Assembly: GCA_002591725.1 (NCBI GenBank)
Contig: NJAL01000004.1
Coordinates: 248,046-312,045, forward strand
Direction: 5' to 3'
From: Candidatus Didemnitutus mandela
GTDB taxonomy: Bacteria > Verrucomicrobiota > Verrucomicrobiia > Opitutales > Opitutaceae
Length of the DNA: 64,000 nt
Notes under the pieces: generated by a model
Told to the model about the DNA's origin: nothing
Database searches by the model: none
The model's input: only the letters and a program-made list of their open reading frames with translations
Part shown: positions 1 to 64,000 of the stretch, in pieces
Position numbering within the stretch: position 1 is the stretch's first letter
Layout of the letters: the number at the start of each line of letters is the position of its first letter
Translations under genes and position numbers: made by a program

Positions 1-215
1 GATCATTGACAGCAATGTCTTGATGCCCTAGCTGATTTCTGGGTTTTGGGGCATCACCCTGAGTACCGTTTCGCCGTGACGCGCAGAAGGCATTGGGCCC
101 TGAAAAAGCAGGGAATATTGTCAAAAGGCCTTGCCCGGTGGGGCCAAGACATCAGGTGCATGGAACGCGGTACTGAGCAGAAAACTGCAGCGGGAAACAC
201 AGTGCGGCAATTGGC
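1..215 (-). pseudogene. Remnant of an IorB-like molybdenum hydroxylase large subunit, 5' part only
   Basis: The minus strand, running off the left edge, spells a stretch close to the N-terminal region of the isoquinoline 1-oxidoreductase beta subunit family. The clearest piece is VLRVMPQNPEIS-(stop)-GIKTLLSMI, matching the family pattern 'v.i..pnpEiGQGvkT.lpMi'. In-frame stops interrupt it. It lies directly downstream of an alpha-subunit-like pseudogene on the same strand, the usual order of this two-gene unit. In the living enzyme this subunit carries the molybdopterin cofactor and oxidises N-heterocycles or aldehydes in or near the periplasm. Only about 70 codons are visible, so the identification rests on that motif and on its neighbour. 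Confidence 0.5.
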
Positions 216-219
216 GGGC

Positions 220-682
220 TCATGCAGCGGTTCTTTTCTTGGCGACGTCCTTGATGGCAGTTCGGGTACGCAAATAGGCGCTAAAACGGCAGGGATCGCT
301 GTCCATAGCGTCGTTAATGTCGCTGTCGGTTGGATGCGGGTTTGATTTTAGCAGAGCAACAGCTGGTCATGTATGACAGTAGTCGCACTTTGACACGTCG
401 TGATCACACCAAGTCGTTTTGCAGCGGATGTGTACCGGATGCATCGAGGTCCTCAATAGTTGTCACTTTGTGGTCGCCGATAACTTGGCAGGCTCGAATA
501 GCGGTGTCATCAAGATACGCAGTCCAAGCGTCAAAAAGACTGACACTGATACCGCCAGCCTTATTTGGTGCCGACGAGACCAAGGTGGTCGTGTAGCACC
601 CACGGCAGGGGGGGGTGTGCGCGGACACGCTGAGCATACGCGTATGCGGCTTCATGCTTACTTTGAAAGCAAAGGTTGGCAT
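220..682 (-). pseudogene. IorA-like 2Fe-2S subunit of a molybdenum hydroxylase, frameshifted
   Basis: About 154 codons, the full family length, can be followed from an ATG at 682 to a TGA at 220. Recognisable blocks in order are LPWVLHDHLGLVGTK (ferredoxin-type domain), TAYLDDTAIRACQV, VTTIEDLDASGTHPLQ, and PHPTDSDINDAMDSD near the C-terminus. These match the alpha subunit of isoquinoline 1-oxidoreductase-type enzymes, which passes electrons through two 2Fe-2S clusters. Several cluster cysteines are gone: the first-domain CGxGxCGAC block is scrambled and the last domain reads DPCRFSAY in place of a CRCGTY-like motif. At least three frame changes and an in-frame stop are present. One change falls at a run of eight G at 608-615, where nine would restore the frame. 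Confidence 0.75.
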
Positions 683-1068
683 AATAGGGGTAAGTTTCCC
701 CGGAATTCAAACGATTCCAGCGTAGGTGAAATTCTAGCGCCATTCTAGCGCTCGATTTTTCAAAAAAACCAAGCTTACTGGTCAGCTTTGCTGTGCTGCA
801 CCACCCAGAGAATGACTGCAGCATCGTCGTTTTCGTTGCGTCAGACCAAGTCTCTAAGCTAAGAATTTCTTCGGGATTGATGTCGTGCGTCTTGAAAAGC
901 TTCCGATTGCTGCTGAAGCTACATATCGGAGATGCAGGGAGCTGCGATGCTGTTGGTGGCGTGGAATTGTGGAATTAACTTTCCTCTTCGGTAAAAAACG
1001 TTCGCTGCAGCGTTGGCTGAACGTATAGGCTTTCACCGCTACCGCGAAATTGGTCGACGAAACTTTGT
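683..1068. other. No gene recognised
   Basis: This is the stretch between the start of the iorA-like remnant and the 3' end of rnr. All frames are short, and I recognise no protein family, RNA or repeat. It is most likely decayed intergenic or coding DNA. Confidence 0.5.
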
Positions 1069-3390
1069 TCATGAGCGGCCACAAAAGCCGCTTTGACGCG
1101 AAACGCAACTGGCCGCGATGGATTTTCCCGGCAGCTTCTGGGGTTGAGACACGAAGAAGTCGATTAGCCGTTTCATCCGGTCGACCTTGCCGACGACGAC
1201 TGACACCTGATGACCCAGTTTGAAACAGCGTTTGGTTTTCCGGCCGACGAAAGCGGTGCCAGAACTGTTGAGGTCGTAAAAGTCATCCTGAATTGACAAG
1301 AGCGGAACGAGACCAAAGGCGCTCGCTTCTGCGACTTCGACAAAAAAGCCGTTTGTGCGCACATCGGTGATTATGGCGTTGAAGTGGCGTTTCTTTTTCT
1401 TCTGCGCCTCGCGCTCGAAGTATTCCATCAGCTTTACCTTTGCCGAATCGCGTTCGGCATCCGTGCTGTTGGTTTCGGTGAGGCTGAGGTGTTCAGCGAG
1501 CGAGTCGGTGCGGGCCGCATTATTGCTACTAGAATGCGGGCTGGCCGGATAGTTGAGAAATTTGACGAAATAGTGTTCAAGCGCGCAGTGCACCATCAGA
1601 TCGGCATAGCGGCGGATCGGCGAGGTGAAGTGTGTGTAGTCCTTTTTCGCTAGGCCGTAGTGCCCGTCTGGCGTTACGCGGTAGGCGGCTTTGCGGAGGC
1701 TGCGGAGCAATTGTGTGCGCAGCAAATAGCCCTGCGGGTGGTCCTTGAGAAACGCGAGAAGTTTCACTATATCCCTGCGCTGGATGAGGTCGCCAACCTT
1801 GACGCCCAAGGTGCCGAGGAACTGGCGGTATTCGATCAGTTTTCCCTCATCGGGTTTGTCGTGGACACGGTAAAGAGAGGGAAGATTTTGCTTCCGGGTG
1901 AGGCGTGCGACGGCTTCGTTCGCTAGGAGCATGAACTCCTCGATGAGTTGATGGCTTTCGTCGCTTTCGATTTTTTCGATCCGGTCGGCGTAGCCTTTTT
2001 TATCTATGAAGATTTTCACCTCCGGCATGTCGATGTCCAAGCTGCCGTGACGCATACGGTCGGTGCGGAGTTTGCGTGCCACCGACCAGAGCTGGCGGAC
2101 CCATCGCTGGAGATCGGCGAGTTCAGCATGGTCGAGCGTGGAGAGGGCACGTTCTGTTGATCTGGTTTGATGTGAGGGCGGTACGTTCAGCTGGCGGATC
2201 TTGTCGATGCTGTTCTCGAACATAAGCGCGTAAGCTTGACGATAAGTGAGACGTTTGCGGCTACGGATAACGGTGTTGGCGAACTCGGTTTTCTTGAGCC
2301 GGCCGCTGGGCGAGAATGCGAAGATCGCGGCCTTGGTAAGCCGGTCTTGTGCCTCGATAAGCGAACAAAGATCGTTCGACAATTTCTCTGGTAACATTGG
2401 CACAACGGTACCGACAAGGTAGGTTGAGTTGCCGCGTTGCCGAGCCTCGCGGTCGAGCGCTGTGCCGAGTTTGACGTAGTGACTAACGTCGGCGATGTGC
2501 ACGCCGATACGCAAATCGCCGCCAGGCAGATATTCGAGTGAGATAGCGTCGTCGAAGTCCTTTGCATCGTCAGGGTCGATCGTGAGGGTCGGCACGTTTC
2601 GAAAATCCTTGCGGCCAACGAGGTCAGCTGGGCTTATTTGGTCGGGCAAGGCGTTTGCCTCGCGTAGCACTGTCGGTGGGAAACCCGGTGCAAGATTGTA
2701 TTTGTGGTAAATTGCGGCCAGCTCGGCATGCGGCTCAAAAGCACGGCCCAGCCGTTCTGTGATCGTTCCGGACGGGTTACGGCTGCGGTTTGACCACTCG
2801 TCGAGACGCACGACCACTTTGTCACCGACGGAGAGCAACGGCCGCGTTTTGCTATCTATCGGATCCGCAACAATGATATCGTGCGGGATGCGCGGGTCGT
2901 CGGGTGTGACGTAGAAATATGAGCGACCGCGATGGAGCGTTCCGGTAATAGTGATGTTGTCGCGTTCGACGATTTTGATGACGCAGCCTGCTTGTTCGTT
3001 GGGTTTTAGCCAAGGATAGGACGCGCGTTCGCGTCCCTTGAGGAGACTTACGAGAACGATATCGCCATTCAGCGCGACGTTGGAGTTTTCGGCTGCGATC
3101 TGAATCGGGCCCTTGCATGGTTCGTTGGCTTTCTCCTCGGGTAAGACGATAGCTGATCCGCTCTGGCGAAATTGAATGCGGCCGGAAATAAGGATTTTGG
3201 ATTGGGGTAGGCAAAGTCGTTTGCCCTTGACGAAAAGAATCTGGCCGGTACGGCCTAAGTTGTCGACCTTGCGCAAAAATTGCTTTTTCTCTTTTGTGTT
3301 GAGTCGCCACTCTTTGGCAATGGTTTCGGGCAGCTTCGGTACGTAATCGCGGCGACTGAGCAGCGCTAAGAGACGTTCACTATAATCCAT
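1069..3390 (-). CDS. rnr: Ribonuclease R (3'-5' exoribonuclease)
   Basis: A 773-residue protein that degrades structured RNA from the 3' end in the cytoplasm, serving mRNA turnover and rRNA quality control. Two cold-shock-like RNA-binding regions occupy roughly residues 60-220. The RNB catalytic domain follows, with the metal-binding block IDPDDAKDFDDA at 271-282 and then GVHIADVSHYV. An S1 domain lies near residues 665-745 (NAIITDVRTNGFFVEV). Length is within the usual range for the family. The basic C-terminal tail seen in many relatives is short here. All catalytic aspartates visible to me are kept, so the gene looks functional. It stands alone between decayed regions. Its promoter probably lies above 3390; the neighbouring photolyase pseudogene diverges from it. 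Confidence 0.95.
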   Translation of the reverse strand: MDYSERLLALLSRRDYVPKLPETIAKEWRLNTKEKKQFLRKVDNLGRTGQILFVKGKRLCLPQSKILISGRIQFRQSGSAIVLPEEKANEPCKGPIQIAAENSNVALNGDIVLVSLLKGRERASYPWLKPNEQAGCVIKIVERDNITITGTLHRGRSYFYVTPDDPRIPHDIIVADPIDSKTRPLLSVGDKVVVRLDEWSNRSRNPSGTITERLGRAFEPHAELAAIYHKYNLAPGFPPTVLREANALPDQISPADLVGRKDFRNVPTLTIDPDDAKDFDDAISLEYLPGGDLRIGVHIADVSHYVKLGTALDREARQRGNSTYLVGTVVPMLPEKLSNDLCSLIEAQDRLTKAAIFAFSPSGRLKKTEFANTVIRSRKRLTYRQAYALMFENSIDKIRQLNVPPSHQTRSTERALSTLDHAELADLQRWVRQLWSVARKLRTDRMRHGSLDIDMPEVKIFIDKKGYADRIEKIESDESHQLIEEFMLLANEAVARLTRKQNLPSLYRVHDKPDEGKLIEYRQFLGTLGVKVGDLIQRRDIVKLLAFLKDHPQGYLLRTQLLRSLRKAAYRVTPDGHYGLAKKDYTHFTSPIRRYADLMVHCALEHYFVKFLNYPASPHSSSNNAARTDSLAEHLSLTETNSTDAERDSAKVKLMEYFEREAQKKKKRHFNAIITDVRTNGFFVEVAEASAFGLVPLLSIQDDFYDLNSSGTAFVGRKTKRCFKLGHQVSVVVGKVDRMKRLIDFFVSQPQKLPGKSIAASCVSRQSGFCGRS

Positions 3391-3517
3391 AAAAAGAAAC
3401 GCTGCTGGGGCAACGCTACATCCTTAGACAACAACAAATGGAGAAAGTCGCAAACAGGCTATTTGCGGTGTCACGTGATCTTTAACGTGTGGGGTTCGGC
3501 CTGCCACGAGAAGCCAA

Positions 3518-4765
3518 ATGGGTGCCACGATCGTCTGGTTTCGACAGAATTTGCGACTGCAGGACACCTCGATGCTGGCCGTGGCCCAGGAGCGCGAAGA
3601 GCGCGGCGAACCGATGGTTTTAATTTATATTTTCGATGACGAATAGGTTGGAAATTGGCCGTGGGGCGGCGTCTTGAGCTTGTGGTTCCACCACTCGCTG
3701 GCTGTGTTGGAGCATGGCCTATGCGAGCGTGGGCCGCGTCTGATAGTGGGGCACGGTGAGGTTTTAAAGAAATTGATTGCGACGGCCGATGTCTCCGCGG
3801 TCTATTGTAATTGCTGCTAGAAACCGGTCGTAACCGGGCACGATATGGAGCTGAAAGCTGGCTTGACCGCGGCTGGCTTTCGGACGCAGAGTTTTAATGC
3901 GGTGCTACTTTTTGAACCCAATACGGTACGGAATCGGTAATGTGGACTTTCTCAAGTTTTCATGCTGCATTTGGCAGGATTGTTTCACGTTGCCCGCAGA
4001 ACCCGCCGACGGCGGCTGACGCCCGGCCTACTTGCCGGGCCCCGTAGGAACGGCCGGCGCGCAGCGAAAAAACAGAAGAGCTCCCTCGTGCACTGACTGG
4101 AAGACTCACTCATATACTGAGCAACGAAATACCCTTGCGACCTACAGTACGACGCGACTATCCCATGCATCTGCATTAGGCGAATTCGGTCCGTTCGAGA
4201 TCTGGACTGCGGTCTTTGCGCTGTCGAAGGGAAGCGTTTTTTTTCGTCTCGGCGGATTGGAACGCGCAGGCTTTCTTCGCCGAAATCGATTGGCGCGAGT
4301 TTCCCGACCACCTGATCTATCATTCTCCTACAAGAGCCGGAGGTCCCCCTTACAGGGGACTTCGATGTCTTTCTTTGGGTGAATGCGGCGCAATTTTGCT
4401 GCTTGGCAGCGCGGATCCACGGATTGCCCCATTGTCGATATTTCGATGTGGCAACTTCAACGCACCGGTTGGATGCATAATCGCGTGCGAATGGCTGTGG
4501 GGTCATTCCTGTTGAAACAGCTGCGGCCCTCGTAGAGCGAGTGTTCAGTGTAGTTTCTGGATACGTTTGTCGATGCCGACCCCCGCAAACAACACGCTCG
4601 GCTGGCAGTGGAGCGGATACCACGCACCATATTTTCGTATCCTTGACCCGATCCTGGAAGGCCAGAAATTTGATCTACAGGGCGGTTGTGTTTGCTGTTG
4701 GACGCCAAAGCTCGGCGCCGGCTTCAGGGTGAGCCGATTCATCAACTATGGAAGGCAATGGAAGA
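3518..4765 (+). pseudogene. phr: Deoxyribodipyrimidine photolyase, heavily degraded
   Basis: From an ATG at 3518 the frame reads TIVWFRQNLRLQD, then after a stop NWPWGGVLSLWFHHSLAVLE, and later FNAVLLFEPNTV, all hallmarks of the antenna domain of class I photolyases. After frame changes the FAD domain appears: [52 protein letters not shown] and LDPILEGQKFD. The whole gene, about 1.25 kb, can be followed, so it has decayed in place without a large deletion. I count at least two nonsense codons in the first 140 codons, plus several frameshifts. The enzyme would have split UV-induced pyrimidine dimers using light, so its loss fits life in permanent shelter or inside a host. Confidence 0.9.
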
Positions 4766-5009
4766 TGAAAAGAGTGAGGCGGGCGTCGTACTTAGGAAAC
4801 GTATCTGCGGCCGATTGTCGGTTACGGCGAGACACGTGGAGGAGCTCTTGCGGTTCTGAAAATAATCGAAAAACTGTGGCCCATACACTCTGCAATCGAT
4901 TGGTTCACGAGGAGGTAGCTGGAGAGAAAATTTTGACAAAAAGAGAAGAGTTTCCAGGGAAAATCCAGACTTTTCAAACGTGCGTTCAATTGTAAGGTAA
5001 ATTATTTGT

Positions 5010-5426
5010 ATGCAGAAAACTCTCATTATTTTTAAACCGGATTGCATGGAGAAACGCATCGTCGGTATCGTGCTGCAGCGCTTCGAAGACGCTGGCTTTG
5101 ATGTGATCGGTTGTAAGACGATCCAGCTCACTTCCGTACAGCTGCGCGAGCATTATGCTCACGTGGCCAGCAAACCGTTTTATCCTGAAATCGAGGAGTT
5201 TATGAGTTCCCGCCCAGTGATTGTGCTGGTGCTGCAAGGCGGCAACGTCGTGGCCAAGGTGCGCGACCTGCTTGGGCCGACGGATTCCCGCAAGGCACCG
5301 AAAGGCACGATTCGCGGTGACTTTGGCGCTGAGGCGATTAAGAATGTCTTGCACGCTTCCGATAGTGAAGAAAACGGCAAGGTAGAGATCATGCGTTTCT
5401 TCAAACCAGAGGAAATTTTCGCGTAA
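5010..5426 (+). CDS. ndk: Nucleoside diphosphate kinase
   Basis: A 138-residue cytoplasmic enzyme that moves the gamma phosphate from ATP to other nucleoside diphosphates, balancing NTP and dNTP pools. The family signature around the phospho-histidine is present as NVLHASDS, with His115. IIFKPD near the N-terminus and GTIRGDFG at about residue 99 complete the nucleotide site. Length is typical. The ATG follows an AAGG-like element within 15 bases. It is preceded by the photolyase remains and followed 58 bases later by a tRNA-Glu gene on the same strand. No frameshift or missing catalytic residue is seen. Confidence 0.96.
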   Translation: MQKTLIIFKPDCMEKRIVGIVLQRFEDAGFDVIGCKTIQLTSVQLREHYAHVASKPFYPEIEEFMSSRPVIVLVLQGGNVVAKVRDLLGPTDSRKAPKGTIRGDFGAEAIKNVLHASDSEENGKVEIMRFFKPEEIFA

Positions 5427-5484
5427 GCTACGCGTCTTGACACCCGAGCGGAAGATGCGCTTAATTCACATCTCCGTTGCTTAC

Positions 5485-5559
5485 GCCCTCATCGTCTAGC
5501 GGCTAGGACGGGGCCCTCTCAAGGCCCAAACCGGGGTTCGATTCCCCGCGAGGGCGCCA
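5485..5559 (+). tRNA. tRNA-Glu (anticodon CUC), 3' CCA encoded
   Basis: A 75-base cloverleaf can be folded by eye. The D arm resembles bacterial tRNA-Glu (GTCTAGCGGCTAGGAC). The anticodon stem is GGGCC/GGCCC around the loop CTCTCAA, giving anticodon CTC. The T arm is CGGGG-TTCGATT-CCCCG, and CCA is encoded. The 5' acceptor strand GCCCTCA pairs with CGAGGGC except for an A-C mismatch at the innermost pair. The CUC anticodon reads GAG strictly, so a second tRNA-Glu (UUC) should exist elsewhere in the genome. Confidence 0.93.
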
Positions 5560-5959
5560 CAATTTTCCCGATTGCTAAAATGTCAGTTTTTTGTTCCTCG
5601 GCTCTGTAAACTGCCCGTGCCGGGCAAGGAAAGGGAGAAAATTTTTGCTACCAGGGCCGACGGCTTTGTTCGTGTAGGATCAGTCTTTCTGTTGGACGGG
5701 GAAAGCAGACTTCAGGCTGTCCTGGCAATGTTACGACTCCAGACGCAAGCTTTGTGTAGTAACTCATTGACAAAATCTTAATGGCATGTAGATATATCTT
5801 GGACATATAGTTGTTCTGGTCTCTGATAGATAGAGCGGCTGTACGGAAGATCGAGAAGCTCTTCGAAAATATGGCTGGGATAGGCCCTAGAAACCGAGTA
5901 AAATGAAGTCGCAACTAATTCGATTTTCCCTGCCAAAGATATCCTAGAGTGGTGGATGA
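5560..5959. other. No gene recognised
   Basis: All six frames are short between the tRNA and the first arguable remnant on the minus strand. I see no conserved motif, RNA fold or repeat. Confidence 0.5.
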
Positions 5960-6904
5960 TCAGGCATCTGCTACCAGTTTCTCCGTCCGGTGCGATGATG
6001 GACCGATGACATGAATCAGGAAGCCGTAATCAGGAAACGCGGCGAGCCGAGCGCCAATGCAGTTGCTCCCGAGGGGGAGAATGGTTGCTATTTGGCAGAC
6101 CAGAACGTGATTACCTGTTTCGGCGAGCGACCCTCTTCTGAAGGCTCTTCCGAGCGCGAAGCGAACGCACAACTTCCTCACACGGGCTGGATACAAAATT
6201 ATCTTACCCGTTACGCCAGAGCCCAACGTCCATTTAATCGCCAGCGCTGTCTCGGTGGCAATGTTTCGGACACGAAGCGCCAATGCAATCGGTGCCAGAA
6301 CCACATCCTGAGAACGTTGCTGGCAGACAGCAGACAATACTCGAACTGGGCGAAAGAGGCCTTACTTAATAAACACAGGCTCCCCAGCAACGATCCCGTT
6401 ATGAGATCGATAATTTTGTTTACCGAGAAAAATGCGTTGGGAAACACGCGGCCTGCTAGACCAAGCAGTAGTCTAATAGTGTGCAGAGAAAGAATTGTTT
6501 GGCAATCACTTACCACAGTTGGACACTGGAGCCCTCTTTTCCAGGGCCCTTTTTGTTTCCACGAGATAGCGACTGTGCGCCGAGAAGGTGCCATCTTTCT
6601 CGCATAGTGATTCGATTAACAGGCGATCAACCGCACGTTCCAATGTGGAGACTGCTGCTGACTGATTCGAGCAAAACTTTCGGATCGCTGCTGCCAACCT
6701 GGATCCTGGCAGAGGATCTCGTAGCGTCTGCTTTTCGTAAGAGTAAGAAACGGTGTGCAATTGATGCGACCGTCGGCGCCTGCTCGCTGCCAGTTCAAAT
6801 CTGGCTTTACGCGGTACTTGCGCGGTGGAAGATCTGTTGACTAATTCCAGTGAAATTTTCCCGCTGGAGGAGCAGCGATGCGAAGTTGACGTTGACCGAT
6901 CCAC
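5960..6904 (-). pseudogene. Unidentified decayed gene, possibly a GntR-type regulator with a sugar-binding-like domain
   Basis: Two open stretches on the minus strand look like the parts of one broken gene. The first contains RKFCSNQSAAVSTLERAVDRL followed by ESLCEKDGTF, which resembles the winged-helix end of GntR regulators (a helix, an 'ALerLe.eGL' helix, then a 'GtF' wing). The second contains QDVVLAPIALALRV and GRAFRRGSLAETGNHVL, which could be a LacI-like effector domain. Frames change several times and stops are present. I cannot exclude another family; an ABC membrane domain was considered and fits less well. No intact protein is possible here. Confidence 0.25.
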
Positions 6905-7445
6905 TGATTGGCTTAGAAATTAGCTGGGCTTACGGTGCCGGTGATTGCGATGCTCCAATTTTCCATCCCACGGCTATCGGCTCCGTTACGCTGTCGATGG
7001 TCACGCTACTATTTAAATTTCCTCCGGATTCCGGCGGAAGTTTTTACGTGATAAACGGCGGATGCATTGACGCTATCGAAGAGCAGGCTTTTTTCTTGTA
7101 AGTTGCCCTGATCGCCGCTAACTCGGCCGAAACGTTGACACTTTAGATGTTATATGCTGAAGATCGCTCGCGACTTTCGGCTGTTTGGCTGTTTCTCCGC
7201 TTTGACGAACACTTTATTTTATCCCAGGCGCTGATCTCGATAGGTCCGTTGGTGTCTTAGAGGCGCAAGATGCTCATTGGGGCAATTTGGTAGATGGTAG
7301 AAATTTTTCCATAAAGTTTCTCTTCCGCGCCGGAGGCACTCAAGTCTAGAGTTGCAAGGATTGAAAGGAAAATTTTATCTAAAACATATCCCCGTTAAGG
7401 TACTGTACTAAAACTTCAGGAACTTCCGAGACCAGAAAGTAGGAG
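6905..7445. other. No gene recognised
   Basis: Short frames only. No motif, RNA or repeat recognised on either strand. It separates the possible regulator remnant from the 3' end of a permease remnant. Confidence 0.5.
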
Positions 7446-9345
7446 GTGGGATACTCGCTCCGTAGCACGAACGCGGCGATCGGACTTATATTGGTAGCGC
7501 GCTGCGTCGGGATACAACAGGCGAGCAGTGTGATCGAAGTCTCAACACATCTAGATCAGAATAGAATCACCTCGAGGAGAAAACTCGCCAGACCGCTGGC
7601 AACCGGCAATCGCAGCTTTTCCCGCCCCTTGATTCATGATGGGCAAAAAGACGGAACGGAACCCCACGCTGGGCGCCATGCGAATGCCGATTTTTCGGGT
7701 GCGCTGTTCCACAGCATAGGCAGTGACGCAGTAACTCCCCAACGGCGGCCAATAGGAAGACAGTAGGCCAAAAAACACCGAACAACATGGGGCCGAAATG
7801 GACAATCGAGAGTGAGATGTTGCGCTCGAGTAAGCCGTTGAAGGGAAGCAATTGCACGAGTGTGCACTTTTGGATCGATGCTGCGCAGTTTGTGGCGAAA
7901 TGGGTTGGGGGCCGCGGTGAGCGTTGCCGCGTTGGTGGAAAAACAACGAACCGTGGGGAAAACGCTGGCGCTGTAACGCTGGGCGAACGAGAAAAATAAG
8001 CACCGTCCGTTTTTTTCTTGTGCCTTGTGTCAGTGGCCGATCTACGACAATCGTGAGGTCGTTCAGCGAACTCTTGCTGGGCGGCTGGGTGAGCCTCATG
8101 TGCTGGCCGAGCGCGTTTCTATCCGGGAAAAGCTTCTTTGTCAAAACTCCGCCGACAGCCACGGAGCACCGCGAATCGAGCCCGTCGACTTCGTCCTCGC
8201 TGAGGATCCTGGCTATGGGTCGACTTTATCCCAATGTTTGCAAAACAGCCGATGCGATCAATGAGGGCTAGAATACACGGGAGGTTATCTACTTTCGGCG
8301 TGTTGAACGGTGAGTAGTTGAGCTATACGTTGGTCGGTGTCTGGTGGAAATTGAAGCCGAGCTACATTTTGTCTGTGTTGGAGCCTACTGCGGGAAAAAG
8401 GCCAGCATTGAGAAGCAGCACGAGCGAGAGCGTTATTTGCACCACAACGAATAGGTGACGCGGAGCGAAAAGACGGTTTCAGCGCCCGTTGGCTGTGGGG
8501 TCGCTGGCTTGAAGCCTTTAGATTGCTGACGACATCGATGTAGGCAGCCTTGAGGGCAGGCCTGGGGAGCTGACTGGTAGCGTCCGCCGCGATGCCATAA
8601 AGAAACGTAACGCTTAGCATGCGGGTACCTCGTTGGATCGCGGCGGCGAGGGAGAAATTTTTCGAGCCGAGGAGGATGGTAAAGGAGCTTTCGAGAACCG
8701 CGTTGGGCTAAAATACAACAGTACTGCTGCCGAGTATTTGAATGCAAAAGTTTTTTGGCAAGAAGTTATCGCACGATCTGAGCCGCGTGGCGCGACGCTA
8801 ATAACCGTATGCGTCCGGCTGTTGGCGTAGAAGAACTGACTTACAAAATTCGGCTGGTCGCCGCAGTGTTGTCAGAGACGGCAACTTGCTACGACGACGG
8901 GTTGCTGGCTGTTCTGGTGGGGTTCACTAGCGTTAAAAAAGCGGTTTGCGGCTGGGCTGTTCACCTATCAGTGAAAAGAAATTTTCTGAAGCCACGGAAA
9001 AACGAAGCTGCAGCGCAGTTCGCCTGGGTTGCGACTAACGCCAGCGAGGGCGAAAGTGGCTGCGGCCGACTTTGCTGGAAACATGTTTTTCTTCGCGCAG
9101 AGCGGAGAATTCGGTGCGCGAAAGCTGACGATGAATTGTTCATGGCACTTTCCCGAGCTGTGAAAACAGTAATGGCTTTCTCGGGTTTTTTAATTGCGAG
9201 CGGTTTTAAAGAGTAAGCTGTTGAAGAGGGAACAACGGAGGAGTTCGTGCTGATTGCGAGGTTAAGGGTGAGCACAGTGAGAGTAGTGTATCGGGGGATG
9301 GCGAGCATCGGGATTCGGAGACGAAATTGTCCATGCGCAGGAGAC
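7446..9345 (-). pseudogene. MacB/FtsX-family ABC permease (first of three), degraded
   Basis: Reading the minus strand from about 9345, the conserved order of a large MacB-like permease appears. It starts with TTLTVLTLNLAISTNSSVV (first membrane helix) and KPLAIKKPEKAITVF (entry to the extracytoplasmic domain). Further on come the hallmark AYAVEQRTRKIGIRMAP around 7670-7740, and finally LLACCIPTQRATNISPIAA at the C-terminus. These correspond to the family patterns 'VLTLALGIGANTAiFSVV', 'YaVaqRTrEIGIRMALGA' and 'LLAcylPArRAtrvdPm.A'. Many frameshifts and stops separate the blocks. The span is about 1.9 kb against roughly 2.4 kb expected, so some internal sequence has been lost. Living relatives work with an ATPase in macrolide, peptide or lipoprotein export. 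Confidence 0.75.
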
Positions 9346-9989
9346 GGTCGTGCATGCGGACAAGTACGATGCGGACGGATGGAATTGCAGGCTTCTCCGC
9401 TCGAGTTTGACGCAGGTCCGTTTGTGGACGGACGCACTTCCTTTTTATAATCGGCTGACAAATTGTCTTAGTACATTTGCATTCCGGTACCAACGGGGGA
9501 TAAATCGTGGCTGTGTTTGTATGGAAAAACATCAATTTTCTTGATTGCTCGGAGGCAACAAGGGAGGTGTAGCAATTCCTTTCAATCGGTTTTCTCTAAC
9601 CAAGCAGATAAAAACAGCGCCAAGACGGCTTCTGCTGACGGCAAAGGGGATAATTTCAGATAAGTGCGTTAAATAGAAACTACTGTTCTCACTTTTTTGG
9701 TGATTTGTGTTAGCAGTTTAACTAAAAAACGTCTTGTGGAACTTGATAAGGAGAAGGATTCTTCTAAGTATTGATAATGGGTTTCTTAGGGTTACTCTCC
9801 ATCTGTATATTACTTTTCCGTCTCTACGCTACTTCCTTATGCTCTGTCCCTTCCTGCTAAAATTTCCCGCCACCGCTGGGTGATCAGCAACCCTGCTTGT
9901 CGTCTTCTTTGCGGTTTGTATCTATTATTTCGGATTCTGCAATGTAACACAACTAACTCCGCGCGAGGCTAGTTTCGTGACCCTAACCC
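9346..9989. other. No gene recognised
   Basis: Between two permease remnants on the minus strand. The 9540-9930 part is AT-richer than its surroundings and holds no frame or motif that I can name. Confidence 0.45.
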
Positions 9990-12300
9990 TGCATGGGCGG
10001 ATTTTTCCGGTGTGGGTTCTCTCTTTGGGAGCGTGTGTGTGGTTGAAGCCAAGACTGCCCTGCTGATGGTGCGATATTGAGCGACCAAGACCTTTTCTCA
10101 TCAATAAGAATAATGTGTGCGGAAAGGCGACTTGTTTACCGAAGTTGATTTGCATCTTACCAGCTGCAGCTCGTGTTTGAATAGGCCGAGGGCTAGCTTG
10201 CCAAAAGCCGGCCCCAGTTGGATACAGCCCAAAGCGACTTGAAGTTTTTGTGTTCATTGATGGCGAAAAAACCCGTGGAGAAATAGGAGCTGGACACACA
10301 ACGGGCTTTGACCTGCCAGTGCGAGGGCGGCTGGTAGCCGCAAGCAAGGTTCTGGTTGCGGATGCGTGGTTGCAGTTGACTTACACGAAGGTCGAGGTTG
10401 CCGATTTCCGGCCGTCTTGGTTGCACCAGGTAGACTGACTTAGGCAATTTTGTACGCACGAGCAACACAAGAGGACTTGTCCTGTTTATGCAGACTAGCC
10501 CGATCGACGGCGTCTTCACGGTACCAAAAATTGACCTCCAGAAAGCATTCGATCTACGTTAAGATGAAGGAAAGTTGTCAGTCAAGGCTTGGGGTTGAGG
10601 ATCGCAGCGAACAAACGCAACTTGCGACCGGAGCCTTTTGGGCGGAATTCGACAAACGGAGACGGGTATCTTTTCCTGGATCAGTTTGTAAACGTTTGCT
10701 TGCAAGCTAGGACGATCAACGATCTTAGCAAGCCTCAGTGGTAATATACCATGAAACCATGGAACTGGTTTCGAGGATTTTCTGGAGAAGAAGCCTTATT
10801 GCGGTGGCGCTGGCAAGACTCTTCCCGCGATAAATGGACAATGCTGGCGCTGGCCGTAAGCGATGCACGAGATCCCTGGTCTCTTTTCTCGTAAAGGCGT
10901 CACTGGCGTCACTTTGGGTTTAGTAAATCAAGTTTACACGGGATTTTTAGTTTTGTGCGAGTGGAGCGTAGGGATTGGTTTGCGGCTTCTTGCTGGGATA
11001 GTGATAGGCAACACATTGCGTGCGGTACCGACGATTCCGATCAAGTGCCCTTTTGAATCCCGATGAGAATCTTCCGAATGGCGTTACGATTAAGTCTAAA
11101 GATGTTGGGCAAGCGTCTCATTTACGGGGCTGGCCAGAGAATACCAAAGGCTATTTTGGAATAAGGAACGTGCAGCCCATGAAACAGCGGATATATCCAA
11201 GGTTGAAGAGCAGAGCAATGGGTGTCGACGGGACTCCAGTCTGTGCGGATATTTCCCCCTTCGCGGTTTTTCGGAAGTGAAAGCTACAGATGTTAAACCG
11301 TAGCCGAGCTTATCGAGAAAAATGGTGACGGTGAAGGCGGCTTGTTCGATGCTTGTCGCGAAGAGAAGAGGAGATATTGAGAAACGCCAGGCTGGTGGTT
11401 TTTATTAAATTTGGTTTTCGACAGATCGAACTAGACAAAGGGAATGCGCTTGGTTTGGAAACTATGATCATGGTCCGTGAACTTAAAGAAGGACTTAGCT
11501 ACGATATCGGATTCTATAGAAGCATGAGTGCTAGAGTAAGTTACAAATCCAGAAAAGCCTGAAAAAGTCTTAGACGTTGGTCGCTCGCAGCCTGTCCCGC
11601 CTGTCGCAGTGCTTCGAGAAAATTGAATCAGGAACTGCTGACAGTGATCCCTAGGCTGAACAGCAGGCCACCAGTGGTGAGAAAAGGGCTGCGAAAAAAC
11701 CGCTTGGGCTCACCCCCAACGCGAGACCAAACCGATACGGAAATAGCGGGCACCAGTTGGTTAAAAGCGTTGACCAACTAGAGGTAAACTACCAGCCCTA
11801 CATCCCTACCAACAGCGAAAAAGACGAAGTTTTCAGCCATAATCTGGGCGAGGAAACAGCTTTGCTTCACTCTGAGGCAGCGCTTACCGTGAACTCGCGT
11901 TGCCTCAACACGCCTAGTCCGACCGTCAGTCCGGCGATGCTGCTGCTCGAAAATTAGGAGGATTAGCAAAGAGAGAAGCCCGAAGAATGCCAAAAAACAT
12001 AGGCGCCGTTTGGCGAAGCTGTCCGATAAAAAACAGGCTCTATACTCTATACAATGACAACCACACCGCGGTTAGCGTGAGCCTCGGAAAATTTGCGCTA
12101 AACGGCGCACGATGAACGAGCAGTCAGCTGGGTTTGTGTAGCCGTGATCTTTGGCTTCAGCCGCCCATTGCAACGACCAGGGGATTGGGGTGATTCTGCA
12201 GCGGCAATGATGTATAAATCGGCAGCAAGAATTATTGGGCCAGAAAAAGCGTGCTCGGTGTGGCATCGGGCTCGTGGAGTTATTCGATATTTGCTGACGG
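9990..12300 (-). pseudogene. Second MacB/FtsX-family ABC permease, degraded and missing its N-terminus
   Basis: Minus-strand blocks in order fit the central and late parts of the same family as the 7446-9345 remnant. FFGLLSLLILLIFEQQHRR and GLGVLRQREFTVSAAS (around 11880-11990) correspond to 'LLILLIAcaNvanLLLaR' and 'RqREfavRaALGA'. ALRQAGQAASDQRLRLFQ (around 11570-11625) fits the 'aLkeGgr' linker, and SFFKFTDHDHSFQ the segment after it. PLVLLVRTKLPKSVYLVQP (around 10440) fits the late extracytoplasmic domain. Frames switch repeatedly and stops are many. The first membrane helix and most of the first extracytoplasmic domain could not be found; only about 300 bases separate this gene from the protease remnant upstream. 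The last 400 bases are a weak match. Confidence 0.58.
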
Positions 12301-12364
12301 AGGCGAGGGCGGAACCTTCTAATTGCATTGCCGGTAAGTAGCCTTGCAGAGCACCAAGCAGGTT

Positions 12365-15300
12365 GGTTTTTAGTGCCTTATTCGGAAAGGACAGCGGTGT
12401 TTGGCTACGTTGGTTGCGGATTTTCTGCGATGTTCTTTTCAAGGTATTGAATCGCTACTGCGAGTTATACATCGTGACCAAAACAAGTCGCGCTGCGAAG
12501 GTTGTCCACGGTTTTGCCACCCGGGTGGGGATTCCGCTGCCCTCACGATCTAGCCTTTTCCCGGTACGAATGAATCGAATTCTGTAGCGCGAGCGAGGTT
12601 GCGGTCGACAAGAATCTTGGAACCGGACATCTAGATGCCGCCGACCCAGGTGTGTGCTGATGAGGCGCATGAGGTTGAGATGGCGAGTGCCGTTTGGCGT
12701 TGTCTAGCCACAAAAGGCTGTGTTAGCACAACAAACGGTCCGCGGAAGAGTGGCTGCATGCTGGGAAACGTGTGGCCGTTGCAAATCGACCACCACATCC
12801 AGGCTTGGCGCATGAGACGGGCGGTGATCCACCTTTAGATATTGTTGTTACAGTTGTGGTGCAGACCGAAAATCAGGCCGGCTTTCGTCGCTGGCGAACA
12901 ATAATCGTGCACCTATTCGTAATGGTTGCCTGTGCCCATCGTGCGCAGGCGGGCAGCAGATCTTACCATCTGGCCAACGGTTAATGGCGAGCCGCTGCTT
13001 GTATTCCCAGTGTCTAACGCAGGGCCGCGGTTTCGCGCGCTTCCGCTAGCGTGACGATACACAAGTAGGGCTCGCCCGCGGCATTTTTCAATTTAAGCAA
13101 TATCTGACGGTGCGTCTGGTTGCCGAGCAACATGGCGGCATCAGGCTCGGAGAGTGCGGCTTGCCGGTTGATTTAGATCACGGCGTCGTCTCCCTTAGAA
13201 GACAGCCGCGCTTGAAGAACGGCCCTAGTTTCTCGGTTATAGTCGGAATCGCTTTGGTTGAAGTGCTCTAGTCTATAATCTGAAGATTCGTCGCGCGTCT
13301 AGCGGCCGTTAAGCGTGGCAACAAGGGTGGACGGATAAGATTGGGTGCGAGGTTCCGCTGCGTGCGTTGGTGTGCAGCGCGGAGAGTTTGCTTTCGAGAT
13401 AGTTCAGCAAGTCGTTGGGTTCGTTGCGATCGGTGACGCGGTCGATAAACGGGAAGTGTTTGACGAGATTCGCGGCATCAGTTGATGCTATGCACGGCTT
13501 TGTCGTAGAAGCAATCGCGTTGCAACTGCCAGGTATCGACGAATGTTTGTTTCTAAATTTCGCGCGGCGAGTAGGCGAACTTGATCCGGGCGCCTTTGCG
13601 GCGGTGTCTATTATGAGAAAACTTTTCTCTTATTTGGCGAGAGTCTTTTTTTTGTTGGCGGAAATGCGATAGCCGGCGGCGTTTTCGAACACGAAGAGTG
13701 CTTTCCCGGGTTACCCGGGGACGGTTTGTAGTTGCCAGCGGTTGTGGGGACTTCTCAGGAGCGGTTATAGATGCCATCGAAGATAATTTTTGCATGAGGG
13801 CTTGGTATCCTTTTGTCGTCGGCTTTTGGGAGCGCTTCCGGGACGAGTTTGTTGTCGGGGTGGAGCGGCGACCGTTTGGTGTGGCCGCAACGCGGGTTGA
13901 ACAGGTTTACCAGTTTCCCCAAAAATGGCTCGGGCTGACGCGAGCTTCCAGGGTGTTTCTCCAAGGGGTGTTAAGGATCGCTCGGAGAGAAAATAAAGCT
14001 ACTGATCGTTCTGGCTGAACACAGTCGAATCCGAATTTATCTGGTCGCTGGCTGCGGTGGTTGATTTTCCGGAGGTGGCGTTGAAAAGGAAAATCTGAGT
14101 GTTGTTGCTCGGGCTGGTCATGGTGTAGACGAGCTACTGACTGTTGGGCGATCAGGCAAACTAGCGGGATATCTAAATTCTGATTTTCAGAATGTGCGAC
14201 CTTAATAGATTGATGTGTCTCGATGTTTTTGATGGAGAGATCCTCGTCATTTTGGGTGTGGACGATCCATTTGCTTTCGGGTAAAGACTGGACTGGCCAT
14301 GTAGGGACTTTGGCTGCCGTGCATGAATTGCTTCGCTGGTACCAACGCGATTGACGGGTTTGCTCCAGAATTCGCCCCCTCCCCCATCTCGTCGGAAAAC
14401 ACGATTAGCGATTTGATGTCTGGCATGGAGCCTACCGTGCGGTAATACAGGTTGCTCTGGCGGAGTGACTTTGACGAGGCGGCCCCTGATCGGCCGGCGG
14501 CGACGAACCCTGGCTACGTAACGTACAACGAGCGCGAGCCGGTCGCCCGTCGGACTAGATATTGAAGCTGGTGAAAAAATCTATCGGCTTCGTAACCCAC
14601 ACGTCGCGTCATTGATCGAAGTCGGAGGTGATTATGGCCAGGAGCTTCGTGGTTTTTCCGCTGGCGATAGCCGTTAAAGAAAGAAATCGGGGCCGTTTTG
14701 ATAAGACAATTCGGCCACCTTGTTGCATCGGACGCTTCATGCCGAAGTCGGTGTGTTTTGTCAGTTGTTTGCGGTAGGAGCCGTCGAACTTTACCGACCA
14801 GAAGATTACTTGTGCTGCTTTGCTTGCTAGCGAAGTAGGCGCGGTCCTGCTAGACTATAGGTCTTTGGTTTCCCCTTTGTAATCAATCGTGCAGGAGTTG
14901 CATGGCCTCCTTGATGCTGGTGTCGAGGCACCAGAGACTTTCGGTGGTGTCGCGAACGTAGTGCTTCGTGTGCTGTCTTGGAATGTGTAGCGGGTGAAGA
15001 AGAACATGTCGTAAACACTCTCGGCGGCTTGGACGAGCAGAACGAATGCCTGGACTCCAGTTTTTTGGTCGATGGCGACGAACTGGCGGTAGGGCAGTGT
15101 GGATTAAGGGAGCATGCTGTAAAGCGCTTTCCCGTTGGGCATCCAGCTGCGGACGAGTGCGGATTCGCCCTCGTAGATGAGCTGTTGAGGAAGTCCGCCA
15201 TCGATTGGCACAATGACATAGGCTTCGATTGGCCCTTTATACTGAGCGGGAGACGCGATCCAGCGGCCTGTCTGGTTGAATGAAAGCGCGGCGCCCGTTT

Positions 15301-15480
15301 CGAGTCCAGTTCGAGTGATAGCTGCTGTGCTACGCCGCCTGCAGAGATGATGTGCGAAAAATCGCTCTCGGCGGTAAAACCTGGTCATGTCGCTGTGAAC
15401 CTTTGGGAAGCGGAAACAGCCTGCACTAGGCTCGGTGGCGCGGCCAGCGAGGGAAAAATAAGGTTAGCGCGAGGAACCGC
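12365..15480 (-). pseudogene. Tricorn-type protease (peptidase family S41), full length but shattered
   Basis: About 3.1 kb on the minus strand follows the domain order of Tricorn protease homologues. The beta-propeller part shows LSFNQTGRWIASPAQYKG, AYVIVPIDGGLPQQLIYEG, KQLTKHTDFGMKRP, ESKWIVHTQNDEDLSI and SDSTVFSQNDQ-stop-LYFLSER. The central domain shows FVDTWQLQRDCFYDK, matching 'WrlqRDfFYDp'. The PDZ part shows QAALSEPDAAMLLGNQTHRQ and CIVTLAEARETAALR. The peptidase core shows GPFVVLTQPFVA and a TWVGGI block for 'TWGGv'. A late segment AIQYLEKNIAENPQPT fits the C-terminus. Stops and frameshifts occur throughout. The enzyme would have degraded peptides, probably at the cell surface or periplasm in this lineage. 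It shares its strand with the two permease remnants downstream. Confidence 0.8.
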
Positions 15481-15577
15481 GATGTTACAGACAGGAATGA
15501 ATCAATGTGTGGTGGTGTTTTTCGTCAGCCAATTATTGCACTGGCCGAGGCCGAGAAAGTTCAGCGTGCAGCAAAAC

Positions 15578-16063
15578 TCAATGGGCAGTGGCGAAGGTCT
15601 CGCGCAAAGAGGTTGCAACGTTTTTCGGAACGAACTTCGAGACGTCGCCACCGAGTTTCGCGATTTGTTTTACGAGTGTGGAGCTGGTGTAGCTAAACGA
15701 TTCATTTGGCATTACGAAAATGGTTTCCACTTGCGGCTCAAGATGGCGGTTCATAAGTGCCATATTGAACTCGAATTCGAAGTCGGAAAGAGCACGCAGG
15801 CCTCGGATGATCGTGTGCGCTTCCTGGCGGCGGACGAAATTGACGAGTAGACCATCGAAACTGACGACGTCGACGTTCGGCAGCGCGTTGATGTTTTCGC
15901 GGATGAGGACAACGCGGCGTTCGGGGGAAAAAAGCGACTTCTTGGTCGAGTCGAGCGCAACGGCGACTGTTACGTGGTCGAAAAGCTTAGCTGCGCGTTC
16001 CAAGACGTCGAAGTGACCGTTGGTGAAGGGATCGAAGGTGCCAGGGTAAATACAGAGTCTCAT
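15578..16063 (-). CDS. coaD: Phosphopantetheine adenylyltransferase
   Basis: A 161-residue enzyme that joins 4'-phosphopantetheine to AMP from ATP, the fourth step of coenzyme A synthesis from pantothenate. The N-terminal nucleotidyltransferase motif is clear: YPGTFDPFTNGHFDV, with the catalytic TxGH-type site as NGH. FDGLLVNFVRR, IIRGLRALSDFEFEF and the C-terminal YTSSTLVKQIAKLGG are all family hallmarks. Length is standard. It is divergent from pgsA with about 126 bases between the two starts, so both promoters should lie there. Downstream it faces the decayed protease gene. Confidence 0.97.
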   Translation of the reverse strand: MRLCIYPGTFDPFTNGHFDVLERAAKLFDHVTVAVALDSTKKSLFSPERRVVLIRENINALPNVDVVSFDGLLVNFVRRQEAHTIIRGLRALSDFEFEFNMALMNRHLEPQVETIFVMPNESFSYTSSTLVKQIAKLGGDVSKFVPKNVATSLRETFATAH

Positions 16064-16189
16064 GTCGCGTAGTCGAGCTGCAACGAAAAGAAGCGCGGGA
16101 AACGTGGCGAGCGAATTTTAAACTTTGCTACAACCGCGGCCTTGCCAAGGAAGGGCGGGATAGTTCGACTGCGGGACCGCTCCTCTCCG

Positions 16190-16783
16190 ATGAATCTTCC
16201 CAACATTCTGACGATCTCACGCGTACCGCTGATGTTTATCGTTGTAGGACTGATGTATGCTAATTTTCCCTGGGCGGCAACGTTGGCTTTCTGGCTGTTC
16301 ATCGCTGCGGGGTTGACCGATTGGATCGATGGCTGGCTGGCACGGCGTTCGAATCAGGTGTCGGCCTTTGGACGCTTTATGGACGCCATGATCGACAAGG
16401 TGATGGTGCTCGGGGTGTTGATTGCGCTCGTGAACGGTGGTTATTTTCAAGGTCACAATATCGCGGCGATGTGGCTGTTACTCGCGGTGCTATGCCGGGA
16501 GTTTTCCATTTCTGGTTTGCGGATGGCGGCGGCTTCGAAAGGCGTGGTGATCGAGGCGAACAGTGGCGGAAAGATAAAAACTTTTACGCAGTTCAGCGCG
16601 ATTATCTGGCTGTTGGGAGCGCATATGCTGGCGCAGGATTTCGGCGATCGTTTTGGCCTCGAAGGCATGGTCGTAATTAAGGCTGTGCACTGGATCGGTG
16701 TGGTGCTATATATTCTTTCCGGCCTGATTGCGGTGGCCTCAGGGCTGGGCTATTTTTGCAAACACAGTCGAACAATCTTATAA
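16190..16783 (+). CDS. pgsA: CDP-diacylglycerol-glycerol-3-phosphate 3-phosphatidyltransferase
   Basis: A 197-residue integral membrane enzyme that makes phosphatidylglycerol phosphate, the committed step to phosphatidylglycerol and cardiolipin. The CDP-alcohol phosphatidyltransferase motif lies near residues 44-67: DGWLARR, then FGRFMDAMIDK, giving the pattern DGxxAR(x8)GxxxDxxxD. The N-terminus NLPNILTISRVPLMF is the usual start of PgsA. I chose the ATG at 16190 for that reason; an in-frame start 48 bases upstream would add an atypical basic leader. Several hydrophobic segments follow. pgpA, the next enzyme of the pathway, starts eight bases after the stop, so the two probably form one operon. 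Confidence 0.95.
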   Translation: MNLPNILTISRVPLMFIVVGLMYANFPWAATLAFWLFIAAGLTDWIDGWLARRSNQVSAFGRFMDAMIDKVMVLGVLIALVNGGYFQGHNIAAMWLLLAVLCREFSISGLRMAAASKGVVIEANSGGKIKTFTQFSAIIWLLGAHMLAQDFGDRFGLEGMVVIKAVHWIGVVLYILSGLIAVASGLGYFCKHSRTIL

Positions 16784-16790
16784 GGTTGGC

Positions 16791-17306
16791 ATGACCTTGC
16801 GACAGCCAGATTGGCTTAAGAAGGCACCGACGGGCCTCGTCGTGAACGTAGCGACGCTTGGTCCGCTCGGACAGAAAATGCTGGCCCCAGGAACATGGGG
16901 CGCATTCGCAGGGGTGTTGTATTCCTGGCTTTTGTTCCGCTCAGGAAACTGGGTGGAGACGGTCGTGTGGACGCTTTTGCTGAGCTATGTGGCGGTTGGC
17001 TTCACGGGCGAGGCGGCACGGCGGCTGCGATGCGAAGATCCGGAGGAAGTTATCTTAGATGAATTCATCGTAATACCGCTTGTGTTTCTCGGCTGGCGCG
17101 CGGGCGATTCGTCGATCTGGCCGGAGTGGATCGTGGCTATAGTTGGCTTTGGGCTGTTTCGGTTGTTCGATATTTTTAAGCCATTCGGCATTGTGAAACT
17201 ACAGCGCTGGCCGGGAGGCTGGGGAATCGTTGTGGATGATGTTGTGGCCGCGTTGTTTTCGTGCGCGTCGCTACATGTGCTGGCTTGGCTCTGGACCCTG
17301 CGTTAA
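16791..17306 (+). CDS. pgpA: Phosphatidylglycerophosphatase A
   Basis: A 171-residue membrane protein that removes the phosphate from phosphatidylglycerol phosphate, completing phosphatidylglycerol synthesis begun by PgsA just upstream. Family blocks seen are APGTWGAFAGVLYSWLL, the acidic motif DPEEVILDEFIVIP, and RLFDIFKPFG followed by GGWGIVVDDVVAALF. The aspartates expected for metal binding are kept. The ATG at 16791 follows an AAGG-like element and is preferred over an in-frame start inside pgsA at 16728. The eight-base gap to pgsA argues for translation from one transcript. Confidence 0.95.
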   Translation: MTLRQPDWLKKAPTGLVVNVATLGPLGQKMLAPGTWGAFAGVLYSWLLFRSGNWVETVVWTLLLSYVAVGFTGEAARRLRCEDPEEVILDEFIVIPLVFLGWRAGDSSIWPEWIVAIVGFGLFRLFDIFKPFGIVKLQRWPGGWGIVVDDVVAALFSCASLHVLAWLWTLR

Positions 17307-17393
17307 AGCGGTCGGACAGGGTCTTTTATGCTGAACTTGCACAGGCGGGTCCGTTACATAACTAAAAAGCGAACTTCCTGCGTGTGCGGGGAC

Positions 17394-17640
17394 TTAACTG
17401 GATTTTAAAGTATTGGGCGGATTGATGTATGGTAGATCGATATCGAAGAAACCTTCAATCTGGCTGAGAATGACTTCGATGGAAGTGGAATCGGCTTCTA
17501 TGGAACTTGTTGACAGCTGAATTGCTTCCGCGGCTGGCATGGTTTGGGCTGCGCTCGCGAAAGGCAGAAGTGCGTTTAGGCAGAGCAAGAAAGTAAGCAG
17601 GGAACAGCGTGGAAAGGTGCTTGGGAAACATAAGCCGTGT
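17394..17640 (-). pseudogene. Possible remnant of a small secreted protein
   Basis: On the minus strand an ATG at about 17628 begins MFPKHLSTLFPAYFLALPK. A frame change then leads into LLCLNALLPFASAAQTMPA and a 45-residue tail ending in NPPNTLKSS. Joined, this would be a classical signal peptide with an Ala-Ser-Ala-type cleavage site followed by a short mature part. I do not recognise the family. The need for a frameshift, and the lack of further coding sequence, suggest a truncated pseudogene. Confidence 0.3.
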
Positions 17641-18000
17641 GATTCCCTATATAGGGGGGTGGTGGGAGAGGTTTCCGTTTCACTAGGAGCTAGAAAAAAT
17701 ACGGCAATAGTTCAAAGGATTTCCAAGGAGAGAAAAACAGGGAGTCCTTGTTGAAACACGTCATTTGTTACCAGGGTTCCTCTCGGGGGTGAGGCGTCGC
17801 CCACGAAGCCTCCCAATTTCTTCAGGGCGCTGTCGCGAACCTTCACTCGTCAACTACTAATGCGAAAATTTTTTTCAAATGAGTTTAGATCAGTAAATCT
17901 TTTTGCAACGCGGCTTTGTCTAGCAGGCTAACAACGAGATTTGGTGAAGTTCCGCAAGGGTTAGCCTACGTAAGGCGGAAAAGTTAGTGCGGGCTGATCG
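17641..18000. other. No gene recognised
   Basis: Between the secreted-protein remnant and the 3' end of aroQ. I looked for 6S, SRP, RNase P and tmRNA signatures on both strands and saw none that I could support. Confidence 0.45.
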
Positions 18001-18432
18001 TTACAGGGCGGTGAGCCGCTGCAGGGCCTCGACGTAGCCGGGAAAGCCGCGGCCGCTGATCATCGCAATGCAAGCTCCGGCGGTCATCGAAACGTGCCTG
18101 AATTTTTCGCGTTTTTTGATGTCGGAAATATGCACCTCGATTGCAGGCAGGTTGACGCTGCTCAAGGCGTCGCGCAGGGCGATACTTGTGTGCGAGTAGG
18201 CGCCAAAATTTACTACAAAACCAGCGATGCCTGCGTCGGCCAGCGCATGGACTTTGTCGATGAGTGTGCCCTCGTGGTTCGATTGGAAAAAGACGACGCC
18301 TACCCCCAACTTCTTCGCTTCCGTGCGCACGATCTTTTCGAGGTCCCGCAGGGTGGCGACGTTATAGATGGCTGGCTCGCGCTTGCTGAGACGGTTAAGG
18401 TTCGGACCGTTAAGAATAGCGAACTTTTTCAC
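18001..18432 (-). CDS. aroQ: Type II 3-dehydroquinate dehydratase
   Basis: A 143-residue cytoplasmic enzyme catalysing the third step of the shikimate pathway (3-dehydroquinate to 3-dehydroshikimate), feeding aromatic amino acid and menaquinone synthesis. Recognised blocks are AILNGPNLNRL at the N-terminus, KREPAIYN with the catalytic Arg and Tyr, VNFGAYSHTSIALRDAL, and AIEVHISDIKKREKFRH with the catalytic His. The loop reads LSKREPAIYN where most relatives have LGxREPxxYG, a mild drift. The first four bases overlap the end of the upstream NIF3-like gene, so the two are probably translated from one message. Confidence 0.95.
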   Translation of the reverse strand: MKKFAILNGPNLNRLSKREPAIYNVATLRDLEKIVRTEAKKLGVGVVFFQSNHEGTLIDKVHALADAGIAGFVVNFGAYSHTSIALRDALSSVNLPAIEVHISDIKKREKFRHVSMTAGACIAMISGRGFPGYVEALQRLTAL

Positions 18433-19214
18433 AGGGGGTTTTCAGTGTCAATGAAAGACCAGGGTAGGTGGAACTTTTTTGCGACATCAGCGGCGAGAGC
18501 TTTAACTCCGAGCGTTTCAGTGGCGTAGTGGCCACAGCCAAAAATATTAAGACGGTGTTCCTGCGCGTAATTGAACCATTCCTCGCGCAATTCGCCGGTG
18601 ACAAGGGTATCGGCTCCGGTCGCCGCTAGCTGCGTGATGGCGCTGTTGCCAGAACCCGAACAAAAGGCGACTAGATGGGGCAAGGTGCTACCAAACTCGA
18701 TGCTGATGACACGCGGATACTGTTCCTTGAGGCGTGTGCGAAGTTGCAAGCGTTTGTATTTGTTCGGTGCGATGCAACCGACTGACTGGCCTTCGTTGAT
18801 GACAAACGGCGTTTCCCCCGGGCGCAGCCCGAACTGGTGTGCGAGCAGCACATTATTGCCGAGTTCCGGGTGGGCATCGAGCGGAAGATGCGATGAGTAG
18901 ACAGCGCAGTTGCCCCGGATTAGTGAGGCGTGGCGCTCGTAGACGGGACCGGTGAGCGGTTGCACGCCGTTCCCAAAGAGCCCGTGATGCACAATCAAAA
19001 AATCCACGCCGGTTTCGACGGCTTGGGTGAACGGCACGAGCCCGGCATCGACGGCGGCTCCAATGCGCGTGATGCGACCATCGTTGGCAACCTGCAGTCC
19101 ATTCCAGGCACCAGGATAATCTTTGAAAGCGGAACGGTTGGTACGGAAATCGCAGTAGGCAACAACTTCGGTAAGCATAGATAAAGTCAGATTCGCCAAA
19201 TCCGGAAGCGACAA
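18429..19214 (-). CDS. NIF3/GTP cyclohydrolase I type 2-like dinuclear metal protein
   Basis: A 261-residue protein of the NIF3-like family, toroidal hexamers with a two-metal site whose function in most bacteria is uncertain. Metal ligands are visible in IVHHGLFGN, SSHLPLDAHPELGNN and, near the C-terminus, GCGHYATETLG followed by a glutamate-rich region. PGAWNGLQV near residue 35 is also typical. The start at 19214 could instead be the ATG at 19178, which is nearer the usual family N-terminus. It overlaps aroQ downstream by four bases (ATGA). Its retention in a genome that is losing most accessory genes suggests an essential housekeeping role. Confidence 0.9.
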   Translation of the reverse strand: MSLPDLANLTLSMLTEVVAYCDFRTNRSAFKDYPGAWNGLQVANDGRITRIGAAVDAGLVPFTQAVETGVDFLIVHHGLFGNGVQPLTGPVYERHASLIRGNCAVYSSHLPLDAHPELGNNVLLAHQFGLRPGETPFVINEGQSVGCIAPNKYKRLQLRTRLKEQYPRVISIEFGSTLPHLVAFCSGSGNSAITQLAATGADTLVTGELREEWFNYAQEHRLNIFGCGHYATETLGVKALAADVAKKFHLPWSFIDTENPL

Positions 19215-21140
19215 ACATGTGTATTTTAACGCCTATACCGAAACTTACCAAGCCCAAACTGCGGGGAACCGAGTTTCTTTTTAGGCTGCTGTTCTATCTG
19301 CAGTGGCGGTCAAATTGGTCGCTTTCGATAAGATAAAAATATCATAATATTGGCAACTTCACTTATCCGAAGGAAAACTAAAAGCTCCGGCAATTCGGTT
19401 TAGCAAAATTCCGCAGCCATGTTCATTTTCCCATTGTGAACACTCACTAGGTTCGCCTCAAACAGTGGCACGAGTACAGAGTAGATTCATTGCGACAAAC
19501 GACGGCGAAGCGGTTCACACGCGACTACGAGATGGATATTTTGCAGCTTGCCGCCGAGCGCCGCTAGCGGTGCTGCTGAGGGGGATTGGTGGAAAAGCAA
19601 ATTGACTATGACGATCGGGTAATCGGTATAGTCGTCGAAGCTGATGGTGTCGGCTCGATTCCAGCGGCATTTGTTGGCCAGCTACCCTGGTGTGGCCAGA
19701 GATCGAGGCTTTTAGCGACGATATCTCCGGTGGCCGAGATAGGTACTGAGTTCGCCGGTTCCGGCCCTGGCCATCGATGATGCGTTTGCCCAGTTCGGAC
19801 AAGGGGACAAGGCGATGTGCAAGCCATCGGTGGCTACCCATGAGGAAATTGGCAATACGTAAATTGTATCAAATTTTATGGATGTTGGGGCTATAGGGCG
19901 GAAGCGAATCAAAAGTTTCGGGGTGAGCTGGCGCTGTATGCGGAGGGTAAGGTGGCGGAAGAAAGGGAAAAATATAGTACAAATAACAATATAATAATAT
20001 ATTATTTATTGGTTGGAAAATAGTTATTAGTGCTCTATGAGCTGCTAGTGGCTTATCTAGTGGGCTTCCGCTCCCTAAACCTGGTTCTCTCACGCTCGAA
20101 TTGCCAACGGCTTAAGATGGAATGCACTATGGCGATGGCGGGCGAACGCCGGAACCCAATCGTTGCTGGTGGCTGTGACGGCTTTCTGCTGGTCAGGAAG
20201 CATGTTTTGTGCGTTCGCGATAACCGAGAACAGGCGACGGTTCGTGCGGAGCAAAGCGCAGTCGCCGATTCGACGCGCCGCCGCTTGAGCGTAGACGACT
20301 GAATGACTTATGAGACCTATGTGTTCTTATCTAATCTAATTAATCTGCGAAAAAATAGCAGCGAACACCTCGGGAGTGAAGCATCATATTACGACAACTA
20401 TTCAAATGATTGGCTGATAGCTTTATTGCTCGTCGAGACCGGCGTGAAGCTGACAAAATTGTAGCAAAGCCTCGAATGGACCTTGGTGTCCAGCTCTACA
20501 TGTGTCGCAAAACCAAAGACAATAAGATGAAGGTAAAGACGTTGAAGGGGATAGTTGCTGTTTGTTAATTTTATGCTGAAGAACCGGAACTTCGTCAGAA
20601 CGACGATCTTGACATCTGTGCACGACAAAAGTAGGGGGGGGCATGGTTGTCGTGCTGAACCCGGCGGCTGGGAAAATAGTTGGGCGAGCTGGGCCCGGAT
20701 ATTTGCTTTGACGTCGTTGGCAGGCGTGCCGCTTTGTCCCCCGTGGACCTCTCTAATAGAGGAAGCCTATTTTATTGTTGTCTGGAAATGGAGGGAAGAG
20801 ATGAAGAAATTTCAGATTCACTTTGGACTAGAACCGGAACTGTCCGTGGAACTGCTCGGCTAGCCGAGTCTGACGGTCTTCACATTTCTCAATTACTCCG
20901 GCTGGAGCTGGGGACCGAAAATGGAATTAAACTCTATGGGTGGTTTGTGAGACCGGTTTCTCATTACAATCCTCTCTAAAATTTGGATGTGAGCGAGGGG
21001 CGATTTGTGGCAGCTCATTTTTGGCTTGCTGGATCCAAAGTTTAAGTTGCTGCCGAACGATCCGAGTGCCCCGTCGGTCAATTGATTAGAAGATTTTTGT
21101 ATGAGGTATTGAGCTCGCTTTTTTCCCGCAAGCGGACGGC
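19215..21140. other. Long decayed stretch without a recognisable gene
   Basis: No frame here matches a family I can name. On the minus strand, 19515-19912 holds pieces such as SELGKRIIDGQGRN, TGELSTYLGH and SFDDYTDYPIVIVNLLFH in three different frames; together they look like one eroded protein of unknown family. On the plus strand, 20680-20980 contains FLNYSGWSWGPKMELNSMG, which might be an outer-membrane-type strand. The 19975-20030 part is extremely AT-rich. I can support no feature more specific than decayed DNA. Confidence 0.4.
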
Positions 21141-21149
21141 CCTATCTAC

Positions 21150-22090
21150 TATTGATATCCATGAAGAATATCTCGCCGTTTCCCAGGGGTCGGCTCGGTT
21201 TTTCTAGCCACTTTTCCCAATCTCTCGCTTATACTCACTCAAAATATCGTACGCCCGGCTTTTCGACAGTTAATTTTGGAATTACGGCCTGGATGCTCGC
21301 ATCGAAAGGTGCTAGTGCTACTTATGATGCTCGGGGGTGGCGCCCTGTTAATTACGGCTGGTCAGCGCGCATGAAAAGCGTTTTCTGCACGATGGTGAAT
21401 TCCTTCATCTACCTGTATGGCAGTCGTGGGGGAGTTTTTGTAAGTGGTTGGTTATGTAATTAACTTTTGGCGCGATGCGCTCGGCGAGTTAACTGGTTCA
21501 GAAACCGGATTTTTCTGCGTGGTTTTGGCAGTTTGATCCTGATGGCCGGCGTTCTGGAACACGTGTTCGCAGTGTTTCAGAGAAAGTTTGGGATCATCTC
21601 GTCGGCTTTGATTTGGGGTGCGGCTTTGCCAGCTAGGTCGTTTTTTCATGCTTTGGAGCGTTCTCGTGTATGCGCCGCTGGTGCGCTGGGTCTGAAAGCG
21701 CTGGATGGCTACTTTTTCAACCTGGGGCGGCGAAGGGGGGATAATCGATTTTGCGGGCGGCACGGTGGTCCATATTTGGTCGTGGGTAGCGGACTGGTTT
21801 TGGCTCTGTAAACGCCTAGGGCATCCGAAGCTGTCGAACCTTGCCGAACAATCTCTCTATGGTTCTGTCAGGTATGGCAATTGTTCTGGGGGTGACTGAT
21901 TCGGTCTTAGCGCGCCCGCTCGGCTGCTGTTTCGAATCTCGATACAACGTGTGCGCTGACGGTGCACGCAGGTAGCGTGCAGGCGCATTGAATTGGGAGT
22001 TATTGGAAGTGGTCGTGTAACGGAGGGTAAGGACGCTTGGTCTCGCTTTGGGGTTTCTTGCCGGCTTGGTGGCGATTAACGACGGCGACG
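21150..22090 (+). pseudogene. amt: Ammonium transporter, degraded
   Basis: Key Amt blocks are present on the plus strand in different frames. They are TAWMLASKG, then CTMVNSFIYL (family: 'GL.fFYGG.Vr.KNvLstmm.Sf'), then the signature IDFAGGTVVHI at about 21738-21770, and GFLAGLVAINDGDG at about 22048-22090 (family: 'G..AGLVaItpaag'). Stops and frameshifts separate them, and the last third is badly worn. The living protein is a trimeric inner-membrane channel for ammonia or ammonium. A PII-like remnant follows directly, the common amt-glnK pairing, so identity is well supported by context. Confidence 0.8.
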
Positions 22091-22132
22091 GACGTTATTG
22101 ACTGTACGGAGAATGATGGCGCTTGGCGTGAA

Positions 22133-22430
22133 TGGTACCGGTTTGCTGCTGGTCACGGCCATCATCTGGGAAGAGAAACTCGACAAGGTATGGCAGACGT
22201 TTATCGATGCGGAAATCAAATGAGTCAGTCATGGCCAGTGATTCAAAATCGAAGTGCAACGCGTACAAAATATGGATCCCAAGGTGCAGACTGTAATCGT
22301 GTGTAATGACACATTTGAGAACGAGGTCGTGAAAACGACCTTGTAGATCGTCCGCAGTGGAGTGGAAGTATCGATCAGCGATCGGAAATTTTTTTTGTGC
22401 AGGATCTTGCAAGTGCCTTCGTATTTGCAT
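22133..22430 (+). pseudogene. glnK: PII nitrogen regulatory protein (GlnK/GlnB type), nonsense mutations
   Basis: A single plus-strand frame reads LVTAIIWEEKLDKVWQTFID (family: 'ki.AiIKPfKLdeVreAL.d'). After two stop codons it continues PKVQTVIVCNDTFENEVVKT, then a third stop and IVRSGVEVSISDRKFFLCRI (family: 'k.ki.vvV.De.ve.vv.tI..aArTG.iGDGKIFV'). The T-loop region with the uridylylated tyrosine is shortened. PII proteins report cellular nitrogen status and block the ammonium channel, and this gene sits just downstream of a dead amt. Frame is kept across three nonsense codons, so decay here is mostly by point mutation. Confidence 0.78.
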
Positions 22431-22628
22431 TTGCGAAAGTAGAGGCCAGGCGGTGTTCATGCTGGTTGGATTATCGTCCAAACAGCAGCCAACGAACGGG
22501 CGAATGCGAAAAAAGACCAAAGACTTACGGAACTTGCTAAAGGATAAATAACGCGATTGGGTGTCTGCGTTGCTAAAAAATATTGTAGAATTTACTTTGA
22601 CAGCCGACTTTGCTAACTTTTCCTTTTT

Positions 22629-22754
22629 ATGAAAGTTGTTTCCTCGATAAAATCCGCAAAAACGCGTCACCCTGACTGCCAGGTTGTGCGCCGCAAGGGA
22701 CGTATCTACGTCATCAACAAGACCGACTCGCGCTATAAGGTACGCCAAGGTTGA
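22629..22754 (+). CDS. rpmJ: 50S ribosomal protein L36 (zinc-free type)
   Basis: A 41-residue ribosomal protein starting at ATG 22629 and ending at TGA 22752-22754. The sequence contains [20 protein letters not shown] and ends KVRQG, the classic L36 C-terminus. It lacks the CxxC pair of zinc-binding forms, so it is the C-minus paralogue type. It lies 18 bases before rpmE on the same strand; the two probably share a transcript. A TTGACA element sits about 30 bases before the start codon and may be part of the promoter. Confidence 0.95.
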
Positions 22755-22772
22755 CTTTAATTCTTTAACCGC

Positions 22773-23027
22773 ATGAAAACCTCTGGTCATCCCGTTTTGA
22801 ACAACGTTTGTTTCCTCGATGTTGTGACCGGTAAGCGTTTCCTCACCAGGTCGACTATGAAGTCCTCCCGCATCGAGAAAATCGATGGCGAGGACTATTT
22901 CGTAATCGTGCGTGATGTTACAATGGACTCGCATCCCGCTTACACCGGCGAGAAGCGTCTCGTCGACACGGCTGGCCGTATCGAAAAGTTTACTACTAAG
23001 TTCAAGCGCAGCAGCAAAGCTAAATAA
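22773..23027 (+). CDS. rpmE: 50S ribosomal protein L31 type B
   Basis: An 84-residue large-subunit protein. Recognised blocks are the start KTSGHPVLNNVCFLDV, then LTRSTMKSSRIEKIDG and DSHPAYTGEKRLVDTAGRIE, which is the conserved C-terminal half 'sHPfyTGk...dt.GRvekF..ky'. Zinc cysteines of the A type are absent. The ATG at 22773 begins 18 bases after the rpmJ stop. A terminator-like hairpin follows the gene at 23062. A long open frame on the opposite strand spans both ribosomal genes and is a shadow. Confidence 0.94.
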   Translation: MKTSGHPVLNNVCFLDVVTGKRFLTRSTMKSSRIEKIDGEDYFVIVRDVTMDSHPAYTGEKRLVDTAGRIEKFTTKFKRSSKAK

Positions 23028-23059
23028 GGCTTCATTTCGAAACGACTTCCATCGAGTTC

Positions 23060-23081
23060 TCAACTCCGGAGGAGTTTTTAT
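23060..23081 (+). terminator. Rho-independent terminator after rpmE
   Basis: AACTCC at 23062-23067 and GGAGTT at 23071-23076 form a six-pair stem around a GGA loop, followed by a short T run (TTTA TT). Placement 34 bases after the rpmE stop fits the end of the rpmJ-rpmE transcript. The stem is short, so strength is uncertain. Confidence 0.55.
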
Positions 23082-23195
23082 TGGCGCATGCTTGCTTACC
23101 TCTAGGAAACTCCGGCTGATAAAGGCTTAATCTTCATTGTAAAGCCGCATGCCTTCAGGCGTAAATCGTGGAATTTTTCCGGCTAACCCAAACTT

Positions 23196-23862
23196 GTTTG
23201 TTTCGGTTACGAAACAGCATCCAGCTCTATTGAGGGTGTCGATAAACTGGCCTGGCTGCATAGACTGGCGGTGCTAAAACAGATTGAAGAAATGGCGTGC
23301 GAAGCAACGGAACGTGTTGTTTTGCTCGATGAGGTTTTTGGGTTGCGGCTGGATATCACTCGTCCGGGGCGATGTGGATTGTATAAGAGTCCGCAGATTC
23401 TACATCTACATTGAGATAGTGGATCCAATCCAAGTGGTGGAGCCAACGGCACTTCGGTGATCATCAAACTAAAAAGGTGGGCTGGACAACAGTGGTTGTA
23501 ATCGGTGTTTATTGGCAGGCGATCGAATCGCTCGCCGCTTATTTCGACGCTGGCCATATTCGAGGTTATCCCGTTTCTCTTTTGAATCGATCGGCCATTA
23601 TGCTAGATTTGACGAGGTAGGTCTCGCTGCCGAGTCGGGTGGCGAGGGGAGCCAGTTTCCCTATAAAGATTGAAGACATAATTCAGCACGGCGTGTGTCG
23701 TTATGGTTGGCGACGGAGCGAACGATCTCGAGATGAAGGACACGGCGAATCTTTTCGTGAGCTTCGGCTGCTTTACACCTTGTCTAAAAATCGAGGCGGG
23801 AGGAGCGTATGTTTTCGTCCGAAAACTTAAGCAAGCTGCGGGCGTTGCTAGACTGAAAACAC
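23196..23862 (+). pseudogene. SerB-like HAD-family phosphatase, degraded
   Basis: Plus-strand pieces in order match phosphoserine phosphatase-type HAD-IB enzymes of this lineage. SSSIEGVDKLAWLHRLAVL follows where the DxDST nucleophile motif should be (now YETASSS, both aspartates gone). LLDEVFGLRLDITRPGR comes next. GWTTVVVIGVYWQAIESLA (motif II region) and MVGDGANDLEMKDTANLFV (motif III, 'vGDGaNDl.M') complete the set. At least two frameshifts and several stops are present. The enzyme would have made serine from phosphoserine or served a related phosphatase role. The loss of the nucleophile means that even a repaired frame would be inactive. Confidence 0.72.
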
Positions 23863-23910
23863 TTCGCTTCGGCTTGTCATCGCCATCGAAGCGGTCCAAC
23901 GCATGGAACT

Positions 23911-25413
23911 ATGTGCCGTGTTTTTGCGATTTTGATCTTCACCTTTGGTTTGGCTCCGGCTGTTTTTCCGGAAAACCCGACTCCGTCGACACCGGCGTTG
24001 GAAGAGACTTTTCCCACGCCGCTTCCGTTGTATCGGAATTCCGGAAGCGGAATCGTGCAGGTTTTACAAGATCGGGTGGAGCAGGATCCTTTAAATTTGA
24101 TTGCGACGGTGATCTTTCTGGCGGCGATTGTGCACACGTTCTTCACGGCGCGTATCCGACATTGGGCACACAAGGTGGAGGAACAGCATTTGCAGAAGCT
24201 GAAGACGAAGCTCCAGCCGCTTGGAAAAGAGTCCGAGATCCTACATGCAGTCAGTTTTAGTGGGCAGATACTGCACTTTTTTGCAGAGACTGAGGCTGTC
24301 TTTGGCATTTGGGCTGTCGCTCTCGCTTTCGCGATCGTTTTGACGAAGGGCATCCCGACGGCGATTAATTATCTGGGGAAACATGTAAACTATACCGAGG
24401 CGCTTTTTGTCGTAGTGGTAATGGCTATTGTTTCCACGAGGCCTATTTTGCAGCTCGCGGAGCGTTTTCTGCGCGCTCTGTCACGGCTTGGCGGGGGAAG
24501 CCCGGCGATGTGGTGGCTGGCCATCCTGATTGTGGCGCCGATTTTTGGCTCATTCATTACGGAACCGGCGGCCATGACCATCAGTGCGCTGTTGCTTGGT
24601 AAAGAGTTTTATGCGCTGAAGCCGGGCCGAAACTTGAAATATGCCACCCTAGGCTTGCTCTTTGTAAACGTCTCTGTTGGCGGAACGCTTAGTCATTTCG
24701 CTGCGCCATCGGTTTTGATGGTTGCAGAGCCGTGGGGATGGGACACCGCGTTTATGTTTGAGCACTTTGGCTGGAAAGCAGTCGCGGGTATCACGGCTTC
24801 CACGTTGCTTTATTATTTCGTTTTCCGCCGAGACTTGAAGGGATTGAAAGCGGACTTGGTGGACCACGAGCCATCTACGGGTTTAGTGCCGGCCTGGGTG
24901 GTGGTCGTACACTTGGGTTTTCTTGCCTACACGGTTTCGATAGCGAACTATCCTGCGCTGTTTATTGGAGGCTTTTTGTTCTTTCTCGCCTTTATCCAAG
25001 CTACCACTCTCTACCAAAATGGAATTGATCTGCGCAATCCCATTTTTGTGGGCTTTTTCCTCGCAGGCTTGGTCGTTCATGGTGGTTTGCAGGGCTGGTG
25101 GTTGCAGCCGCTGCTTGGGCGCTTGAAGGAAGTGCCGTTGTTTTTTGGAGCTATGGGCCTTACAGCCTTCAACGACAATGCTGCTATCACCTACCTTGCG
25201 ACCTTGGTACCGAATTTAAGCGAAGAGCTTAAGTATGCGGTCGTTGCGGGAGCTGTGACAGGAGGCGGCCTAACAGTGATCGCCAATGCCCCGAATCCAG
25301 CTGGCCAGTTGATCCTCGGACGCTTTTTCCCAAAGGGAATTTCCCCACTCGGTCTATTTCTCGGAGCAGCGGTGCCGACGGTGCTTATTGCGCTCATTTT
25401 TATGCTGACCTAA
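23911..25413 (+). CDS. Putative Na+/H+ antiporter (PF07399-like family)
   Basis: A 500-residue polytopic membrane protein. A signal-like hydrophobic leader (residues 1-20) is followed by about a dozen hydrophobic segments. Diagnostic stretches are FGSFITEPAAMTISALLLG, GGTLSHFAAPSVLMVAEPW, FEHFGWKAVAG and GLTAFNDNAAITYLATLVP, which I associate with the 'putative Na+/H+ antiporter' family. The charged FNDNA motif in a membrane span is a likely ion-binding site. Frame and length are intact, while a citrate/NhaD-type transporter immediately downstream is dead. It may therefore be the one remaining antiporter of this locus. Substrate assignment is from family memory only. Confidence 0.8.
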   Translation: MCRVFAILIFTFGLAPAVFPENPTPSTPALEETFPTPLPLYRNSGSGIVQVLQDRVEQDPLNLIATVIFLAAIVHTFFTARIRHWAHKVEEQHLQKLKTKLQPLGKESEILHAVSFSGQILHFFAETEAVFGIWAVALAFAIVLTKGIPTAINYLGKHVNYTEALFVVVVMAIVSTRPILQLAERFLRALSRLGGGSPAMWWLAILIVAPIFGSFITEPAAMTISALLLGKEFYALKPGRNLKYATLGLLFVNVSVGGTLSHFAAPSVLMVAEPWGWDTAFMFEHFGWKAVAGITASTLLYYFVFRRDLKGLKADLVDHEPSTGLVPAWVVVVHLGFLAYTVSIANYPALFIGGFLFFLAFIQATTLYQNGIDLRNPIFVGFFLAGLVVHGGLQGWWLQPLLGRLKEVPLFFGAMGLTAFNDNAAITYLATLVPNLSEELKYAVVAGAVTGGGLTVIANAPNPAGQLILGRFFPKGISPLGLFLGAAVPTVLIALIFMLT

Positions 25414-25559
25414 ATCATTTTCCGGAAGGCATTCCTCCTGTATTTGGCAGGTCCTGTGTCCCATTCGTCGCTTTTGCTGTTGTAACCACGACTTATCCTC
25501 CGTTAGCCATCCCTTTCGCGCCGCTTCTCCTGTTGACTGCCGCATGTTGCTAGCTCACC

Positions 25560-26790
25560 ATTGAAGTGAAAAATCTTAGGGGATATTTGCATATCGCCTT
25601 GACGTTGTGGCTCTTTTGTTGCGAGCTAGGCTATTACCTATTTTGGATTCTCGGTGGCAGACACAGAATTAAGTAAATCCTTGAGAGCTATTGCTTGCTT
25701 TATGTGTTTGATCTGTTGTTTTTTCGTGGTGGCGAGAGGCCTTTTACCTCAAGGTGAACAAGGTGAATGGCGAAGGCACATAGATAAGCAATGTCGTGTT
25801 TCTGGTGGTCGTGGCAATCGCGACAAATTTTATCGGTGTTACTGGTTCTTTGACACTTCTCGTACGGCCGTGAACCTGGATGAACAAATATCGAAAAAAG
25901 CCTTTACATTGTTTTCTTTATTTTTTTCTAAGATGGCGGTTTTGCGTTCACGCCGATGGGTGATTCCCGTTGCTTCTTGGCCATTTGCGCGGGGCTACCG
26001 TTTTCCTGGCTGATCTAATACGCTATACTGCTATAAGATGGTCTGTGCCGGCCTGATCCTTTTGACCTTTTACCTTTTTGATCGGTGGAGCTATAGCAAG
26101 GTGAAACTCCGCGTTCGCGCTAATGCCGAGGAACTGGACACTTTGCGCTTCGATAGCGGCATCAATGTGCTGTTGCTGTTGGTGGTGATCGGACAGTTTT
26201 TCTGTCCAACGAGTTTTTTGTGAGCGAAACCGTTGTGTTGAGCGTTGGAGCAGCATCGTTATTTCCCTATGCATGAAAAATGCGGATGGTGAAAACAAGT
26301 TTAGCATCGGTCTGATGGATACAAGATTGTATGGCTATTTGTTGATGTTTTTCTTTGACGATTATGCCGGTGTTCGATTACCTCTCACAGTATGGTTTCG
26401 AGCGTGGATTCAGCTTATCTGTTGTATTGCTATTTCGTAGCGGGCTCGCTGTCCGCGGTGCATCGATAATGCGCTGACTTATATGGACCTTTTCAAGCTT
26501 TACCAGATTAGCATTTTTTCGATGGCATCGAGGGCCAAGCTATGGTGACCCAGGTTGATGATCGACTACCCATCTTTTATTGTGACGACGAGTCTGGATG
26601 CGGTTTTCTTCGGCGCGATTACATACATCGCGCAATGGGCTCAAATTTATGGTAAAAAACTGCCGAGAATGCTGCATACAAATATCTTCATTCTTCGGAT
26701 GTACTCTTTAAACTCAGCCTGCCAACCTTGTTGGCGATTTTGCCATCGTCAGGCTGCTGTTTGGCCAACATTTGATTTTAGCCTAGCTTA
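25560..26790 (+). pseudogene. NhaD/citrate-transporter-type sodium-proton antiporter, degraded
   Basis: The plus strand spells NVVFLVVVAIATNFIGVTGS, then LTLLVRP and WMNKYRKKPLH, matching the NhaD pattern 'iGtTGaSmlLIRP.ir.Nk.R..k.H'. Further on are LLLGHLRGATVFL (family: 'PLFLGfLkGv.Ff'), GINVLLLLVVIGQFF, DNALTYMDLFKLY and VTTSLDAVFFGAITYIAQWA (family: 'D NaptYl.F' and 'l.aisaGavFmGA.tYIGNaPN'). Stops and frameshifts are spread along the 1.2 kb. The intact gene would exchange Na+ for H+ at the inner membrane. Its intact neighbour upstream belongs to a different antiporter family. Confidence 0.75.
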
Positions 26791-26858
26791 GCAAAACAAA
26801 AAAGAACATGGTCTGACGGATGTGCGTTTTTTATGCCTGCGAAGGCAGCAGAAATGAT

Positions 26859-28127
26859 TTAGGGGAATAGACCGCGTTTTGTCTTGGCTTCGATCACTCG
26901 CGAAATGCCCAACAATAAAGCCGCTTCACGGCGCGAGCAGTTGTATTGGCATTTTTTATCCTCGACAGAGGCTTTTGCCTTGGCGAGCTGCTTGTGCAGC
27001 TTTTCAAAGACCTCTTCTTTACTCCAATAGTAGCTTTGCAGGTTTTGAAGCCACTCAAAGTAGGATACAATGACGCCTCCGGAGTTGCAGAGCACATCAG
27101 GAATGACTTCTATATCGCCGCGCGCGTCGATTATTTTATCCGCAGCGTTAGTGGTGGGGCCGTTGGCGCCTTCTGCGAGGACGCGGCACTTCAGATTGGC
27201 GGCATTATTTTCATTGATTACCTGCTCAAGTGCCGCTGGGATCAATACCATGCAAGGAAGCTCCATCAGCTCGTTATTGGTGAGGGGGTTGCCACCCATG
27301 TAGCCTCTCAGGGTGCGGTTTTTTGCGACGTGTGAGATGGCTTCGCGGACGTTGATTCCCTTGGGGTTGTGGAAACCTCCGGTGAAGTCGGAAATGCCGA
27401 TAATTTTGGCGCCCCAGGCTTCTAGAGCCAGGGCGGCTTCACTGCCCACATTGCCGAAGCCTTGGATAACGACGGTGGTTTCTCCCGGCTTGATTCTTAG
27501 GTCGCCGAGATAGGCTTTAACAAACCAAGCTACGCTTTCGCCAGTTGCCTCCCGGCGGCCGAGGGAGCCGCCAATAGCCATGGGTTTTCCGGTTATAACG
27601 CCGGGATCGTAGTGGCCGGCGTGATTCGAATAGGTGTCCACCATCCATGCCATGACTTGCTCATCGGTGCCGACGTCAGGGGCGGGAATGTCGACATTGG
27701 GTCCGATAAAAGGAGCGATCTCTTGCATATAGCGGCGGGAAAGACGTTCGAGTTCCGGTTTAGACAGACTATGTGTGTTGACGATAACACCACCTTTGGC
27801 TCCGCCGTAAGGAAGGCCGACGAGCGAGCATTTCCAACTCATCCACATGGCTAGCGCTGCAACCTCCCCGAGTGTTACATGCTCGTGGAATCGGATGCCG
27901 CCCTTTGCTGGACCTGTGGAGAGATTGTGCTGCACGCGGTAACCTTCGAAGGTTTCGACTTTGCCGTTGTCGAGCCGCACGGGCAGGGAAACGACTACAC
28001 AGCGTCTCGGCTGTTTTGTGCGTTCACACACGCCGGTCGGAAGGCCGAGGATATCGGCGGCGCGATCAAATTGACGACAGGCCTGCAGGAAAATAGACGA
28101 TTGATAGATGGTATTTTGGAGAGACAT
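26859..28127 (-). CDS. gdhA: Glu/Leu/Phe/Val dehydrogenase, probably glutamate dehydrogenase
   Basis: A 422-residue cytoplasmic enzyme interconverting glutamate with 2-oxoglutarate and ammonia using NAD(P). The substrate domain has GPAKGGIRFHEHV and GLPYGGAKGGVIVN with the two catalytic-site lysines, then IPAPDVGTDEQVM with the catalytic Asp. The Rossmann domain has VVIQGFGNVGS. Length is typical of the 420-residue type. With amt and PII dead nearby, this enzyme may carry nitrogen into or out of glutamate on its own. It is divergent from uvrB, with about 220 bases between the two starts. Coenzyme specificity cannot be read reliably here. Confidence 0.95.
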   Translation of the reverse strand: MSLQNTIYQSSIFLQACRQFDRAADILGLPTGVCERTKQPRRCVVVSLPVRLDNGKVETFEGYRVQHNLSTGPAKGGIRFHEHVTLGEVAALAMWMSWKCSLVGLPYGGAKGGVIVNTHSLSKPELERLSRRYMQEIAPFIGPNVDIPAPDVGTDEQVMAWMVDTYSNHAGHYDPGVITGKPMAIGGSLGRREATGESVAWFVKAYLGDLRIKPGETTVVIQGFGNVGSEAALALEAWGAKIIGISDFTGGFHNPKGINVREAISHVAKNRTLRGYMGGNPLTNNELMELPCMVLIPAALEQVINENNAANLKCRVLAEGANGPTTNAADKIIDARGDIEVIPDVLCNSGGVIVSYFEWLQNLQSYYWSKEEVFEKLHKQLAKAKASVEDKKCQYNCSRREAALLLGISRVIEAKTKRGLFP

Positions 28128-28350
28128 GGAGAGAAGGGCGGGGATAGTTCGTTTGACTGTGTTCTAGGATGGTCGCTTCTGGCACCGTGGCAATGGACTT
28201 TAACACACTTACTGGGTCATGACATCGCCCCTAATCGCCACGGTAGAACGCTTGGTTTTACGCTTGGTTTTTAAGAGTAGCCCCATTCTAAAGGGAAACA
28301 CCTGATTGCGTAGTTGCTGGCTGGCAAAGTTTGGCTACATCACTGGAGCG

Positions 28351-30405
28351 ATGTTCAAACTACATGCCGATTACCAAGCTACTGGCGATCAACCGCAAGC
28401 GATAGAAAAGCTGGTCGCATCGATCTGGGCCAAAAATCGGCATCAGACGCTGCTGGGCGTGACCGGTTCAGGTAAGACCTTTTCGATGGCCAACATCATC
28501 GCGCAAGTGCAACGGCCCACGTTGATCATCTCACACAACAAGACATTGGCAGCACAGCTCTATTCGGAGTTTAAAAATTTCTTCCCAAAAAACGCCGTCG
28601 AATACTTCGTAAGCTATTACGATTATTACCAGCCAGAAGCTTATGTGCTGTCGAGCGATACCTATATCGAAAAGGATTCTTCAATCAACGAGGAGATCGA
28701 GCGTCTCCGGATCTCAACTACCAGTTCGCTCGTGAGCCGGCGCGACGTCATCGTGGTTGCCAGCGTATCCTGCATTTACGGCTTGGGCTCGCCGGAAGAC
28801 TTCTCGGAGATGCGGATTGCGATCAAGCGCGGCGATATGATGGCGCGGAACAAGTTGCTCGAACGACTTGTTGACAACCTTTACGAGCGCAACGATTGCG
28901 AATTGAAGCGCGGATGTTTCCGCGTGCGCGGCGACGTGGTCGACGTGATGCCGGCGTATCTCGAACATGGGTTGCGAGTGGAGTTTTTCGGTGCTGAGAT
29001 CGAAACGATCACCGAATTCGAACCGTTGACTGGTACAGTGATCCGCAGGATCGACGAATTCGATATTTATCCGGCCAACCAATATGTGACTACGCGAGGA
29101 AAACTCGAAGGCGTGATCGCCGGCATCAAACGCGAATTGGATGAGCGCGTAGCGTTCTTTGAACGCGAGAAAAAATATCTGGAGGCGCAACGCATTCGGA
29201 TGCGCACGACCTATGATTTGGAAATGCTGCAGGAAATGGGATTCTGCAACGGCATCGAGAACTACTCACTGTATTTAACGGGCCGGAAACCCGGTGACCG
29301 ACCGTTTTGCCTGATCGACTTTTTCCCAAAAGACTTTCTGCTTTTTATCGACGAGAGCCACGTCACGCTGCCCCAAGTCGCCGGTATGTATAATGGCGAC
29401 ATTGCCCGCAAATCGACACTCGTAAAATTCGGTTTCCGACTTCCTTCGGCACTCGACAACCGTCCGCAGAGCTTTGCGGAATTCGAGCAGGTTACGGGGC
29501 AGACGTTGTATGTTTCCGCGACGCCAGCGAAGCTTGAACTTGAGCGGTCGACCGTGGTGGCCGAACAGATCATTCGCCCGACCGGATTGCTCGATCCGGA
29601 AATTACGTTGCACCCGACAAAAAGGCAGATTGAAAACCTGATCGAGGAAATCGGTGCTGCCGTCGAAAAGGGTGAACGTGTGCTCGCGACCACGCTAACC
29701 AAAAGACTCTCCGAGGACATCACGAGCTATCTGCGGGAGGCGAAAATCCGTGTGGAATACTTGCACTCCGATATCGATGCTCTCGAACGTGTGGAGATTT
29801 TGCGCAACCTCCGTCAGGGAAGTTTCGACGTGCTTGTCGGCATCAATCTTTTGCGCGAAGGACTCGATCTGCCGGAAGTTGCGCTGGTGGCGATTCTTGA
29901 TGCGGATAAGGAAGGTTTTCTGCGGAGCGGTACCAGTCTGTTGCAGACTGCTGGACGCGCTGCGCGTCACGAAAAAGGACGGGTGATCTTTTATGCAGAT
30001 ACGATAACGGAGTCGATCCGCTATACGATAGAGGAAACGAAACGGCGTCGCGAAAAGCAGATAGCTTACAATATTGCACATGGCATCACGCCGCGTTCGG
30101 TCAAACGGTCGGAACAGGCCAGCTTGCATGTTTACGATGGTACTGGCCGCGACCAGCAGGTGGAGCCAATGGTAGCGCAAACAGGGGATGATGTCGCCAG
30201 CGTGATCGCTGAGTTGGAAAACGAGATGCAAGAAGCATCCGACCAACTCGAGTTTGAGCGGGCGGCGTTACTGCGCGATCAGGTCAAGACGCTGAAGGAT
30301 AGGAACAAAAAACTGTCCGCAGGCATGCCTGGCCGCCATACCGGCCCGAAAAAAATCGCACGAAACGTCATCAGAACTAGCAGAGGAAGCGAGGGGAAGG
30401 GTTAG
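28351..30405 (+). CDS. uvrB: UvrABC excinuclease subunit B
   Basis: A 684-residue helicase-like subunit of nucleotide excision repair. It receives DNA from UvrA, verifies the lesion and recruits UvrC. Walker A is GVTGSGKT at residues 36-43. The DNA-threading beta-hairpin is YYDYYQPEAYV, Walker B is LLFIDESHVTLPQ, and motif VI lies in LQTAGRAARHEKGRV. The C-terminal UVR motif that binds UvrC is LEFERAALLRDQVKTLK. I chose ATG 28351 because the family begins F.L.adyqPtGDQP; an in-frame start 45 bases upstream has no family support. Its last four bases overlap the end of the convergent orphan gene. It is intact even though photolyase is lost. Confidence 0.97.
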   Translation: MFKLHADYQATGDQPQAIEKLVASIWAKNRHQTLLGVTGSGKTFSMANIIAQVQRPTLIISHNKTLAAQLYSEFKNFFPKNAVEYFVSYYDYYQPEAYVLSSDTYIEKDSSINEEIERLRISTTSSLVSRRDVIVVASVSCIYGLGSPEDFSEMRIAIKRGDMMARNKLLERLVDNLYERNDCELKRGCFRVRGDVVDVMPAYLEHGLRVEFFGAEIETITEFEPLTGTVIRRIDEFDIYPANQYVTTRGKLEGVIAGIKRELDERVAFFEREKKYLEAQRIRMRTTYDLEMLQEMGFCNGIENYSLYLTGRKPGDRPFCLIDFFPKDFLLFIDESHVTLPQVAGMYNGDIARKSTLVKFGFRLPSALDNRPQSFAEFEQVTGQTLYVSATPAKLELERSTVVAEQIIRPTGLLDPEITLHPTKRQIENLIEEIGAAVEKGERVLATTLTKRLSEDITSYLREAKIRVEYLHSDIDALERVEILRNLRQGSFDVLVGINLLREGLDLPEVALVAILDADKEGFLRSGTSLLQTAGRAARHEKGRVIFYADTITESIRYTIEETKRRREKQIAYNIAHGITPRSVKRSEQASLHVYDGTGRDQQVEPMVAQTGDDVASVIAELENEMQEASDQLEFERAALLRDQVKTLKDRNKKLSAGMPGRHTGPKKIARNVIRTSRGSEGKG

Positions 30406-31076
30406 CGATCGCCTTGGGCGTCGCGGCACTCGCCCATGACGCGCAGCCAGATCTCGCGAAGATCGAAAAAACGCGGCAACGCATAATCACGATACCGGGT
30501 AACCATTTCCCTGTCCGAACAATTTGGATTAGCTAAATGCGCTAGCGAATCATTCAAAGCGCGCAGGGCGCGCTTGAAGAAACAGATCGCCAAAGCATAG
30601 TCACCGAGATCGAGCGCTTGCACCGCTTGTAAGGCGTTTTCCCGTCCGTTGTAGAGCGAGGCCTGAACTGCCATTGCCAAACCAGGCGAGGCATGCTCGG
30701 GATGGACGGCGATGCGTTTCCAATTGGCGAGCAGGCTCACGTAGAGCGCCCGGGTAGCGATATAGACGGGGTTGCGGTGCAACGTGTAAGGCTCCCACTC
30801 GATATCGAATGCATCATCATCTTCCTCATTCGCGGATGCAGATCCCGATTCATCAGCTTGCACTTCGGCTACTGGCTCTAGTTCCCAATTCATTCGGCGG
30901 GCGACCTCGTCGATACGGTCCGGAGTAGAGGTGAGTTGGTCGTAATGGTTTAAATACTGTCGTACGTCGCTATCATGCTCGGCCAAATACTTTTCCCATT
31001 CGGATTCGGTCCAAGCTAATTCGCGACGATCTTCCCCGTCGCCCTCAAACAACCCATCGGAATCTTGGTTGATCAT
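30402..31076 (-). CDS. Conserved-looking acidic protein of unknown function
   Basis: A 224-residue soluble protein that I do not recognise. The N-terminal third is rich in Asp, Glu and Trp (LAWTESEWEKYLAEHDSDVRQ). A low-complexity acidic patch (SANEEDDDAFDIE) is followed by a helical C-terminal half with DLGDYALAICFFKRALRALN, which resembles a single TPR-like helix pair. There is no signal peptide or membrane span. The stop overlaps the end of uvrB by four bases tail to tail. It is one of the few open frames above 200 codons in this region with no stop or shift, and codon use looks like that of its housekeeping neighbours, so I judge it real and under selection. Confidence 0.72.
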   Translation of the reverse strand: MINQDSDGLFEGDGEDRRELAWTESEWEKYLAEHDSDVRQYLNHYDQLTSTPDRIDEVARRMNWELEPVAEVQADESGSASANEEDDDAFDIEWEPYTLHRNPVYIATRALYVSLLANWKRIAVHPEHASPGLAMAVQASLYNGRENALQAVQALDLGDYALAICFFKRALRALNDSLAHLANPNCSDREMVTRYRDYALPRFFDLREIWLRVMGECRDAQGDR

Positions 31077-31193
31077 TATGTAAATGAGTTCATCAGAGAC
31101 AATGTTTTTACTTTTAGCAGGTCTTGCGCCTAAGCAAACAAAATTAGTTTAAATAGGCTAAGCGCTTGGTGTTGAACAATAAACATTTTTGAC

Positions 31194-31469
31194 ATGGCCG
31201 AAACGCATCACGAAATCATTTATTTCAGCGGATACGTGCAGGGAATTGGCTTCCGGTATCAAACGCTTTAAATAGCGAAGGAGTTTGATCTAGCGGGATT
31301 TGTGCAGAATCTGGCCGATGGCCGCGTTTTGCTGGAAGTGGAAGGGGCCGCGCGGGAGATCAACGGTTTGGTCGAGATCATGCAGAAAAAAATGGAAGGA
31401 TACATCTACAACATTGATCGGAAAGCCGACTGTTGGTCGTTGCGGTTCAGTGGTTTCGTGATTCGATGA
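31194..31469 (+). pseudogene. acyP: Acylphosphatase interrupted by one stop codon
   Basis: From ATG 31194 to TGA 31469 a 91-codon frame matches acylphosphatase along its whole length: YFSGYVQGIGFRYQTL, then a TAA at 31269-31271, then IAKEFDLAGFVQNLADG and VLLEVEGAAREINGLV. The catalytic arginine (GFRY) and asparagine (FVQNL) are both kept. Where family members have an Arg or similar codon at that position, here is TAA. Apart from that the frame is clean. The enzyme hydrolyses acyl phosphates such as carbamoyl phosphate. It is either a very young pseudogene, a readthrough case or a sequencing error. Confidence 0.85.
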
Positions 31470-32918
31470 GCGGTTCCGCTGCAGCAGCTTTGGAGCTCGT
31501 TGATATTGTAAAGCAGTTTCCCTTGGATTGGTGGGGAACATCAGTTGGCGCACGCTACACGGTGTCTCCTTTTCCTTTCCCGTGGCAACGGGCTGGGTTT
31601 TCGACTTTATCAGACTGGACTGTTTCAGACATGGTCGATTGCGACTTTATATGTTGTTACGTTGTTTTTTATCTTGGTGTGGCGCTTTTTGTGTTGAGGT
31701 CTGAAAAGATGGACCATCTTTCCTGCTTCGGGCTTTTGTTGATTGGGAGTCCTTGTACTGCAGGTCGGTGAGAGGGCTTTTTGGGAAAAACACTTACTGG
31801 CGCTGAGCTTGCTCAGCTTGCAGGTAGAAGGCGTGGGTGTTTGCTGATCGATTGGCGCTAGCTGCGGGGGAATCTGGCTTGGAAAAAGCGTGATGCAACA
31901 ACTATGCAGAAAGTTTTCTGGTTGGGCGGTGCATACCTAACTGGCCGAAGCCTATTAAACGTAAACGCGCTGCGTAGACTCGTTTATGATCTGCTTGTTT
32001 GGAAAGTTCCCTTTGGGGGATCGCAGGGCGTCATCGTGCGGAGACGGGTTACCGGAGCTGAGGAAGCTCTAAGCTTTGTTCGCTGCCGCGCTGGAAAACA
32101 TCGGAAGGTTTTGACTTGGAGGTTAAATCCGGAAACGCTTGCCTGTATGTTTCGAAGCACCGCGAATGGGCGTTTGTCTTTTACAGAAAAGAAAGACGGA
32201 GAAGGATGGCGCAAAAACCAAAATCCGGGAGCGTTCGCCTAACTGCAGGGTCTTGTCGTCCGAGGGACATTGACAGGATGGTTGCGATAGTGTTTTTGAT
32301 TCTGTTTTTGACAAACTACTATTTTTCGGATGGATAGCAGCGCGATGACTCAACTTGCAACTAACGGTCCATATTTTGGCTTTGCTGCGCTGATGCCTTA
32401 TTTTCTTCGCAAGTGGATGCGCAGGGGGAGGCTGGGACGCTCGAAACGGCGGTATCGCGAGGTGTTAGAAAATTTCTCCAAAGATGGTGGAGACGATCCA
32501 GGTGATTGCTTCGTGAAGCTGCGACATAAGTTCGCCAATTACTGCAACCGTCTCGATTTTTTTCGAGCGCTTACGGGGAGCGATAGCGCTTTGTTACTTC
32601 GGCTTCGATCATCATTTCTCGGTGCTGATAGAGTTGATCCTGGTTGGGGTGGCGTTGGGTGTGTTTCCCCATGTCGTTTGTTGGGCACGTCGGGCTGCTT
32701 TCTTTGCGCTCATTTTCTATCCGGGCGGTTTTGGTATCGGGCTGGGCGCACCGGCTGCGGGGGGGATACTGGCCCTTCACATCGGTGGATGTTTTTAATC
32801 GGGTGATCCTAGTCGACGCGTCTTTTGGGCCGCGTATGGACTGCTGCTTATCCTGTTGTTGAGTTTGCTGATGAAGACATCCCGTGGTATTTTTAATCGA
32901 CGGGTGTGAGGGGGCTGT
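31470..32918. other. Decayed coding DNA, probably two eroded membrane-associated proteins
   Basis: No intact gene. On the plus strand several pieces look protein-like but are split among frames. ALELVDIVKQFP at 31490-31530 resembles the start of an ABC ATPase, but nothing after it fits. A hydrophobic run around 31630-31690 (LYVVTLFFILVWRFL) looks like a membrane helix. NACLYVSKHREWAFVFYRKE at about 32120-32190 looks like eroded globular protein. LILVGVALGVFPHVV at 32640-32690 looks like another membrane helix. I cannot assign a family to any of them. Confidence 0.4.
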
Positions 32919-33812
32919 GTGAGTACGGTGTCGTGGAAACTCTGGCTTGAAGCCTCCCGCCCCAAGACTCTGACAGCGGCGGTTGTGCCGGTGGTGGTGG
33001 CTACCGCTTTTGCGTATGTGCATGGGGCGGGGAATGCCGGTCGGGCTCTCGTGTGTTTGGTTTTTGCGCTGTTTGTACAAGTCGGCACGAATTATGCGAA
33101 TGACTATTTCGATTTCGTCAAAGGCGCCGATACAGCCGCCCGCGTCGGCCCGCGACGCACTGTTGCTGCCGGCTTGATTGCGCCGCGTACGATGCTGGCG
33201 GCGGTGTGGCTAACGCTTGGACTGGGGTTTGCCGCTGGCTTGGTTCTGGTGCCGAGGTGTGGGTGGTTTTTGCTGCCTGTCGGGGTTCTGAGCGTGGTTT
33301 GCGCTGTGGCCTATACTGGTGGACCATTCCCGCTCGGCTACAGTGGGCTGGGCGACTTGTTCGTTTTTATTTTTTTCGGTATCGTGGCGGTGTGCAGTAC
33401 CTTTTTCGTGCAGACCGGAAACGTTACGTGCGACGTTGTGCTCGCGGCTACGGCGATTGGTCTGCTGGCGACGAATATTCTCGTGGCGAACAATTATCGC
33501 GATATGGAAACAGATGCGATTGCCGGCAAGCGCACGCTAGTGGTTCGCTTTGGTCGCGGTTTTGCCGTCGTGCAGTATTCGTTTTCGATCTGGTTCTCGA
33601 TGGCGACCGTACTGGCCCTGGCCGCGATGGGGTACCGCTTGCCCGTTCTGTTACCGTTGCTGTTGTTGCCGCAGGCGGCGATGCTGCTGCGGCGCTTTGA
33701 TGGGTCGTGTGAGTCGTGCGAAGAGATCGCACTGCTGGGGAAAACGGCGAAGTTTTTGGCCCTCTACGGTGGGCTTCTAAGCGCGGGCGTGTTGCTTGCA
33801 GGCACTAATTAA
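32919..33812 (+). CDS. menA: 1,4-dihydroxy-2-naphthoate polyprenyltransferase
   Basis: A 297-residue inner-membrane prenyltransferase of the UbiA superfamily that attaches the isoprenoid tail to DHNA in menaquinone synthesis. The start WKLWLEASRPKTLTAAVVPV is typical of MenA. The two Asp-rich substrate motifs are NYANDYFDFVKGAD (about residues 58-71) and NNYRDMETDAIAGKRTLVV (about 191-209). Around nine hydrophobic helices are visible. A GTG start at 32919 fits the family N-terminus; no better ATG exists. Retention implies a respiratory chain that still uses menaquinone. The C-terminus faces trxA, about 60 bases away in convergent orientation. Confidence 0.95.
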   Translation: MSTVSWKLWLEASRPKTLTAAVVPVVVATAFAYVHGAGNAGRALVCLVFALFVQVGTNYANDYFDFVKGADTAARVGPRRTVAAGLIAPRTMLAAVWLTLGLGFAAGLVLVPRCGWFLLPVGVLSVVCAVAYTGGPFPLGYSGLGDLFVFIFFGIVAVCSTFFVQTGNVTCDVVLAATAIGLLATNILVANNYRDMETDAIAGKRTLVVRFGRGFAVVQYSFSIWFSMATVLALAAMGYRLPVLLPLLLLPQAAMLLRRFDGSCESCEEIALLGKTAKFLALYGGLLSAGVLLAGTN

Positions 33813-33871
33813 ACTGGGGTGTTGAGGATAAGGCTGGAAATAAAAAAAGATCGCGAGTGGTACGGCTCGGC

Positions 33872-34195
33872 TCAGATGTTGCTCGTTAGTTTCAATTTTA
33901 GGGTAGCTTTGTCTATCATACCGATATATTGCCCCACGACCTCACCGTTCTTAAAAAGAAGGAGCGTTGGGATGGCACGCACACCAAACTGCGAGGCGAG
34001 CTCGCTGTTTTCGTCGATATTGACCTTACCGATTGTGATTTTTCCGACGAGCTCGGCGGAAAGTTCCTCGAGAATGGGAGCGATTGCCTTACAGGGACCG
34101 CACCACGGTGTCCAAAAGTCGACGAGTGTCGGTATCTTGCAGGAGATGGCGGTTTTGAAATTGTTCTTGTCGAGTAGAATAGTGCCGGTAGACAT
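33872..34195 (-). CDS. trxA: Thioredoxin
   Basis: A 107-residue cytoplasmic disulfide reductase. The active site WCGPC lies at residues 31-35 within VDFWTPWCGPCKAIAP. The cis-proline loop is RAIPTLLLFKNGE. The fold order and length are those of Trx1. I prefer the ATG at 34195 (MSTGTILLDKNNF); an in-frame start 48 bases upstream would add a hydrophobic leader not seen in cytoplasmic thioredoxin, though a membrane-anchored form cannot be excluded. It is the downstream gene of a minus-strand group that includes scpA and a dead small gene. Confidence 0.95.
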   Translation of the reverse strand: MSTGTILLDKNNFKTAISCKIPTLVDFWTPWCGPCKAIAPILEELSAELVGKITIGKVNIDENSELASQFGVRAIPTLLLFKNGEVVGQYIGMIDKATLKLKLTSNI

Positions 34196-34290
34196 TTGAG
34201 TAAGTAAAATGAGTTTGAGAGAAAAACAACGCAAGGTTAACACGGGGACGATTTGTGGATGGCTTTCGCTAATTCGGTAAGGCGATGGCG

Positions 34291-34500
34291 TTAATTTTTT
34301 TTGCCGCGATTCTTTAGTTCCCTCGGAGGTTTTGTACCATGTTACCGGCCATTGCGGTTATGCGTTTTTTCCCAACCGTCAACGATCGTGAATTGTTCGG
34401 CTCAAGCTTAGCATTTGCGCCCATTCTGATTGTCGAAGTCGATGCCAAGCAAATGAGTTTTCCCCTTGGCGGAGCGGCGGCGCTTGAGCATTTTCCTCAT
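34291..34500 (-). pseudogene. Small protein gene after scpA, three in-frame stops
   Basis: From ATG 34500 to TAA 34291 one frame of about 70 codons is kept but holds three internal stops (two TAA and one TGA). Recognisable pieces are HLLGIDFDNQNGRKC, EQFTIVDGWEKTH and ELKNRGKKN. They remind me of a short uncharacterised bacterial family with a 'aFDNqDGHkRvt...F.lvGGSeetH' core and a helical tail 'tfeeLk.rGK.L'. The ATG begins five bases after the end of scpA, so it was probably co-transcribed. The mutations are substitutions only; no shift is needed. Confidence 0.5.
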
Positions 34501-34504
34501 ACTC

Positions 34505-35284
34505 TCATACTGTGAGCGTGGGTGCTTCGGACGCAGCTACAAGCGGTTTCCCCTCTCCGATGGAGGCGCAATAGATTTCAGCGAAGGCGGTGTCTTGGCG
34601 CAGACTGAGCTTTTTTAGACGCGTGAGCTCGAGCACAGCGAGAAAAGTTGTGATGAGACGCCGCAGGGCAACTTCGTGTTCGAATAGGCTGGAAAAAGTA
34701 AACTCGCGATGGGTCGAGGCGCATTGTAGCACATATTCCATTTGGTTGGCGACAGTCACTTGCTCAGCGTGGATTTCGCCGCCGCGGAGCTTTTCCGAGA
34801 GACGGCGCAGCACGAGATTGAATTTGTTCCACAGTTCGATGCGGTCGACATGTTTTAGCGGCCGATCCGAGATGGGGATGAACGAGGGCGCGGATCGACT
34901 GAGCATGTTTTGGGCGTTGTAAGCCATCCTACCGAGATTCTGCGCAGCTTCCTTGAATTTTTTATATTGAATGAGGTGATGTACGAACTCCCAGCACGAG
35001 CCCAATTCCTCCTCATCGCCACTTATATCGGCCGTTTGCTTGTGTTTGGGCAGAAGCATCCGACTTTTGATTTCCATTAGCGTGGCTGCCATGACGAAAA
35101 AATTACCAGCAGTCTCGAGCTGGAATTTTTTCATCGCATAAAGGATTTCTAGATACTGGCGCATTATGGATTCGATCGGGATGTCGTAGATGTCGAGCTC
35201 ATTTTTCCGGACTAGGAAAAGGAGCAGGTCCAACGGACCTTCGTAGATGGAAAGCTTAATGCGGTAATTGTCTTCGGAAACCAC
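34505..35284 (-). CDS. scpA: Segregation and condensation protein A
   Basis: A 259-residue kleisin subunit that links the two heads of the SMC dimer and organises the chromosome for segregation. The N-terminus YRIKLSIYEGPLDLLLFLVR is diagnostic. Next come the helix-turn region IYDIPIESIMRQYLEIL and LETAGNFFVMAATLMEIKSRMLLP. The C-terminal winged helix shows VALRRLITTFLAVLELTRLKKL. Length is typical. scpB, the usual partner, is not in this window. Upstream on the same strand are the remains of rsmB and lptD, downstream a dead small gene, so scpA is the only intact member of a former operon. Confidence 0.95.
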   Translation of the reverse strand: MVSEDNYRIKLSIYEGPLDLLLFLVRKNELDIYDIPIESIMRQYLEILYAMKKFQLETAGNFFVMAATLMEIKSRMLLPKHKQTADISGDEEELGSCWEFVHHLIQYKKFKEAAQNLGRMAYNAQNMLSRSAPSFIPISDRPLKHVDRIELWNKFNLVLRRLSEKLRGGEIHAEQVTVANQMEYVLQCASTHREFTFSSLFEHEVALRRLITTFLAVLELTRLKKLSLRQDTAFAEIYCASIGEGKPLVAASEAPTLTV

Positions 35285-35359
35285 GGTGTTACTCGAGGTA
35301 GGTGCTGGATGCGGCGCAACTGGAAAAATGAAATCGCGCCTCTACGGCGCCGGAAGGGA

Positions 35360-36555
35360 TTAGCTGTTCCGGTGCAGCACGACGATGCAGAACCCGTCGG
35401 TGTCGTAAAACGATGGAACAGCGTATAGCCGAAGGTGTGTGGCTTTGTCCGTGGCAACGAAGGCGCGGATTGAGCGGAAAGTGTGTGTTCGCTTTCAAGA
35501 AAGGCGCCGACGACATCCCAGTTTTGAGTTCGATTGAGCGATTAGGCGGCATAGACCAGCTGGCCGACCGTGTTGGAAGTTGTTGTAAGGACTTCGAGTT
35601 GCAGACGCGCGAAGTCCTTCAGCGCCGGTGGGCGCGCCCCGCCGCCAGGTGGCTGTTGCCGAAATAGGGAACACCAACCAGCCCACCGTCGTAATTCTCG
35701 CGTTGGGGCCGGCTGGTATCAACATTCACTAGTTTGGTACGTTGGGCGCGTTCGCGAAGCTTGTCGAGAACGTCGATTCGCGTGTCGAGTATGTCGGCGC
35801 TGCCAGAGGGATCGACGAAGTTGGCGAGCTGAAGCGTTTTCCCGCCAGCGCAGGCATCAAGCCAATACTCGCCTACACTTGCGGTCGCGTGGTGCAGGAC
35901 GAACTGGGAGCCGAGGTCCTGAATTTTGCAAAACTCGCGTCGATAGCTTCCCGTATTTACGACCTCGGCATTTGATGGCAAGAAAACCGCGTCTGGCTGC
36001 AAAAACGATCTTTGGGGATTCCAGCTGCGGGTGCGAAATTTTTCGAGGACTATTCCCCGGGTGTGCGGCTTTCAGCCTGATCCAAAGTGGGGCGCGTGAA
36101 TTGAGGTTGACGAGTTCTTCGGGCTCGAAAGCATTGGAGTATTGTGCGCGAAGTTACTCGGGTAACAGCACAGCGAGCAAAATTTGTGGTCCATTTGGGA
36201 ACCGAGAAAAGCCGATTTTTGCTCAAGGTTAGCATTGGTTGCTGGTGTAGGCCAATCGCCGAGCTCTGTCGTGCGGAAAGCGGCTTGTATCGGGAAATCC
36301 GGCGCAAGGTGGGCGGTGCAGCGCATAGCCAGCCTGGAGAGTTGCGACGAACAGGGGCTTTATTCAGGACAAAAAGCGGATCGCAGTGTAGATCAGCTCG
36401 CGATAAAGGTCGGCGGTCGCGTGAGCTGAAGGCGTGGTTGCAGCTGAGGAGCTTCCTTGGCGGCACGTACTGCTGCCTTTGCGCAAGTCTGGAAGGATCT
36501 AACTAAGCAACTGCAGAAATGTCCAATTCTTGTTGGCGGTGATGCGTCGATTCAT
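35360..36555 (-). pseudogene. rsmB: 16S rRNA m5C methyltransferase (RsmB/Sun family), degraded
   Basis: An ATG at 36555 starts a remnant of about 398 codons, the normal length. The N-terminal NusB-like part survives in pieces (HAFSSRDRR, then LYRELIYTAIRF in another frame). The methyltransferase domain is clearer: EYWLDACAGGKTLQLANFV (family: 'vLDaCAaPGGKTthlael'), ERAQRTKLVNV and NYDGGLVGVPYFG (family: 'fD.iLlDaPCSg'). The catalytic Cys of the PC motif reads PY. The end is YDTDGFCIVVLHRNS. Frameshifts and stops are many. The start lies 20 bases after the lptD stop, and scpA follows, so all three formed one operon. Confidence 0.82.
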
Positions 36556-36574
36556 GGTTCATGCTGGATAGCGG

Positions 36575-38610
36575 TCAGAATTTCAGAAACTTGGCTTCGA
36601 CGCTGAAGCCGAAGGAATTTTTTTGGCGATTGCTCTCGGGAAAGGAAAGCTCATAATAGATTGTCCAAGTCTGACCGACGTGCTGGCATAAGGCGTAGCT
36701 TTGTTGGTTGAAAGCTCGTATAGCGCAATTTGGTTAAGATGTCGAAAACTTCGTTTAGCCGCTGGGAATAGTTGAAGAGGGACTCCTGGTAGTTGTCGCG
36801 GAGGTAGTGGGAGACGAAACGAAGATTCCAGGCTTTTTGATCCATAATGCTGATGCTGAAGTTGAGTTCACTTTGTTCCGTCTGGTGGAAATCGTAGCGC
36901 TGGCAGGCTTCCAATTGAAGCCACGGGGTTGGTGAGAAGGTTGCTTCTGTATAGAGATCGGAGAGCGGCCGGATTCCGGGATTGTGCGAAAAGCGATAAT
37001 CTGTTGAAAAGTTTAAAGTGGCGAGATCGCGCGAGCAGTAACTCTTGCTGCGGGTTTGTAGCGTGTTGTTCAAACTAATGCGCAGGGTGTCGATCCGGCT
37101 GAACTCATCGACATTGCGCTGGTCGGCGATCGAAAAGGGTTCCATGTAAGTAGTGAACGTATCCCGGTCAATGGTAGGAATGTAAGCGGCGCCATCGGCG
37201 GCTTTCGGCGAGTAGCGATAGGATATTTTGGGTTCGAATAGATGGCGCAAGCCATCGATTTTCCAAAGAGGGCTCTTGTAATCGAAGGTGCCGATGGCGC
37301 GGAGTGTTGCATCAAAGCCGGTCTCGCCTATGGTGCGCATGTAGGTGTTGCGTCCATTCACGGCGTTTACGTAATAGATGACACGTCCACCGGCAACCGG
37401 CGTGATACTGAGCGACTTGGTGGGGGTGAAAGGACGTTCGAGGCCGTAGTAAATGTCTATGCGGGTGGATCGGAGTTGCAGTAGGCCCCCCCATGGGCGT
37501 CCTGCTGTTCAAGTTCCGCGAAACTGGCGTTAAATCGCTCGTAAACGCCGCCGCCAATCGCTGTGGGCAGCAGGTCGAAACGGATCTCAGGTTGCCGCTT
37601 CTGGTCGAGGTAGCGGCGATTAGGGGACAAGCGTGCGAAGGCGCTGAGGACGTAGTTTTCCCCCGCGTAGCTTCCTTCAAGAAACGAGTCAGGCTCCTGC
37701 TGCGAATAAAACCATCTCGGGCGATATTCGCGGACTATCGCCGGATCGCTCCAATAACTGAATGATCCTTGGAGGTCGATGTGGCCGTGGATGCGCTGTT
37801 TGTGTTCCCACTCGAAATATCCACGGTTTTGGGGAATGCCATTCCAGATGGCATCAGCCAGCCGGTCGCCGTGATCGCTGATATAGCCGGAGCGAACATA
37901 GCCGCGCAAAAAATCGCCATCGCTGTCGCTTGAGGCATAAGTGGCGGCTGGCCCGATCATAATTCCGCGTTTGCTGTAGACGCTGACGTCGCCCCCGACC
38001 GTGAGATTCCTGCTGATGGGCAAACGGACTTTTACTTTGGAAAATATGCCGAGGTTGTCACGAAACCCAGCGCGGCTGGTGAGGTAGGAAACGTGCTCGG
38101 CCTGCAGGTCGTACTGATAGCTTGGCAATGGCAAAAATGAGCGCCGAGAAAACCGAGGCGGAGTCCTTCGCCCGAGAGGATCTTGCCGTGCTCGTAGATG
38201 ATTTTATTTGCAGTAATTGATGGAGCATACCGGGTGTTTTCGCGGAAGAAGGTCGTGGCGCCAATCAGCTCCATGTGATCGAGGGTTCCGTCCATCGTGT
38301 AGATCGGGAAAACACCGAGGCGTGGGCCTTTTACGTGCAGCGCTCCGGTGACTAGGTTGTAGGTGCCTTCATCGGCGACTAGCCGGAAATTACCCTTAGT
38401 GAGAACCATATGGCCCTTAGCGGTGGCGACTTTGCTCTTCTGGTTGAGCTGGATTTGATCGGCGGCGAGGCCCACGTCGCCGTAGGCGACATGGGCGTTT
38501 CCCTCGAGAGCGACCACCCCGGTGTTCGTATCGAAAGAGGTGGACTTGGCCGTGGCTGTAGGCATGCGGTCTGTACCTGTAGCGAGACAGGCTAGTGAAG
38601 TAGCAAGCAT
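36575..38610 (-). pseudogene. lptD: LPS-assembly outer membrane protein, three frameshifts but otherwise open
   Basis: About 678 codons follow the LptD/OstA order. An N-terminal OstA domain shows NTGVVALEGNAHVAYGDVGL, LAADQIQLNQKSKVATAKGH and DEGTYNLVTGALHVKGPRLG. A beta-barrel follows (LFEPKISYRYSP, TIYYELSFPESNRQKNSFGF) and the protein ends AKFLKF, with an aromatic last residue. Three shifts separate four open segments. One lies at an A run at 38133-38137, where a sixth base restores the frame. One lies at a C run at 37486-37492, where an eighth base restores it. The third is near 36715. No internal stop is seen within the corrected frames. LptD inserts LPS into the outer membrane and is normally essential, so either LPS export is being lost or the frame is rescued. 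Confidence 0.85.
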
Positions 38611-38814
38611 GAGCAGTTCATGATGAAGAAAAAAACATCACACTAGGCTACTAGATTGTTAAGAGGTGCGAGCTGTCGCAATGTAAATCCCAAGGAGGAG
38701 CTTTCCCGGGAAAATTCTTCGTGTTTTATCTAGATGCGCGTTTTGTGCACGAACAGCGTCGATGGTTGCCTTTTGTCCTGTTATTAGGCTTCAAGGGCTC
38801 GAAGTGAATTTTTA

Positions 38815-40785
38815 GGAAATTATCAGCCTCAGCCGCACGACTGGTTAGATATTCATGCGGCTTCCGTCGAAGGCAAGTGGGGAACCGTGGTGAGAGCTTT
38901 TCTGCGCAACACTGCCTAAATGTTGGATCGTCGACTTCAGCTCTCCGCGGTGTTTCTGATGCACTAGCTTTTCCGGCCGATGGATTCTTCTAAGGTTTTA
39001 TCAAAGGTCGTGATGTCCTTCGACATCAGCTGCGGCGTGAAAAGTACATGGGGGATGATCAAGTTTACAACGGCTACTCCTTTCTGCCGATGCTTTCGGG
39101 GTTGCGATTTACTTGTTTAACGAGTGACAGGAATGGAGTAACTATAAAAAATTGGCAGCTTACGTGTGCATCTTGGGCTATGTGCCCGGCCTAGGCTTTT
39201 CGGCCTGGGTGCTGTTTGGCAGCGCATGTTTCACTGGTAGAAAATTTCAACAATGGGGCTGGACACGAGCCCGCTTGGCGCCTCCGGTGTCTGGAGTTGT
39301 TCGCCCCAGGCTTGGTCGAGGGGGCGACTTGGGACAAGGGGCTGGCCATATGAGAAATTAGGATGAAAACGACTCCGTATGGCGCGTACTTCGAGGCCTC
39401 GCCCAAACAAACCTCGATGTCTGGGACAACCCGTGCCATTCCAGTGGAGTGGCATGGGGTAGATGAGCTGGTACCGGGCGATTTGACCAACCCATGTTAG
39501 TTTTCGAATTTCATCTCGGTTTGTGGTGGCGCAAATCCGATGAAGATGGCGCCAGCTGGATTATTGCGAACTCCTGCTGCTGCTCACGGGCTAGCGGGAA
39601 CATCAAGTGACCGGGTATTTTTGCGCTCACGCATCGCTTCGGCACACCGGCGGATCCCCAGTTTTTGTTAATTACTTGCATTGACGTGGCATCGATGTGC
39701 TGCTCGATTTTGTGTCGGTGCACTTCCCACGAGATGTTTTCGCGCTGGTGCAAGTCGATGATACGCGCCCTTGCGAACGCGAAACTTTCTAGCTTAGAAT
39801 TTGGGGCGTTGGTCTTTTAATCACGGCTGGCATAAGATGTGGTGTGCTTTTGTTGCCAGCGCGTTTTCTTCACTGGACCACTATCGCATCCGACAGGCTG
39901 CGCATGGATGCGGTAGCGGAATCGCTCCTGTGGTGAAGGACAACGGCACCCGAATTGCTACGGCGGTGTCGAGAACTTCGAGGAGACTGGTTTCATCTAC
40001 GAGACCAAAATGATCGTGGACGAACTTCATCTCGGAACAGTGGTGATCGCGGAGGAATCGACCTCATTTACGCTCGTGAGCCGGGGCGGTCGGGGACGGT
40101 GGTTTTGGTTTCGGCCATAAGTGGAACATGGAGCTGATGTACGATCCACTGTCCCGGAAAACCATCTACAACAAGTTAAGATTACCAATAGTCGGGAAAA
40201 CTTCATCACCGTCTATTCGCACAACGAGGTGGTGCACCTAGAAAAGCTTGATATTTGATAAATGCCCGGGCTTCTTTTTCGATAAAGCAGCGAACCTGCT
40301 GGCATTTTACGTTTGTATTCTGGACCTATCCGGGTAAATGCCTTTTATGGGCGCCGAATTTGGTCAGCGGCGGAAGTGGAACAAAGATATGAGCTTCTAT
40401 TAGCATTTTCTTGAATAGCCGCAGCAGCAAGGTTATAAACAGCTCATGGCCAATATCAACAGCCTGTAACGCGAACTCGCGCTTGGTGCTAGGGATTTCG
40501 ATCTCCGCGAGTTTTCGCTAGGTAAATTGTATGGCCCAAAATAGAACATAATCAGTTTTATTCGCGTCACGCCGGTCGTGTGTTAAGACTATCGATATTG
40601 GCATGCCGCAGCCAGGTTACTGGCAAGAAACTTCCAACACCGACTCGATGCGCTATTACGACAATGATATGGGAAACTATGGCGGACTAGCGATGGAGCT
40701 GGATGTGTGCGACGTCAGGTGGCAGTCGCTAGTATTGATATTGACGCTTCCCGGCCTAAGCACGCTTGCCTTTTACTGGACGGGG
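38815..40785 (+). pseudogene. glgB: 1,4-alpha-glucan branching enzyme, degraded
   Basis: The plus strand carries nearly the whole GlgB order across all frames. Blocks include PHDWLDIHAASVEGKWGTVV, RAFLRNTA, AYVCILGYVPGLGFSAWVL, VSLVENFNNG and KTTPYGAYFEASPKQTS. The catalytic region follows: RGIDVLLDFVSVHFPRDVFA, HKWNMELMYDPLSRKTIYNK and FMGAEFGQRRKWN. The C-terminal beta-sandwich shows MPQPGYWQETSNTDS and SLVLILTLPGLSTLAFYW. Frames change at least eight times and stops are frequent. The enzyme would have added 1,6 branches to glycogen, so storage glycogen of normal structure is probably no longer made. Its 3' end overlaps the end of the convergent secreted-protein gene. Confidence 0.88.
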
Positions 40786-41494
40786 CCCCGGTTGCCGGGC
40801 GATCCTTTGATTGGCGGAGCGGTTGGATTCGTTTGAAGCCGCAGTAAGTGAGCTCGATGTCTTCGGCGATCGATTTGATCCAGAACGCTCGCCCAATAAA
40901 ATGCGAGGTGACGCGGAGCGGCAGAGCAGGTAGTTCGGGTGTGGGCGCTGAGAAAGTCATCGTTACATCCAGTTCGTCGATACGAGCGCTGATCACCGGT
41001 ACGAATGAAGTGATGAGGTGCAGGATTGCTTTTTCGACGAACGGCACCGGTTTCTTGTGAATTGTGAGCGTAAGCTCGAGGTGGTCCAGCAGTTTATCTT
41101 TCAACTCGTTGCGGAAGCGTCCGCGAAACTCGGCTTGCTCTCCGTTCTCGCGCACAAGTTTCATACTTGGAACGTTGATATCGTCGCGCACGAAGGTGGC
41201 TCGCAGCATGGAGCCGGAACTTATCGTAGCTCGGTATTTGCGGTAGCGAATCGTGTCGGCATCTGATGGCGGTTTTTTCGCGAATTTGAGAAGCGACCAC
41301 TGGGCTTCGGGAGACAGAGATGGGTCGAAGCGTTCGACTGAAGTCTTACTGCCGCACGTGCTGGACACGGTGTAGGCCCAACCGAACGGTGCACTGGAGT
41401 TGAAGCTAGCGAGCGCAGCGTGAAACCACGGCGGCAGCCCCAAGGCGGCGGTGTTGGTAAAGACAATAGCCAGAGGAAACAGATGGCGAACCAT
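40715..41494 (-). CDS. Secreted protein of unknown function, retained
   Basis: A 259-residue protein with a signal peptide (MVRHLFPLAIVFTNTAALGL) and no other membrane span. I do not recognise the family. The mature part contains SLLKFAKKPPSDADTIRYRK, a Cys in TVSSTCGSKT, and an all-beta-looking half with RIDELDVTMTFSAP. The frame is clean. The last 45 residues or so (after KRIQPLRQ) are antisense to the end of the dead glgB gene and are basic and low in hydrophobics. The original stop may therefore have been lost and the reading frame extended into decayed neighbour DNA. It is probably periplasmic or exported. Confidence 0.65.
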   Translation of the reverse strand: MVRHLFPLAIVFTNTAALGLPPWFHAALASFNSSAPFGWAYTVSSTCGSKTSVERFDPSLSPEAQWSLLKFAKKPPSDADTIRYRKYRATISSGSMLRATFVRDDINVPSMKLVRENGEQAEFRGRFRNELKDKLLDHLELTLTIHKKPVPFVEKAILHLITSFVPVISARIDELDVTMTFSAPTPELPALPLRVTSHFIGRAFWIKSIAEDIELTYCGFKRIQPLRQSKDRPATGAPSSKRQACLGREASISILATAT

Positions 41495-42235
41495 GCTGCA
41501 TTTTACAGACTGCGGGAGTTGTTGGCAAATAACCTTTATCGCTAGCTTAAGAAAGCAGGTGGCTGGCTGTGGGATAGCTACGAGGTCCCCATGATTACAC
41601 TCTGCTAACTGGGTTGACTGCGGGATTGCACGCTCCGTTCTTTCTCTCGTTTATGGCGTTTATGGCGAATTCCTGCTTCTTTGTTGAAAAAACAGATTAT
41701 CGAAGTCTTCTTGATATATATCGAATTTCCACAAGAGGAGTCGCTGCCGATACCGCTTCTTTGGGAAAGTTTGCGGTCGACGACGCCGAGCGAGTTGAGT
41801 GTCCCGTTTGTCGAGTCATAACTGAGTCATAGCTGAATCCAGACCCATTGCTCCTGAGTGTTACGCTGAATTGCTGGGCCCGAATGTGCCTAAGAGACAG
41901 TTTATTCGGGACATCCGTTCACTCGTAATCGGCGATCTGGATCTCTTTCCGGAAGCGAATAATGTAAGCATTGGAAACTTATTTATTGAGCTGAAATACT
42001 ATAGGATCAACAATATCAATTTTAGGAAATTCGACATCAGAATCAAAGGTGAAGTGATCCGTACTTGGGTGGCGAGGCAGCATAAGGTCTCTGGTTTAGC
42101 GAAGCAACATTGCAAACCACGCGCAGATGGCGGCTTGAAGGAGGTTGGAAAAGCGGCCGACAGATTCCGTTTTGCATGTTCGTTCCGGTTGATTTTCGAG
42201 TCTAAGGGGCAGCGACAAGAACGGGGCTATTCAAC
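41495..42235. other. No gene recognised
   Basis: An open plus-strand frame at 41871-42332 is antisense to the response-regulator remnant at its end and carries no known motif. On the minus strand the sequence may be the continuation of that regulator beyond its receiver domain, but I could not recognise an output domain. Confidence 0.4.
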
Positions 42236-42239
42236 CTGC

Positions 42240-42525
42240 GCACTGCGAGACGAGAAGATTTACATACCGCACCAAACCTGCTGGCCTAAACGGCTTCGTG
42301 ATGTAGTCGAGGGCTCCGATTCCAAGACTTAGGTTATGCGAATTGGTCGATGCCAAGGCGGACACTATAGCCACAGGGACTGTTGCGGTCGAGGCGTCGT
42401 ACCGGATTATTTTGAAAAAGGAGAACCCGTCTAAATCGGATAGAATGAGGTCGAAGAGGATCAGATTGGGGCATCGGTCGCACAGTTATGAAAAGGCATT
42501 CTAGCCGTTGGCAGCCGTCTATTAA
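42240..42525 (-). pseudogene. Response regulator receiver domain, degraded
   Basis: A minus-strand frame reads CPNLILFDLILSDLDGFSFF, then KIIRYDASTATVPVAIVSAL, GALDYITKPF and RPAGLVRYVNLL. This matches the second half of a CheY-like receiver: the phospho-acceptor Asp (LFDLILSDLDGF), the Thr/Ser after beta-4 (IVSAL) and the conserved Lys (ITKPF). Just upstream in the same frame, AANG is followed by two stop codons before LCDRC. The first beta strand and acidic pocket are not recognisable. The partner kinase would be expected upstream near 42700-43100, but I could not support one there. Confidence 0.72.
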
Positions 42526-45370
42526 GTTATGGCCAGCTGGTTGCAGGTGATAGCTGATTAGGTCAGGTCGGTAGGTACAGGTTCGCCGTCGAGAGCCAGA
42601 GTGCTCTTGGTGCTTATGTGCGATTATGTAATTTATATGGGAGAGTTATAGGGGGGAGGCGCGTGGCGACTTCGTGTTACAAACGTTACATCCTCAAAAA
42701 TTTTCCGGCGATGATAAGCAGTATGCCCGGGGCAGACGGACCACAAAGGCCCCTCAGAAAATGGCCCGCGGCTTTCCGATAACGAACGTCGAGGATTTCC
42801 CTCGATGTTGGTTCGGCTATCAGCGAGTCGACGACCAGGGCGTCAGTTGGGGTGAAATGTAGAAATTTGATCGCACAGCCGGTCGTGATCTTGAAGGGCA
42901 GCGCGGCGGTCCAATTCCAGCAGCAATCGAGGAATGAGCCGATGATGTTGCTTGAACATGTCTGGAAAGTCTTGTCATGCGGTCTAGTGCGCCACAAGCA
43001 AAAATGCGGATGCGAGGTCCTTTTGTCGTTGGCCTGGCGACAACCAAAGCAGACGCCAGACTCCGTTTGGTAAAAAAGCTTCTTGGAGACTGCGCTATTC
43101 TATGTGTACATAGGTACCGATTTTCGTGCAAAATAGAAGCTTAAAAAGTTGTGACACCAAAGAAATTGGCTGGGTTTTGACCTCGCAACTTTCCTCCCTT
43201 TCCCGGCATTCTATGGTGAAATTCGTGCTGCATACATTGCCGAATCTCCTTCATCAATTACAAAAAACGAGGAATTCCCCCTTCATCGTCAATGTTGCTG
43301 TGTTGCTGGAAAAACGGAAGCTGTGCGTGCAGCCTTAGACTTCTCTTAGACTTTTATACGCAGCCCCGCGCCAGTGTCTCACTGCTCAAGCTCAGCCGCT
43401 GGAACACAATCAACGCTAACCGCGAGGGAGTATTTTGTTGGATTCCCGATTCTGGGACCACAGTGGTGCGGGGCCTGATCATCAAGGACATGGTTGGAGA
43501 AAAGAATGGTGAAGAAGCTTTTGCGCTGGTTGGATCTCGTGCTGACGATACTCAACTTTGTCGACTTGGAGGGCTAACATCAACCGGATTCCAGGGGGGC
43601 GTCTTAGTCTTCTTTCAGGAACAACTTGTGGAAGCGGAGGCTGATTGCGATGTAGTGCTTCCCGAATGTCCGCTGAATACTTTGCGGGCTTTGGAAAATG
43701 GGATTTTTGTAGGGAATCTACATACTCGCCAATCCCGATGTTTTGAGCCTCGTCGGCTTTACGTTGTTGCTTGAAAAGCTTCTGCGATTTCAGTAAGGAT
43801 CGGAGCGTTTTTGCACGGCGGCGATAGGGAGGACCTTCTGCCCAGGGCGCACGGCATCGTCTTAAATCCGGTCAAGGCCGACGTGGATATCGAGGTGCTG
43901 AAGATACGAATGCAGCGCCGGTTGAATCAATTCAAAGCGCAGAAGTGTGGTGTGGAATCGTACCGAAAAGCTTTCGATGAAGATCCTCGATGCGATGGTT
44001 GTGCAGCAAGCGGTGATGTTTAAGCTGCCGGTGTTTTCGTCGGCCAATAGAACGTCGAGACTGGTAACGTGGCGCACGACTACTTGCAACTTGCCGACGA
44101 AATCATCGCACATGCTCCAGTTCACATGCTCCAGTTCTGGAGAGAACCTATGTCCCATCAAGCCACTGAAGGTTGGAATAATACGCGGAAGAAATGCCGT
44201 CACTCCATTATGGTCTACTGTCTACTATTTGGCTGACAAAGCCGTTTACCAGCCTCGCGCAGAACCTCGACCTCGCAGATGGGCCGCTGACCGGCCCGGG
44301 CAAGAAGTTAGCAAGGTATTTCGATTACAACTATTCCAGATTATTTCTGCTTCCAGAAGTTGGTAGGTGCGGTGAACGGGCCGAACAATTGATCGCAATC
44401 GCCAAGGAAACGCTGGTGTTTGACGATCCGTTTTGCGATATGATCTCCCAGATCGAGGAAGCAGTAGAACGGGGAAACTCCATTTTGAGGGCGTTCGCCT
44501 GGCTGAAAACCCAGGAGGATTACCCATTTTCGCTGGTCTTTTTTGAGCGATGGCATCCGCTCCGCTTGGTCTGACGATCAGAAGGCTTGTCCACGGTGGA
44601 AAAATTTGCTACGCTCAGCTAGTGAGGTTCTCACGCGCTATTGTTCTTGGTGGCAATTTTCGAATTCTATATTTTTACCAGCGGAGGTGAAACTGGCACT
44701 GTAGGAATTCCATGCCATTTAGCATAGGAGCAATTGGTCTGTATTTTCCAGAGGTTTTGCGACTGGCGTTTCTGAAATTTTTCAGGATAAACTGACCCTC
44801 GTCCGGGCCATCGGTGTCAATGTTCTGGTGGGCGAAAAGATGCTGCCCAAGAATTGGAATGCGCTTGAACGCGACAAGCTGGTGGCCCGTTACCGTACGA
44901 GAGAAGTTGAAACTTTGGCTTGGTTTGCGGCTTCTCAGCAGATCTGGTTGGAACCCCTGTGCTGGCCCGTCGAATCGACTCTGATCTCTCATGCTGGTGG
45001 CCGACCTGTTGCAAGAAGGAATTGAGGCCAAATTGTTTGCGGCAGCGCTCACGGGAAAGGAAGATCTAGCGAAGCGGAGGAGAAAAGGTTTTTTGTCCTG
45101 TTGGTTTGGTCGCTAATCATGGCTGCGAAGAATTCTTCTCCGTTCAACCTGTCGTTTTAGAGAGGCATATTCCCCTTCGCGACGCCGGCTTTTGGCGCTC
45201 TTTCGTTCCTGTGCACTGCTGGGGGGTGATGCTCTCTCCTGCTGCGACGTGGTAGCAATTTGCCCTTAGGTGAGGTTGCAGAGGGAATCATCACACCGGA
45301 TATTTGTGTGGTGAGGAGTTGAGGCAGGGGAAGCCCAGAAGCGCTCTCCATATTTTGGAAACTCGGATAG
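42526..45370. other. Long decayed stretch, unidentified
   Basis: No intact gene. Three stretches look like eroded protein: plus strand 43290-43770 (EEAFALVGSRADDTQLCRLG and later DCDVVLPECPLNTLRALENG), plus strand 44220-44570 (GKKLARYFDYNYSRLFLLPE, ETLVFDDPFCDMISQIEEAV), and plus strand 44780-45030 (LTLVRAIGVNVLVGEKMLPK). None matches a family I can name with confidence. The 44220-44570 segment is the longest uninterrupted one and keeps a natural amino-acid mix. Confidence 0.4.
44111..44138. repeat. Tandem duplication of 14 bases
   Basis: ACATGCTCCAGTTC occurs twice, back to back, at 44111-44124 and 44125-44138. A 14-base gain breaks any reading frame, so this looks like one of the lesions that decay the surrounding gene. 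Confidence 0.85.
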
Positions 45371-45960
45371 TTGAACAACACCAGGTCTTGGCCTGGCCTG
45401 GCACCCGGGACGGGGCAAAAACTGGCCGGAAAAGAAGGTGTTGATACAAGCCTGGGTCATGACGGCAACGCCAAGAGAAGTAGCTCCGGCGGGGCCGCCA
45501 AACACTTGCTGGAGGAACAGCGATTGGCTTTGTTGGGATTCAACGAGAAACTCGATCGCTGTCAGGCGAGTTTGGAAGAGCAACGGAAAACGTTGAAAAA
45601 AACAGAGGAGTGTGTTAAGATGAGTGGAATCGCACTTTTTGGAAAACGGATGAACAGCAGCAAAATAGAGGCTGAATTAGAGCAAAAGGAGAAGAGGAGG
45701 ATTTACGCCGTTTGGCGAAAAAGACCAGGTTGGGAAAATTTTCGCCGAATGAACCAATTGAAAAGACATAAAAATAAGGCGTTTTTTCTCTTTTCCTATT
45801 TTTCTAATCGGTTCTTTGGCTTTCACTTCATCCTTTATAAATTTCTGCTCCCCTGTTTAACTTGGCTTTGGTTGCAATGTTAGCTGCCATTGCCATTGCC
45901 TTTGTCGCTGTCTGCCCAGTCGGAAGATGACGAAGACGAGGGTTTCTCTTCCGGTGCTGG
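45371..45960. other. Open but unrecognised plus-strand frame
   Basis: A plus-strand frame of 170 codons (45371-45883) has a lysine- and glutamate-rich middle (EEQRLALLGFNEKLDRCQAS) that could form a coiled coil, and an aromatic hydrophobic end. It has no recognisable family, no clear ribosome-binding site and an atypical composition. I consider it more likely chance than gene. Confidence 0.25.
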
Positions 45961-47140
45961 CTTATTATGAAGCGTCGACAAATTAAATTACCGTTTGGTT
46001 TCCAGAAGAGCCAGGGGCGGTCAGATGACGTTCAAAAACGCAGTCCGAGCTCCGCTCCACCGACAGAACTACTGGTGCAGACCACTTACACCAACGGTTA
46101 TTTGGCTACAGATGTTTTTCGGTCGACTGAAGTGAATAGCGATGGAACCCAGGCCTCTACTTCTGGTAGCCGCTACGATTACAGCAGTTATTACAGCAGT
46201 TGTTTGGATTCAAATGGGGATTTGTTGATTTTTGACAATTTCGTTTCCTGTGCGGACAGGAAACCCTGTTATTTTAGGATGCACTACAAATACCCGAATT
46301 ATTGGCGATGGCTGGCAAATGGCATGACCCAATACTCGACGAAGAGCTAGGGAGAGGAGCTCAGCGGGAACCGCCACATTTATTTATCTAAATGCAGCCA
46401 AGCTTCATTCGAATTCGAATGCGCGAAGGTTCGCGTTACAGCATCGTTGACGGCTTCCCCTTAAACCCAATCAACAGGAAGACGGCTGGCAACATGACCT
46501 GCCTGCCCACTTTTGCATGTCCTTTTCGATACCTACCAGACCATGGTAAGGTGGCGGTTCCGTTGGCTCATTTCAACAACACTTGCTACAAAGCTCGGAC
46601 TTATCCGAGCTTTGTGTAGCCGAACTGCTCGATCAACTCCGTGGATTATGGAAGCACTGTGCCACGTAGGCAATCGCTATGAACACCGTTCAGACATTGT
46701 AGAAGTTAACGGTCGCTATGAAGGTAAAAGATACTTACTATGGTGCACAGCTTGGACTGCAGGTGGCTATGCACGTGCTTGGACACATCGATTTGGTGGT
46801 AGGCGGTTGCTTTGCTTGTGCCTATATCGGAACAGATTTTACTGAAAAAATAATAGCTTATATATTTATATAAGGGATATCGTGGTAACAGTTTCCGTTA
46901 CAGAGGATGTTTCCAAGAAGGCTTTTTTATGGCTAGGGTAGGGGGATCTCGACGTGCGGCTACAGGTCATGAAGGGACAGGGCTTTTTATCGGTGTTAGC
47001 TATCAGTCCTTTGCGCAGCTTCGGTTAGATGACGCTTCGGCTGTGCAGCCATGGTCCATTCTTAGCAACTCCGGCGGAATCCAGAAGAATGGTTCCAGCT
47101 TTAAATTCTGGCAAGGAACGTTATGTCGTTTGCGACGTCT
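45960..47140 (+). pseudogene. Possible outer-membrane beta-barrel protein, degraded
   Basis: Fragments on the plus strand have the alternating polar/hydrophobic pattern of outer-membrane strands. Examples are AIRYEHR-like repeats around 46680 and DTYYGAQLGLQVAMHVLGH followed by DLVVGGCFACAYIGTDF around 46725-46840. An acidic export-like start (SEDDEDEGFSSGAGL) is seen near 45930. Frames shift between pieces and stops are common. The identification is by pattern only. Confidence 0.25.
46589..46614. repeat. Inverted repeat, 11-base arms with a 4-base loop
   Basis: CAAAGCTCGGA (46589-46599) and TCCGAGCTTTG (46604-46614) are exact reverse complements around the loop CTTA. The pairing can extend with a two-base bulge (CTACA against TGTAG). 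No T run follows, so it does not look like an ordinary terminator. It lies inside decayed sequence. Confidence 0.8.
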
Positions 47141-47145
47141 CCGTT

Positions 47146-48924
47146 TCAGGCGGCGGCCACTTCCTGGAGCACTTGGTCGATACTCCGGATCGCTTCGGCG
47201 GGGAAGAATGAGTTAATTCGTGAGATCACTGCTTGGATCAGTCCGTCGGGACACGATGCACCGCTGGTAATCAAGACCCGGCGTGGAGAAAGATTATGGG
47301 CTGGCCATAGCGGACACACTTCCAAGTGGCCCCCGTTGTCATGGCCGGCGGCGGAAAGCACATAGTTCTCGACCTCGCACCGCGAGCGGATGTTGGCCTC
47401 CGACTGAATGAAGAACGCTTTATCGCCCAGCTTTTGTTTACAGAGGCGATAAAGCTGGTAGGTATTGGAGCTGTTTTTTGCGCCGATAGTGAAGGCTGCA
47501 TCCAGTGGTTCGGCCAGCGCCCAGTGCAAGGAATCTTGATTGACTTGTGTGGCGTAGCAGAGAGTGTTCTTTTTCCCGGATCCGCCAACGTGGCTGGGGC
47601 CCGCTTCGAGGCCATATTTGTCCACGAAAACTGATTTGAAATAATCGATTATCGCGGCAGTCTCGTTCATCAGGAGCGTTGTTTGGTTCACGATGGCAAT
47701 ATGTTCAAGGTGACGAACTGGATCGAAATTGGCTGTGTACAAGCCGACGAAATACTGCAGCATTGCTGCACATTTTTCTTCGGAAGGCGAGGCAATGTAG
47801 CCGCCAAGCAGGCGGGCTTCATCAATGTTTCGGATAATCAGACATGGTGCATAACGACACGCATTTGAGAACGTGGCTTTCGTTTCTTCGTGCTCGCTTT
47901 TCCCGTGAATTATGATGGTAAAACCTTGGCGACCGAAGACTCGGGCAGCCTTCCAGACTTTTTCCACGAGCATGCAGGTCGCATCGTGTTTCGCTATGCA
48001 AATTCCTTTTCGGATCAGCCGTCGCTTGTCACCATCGGTCGCTCCAAAGGCGGGGATGATGACTACATCTTCGCTGGTTAGCGTGTCCCAAAGACTGGCC
48101 TCGGTTTTATCCCCATTCTTTTTTTCCGGGCGGCCTGAAACCGTGAAGGGGATTCCTCCCCCGGTCTGTAGGTAACGCAATCCGCGACGGAGCAGGTCTT
48201 CGTTTACGAAAGAATTATGAATTAGTTCGCTCAGCATGAACACGCGGCGGTGCGGATTCTCGGCGAGCGATTTGTAGGCGCGCTCGATAGCATTCTTCAC
48301 TCCGAGGCAAAATCCGAAGTGGCTAGGGATGATATATTGCACGAGTCCAAAATTGAGCACAGCTGGCTTGGCGGCGGATCGCTCATTGGTGCGCGAGAGG
48401 GCTTTGATCGCTTCGCACAGCTTGCTCTGGTAAAGACTCTGTGCGGCTTCGTCTTGCTGATAAATGGCACGACTACGGTTCTTCTCGACACGGAACTTGT
48501 AGATATAGTCGTTCTCGCTGAGGTGGAGATAAGGAATCTCGGCGAGAAAGGGTTCGATGCTGTCAAGTGCGGCGGTGAGTTGCGGGCTAAGGTGTTTGTG
48601 CTCGGCGGCGAGTCCAGCCAGCGAATGGAATTCGACGCCAGTGGGAGGCGTGGACGAAACCTGGACGAAAAAGACGCGAGCTGGCTTGGGATAAGCTACC
48701 TGAAAATACTCGATGGTAGCGGTGTGAGACGGGAAACAGTTTTGCAGCGCTGATTGAGCACTCTCTTCCGTCGCGGTAGCAAACGGTGTGTTGAGACCTT
48801 CCAGAGTCGACGTTACAGCCAGCTGATTGCTGGAGTTAAAGGCGAGCAGCAGTATAGTAGGGCGTGCGGAAGAGGAGACGGACATAGAAAACCAGAAAAA
48901 AACAACAAAAGCGGAACGGGTCAA
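47146..48924 (-). CDS. ispH: 4-hydroxy-3-methylbut-2-enyl diphosphate reductase with a long N-terminal extension
   Basis: A 592-residue protein whose C-terminal 400 residues are IspH, the last enzyme of the MEP pathway, producing IPP and DMAPP with a 4Fe-4S cluster. The three cluster cysteines are visible: HFGFCLGVKNA (Cys206), HDATCMLVEKVWK (Cys317) and NTLCYATQVNQD. The catalytic HGKSEHEETKAT and the terminal ITSGASCPDGLIQAVI are kept. Residues 1-130 or so precede the usual long-form start (KLCEAIKALS) and read like a small alpha/beta domain (TILLLAFNSSNQLAV, IEYFQVAYPKPARVFF). The true start could be internal, but the extension is open and without stops in DNA that is otherwise decaying. 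It supplies isoprenoids for menaquinone and undecaprenol. Confidence 0.92.
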   Translation of the reverse strand: MTRSAFVVFFWFSMSVSSSARPTILLLAFNSSNQLAVTSTLEGLNTPFATATEESAQSALQNCFPSHTATIEYFQVAYPKPARVFFVQVSSTPPTGVEFHSLAGLAAEHKHLSPQLTAALDSIEPFLAEIPYLHLSENDYIYKFRVEKNRSRAIYQQDEAAQSLYQSKLCEAIKALSRTNERSAAKPAVLNFGLVQYIIPSHFGFCLGVKNAIERAYKSLAENPHRRVFMLSELIHNSFVNEDLLRRGLRYLQTGGGIPFTVSGRPEKKNGDKTEASLWDTLTSEDVVIIPAFGATDGDKRRLIRKGICIAKHDATCMLVEKVWKAARVFGRQGFTIIIHGKSEHEETKATFSNACRYAPCLIIRNIDEARLLGGYIASPSEEKCAAMLQYFVGLYTANFDPVRHLEHIAIVNQTTLLMNETAAIIDYFKSVFVDKYGLEAGPSHVGGSGKKNTLCYATQVNQDSLHWALAEPLDAAFTIGAKNSSNTYQLYRLCKQKLGDKAFFIQSEANIRSRCEVENYVLSAAGHDNGGHLEVCPLWPAHNLSPRRVLITSGASCPDGLIQAVISRINSFFPAEAIRSIDQVLQEVAAA

Positions 48925-49004
48925 CGGCTGAAACGAGAAGGAGATCAGGGCAAAAAATTCGCACCTGATATGGTGTGAAATTGAGAAATAAAAATTGATG
49001 TCCT

Positions 49005-50020
49005 TTATGCGGCGATGTTTCGTTTCCGGAGGAAACCATTGCCGACCAAGAAGGTTAGCAATATTAGTAGTGGAAGAACAGTGGGGCTGATGGTGCTACC
49101 GCTATCGGGCGAGGTTGCTGTTGTCATGGAACCGGTGCTGGTGCTGATGGTGAGCTTGGGCGCTGTTACTGTACTGTTGGCGGCGACTTTGCGGATTATA
49201 GAGTTCCCAATGTCGGCGGTATAAATGAAATGATACTTGATTAAATTTTATCCGCTGTGCCCCCTGCGGCTGGTTTAACAGGAGAGTGTCATCGGAGGAA
49301 TTGCGTTAGGTGGATACACCGGATAAGCCCGATACGGTTATTAGAATACCTGCGTTTTTGGCACGACGGGTGATACTATTTGTCCGTGTTTACAACATAG
49401 AAACAATATAGTTAAAAGGTAGATGTCCGCGCCGACATGGACGTCTTTCGACAGAAAGAAAAATGCGTTGAAGGTGGCTCCATCGGACGTTTTGGCGACG
49501 CCTGAAAAATCGACAAGCGCCTGATAGAAAAATTTTAGGTCATGATACGAGTGTTTCGGCTGTTGATTTCGGCGATATAGGCGCCTCCAGCAAGAGCTGT
49601 ATAGGCGCCTACGCTGGAAGCCTAGATTAAAACGGGCTACCGTGTTCGTGTTGTTGGCATCGCCCGTGGATAGGACCGGCACTTGCGCGAGTCGTTATAA
49701 CACCCGCTGCGGTGTGTGGCTTCCGTAGTTGGCCAAGTAGATGTTTTTCAACGGAACCTAGACCTTCCATAGGTCTCCCTGTGGGCTGCAAAATTGAATG
49801 ACGTGTCCGGTCTGTATCTTCTGTGGTGACGATGCTGTAGAAGGTGGTTGTAACGTTCCCATAGGGTTGCTTTTGGGAGGACTTTACTGGCCGAATCCGC
49901 CATAACCAAGAAACCGTTGTACAGAACCACAATGCCATTTCGGCTTATTGAAAAGGACGGGGCTGGACATGTCGTCAATGCCGTTTAGGTTGTACGGCAT
50001 TGACGACATGCTGCTACGCT
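49005..50020 (-). pseudogene. Secreted NHL-repeat protein with C-terminal anchor, degraded
   Basis: The minus strand spells several NHL-type repeats in changing frames: FNKPNGIVVLYNGFLVMADS, ENIYLANYGSHT, AYIAEINSRNTRIMT and YTADIGNSIIRKVAAN. Each fits 'GvAvD.aGNiYvADt.NhtIRKit'. The C-terminus is open for about 70 codons: a Thr/Ser-rich linker, then LPLLILLTFLVGNGFL and RKRNIAA, a hydrophobic helix with a basic tail like a sorting or membrane-anchor signal. The stop is the TAA at 49005. Living relatives are exported beta-propeller proteins of unknown binding function, common in this lineage. Confidence 0.65.
49968..50010. repeat. Perfect inverted repeat, 17-base arms with a 9-base loop
   Basis: CATGTCGTCAATGCCGT at 49968-49984 and ACGGCATTGACGACATG at 49994-50010 are exact reverse complements; the loop is TTAGGTTGT. 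Such a perfect long hairpin in otherwise worn sequence must be recent or maintained. No T run follows on either side. It falls at the upstream edge of the NHL-protein remnant. Confidence 0.9.
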
Positions 50021-51200
50021 CAACAGTGTATGCAATGAAACGTCGGAATATCGCTGATGGCGGAAAAAACGGAACAAAACAGTTTGTTTGTAGATAACAA
50101 CTAGGAGAAAAGAATGGGGCGGGTGATAAGAGCTTGCATCGAAAAAAAGAAGGAAAGCTTACATAAACTCATGAGGGAGAGTGCGGCGGCTTCTCGGATA
50201 TAAAACTGATCCGGCCGGCTCTCACGAAACAGCGTGGTTGCGGTGTGAATTATGGCTGGGACACTCTTCTTTTAGAATTTGCCGCTGAAAGGTGATATAG
50301 TTCGTCCAACTCCAATTTTCCAAAGGCAATCGAGATATCTCCGATCCAGGCTTTTTGATGTAATTGACGGAAATTTCATAGCGGATGGCCCCGCTTAGGC
50401 TAGCGATTTTACTAATTGGGATTAAGCTATGATTTCTAAAAATTTGCGTTGAAGCGGGGAACTGCTTGCACTCAGTCGAGTGTCGCCGTGTCGGTTTGGC
50501 TCTGGCGCGTCTCGTTGAGGAATCGGTCAGGTTCGTTATGCTAGGAAGTCGAAAAGGCGTTGATTGAGCGGGTTATTCCACTTGTAGAGGCCGATTTTTT
50601 CGGGGATGTAGGCGCAGGGGCGGAGCTTATCAAAAAACCGGAGAGCACCGCACACCTACCAACTTGTGCCTGCGGGTTGCGTGGTGGGTGTTGAAAAAGG
50701 CTGGTCGCTTGGTAAGGAAATATGGTAGAATTATAGTTTGACTGAATTACTGAATTTTTTCGCAACCTTCCCCAAGTTTGTGAGTTATATTCATCTAAAA
50801 ATTTAGCTCGCTCTCGGCTTTCGATGCAGTCCATATTTTTTGTGTCGTCTCTCTCACTATCTGCTGAAGAAGCTTTCTTTTTGAAGACGCTAATGGCTTG
50901 GTCGGTTACGCGTTTACAGCCAGCTGATAGAAGGTTGGGAGGTTCATTGTAAGCTACTCGGAAACTCTTGTCTGGGTCTCGTCGCGCTTTTCCACGTCGA
51001 CCAAAAAATTGTGATTTTCGTCACAGATTGTGGTTTACGATTCTATCGAGATCTATGCTTATTAATACTGTAAGTATTGTAATTTTTTTGATGTGTTCCA
51101 ATGGAAAATATCTCGCTGGCACACTCTAAAGACCGAGCAGCTTCGTGCCGGTTTATCCTTCGCTCCACTTATTTCTGTAGGCTTGAGTTTTTATTACCTT
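50021..51200. other. No gene recognised
   Basis: Only short frames. The minus strand near 50540-50640 has CAYIPEKIGLYKWNNPLNQR, then LFDFLA and a stop at 50537, which has a natural protein look and may be the end of an eroded gene. I cannot name it. The 51040-51100 part is AT-rich. Confidence 0.4.
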
Positions 51201-51204
51201 TATA

Positions 51205-53415
51205 AACTCTTCCTCACTATTCCGAAATTGGTTGGCGATTTGCATTATACTTTTCGATTCTTGTAGAAAAGCAAAGGTACTACCGCCATAATTCTGATCA
51301 CGTTCGCCTTGTGCACTGTTGCCACGACTGCAATTTTCCCGATAATCTATTCGTTGCTGCTCAAACTGCTGCTATTCCGCAATCCGGCGGCTATTGTGGT
51401 GCTCTATAATTGAGCAAAGAAAGCCAGCCTAGAATCACATGCCAGTGAATGTGCTGCTCTACCTCGACTACTCGCAAAACGCTCGCCTTCTTTGAAAATA
51501 TCGTGCTTTTGACCTTGTTTTTGGAATGCTGTAAGAGCCCGCTTTTTTTAGTTTTTCACCAAGTAGTAAGGTAAGATAACCCCGGTGAGGACAAAGGTGA
51601 TCGTCTTCACTCAATTCTATTGGCGGACCCAATTTAGCAAAAGCGCTGGTGTGTTAGGATGCTAGGCTTGCATCTACGACGAAGTACAAAAATGCGCCGC
51701 GGCTGATGTGGAAACCAAGGCGTTGGAGAAATGCTACGTCTCGATCGATAGATCGCCGGCCCCCAGCGAAAAAACTTTCCGACCGTTCGGGCATGGCAAT
51801 GAACGTTAGAGGCATACAATAGCGGATCTATCCAGTGAGCGCAAATGTGCACAGTCCAAGTTCGCTATCTGTTCTGCCCTTGGTACGATCGCCCGTTAGC
51901 TTTTTCTCTAGAGTCTGCTGCTGGCCATGCTCGGCCCCATGTTGGGAGTCGAGCATGATCAGTAGAACGTTCAATTGTGACTAATTCCTATTTACACAAA
52001 ATGCTGCTATAATCTTTACAAGCATTGCTGGACTGGCGGATTTTGGCCTTTCCAGTGGTATTGTTGCTGCTTGTTAGCATGCTTATTGAATTTATTGTCT
52101 GTGTTCCAAAGCCTACGGGCCAACTTGGAAAAGGTTAATCTAGCACAGCTCACCTAGCGCTTCGTCCGGGAAAGACGTCTGTGCCTTGGGCAGCGTGCTT
52201 ATGATGGCGTAGGTGGCAGTGGTCCTGATGCTTCTCGCCGAGCCGAACCTGTACCGACCTATTAATTCGTAGCTTTATGGAAGCGTTGCAGGCTGACTCC
52301 GCCCTTAACTTCAAGAATGTGGCGACAGCTCGCATGGGGCCCCTGCCCGCGGGCTTATTTCGTGAGCGGCAAGGTGGCCAACAAAACCAGCGGGCGCATA
52401 TTGCAGACGGTGTTCAAGATTCCGGAGCCAGTTCAGTTGCGCTCTGTTTTGCTATGTCGTTTTAAGGTAGTTTTCCGACTCTAACGCGTTCACGTTAAAT
52501 AAATAACATCTTTTCTCCGGGTTCGCTGCAGCCTGCGGTGTTTCTCGTGGCTGTGACACCTGGTTATTTTTAGATTATGGGGCTGAAACTTTTCGAAGGC
52601 TGTTTCTACGAGAAACCGATCTGGTTCCGAGTAAACAGTACTCCGTCGTTGGCCATAATTTCGAGAAAATTCTTTCCCGAAAGGTTCGGCAAGTTGGCAA
52701 ATAGTTTTTCTTCAGGGGCTTTCCGGACAAACCATAAAGGGTTGCTGGTTATCATTGGCGTTGTGAAAAGACGTGCTGTAAAGTGGCGTGGAAGAGAAGA
52801 ACTGGTCTCTCTTAACCTGCCAGATCATAGAGGGCGGCTGTTCGGAGAACAATAGTTCTTTCCCCTCCGTACAAACCGTCCATCGGGCGTCATGATCGCG
52901 ACGCTGTACGAAAAGGTAAAGTTTATCAACCCGGCGATCGCCTTTTTCGATGCGAATAGACCCGAAAAGGACGTCAGCGGTTCGTTTGATGACCGGCGTT
53001 CAGTTATGATGTTGTTGCTTGCGGCATTTACGGGGCTAGCGCTGTTCTTGTCTGCCTTCGGTATCTTACGGTGTGTGTGCCTACGACGTTTGGCAGCACA
53101 CAAAGGAAGTCGTCGGTGTGTACGGGGGGCGATTGGAGCATAGCCAGCGCAGATCGTCGGGCTGATTTTGAAGCAGGGAATTTGGAAAACGGGAAACGGC
53201 ATAGTGATCGGCCTCGTTGGTGTGCTGTTGTTGAGTCACTCGATGAGAGGTTTCCCTTTAGAGGTAAAGACTGGCCGATCCGGCCGTCTACGTTGTCGTT
53301 TTTGTTGCCGTGGCGGTGCTGGGCGGATTTTTTTCTCGCCTTGTGCGCACCGAAAATCAGTTCGATCGTTTGCGCTTCGGAGCGAGCGAATCAAAGCTTT
53401 TTTCACTGTGTCTTT
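51205..53415 (+). pseudogene. Third MacB/FtsX-family ABC permease, degraded
   Basis: This plus-strand copy is the best preserved of the three. In order: LVGDLHYTFRFL, then TTAIFPIIYSLLLKLLLFRN and PAAIVVLYN (first helix and exit), FAICSALGTIAR and SLLLAMLGPMLGV (second membrane block). LDWRILAFPVVLLLLVSML and LLIRSFMEALQADSALNFKN come next. The late extracytoplasmic domain shows GLKLFEGCFYEKP and SLAIISRKFFPERFGKL. The end shows RSVMMLLLAAFTGLALFLSA and DPAVYVVVFVAVAVLGGFFS. All have direct counterparts in the family. Stops and frameshifts break it into at least seven pieces. It is convergent with alaS. Confidence 0.82.
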
Positions 53416-53459
53416 GTGGTGGAAAAGAAAAGCCGGTCGTGAGGATCTGTTTTGTCAGC

Positions 53460-56201
53460 TTACTTAAGAATGTCAGCAAGCTTGCTGGCATCTTTCCCGC
53501 CGCCCATGGCAAAATCGGGGCCGCCACCACCTTTGCCACCCAGTTGGTTTGAAAGGGCGGAAACGAGATTGCCGGCCTGGTGGCCGGCTTTGATCGCAGC
53601 GGGCGAACAGAACGCGACCACAGCGGCTTTGTTGCCGAACAAAGCGCCAAATTGCACGACGCCTTCGCCGAGCTTGTTTAGAACCTGACTGCCGAGCCAG
53701 CGAAGCGATTTAAGGTTATCGGCGGGAACGATGGCAGATACCCACTTAAGGCTTTCTTTCTCAACCGCCTTCGCCGCGAGCTCTTCGGCGAGACCAGCAG
53801 AGGCTTTGGCTTCGTAGGCTTTGAGTTTTTGCTCGAGCTCCTTTTGGCGCGTGAGCACGGCTTCGAGTTTTTGCGCGACATCCTGGACGCTGGCGTTGAT
53901 ACGGGCGTTGACGGCTTTGAGCGCGCTTTCCTCAGCGGCTACGAAATCATAAGCAGGTTGACCGGCGACTGCTTCGATGCGGCGTGTGCCGGTGGCGATG
54001 GCCATTTCGTCGACGATTTTGATGAGGCCGATTTCACCGGTAGTGGTTGCGTGCGTGCCGCCGCAGAGCTCTCGGCTGTAACCACCGATGTCTACGATGT
54101 GGACGATTTTGGCGTACTTGTCTCCAAAGAAAGCGAGGGTGTCTTCTGGCTTTTTGTCGAATTCGGTTTCGTAGGTTTCGATGACGGCGTTTTCGAGCAC
54201 CTTCTTGTTTGCCAGCTGTTCGATTTCCTTAACCTGCGCGGCAGTCATCGCCTCGAAATGCGAGAAGTCGAAGCGCATGTGGTCCGGCGTCTTCGAGGCG
54301 CCGGCTTGGCGGATGTGCGTGCCGAGAACCTTGCGCAGCGCCCAGTGAATCAAGTGCGCGGCGGAATGGTGGCGGGAAACGGAGCGTCGGCGCGCAGCAT
54401 CGACGACGAGTTTTGCCCACATCCCTATAACTGGAACAGTGGAACCAATGGCGAGCTTGTGGAGATGCCGGCCTGCCTTGTCTTTCACAGTATCGACGAT
54501 CTCGAACTTTTTGTGATTGATGAGCGCGTGTCCGGTGTCGCCAACTTGGCCGCCCATCTCGGCGTAGAAGGGAGTCTGGTCAAAAACCAGGAACGTGTCC
54601 TTTTCGGTTTTTACGATGCCGATGAGTGCCGCCGGTCCGCCGGTCATAGTTTCCGTGAGTGTGTATCCGAGGAAAGTCGTTGGCTTGAGTTTGATAGTGG
54701 TGTTGCTTGTGGTGGTTACGGCGGCGAAGACTTCTTTCTTTTGTGCAGCGCGGGTGCGCTTGCGTTGCTTTTCCATTTCAACGTCGAACTCTTTCGTGTC
54801 GACTATAAGCCCGCGCTCAGCTGCTAGCAGTTGGGTCATATCCAATGGAAATCCGTAAGTGTCGTAGAGCTCAAATGCATAGCATCCCTTAAAAACTGAT
54901 CGCGTGTTGGACTTTAGCTTACGTAGGGTATCTGAAACAACATGGTATTTCTCAAACAGAGCCAAACCGCGATCCAGCGTCCGACCGAACGATCCTTCTT
55001 CGTTCGCGATTACGCGGCAGACAACTTCCTGCTGCTGCTTTAGTTCGGGGAAAACGTGGCCGAGCGATTCAACGACGGGCGTTACTAGCTGGGAGAAGTT
55101 TCCAATTTGGAAACCGATTTTTTTCCCGTAGAGAATGCCGCGACGGAGGATTCTGCGGATGACGTAATTGCGGCCGTCGTTGCCGGGCATGATGCCGTCG
55201 GCGATGGCGCACGAGATGCAGCGCGTGTGGTCGACAAGGACGCGGAAAGCGATGTCGATGTTTTCTTGTTCGGTGAGATTTTCGCGTTTGGTGGGAACGG
55301 TGCTTTGATAAGCCTTCCCGGAAAGTGCAGCGACTTTTTGAAAGAGCGGCGCGAAGAGGTCGGCGTTGTAGTTCGAAGGGACAGCGGAAAAATCTTTAAA
55401 GCCTTTCGTCGTGGCGCAGATGCCGGCGATTCGTTCGAAGCCCATGCCGGTATCGACGTGCTTGGCGGCGAGAGGGGTAAAAGTGCCGTCGACGTTCGCG
55501 TTGAACTCGATAAAGACGTGATTCCAGATTTCGATGCAGCGCGGGCTGGAGCTGTTGACGAGCTTGCGGCCCTCAGACTCGTCATCGGAGGGGAGCAGGT
55601 TGATGTGGATCTCGGAACACGGGCCGCAGGGACCGGTGTCGCTCATCATCCAAAAATTGTTCTTCTTGTTGCCGCTGACGATGTGGATGGTGTAATCTAG
55701 TCCTTCCTTTTTGAAAAGCTCGGCCCAGATGGCGTAGGCTTCCTCGTCGCGCTCGGACGAATTACCTTTAGATTCGTCGGGGTTGTAGATCGTGGCGAAG
55801 AGACGCTTTGCGGGAATGCCCCAGACTTTGGTGATGAGTTCCCAGCCCCAAGTGAGCGACTCTCTTTTGAAGTAGTCGCCGAAGGACCAGTTGCTCAACA
55901 TTTCGAACATCGTGTGATGGTAGGTATCAAAACCGACGTCCTCGAGGTCGTTGTGTTTTCCTCCTGCGCGGATGCACTTCTGGGTGTCGGCGGCGCGGGT
56001 GTCCTTGGCGGGTTTAGCGCCGGCCCATTTGGAAACGTTGGGCGCACGGTCGCCAAGGAAGATGGGCACGAATTGGTTCATGCCGGCGTTCGTGAAGAGC
56101 AATCCGGGCGAATCCGGGATTAGCGATGACGACGGGACGATCGTATGGCCTTTGGAGGCAAAGAAATCGAGGAACGACTGGCGGATTTCGGCGGAAGTCA
56201 T
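53460..56201 (-). CDS. alaS: Alanyl-tRNA synthetase
   Basis: A 913-residue class II synthetase that charges tRNA-Ala. The catalytic domain begins TSAEIRQSFLDFFASKGHTI and contains LLFTNAGMNQFVPIFLG and DDLEDVG-type motif 2 sequence (GKHNDLEDVGFDTYHHT). The editing domain has HHSAAHLIHWALRKVLG (zinc HxxxH) and ELCGGTHATTTGEIG (Cys and His), so clearance of mischarged Ser and Gly is kept. A coiled C-Ala region ends in GGKGGGGPDFAMGGG, the glycine-rich block typical of the family. I chose ATG 56201; an in-frame start 48 bases upstream adds a non-family leader. Divergent from the MBL-fold gene with about 120 bases between. Slightly longer than the usual 875 residues. Confidence 0.97.
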   Translation of the reverse strand: MTSAEIRQSFLDFFASKGHTIVPSSSLIPDSPGLLFTNAGMNQFVPIFLGDRAPNVSKWAGAKPAKDTRAADTQKCIRAGGKHNDLEDVGFDTYHHTMFEMLSNWSFGDYFKRESLTWGWELITKVWGIPAKRLFATIYNPDESKGNSSERDEEAYAIWAELFKKEGLDYTIHIVSGNKKNNFWMMSDTGPCGPCSEIHINLLPSDDESEGRKLVNSSSPRCIEIWNHVFIEFNANVDGTFTPLAAKHVDTGMGFERIAGICATTKGFKDFSAVPSNYNADLFAPLFQKVAALSGKAYQSTVPTKRENLTEQENIDIAFRVLVDHTRCISCAIADGIMPGNDGRNYVIRRILRRGILYGKKIGFQIGNFSQLVTPVVESLGHVFPELKQQQEVVCRVIANEEGSFGRTLDRGLALFEKYHVVSDTLRKLKSNTRSVFKGCYAFELYDTYGFPLDMTQLLAAERGLIVDTKEFDVEMEKQRKRTRAAQKKEVFAAVTTTSNTTIKLKPTTFLGYTLTETMTGGPAALIGIVKTEKDTFLVFDQTPFYAEMGGQVGDTGHALINHKKFEIVDTVKDKAGRHLHKLAIGSTVPVIGMWAKLVVDAARRRSVSRHHSAAHLIHWALRKVLGTHIRQAGASKTPDHMRFDFSHFEAMTAAQVKEIEQLANKKVLENAVIETYETEFDKKPEDTLAFFGDKYAKIVHIVDIGGYSRELCGGTHATTTGEIGLIKIVDEMAIATGTRRIEAVAGQPAYDFVAAEESALKAVNARINASVQDVAQKLEAVLTRQKELEQKLKAYEAKASAGLAEELAAKAVEKESLKWVSAIVPADNLKSLRWLGSQVLNKLGEGVVQFGALFGNKAAVVAFCSPAAIKAGHQAGNLVSALSNQLGGKGGGGPDFAMGGGKDASKLADILK

Positions 56202-56320
56202 TTCGGAGCAAATAGGGAAGAAGACAGTCCAGCGTGGGCGAGGGCGCAAGAAGGAAGATGCTGGTGCCGTGCTGAAATTTACGTTTGCGGGCCAACAGGT
56301 TGTTGCGCATCTAAGGATGA

Positions 56321-56959
56321 GTGAAAATCCACGTGCTGCCCTCCGGTCCCATCAAGACGATCGGTTACTTATTGACCAATAAAAAGTTAGGAGAAGCGTT
56401 GTTAATCGATTCGCCGGGCGACATCCTGGCAAAAATCCAGCCGACGCTGGCGAAGGAATGCTGTCGGCTAAAAGAGCTTTGGCTCACACACGGCCACTGG
56501 GATCATACTCAGGATTCCGCAAAGTTGAAACGCGAACTTGGTGTGCGCGTGTTCGCGCATCGGGCCGATCAGAAGATGATCGAGACTCCAGAAATCATGG
56601 AAGGCTTCATGAACGCGCGGCTGGGCCTCGAGGGGGTGCAAGTTGATCGTTGGATTGAACAGAGCGACCAGTTGCCGGCGCTTGGTTTGAAATTTGAGGT
56701 GAGGCACGTACCGGGGCATTGTTCGGGCAACGTTTTGTTTTATACCGCAGCCGCCAAGCTCGTGTTTGTGGGCGATGCTCTTTTCAACCGCGGCATTGGC
56801 CGCTGGGACTTGCCCGGTGGAAGCTTTCAAGTGTTAGCTAAGTCGATTCGCGAACAGATTTACACGTTGCCAGAGGAGACAATTGTTTTCCCGGGTCACG
56901 GCCAGCGTACGACGGTCGAGGCCGAAAAACATGGCAACCCTTACGTAGCGGCCGTCTGA
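56321..56959 (+). CDS. MBL-fold metallohydrolase, glyoxalase II-like
   Basis: A 212-residue metallo-beta-lactamase-fold hydrolase. The zinc motif HGHWDH is at residues 57-62, then VPGHCSGNVLFY, a metal-bridging Asp in LVFVGDALFNRGIGRWDLPG, and a late ligand in VFPGHGQRTT. This pattern fits the small YcbL-like group that hydrolyses thioesters such as S-lactoylglutathione. It starts with GTG at 56321, preceded by an AAGGATGA-like ribosome site. Exact substrate is not readable. The gene is clean, and ribD, downstream on the same strand, is dead. Confidence 0.9.
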   Translation: MKIHVLPSGPIKTIGYLLTNKKLGEALLIDSPGDILAKIQPTLAKECCRLKELWLTHGHWDHTQDSAKLKRELGVRVFAHRADQKMIETPEIMEGFMNARLGLEGVQVDRWIEQSDQLPALGLKFEVRHVPGHCSGNVLFYTAAAKLVFVGDALFNRGIGRWDLPGGSFQVLAKSIREQIYTLPEETIVFPGHGQRTTVEAEKHGNPYVAAV

Positions 56960-57009
56960 AGGGGGTTCACTTTATTTCAACGCCATGAACGACCAGCCAC
57001 GAGTTTTTC

Positions 57010-58123
57010 ATGCGCCGCTCTTTGGGTGTTGTGCGCATGGCATGGGGCAACACGCATCCGAATCCGGTGGTAGGAGCGCTTGCGGTGGAAAACGGAGAAA
57101 TTGTGGCCGAAGTTTTTATGCGCGTGCTGGCGATCCCGTAGGCCGAGGTACAGGCATTGCGTGCACTAGGTCGAAAACCGGTGGAGGATGCGATTCTGTA
57201 CATGACGCTGGAGCCGTGCTGCACGCACGGTCGCACGTCGCTATATACGGGGACGGATAATCGCTAATTGCTGCTGGAGTCTTGTGCGTAGTAATTGGTG
57301 CGTGGTGCGACCGATCCGAGCCCAGCGAACACTAACCATAAGTTTAAATATATTGTGCGCGGCTGGCTGGTGTCAAGGTGGTTTCGAGCTTATCCGCAGA
57401 GGATTGTGCGGACCTGAACTTGATCTTCAATCACTGGATCACTAAGGAAATACCGCTTCTGGCGGAAAAGTTTGCGGTGACGTTCGACGGCAAGGTGGCG
57501 ACGTGGACCGGCGACTCGCAATGGATTACCGGCGAGGCGGCGCGCGCGGATGCGCATCGCTGGTGGCAGTATTTCCCGATTATCGCAGTCGACACTGGCA
57601 CGGTGATGGTCGACAATCTGCGACTGACCGCGCGGTGAGTGATGCTCGGTGCGCTTCACCTTCGATTGGTTGTTGTGCACTGTTTTGAATAAACCGAAAG
57701 CGGCGGTTTATACTGGCGAGCTGCACGAGCATACGATCGTCGTCTATCTCCTATCTCTATACCATACGGCAGACTTTGGCTACGTGCGCAAGCTGAATTC
57801 GATGGGCGTTTGCATGTGGATGCTGGAATCGACGGCGACCAAGGTGAGCTTTGCGTGTTTTCGGCAACGTTGCGCTGCGGATGAAATGATAGGCGTGTTT
57901 TTCGAAGGTGGCGCGCAGCTAGCTGTAGGGGCGCTAGCTTGATTATTTTTCTCGTATCAGGTTCCGGTGCTTTTTGCAGACGACAAAGGGCGGAGCGTGT
58001 TGGGAGGACTGTGCACGGAAGAACTGGGAAACGTAGTGCGCTTTAGATCGTGTTCGACACGAGTCGTTTGATGACGACGTGCTGGTGAGTGGGGTCGTGC
58101 GCTATCCTGAAAATGGTGGTTGA
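57010..58123 (+). pseudogene. ribD: Riboflavin biosynthesis protein RibD, degraded
   Basis: From ATG 57010 the frame spells WGNTHPNPVVGALAVENGEI, the deaminase start, and YMTLEPCCTHGRTS with the zinc PCCTHGRT motif. The catalytic HAE is destroyed: the sequence reads P-stop-AEVQALRALGR. The reductase domain follows in other frames: ADLNLIFNHWITKEIPLLAE, VTFDGKVATWTGDSQWITGE and AARADAHRWWQYFPIIAVDT, then FFEGGAQLAVGALA and DDVLVSGVVRYPENGG before TGA at 58121. Both enzymatic halves are broken by stops and shifts. RibD performs two early steps of riboflavin synthesis, so the cell must import flavin or have another copy. Confidence 0.88.
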
Positions 58124-58155
58124 CGAGGCTTGTTCACGTGGCGGGTGATGGCGAA

Positions 58156-58752
58156 ATGAATTTTGTTTTTCATCTCGCTTCAGGCAATGTGCACAAGATA
58201 CAGGAAATGAAGGCGCTTGCCGATGCGTCGGATTGCGCTGTACGCGTGCTGGCGGCGAAGGCGATGCCAACCGTAGTGGAAGACACAGGGAGTTTTGTTG
58301 GCAACGCGCTTAAAAAGGCCGTGGCCTTGCAAGCGACGTTACAGACCGAGGCATGGGTGCTGGCCGACGACAGTGGCGTGTGCGTGGATGCGCTCGGAGG
58401 CGAGCCGGGCGTAGAGTCGGCCTACTACGCTGGCTCACAACACGACAGCGCGGCGAACCTAAAAAAGCTGACTAAAGTCATGCGCGAGGTTCCGGAGGGA
58501 AGACGCGATGCACAATTTGTGTGTATGTTAGTGGCACGCGGTCCCGGTGGCGAGGAACATGTTTTTGAGGGGAAATGCAATGGCGCATTGGTTTACGAAC
58601 CGAAGGGAGGAAAAGGATTCGGTTATGATCCGTTGTTTTTGCCGGACGGTTTCGGCTGCACTTACGCGGAGCTTAGCGAAACGGAGAAGAATCAGATCAG
58701 CCATCGCGCCCGCGCTTGGGCGAAAGTTACGGGATGGCTGAAAGCACGCTGA
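58156..58752 (+). CDS. rdgB: XTP/dITP diphosphatase (non-canonical purine NTP pyrophosphatase)
   Basis: A 198-residue house-cleaning enzyme that hydrolyses ITP, dITP and XTP to monophosphates and so keeps hypoxanthine out of DNA. Motifs are HLASGNVHKIQEMKAL at the N-terminus, LADDSGVCVDALGGEPGVES (catalytic Asp and metal site), GGKGFGYDPLFLPDG and the C-terminal ISHRARAW. I chose ATG 58156 because the family begins within a few residues of SGN..K..E; an upstream TTG start at 58120 overlaps the dead ribD end and is less likely. The gene is intact and follows ribD by about 33 bases. Confidence 0.95.
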   Translation: MNFVFHLASGNVHKIQEMKALADASDCAVRVLAAKAMPTVVEDTGSFVGNALKKAVALQATLQTEAWVLADDSGVCVDALGGEPGVESAYYAGSQHDSAANLKKLTKVMREVPEGRRDAQFVCMLVARGPGGEEHVFEGKCNGALVYEPKGGKGFGYDPLFLPDGFGCTYAELSETEKNQISHRARAWAKVTGWLKAR

Positions 58753-58999
58753 AATCAAATCTGCTGAATTCTCGGCTCGGCCTCCAGAAAAAGGGATCAA
58801 TTGGAGAGCGCCTTAATTGTGCCTTTCAGGCTGTTGTTTTTAATTACAGCTAGCTGTGCGATTCAATAGAATAGGCTCGACCAGCACGCCGTATCTGGCC
58901 GGCTGCAGACTTTGGATAAAAACCTCCAATAATGACCGTTCCAGACCAGATGCGGATGCTCTATTTTTCTTTTTGGCGATTTCGCTGGAGAATATCGCG

Positions 59000-61900
59000 A
59001 CTATCGAGCCGCGGATGTAGAGTCTGCCGCCCCAGTCTTTGAACAGGTGGAGCTAGTTGTGCACGCTGCGACTCTTCTGGTGGAAATCGGTGGATACAAT
59101 GCTGGCAAGAAGATATGTGAAGACCTCGGTTGCGGTCGAAGTAAGGTTTTACTGTGGCTGTCGAACTGCTGGCTCCGCTGGTGTTGGCTTCTTGAAAAAG
59201 GAGTGGCTTGAGATAGCCGGCTTGTTTTGGTGTCGTCCATGTTGTTTCTCGAGCTGGGGCTGGTGGTCTGCCAGAAGCTGGAGTAGGGAGCGCTCGACGT
59301 GTTGGAGTGATTTTGGCGCTCAAAGTGTCGTACCAGCCGGTCGATTGAATGAAAGTTATAAGCTATTCGGCTCGTTGTGTTGCCACTGCCGCTGCGCGTA
59401 TAGACGGGTTTTGAAAAATGGTGATCTCGTCGGATATGACTGCGGAAAAACACGAAATTGTCGACTCTGGATAGCGACCGCTATAGCTGCCGGTTTCGGT
59501 TGAATTACTATTCGGATTGATTCTCCCGTTTGTGCTCAAGTAGCTAAAAACGTAGCATCGTTCGCTGCGAAACCCAACCCCGCTTTGTACCCGGAGGTTG
59601 TGATAGAGGCGACTGGCCAGCATCCCTTGAATGAGATTGATGAGACGTACTCCGGAGTTGAGCTGGGCAGGAACATAAGAGGAGTTCTTTACGCTTTCCA
59701 AGCGTACTTTCCGTTTCTGCAGAGTCGATGTAAACTATTTGATGATGTCGAGCCAAGATGCCGTGTGCCCATAGAGAAGAGCGATATCGAGGGGACTGGT
59801 ATGATCGGTAGCCGGATTGAAAGTGGCAAAATACATTCGGGAGAGATCTGACACCATTGACGTGGTCGGGCGGCCAACCAGTATGCGCTTTGGTTGTTGT
59901 TGGGTGACATAATGGTGCTTCTGTAGCTGTTCTGTTTGAGCCAGTAAAAAACACGATCAATTGTGATTGAGCCTTTGGTGACCCGAATCGCAGCAGTGTC
60001 TTTGGCAATGTCTGAAAGAGGTTGAAATTCCAGTTAGCCAGAAAAGGCTGTAGCTGGCGCCATTCCCATAGTAACCGTTACTGATGAACGTTGGCTTTGG
60101 TGCCACCAAAACCAATATTTAGAGATTTCCGCCAAAGTGTAAATATTGAGCCATCCAGTTAGGCGTTGTTATCTACGCCATCTACGTAAATGTGTTTTCG
60201 GTGTAAACGGAAGTGAAAAGAAAGCCTACAGTCGTGCTCCTGAAATGCACTACGAAACGATTGCAAAGAGAGCGAAGCTACTACGGTGCTAGCTCCTGCG
60301 GAATTTAATTGTAAAAGGGTACAATCTGCTAATTGATCAGCTTTTTGGGGGGTGGAAGTTGTCCGGCGAGGCATTGGGTGATGCTAAATCCATTTATACC
60401 TTGTGATGGGTGTATAGTTGTGATTTGATTTATCAGTCGAGGAAGTATAGAATTTACTCTACTCATGTCGTAGTAGTTGGTGATAGGCCGTTTCGGTGAC
60501 CGTAAAATGAAATATTCGGAGAAGCTAGTTATTGAAACTCCGCTAACGTTTTTTTAGAGCTGCTGACAACGATAGAGACCGGCGCGCGGGACGAGATTTG
60601 TGATTGCTATAGGACTAGGACGGAACCGGTGTTGACGAAGTCGTTGCAGGAAAACAGAACTTTAACCCAAGACTGGCGATTGATGCCGATACATTGAAAA
60701 CGGAGGCGCTTTCAGTTGGTGGCATTGGGCCGGCTGGGATTAAAGACCGTGCTGGTGGTCGCGCTGTTTAGCGTCCGATAGACCATCATTTCGAAACGTG
60801 TTATTCCAAATCTGTTTTTGAGATGGGGGCACGGATAAAGTTTATTGGAAAAGGAACGGGGAAAAAGGATGTTCAGTGTTTCTACTGGAGCGTCGAAAGT
60901 TGTAGAAAAGACATCTTGGAAAGTGTAGATGTTGCTCAAAATAGGAAGGTGTGGTGCCGTAAGCGTATCCTATGTTGGTGGGATCGACCATACAGCTTTT
61001 CGGAATGCGGAGTACTTCTTAATATCAGCTGGATGAGGTATCGATGTGGTGGTGTATTTTACATAGGGTTTTACTTGGCCCGAAGCTGGGCTGGCTGGGC
61101 AGCACTGCTTCGTAGCAGGGTGTGCATGTTCACGGTCGCTGTGTTGGTGCAAGTTTTTTCTGGATTGGCAATAATCTAGAAGCTGGCTCGGTGAAAGAGT
61201 TTACTTTGGATGATTCCGGCAAGTGTCAGTGTTGTCCGCCGAGGGAGCCTAAAAAACGTAGTAACCGTTGTTGTCCGAGACGTAATCGATCCTTAGGAAT
61301 ACCAGTTTGGTGACTTCGTGGATGCTTGTGCGGAGATTGCTGGTATAATAGATGTTCGTGGCAAAGGGGTTGAACTTGGTTTGCTCGTTCGTCGGTTGCT
61401 GTGGCCGTATTTATTGGTTGCGCCGTAGTGTTTTAGATAGAGTGGGTAAGAAACAGTAGTGAGGAGTGGTCGTGTTTGTTATTAAAAAAGTGTATCTTTG
61501 TAGTTGGTGTTGGTGTAAAAGCTGCTGGTGGCTGTCACGCGGTCGGTAAAGTGAACCGTGTTGGGAAAGCCTATAACGGCGGTGGGCGATGAAATTGCTA
61601 TTGGCGTGGACGGGACCGCTGATGAATATGCTTGCACCTGGGAAAAGCTCGAGGCTCTGGTTGTAAAAAATGGCGAGCAGAAACAAGGAAATCTTGTTCG
61701 CCTCTAGTTGTTGTTCGGTGTAAGCGGTTGCTGAGTCGGCTGCTGGATATGCTATGGTCGATTTGATAATGATAGGCTACATTGCCTGTAGCGACTTGGG
61801 GAGTGTGTTTTGGGCTGGTCGTGTCGCTCACGAGTGCAAAATTGGTCGAGTCGGTTAGCCCAGCGTAGGCTTCGGTGTCCGAGAACGCCGAATGTTTTTT

Positions 61901-62090
61901 GGTTAGCCGGGTGTTGGGTGGTTAGGTGAGTCGCGTTGAGACCGGAGAAAACTGGCGGGGTTGAGGTTGCGGACACGCTGGACGGGGGGCTGTCGCTGGC
62001 GGCGTGTTGTGTACCATGTTGCCGGTGAGCAAAGCTAACTAAGACAAAGCTGTGTTGGCTGAGAAGATATGGGGTTAGTCGTTTTTATGG
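59000..62090 (-). pseudogene. Large PilX-like pilus assembly protein, degraded
   Basis: The minus strand downstream of two pilin-like remnants carries many short pieces consistent with one long secreted protein. The clearest is LELFPGASIFISGPVHANSN at about 61600-61650, fitting a pattern 'leL.PG....i.GpVHsN.n' that I know from PilX-type proteins next to type IV pilin genes in this lineage. Later pieces include VISDEITIFQNPS and SGVGFRSERCYVFSYLS. Stops and shifts are dense over 3 kb. The family name is from recall and context; I cannot exclude that the last kilobase is a different gene. Confidence 0.4.
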
Positions 62091-62099
62091 CATCATTTT

Positions 62100-62695
62100 C
62101 GGAGCGAGATGGTGCAGTTGAAACGAAACTGGAGCTGGAAAGTTGATTGCCGCCGGTGGCCAGAAAAATCAGTTGGATGGAGCTGTTGTTTTTTAGGCTG
62201 TTCTTCAGGTTTACAGCGTTGGTCAGATTGTGGGGGTGTTGTCTCTGCCGTAGTCTCCGTTGTTGTAGTAGAAGTAGAGAATCGGCGTCTGGCTCTATGC
62301 CGTTTGGGCGGTGGTTCGCATACAGTAATATAGATGCGGAACCGCCGAGCGTTTGTAGTAGTGTCGTCGGTGCTCACACGGGCGGCCAACAAGAGGCAAC
62401 TACTGCAAACGGAGTAGGGATCGCTTTGCAGCGTGTAGAAGCCATTGGTAATGTTAACGTTTCTCCCGAGCGGTTGGGTAGGTGGAAAAATGTAAAGCCC
62501 CATTGCACAGGGCGTTTTCTGGGAAATATGCGAGATGAAATAGGGCAAGCCTTGGTTTGTGTTTAGGCAATGGGCTTCTTTATACATCGTCTTTCAGTCC
62601 ATTGGTGAATGGACACCAGCTACCAAAGCGAGACCGGTGGCTAGCACGGAAATCGTTATGTTGACCATGATTCCAAATAAGGTGAATCCAGCGCG
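62100..62695 (-). pseudogene. Prepilin-like protein (second), degraded
   Basis: The minus strand at about 62600-62695 reads RAGFTLFGIMVNITISVLAT, a type IV prepilin cleavage and N-methylation region with the Gly before Phe-Thr-Leu intact and the Glu+5 replaced (family: GFTLvEiMva.tIs.l). A hydrophobic helix follows (GLALVAGVHS). Downstream pieces are split among frames, with a Thr-rich run at 62240-62290 and PILX-type sequence beyond. Such minor pilins prime pilus assembly. The gene starts directly at the end of the first prepilin remnant. Confidence 0.55.
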
Positions 62696-62699
62696 ATTT

Positions 62700-63426
62700 G
62701 AAATGTGGCCTGTGGCGCGAAGAAAAACAAAGCGTCCAGTCTCATCGGTTGTAGAGCGTGTGTAGTAAAAGACTTTACGATCTATGATAGTGCGGATCTT
62801 CAAGCTGTTGTTGTAGGTGCGGCTGTAGACGATCGTTGCGGGTTTGATTTTGGATATAATTATTAATTATTGGAAATGCCATAAAGGATAAACTACGCCC
62901 ACATGTGCGATGTGCGTGGACAACGTCTGTGAGGTCGCTCTTAAAACACTTTAGAGGACGAGCGAGTTGATGGTGTTGTCTGATACATTCAAGCTGGATT
63001 TTCTGGAGAAGACGTCAGCCTCCCTTGTGGGCGCCTGAGGCGAGCTGGCGTATGTCGTGTAGTAAAAATGCAGCTAAGTTACGTGGTCCTGATTGACTCA
63101 AAGCGCGGATGTAGGGTGACAGTTTGCTTGAGAACCTCTGGAAGGCTACATCCTCGCTTGTCTGATCCGAGTCGGTGTTTGTGCTCGGCACCAGGTTGGT
63201 GTAGTTAACCTGTTCGATGATTCCGAGCGAGGTGGCTGTGGCGTCCATAATACTGCTTTCTGCTGTGCGCCGCGATTGCAAGTAGGCGCTGATGAAACAC
63301 GAACATGGACAATGCCATGATCAACATTGTCCGCATTACCTCGACCAAAGTCATTTTGGCGCTGAGCCGGAAAAACATTGCTTTTCCGCAGCGAAGGTTG
63401 GCTCTCTGTAGTGGTGTGGTTGCCAT
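62700..63426 (-). pseudogene. Prepilin-like protein (first), degraded
   Basis: From an ATG at 63426 the minus strand reads MATTPLQRANLRCG, then the methylation motif KMTLVEVMRTMLIMALSMFV (family: f.TLvEvmvaMlImai..sv). After a frame change it continues QSRRTAESSIMDATATSLGI and IIEQVNYTNLV. Near the 3' end, FYYTRSTTDETGRFVFLRAT at about 62710-62770 looks like its C-terminal beta sheet. At least two frameshifts separate the parts. With the second prepilin and PilX-like remnants downstream it marks a lost type IV pilus minor-pilin operon. Confidence 0.66.
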
Positions 63427-63794
63427 TTTTGATTTTCTAAAAGTTTTCCCTTGATGGACAAATCCGCTTGTCATAAATTTTAACTTCAGCTTCAGCCAGA
63501 AGCTTTCTATTATAGCCGAGTGGTTGGGAAGTGAACGATGGGGGTGGTTTTTCGCTATGGAAAAAATCGCTGCTATTTGCTTGCTATGTGTGGCAGCAAG
63601 TTTCGGTGAGAACGGCGGCGAGGTAGTATTTAACCGTCCTGTCGTGTCGGCTAGGTTTAGTTTGGTACCAATTCCCTTGTTGGTTAGACTTTCGGACAGC
63701 AGCAGCGCGACGACGTGTTTTTTCTGCAGCAAAACTTCCTCCATTATTCTACTTCCTACTTCTTTTCTACCTCGGTTGGTACAGGGTTGCGACG
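63427..63794. other. No gene recognised
   Basis: Between the prepilin remnant and the response-regulator fragment. Frames are open for moderate lengths on both strands but contain no motif I know. Confidence 0.4.
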
Positions 63795-64000
63795 CATCAG
63801 GTCTATCACGCGAGTAACTATCGTTGGTCTGAAGACGTTACGTTTCTGGTTTGTCTTGCGACTGGGCAACTGCAAATCGAGCAATACTGCTTCGGGCTGC
63901 TTCCTGTGGCAGTGCTGATAGCCTCAGCAACGTTTCCAACCTCGGCGACAATCTCGATGTCGGAGAAACCCACCAAGGCCGAGCTGGGTCAAAGGGCTGT
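63795..64000 (-). pseudogene. Response regulator (NarL-like receiver), partial at window edge, frameshifted
   Basis: Entering from the right edge, the minus strand reads FSDIEIVAEVGNVAEAIS, the usual alpha-1/beta-2 segment of NarL-type receivers (family: '..dieVVGEA.dG.eAl'). After a frame change it gives KQPEAVLLDLQLPSRK (family: 'rPDvVLlDl.mPg.dG') and RVIDLMRRNPVP. The phospho-acceptor Asp in LLDLQLP is kept, but the frames do not join. Sequence beyond 64000 is needed to see its start. Confidence 0.55.

Follow-up and report, generated by a model that had tools for sequence, protein, structure and literature searches.

The lptD gene of 'Ca. Didemnitutus mandela', an uncultured verrucomicrobial symbiont of a Lissoclinum tunicate (PMC5698493), is very probably a genuine gene recently inactivated in an eroding, Illumina-sequenced genome, in which LPS maturation and export have likewise recently been lost. 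That this genome carries many LPS pseudogenes is already known from PMC5698493, where 226 pseudogenes are counted and LPS biosynthesis is among the pathways said to contain many of them; the main text of that paper contains none of the terms 'lptD', 'lpt', 'lpx', 'kdtA', 'lipid A' or 'outer membrane', and its supplementary tables may list these genes. The state of the sequence suggests that the cell makes no functional LptD and that mature LPS would be missing from the cell surface. Ordinary gene loss of recent date, not a concealed form of rescue, seems the better description of the case.

The disrupted lptD gene and its neighbours

The window, the whole stretch of 64,000 nucleotides that was analysed, comprises bases 248046-312045 of contig C5 (319,645 bases) in a genome of 2,171,216 bases on 10 contigs. 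Its GC content is 51.6%, and 51.93% is reported for the genome (PMC5698493). Searching with relatives' LptD by tblastn, supported by intact relatives, we found lptD homology at 36578-38613 on the minus strand, in four segments. The gene, its frame changes and its nearest neighbours are as follows (window coordinates):

34505..35284, minus strand: scpA, intact control (66% identity)
35362..36864, minus strand: RsmB-like rRNA methyltransferase, old pseudogene (9 frame changes, 5 stops)
36578..36712, minus strand: lptD segment 4, C-terminal end (tblastn)
36713..36716, minus strand: third lptD frame change, a net shortening of about 11 nt against relatives, outside any run (frameshift-aware alignment)
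36720..37472, minus strand: lptD segment 3, barrel part, third frame (Pfam LptD_2; identity to relative G005)
37473..37504, minus strand: zone of the second lptD frame change, with the C7 run 37486-37492 inside it (frameshift-aware alignment)
37496..38131, minus strand (homology from 38137 down to about 37505-37481): lptD segment 2, second frame (tblastn; frameshift-aware alignment)
38133..38137, minus strand: A5 run (T5 on the coding strand), first lptD frame change (frameshift-aware alignment, four relatives)
38134..38613, minus strand: lptD segment 1, N-terminal LptA/OstA-like part (tblastn of relatives' LptD; Pfam LptD_N)
38723..40774, plus strand: GlgB-like branching enzyme, old pseudogene (17 frame changes, 9 stops)

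Both the N-terminal LptA/OstA-like part and the barrel part are recognised by profile and by relatives, with a Pfam LptD_N match within 38032-38610 (25.3 bits), and an LptD_2 match (33.1 bits) and 58% identity to the G005 relative in segment 3. The latter segment is matched in 36 of the 37 genomes searched besides the symbiont's own, with no stop within any match; the one genome without a match is G010. Segment 4 shows 44-56% identity over 44-45 residues (eleven same-genus relatives tried), and conservation is poor, as judged by eye in alignments to four relatives, in the region corresponding to their signal peptide. In the intact G008 relative, LptD (PF04453) scores above its cut-off and LptD_2 below it, with no LptD_N match. 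A PF04453 profile search of the symbiont genome gave no match because lptD is split there.

Four named relatives that were found by sequence are Opitutia, Opitutus and Opitutaceae MAGs. The initial annotation had described a whole lptD with no internal stop in its corrected frames, and as to stops this holds: we found none in frame against any of the four relatives used as references, nor in two further alignments. What the gene lacks is a single open reading frame of full length, frameshift-aware alignment giving three frame changes with three of the four references and four with the remaining one. The first change had been attributed to the A run at 38133-38137, and that run of five is indeed present, with the change placed there in all four alignments. 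For the second, one missing base in the C run had been proposed. A run of seven does lie within the zone of this change, but the loss of one base is not established: depending on the reference, the change is placed at 37480, 37483, 37495, or 37504 plus 37476, and the relatives, which have no run at this site, fix neither its place nor its size. The figure of about 11 nt for the third change is a hand count from alignments to relatives.

The control alignment of scpA contains one stop, which is the gene's own end, and the alignment of the RsmB-like pseudogene overlaps the end of lptD. Further along the window we observed a ParA-like ATPase pseudogene and an adjoining broken gene whose relative has no Pfam match (43241-44120 and 43831-44927), a MacB-like permease pseudogene (51760-53387; 15 frame changes, 8 stops), a ribD-like pseudogene (56658-58131) that agrees with a remark on riboflavin genes in PMC5698493, and a gene remnant with 32 frame changes and 7 stops (58805-61977) whose relative is a 1470-aa frame without a Pfam match. 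A Mg-chelatase-like pseudogene of the ChlI/ComM type lies on another contig (G000 C8:6922-8016) and has 12 supported frame changes and no supported stop.

LPS synthesis and export genes across the genome

The initial annotation had looked to the lpx and lpt genes elsewhere in the genome to decide between loss and rescue, and they give a split answer, with lpxA, lpxC, lpxD and lpxB open, and lpxK, kdtA and the Lpt genes broken or, for lptB, damaged. Our LPS inventory covers lpxA, lpxC, lpxD, lpxB, lpxK, kdtA, kdsC and six Lpt genes (lptA, lptB, lptC, lptD, lptF and lptG), and every one of these six has frame changes. Two LptF/LptG-family permeases are each split over two frames, and alignment of the one on contig C4 to a relative shows three frame changes and no stops; which of the two is lptF and which lptG we take as a label only. 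We found one stop and two frame changes in lptA, and one frame change in lptC. A PF03968 profile search of the genome matched lptD only, so the broken lptA was located by synteny; relatives' LptC and LptA pass Pfam cut-offs but not NCBIfam cut-offs. The lptB gene (L050:6288-7043; G000 C8:86287-87042) is open and has two frame changes 35 nt apart, between which about 11 codons immediately ahead of the ABC signature are read in a different frame. Adjoining it is hprK (L050:5221-6208; G000 C8), with 5-6 frame changes, about 73% identity to a relative and no stop inside its coding part. Beyond transport, lpxK and kdtA are split over frames (judged partly by eye, with no reference): the first piece of lpxK has one tool-reported TGA that by eye lies beyond the frame change, and two of the three frame changes in kdtA were seen by eye only. 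Five stops and five frame changes mark kdsC.

For the open genes the comparison was with profiles and, in the case of LpxA, LpxC, LpxB and LpxD, also with PDB sequences, rather than with same-genus references. These genes encode LpxA, an LpxC-FabZ protein (495 aa), LpxD (359 aa), LpxB (398 aa; NCBIfam score 173.2, below the 190.25 cut-off) and BamA (828 aa), together with LolCE- and LolD-like proteins that score below their NCBIfam cut-offs. Judged by eye against motifs, the catalytic residues of LpxC and LpxA look kept, an impression to which we give no weight as evidence. All four early lpx genes are open versus none of eight later and export genes (Fisher p=0.002, with lptB counted as broken and kdsC left out; p=0.010 with lptB counted as open, 1/8), a comparison chosen after seeing the data.

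That LPS transport has only just been lost, one of the readings first offered, is supported by the other LPS genes: both permeases, lptA, lptC, lpxK and kdtA are all broken, and lptB has suffered damage, with few lesions in any of them. In the explanation we propose, frame changes in lpxK, in kdtA and in all six Lpt genes would mark a recent loss of LPS maturation and export, in a symbiont that keeps BamA and Lol-like transporters and whose genes for four early lipid A enzymes, the first ones covered (LpxA, LpxC-FabZ, LpxD and LpxB), are open.

Age of the lesions and rival explanations

Of 92 gene regions surveyed against relatives' references, 44 had one or more supported lesions; the remaining 48, with 18,419 aligned codons, had none. 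The lptD lesions disrupt the gene and are absent both from relatives and from the surveyed housekeeping genes of the same genome, as befits a recent pseudogene. By their few lesions and well-kept sequence, lptD, the C4 permease, hprK, lptA, lptB and lptC are young. The absence of stops in lptD bounds its neutral substitution at d < 0.039 per site, and its protein branch, taken relative to the span between two relatives (ratio 1.28), is no longer than in the intact rph (1.75) and scpA (3.36, with another second relative); the ratios for other genes are 2.04 for lptB, 2.93 for hprK, 1.03 for lptA and 0.90 for lptC.

The kinds of lesion are less easily accommodated. The six young pseudogenes carry 16 frame changes and one stop, compared to 236 frame changes and 109 stops in the other 31 regions with lesions, so that stops make up 1/17 versus 109/345 lesions (Fisher p=0.028, under a grouping made after seeing the data); adding lptF, lpxK and kdtA, which were scored by eye with no reference, gives 21 to 1 and p=0.007. 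This count omits seven genes in which every supported lesion falls at the start or upstream of it (6 frame changes and 2 stops; C5 236697, 239002, 243785, 253006 and 280930, and C4 9786 and 34341), on the basis of the alignment for four, an open ORF for two and position alone for one (C4 34341). This post hoc shortage of stops runs contrary to plain neutral decay and counts against recent loss, as do the open lpxA, lpxC, lpxD and lpxB, contrary to what wholesale loss predicts; a recent rise in the indel rate is one possible source of the shortage. For lptD itself, three lesions without a stop are unremarkable because they are expected about one time in three at the 109/345 share. Supported frame changes lie near runs of at least 5 more often than expected at random places (38/258 versus 24.8 expected; Poisson p=0.008), a modest enrichment, and therefore the position of two of the three lptD changes at or near runs is not special.

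Rescue by transcriptional or ribosomal slippage at the runs, restoring some full-length LptD as at the poly(A) tracts of insect endosymbionts, had also been proposed, and the evidence turned against it. Such rescue is described for Blochmannia and Buchnera (PMC3017870). In its favour, two of the three lptD changes lie at or near runs; about 5 of 16 frame changes in the LPS genes likewise fall at runs of 5-7 (two in lptD, one in lptC at an A/T run of six, and two in the C4 permease at T5 and G7), and frame changes outnumber stops in the young pseudogenes. However, about 11 of the 16, with kdsC left out, fall outside runs of at least 5, so rescue would be needed at many sites that have nothing in common, and one of the lptA lesions is a stop. 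The lptD runs are also short, at 5 and 7 compared to the tracts of at least 9, and 11 adenines, in Blochmannia (PMC3017870), and according to PMC5574713 transcription insertions rise exponentially with run length and, in E. coli and Buchnera transcripts, 100% of those within runs were in runs of A or T, although transcription deletions occur outside runs too (PMC5574713). A/T runs of equal or greater length occur in intact genes: ten such genes in the window contain 57 A/T runs of 5-7, and lptD itself has T7 and A6 runs without any frame change. In place of the single change in a long A/T tract that marks poly(A)-type slippage, lptD has three changes, two of them associated with these short runs (one of G/C) and the third a deletion of about 11 nt. 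Slippage rescue of lptD is thus unlikely, and we give it very little probability.

Length variation of the runs within the symbiont population, by phase variation or standing polymorphism, would leave lptD on in some cells. A run such as this C7 could plausibly vary in length, and another LPS gene is changed at a G7 run, but G/C runs of at least 7 are not rare (29 in 433,608 bases counted), the third lptD change lies outside any repeat and other LPS genes have lesions outside runs, all of which makes such variation improbable. Assembly or sequencing error behind the lptD frame changes is, of these accounts, the one to which we give least credence: the first contig set had low coverage (PMC5698493), but the reads were Illumina HiSeq 2x101 assembled with SPAdes --careful (PMC5698493), and random error would not concentrate in the Lpt genes, which are struck repeatedly in a survey in which more than half of the regions are clean.

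Possible order of LPS dismantling

Under recent gene loss, the most striking point is the order in which the pathway may have come apart, as judged from this comparison of genes: the early lipid A enzymes are open and LpxK onward is broken, which would be the toxic order in Acinetobacter. A. baumannii can live free of LPS when LpxA, LpxC or LpxD is lost, whereas depletion of LpxH or LpxK is toxic as intermediates accumulate (PMC5555675, PMC4985137). In contrast to those tolerated losses, 'Ca. Didemnitutus mandela' has the opposite order, with early enzymes open and lpxK broken. Among the papers listed by narrow literature searches, none describes an order with early genes open and lpxK broken.

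Other symbionts offer partial parallels. Stink-bug symbionts have likewise lost LPS genes as their genomes shrank, some retaining remnants such as lpxA or lpxB, and with exceptions they keep the lipid IVA pathway above 1 Mb and lose it in smaller genomes (PMC8032781); in 'Ca. Didemnitutus mandela', unlike these, a genome of more than 2 Mb has four early enzymes open and lpxK, kdtA and export broken. Blochmannia, too, has frame changes in genes without other visible decay, where the indels lie in long poly(A) or poly(T) tracts of AT-rich genomes (PMC3017870), whereas here each LPS gene has at most three changes, mostly outside runs, in a window of 52% GC.

The early lpx genes may simply lag behind in decay, and the FabZ fusion gives the LpxC gene its own reason to stay. 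It is also conceivable, though doubtful, that the symbiont goes on producing a truncated precursor of lipid A (the LpxB product), keeps an outer membrane without LPS export and tolerates the state that is toxic to Acinetobacter; the early enzymes would then serve some separate purpose, or the precursor would be otherwise disposed of. On our preferred reading of recent gene loss, the loss of LPS export would have been caught in progress in a defensive symbiont with an open bamA, and the split between early and late genes makes the order of LPS dismantling a testable question.
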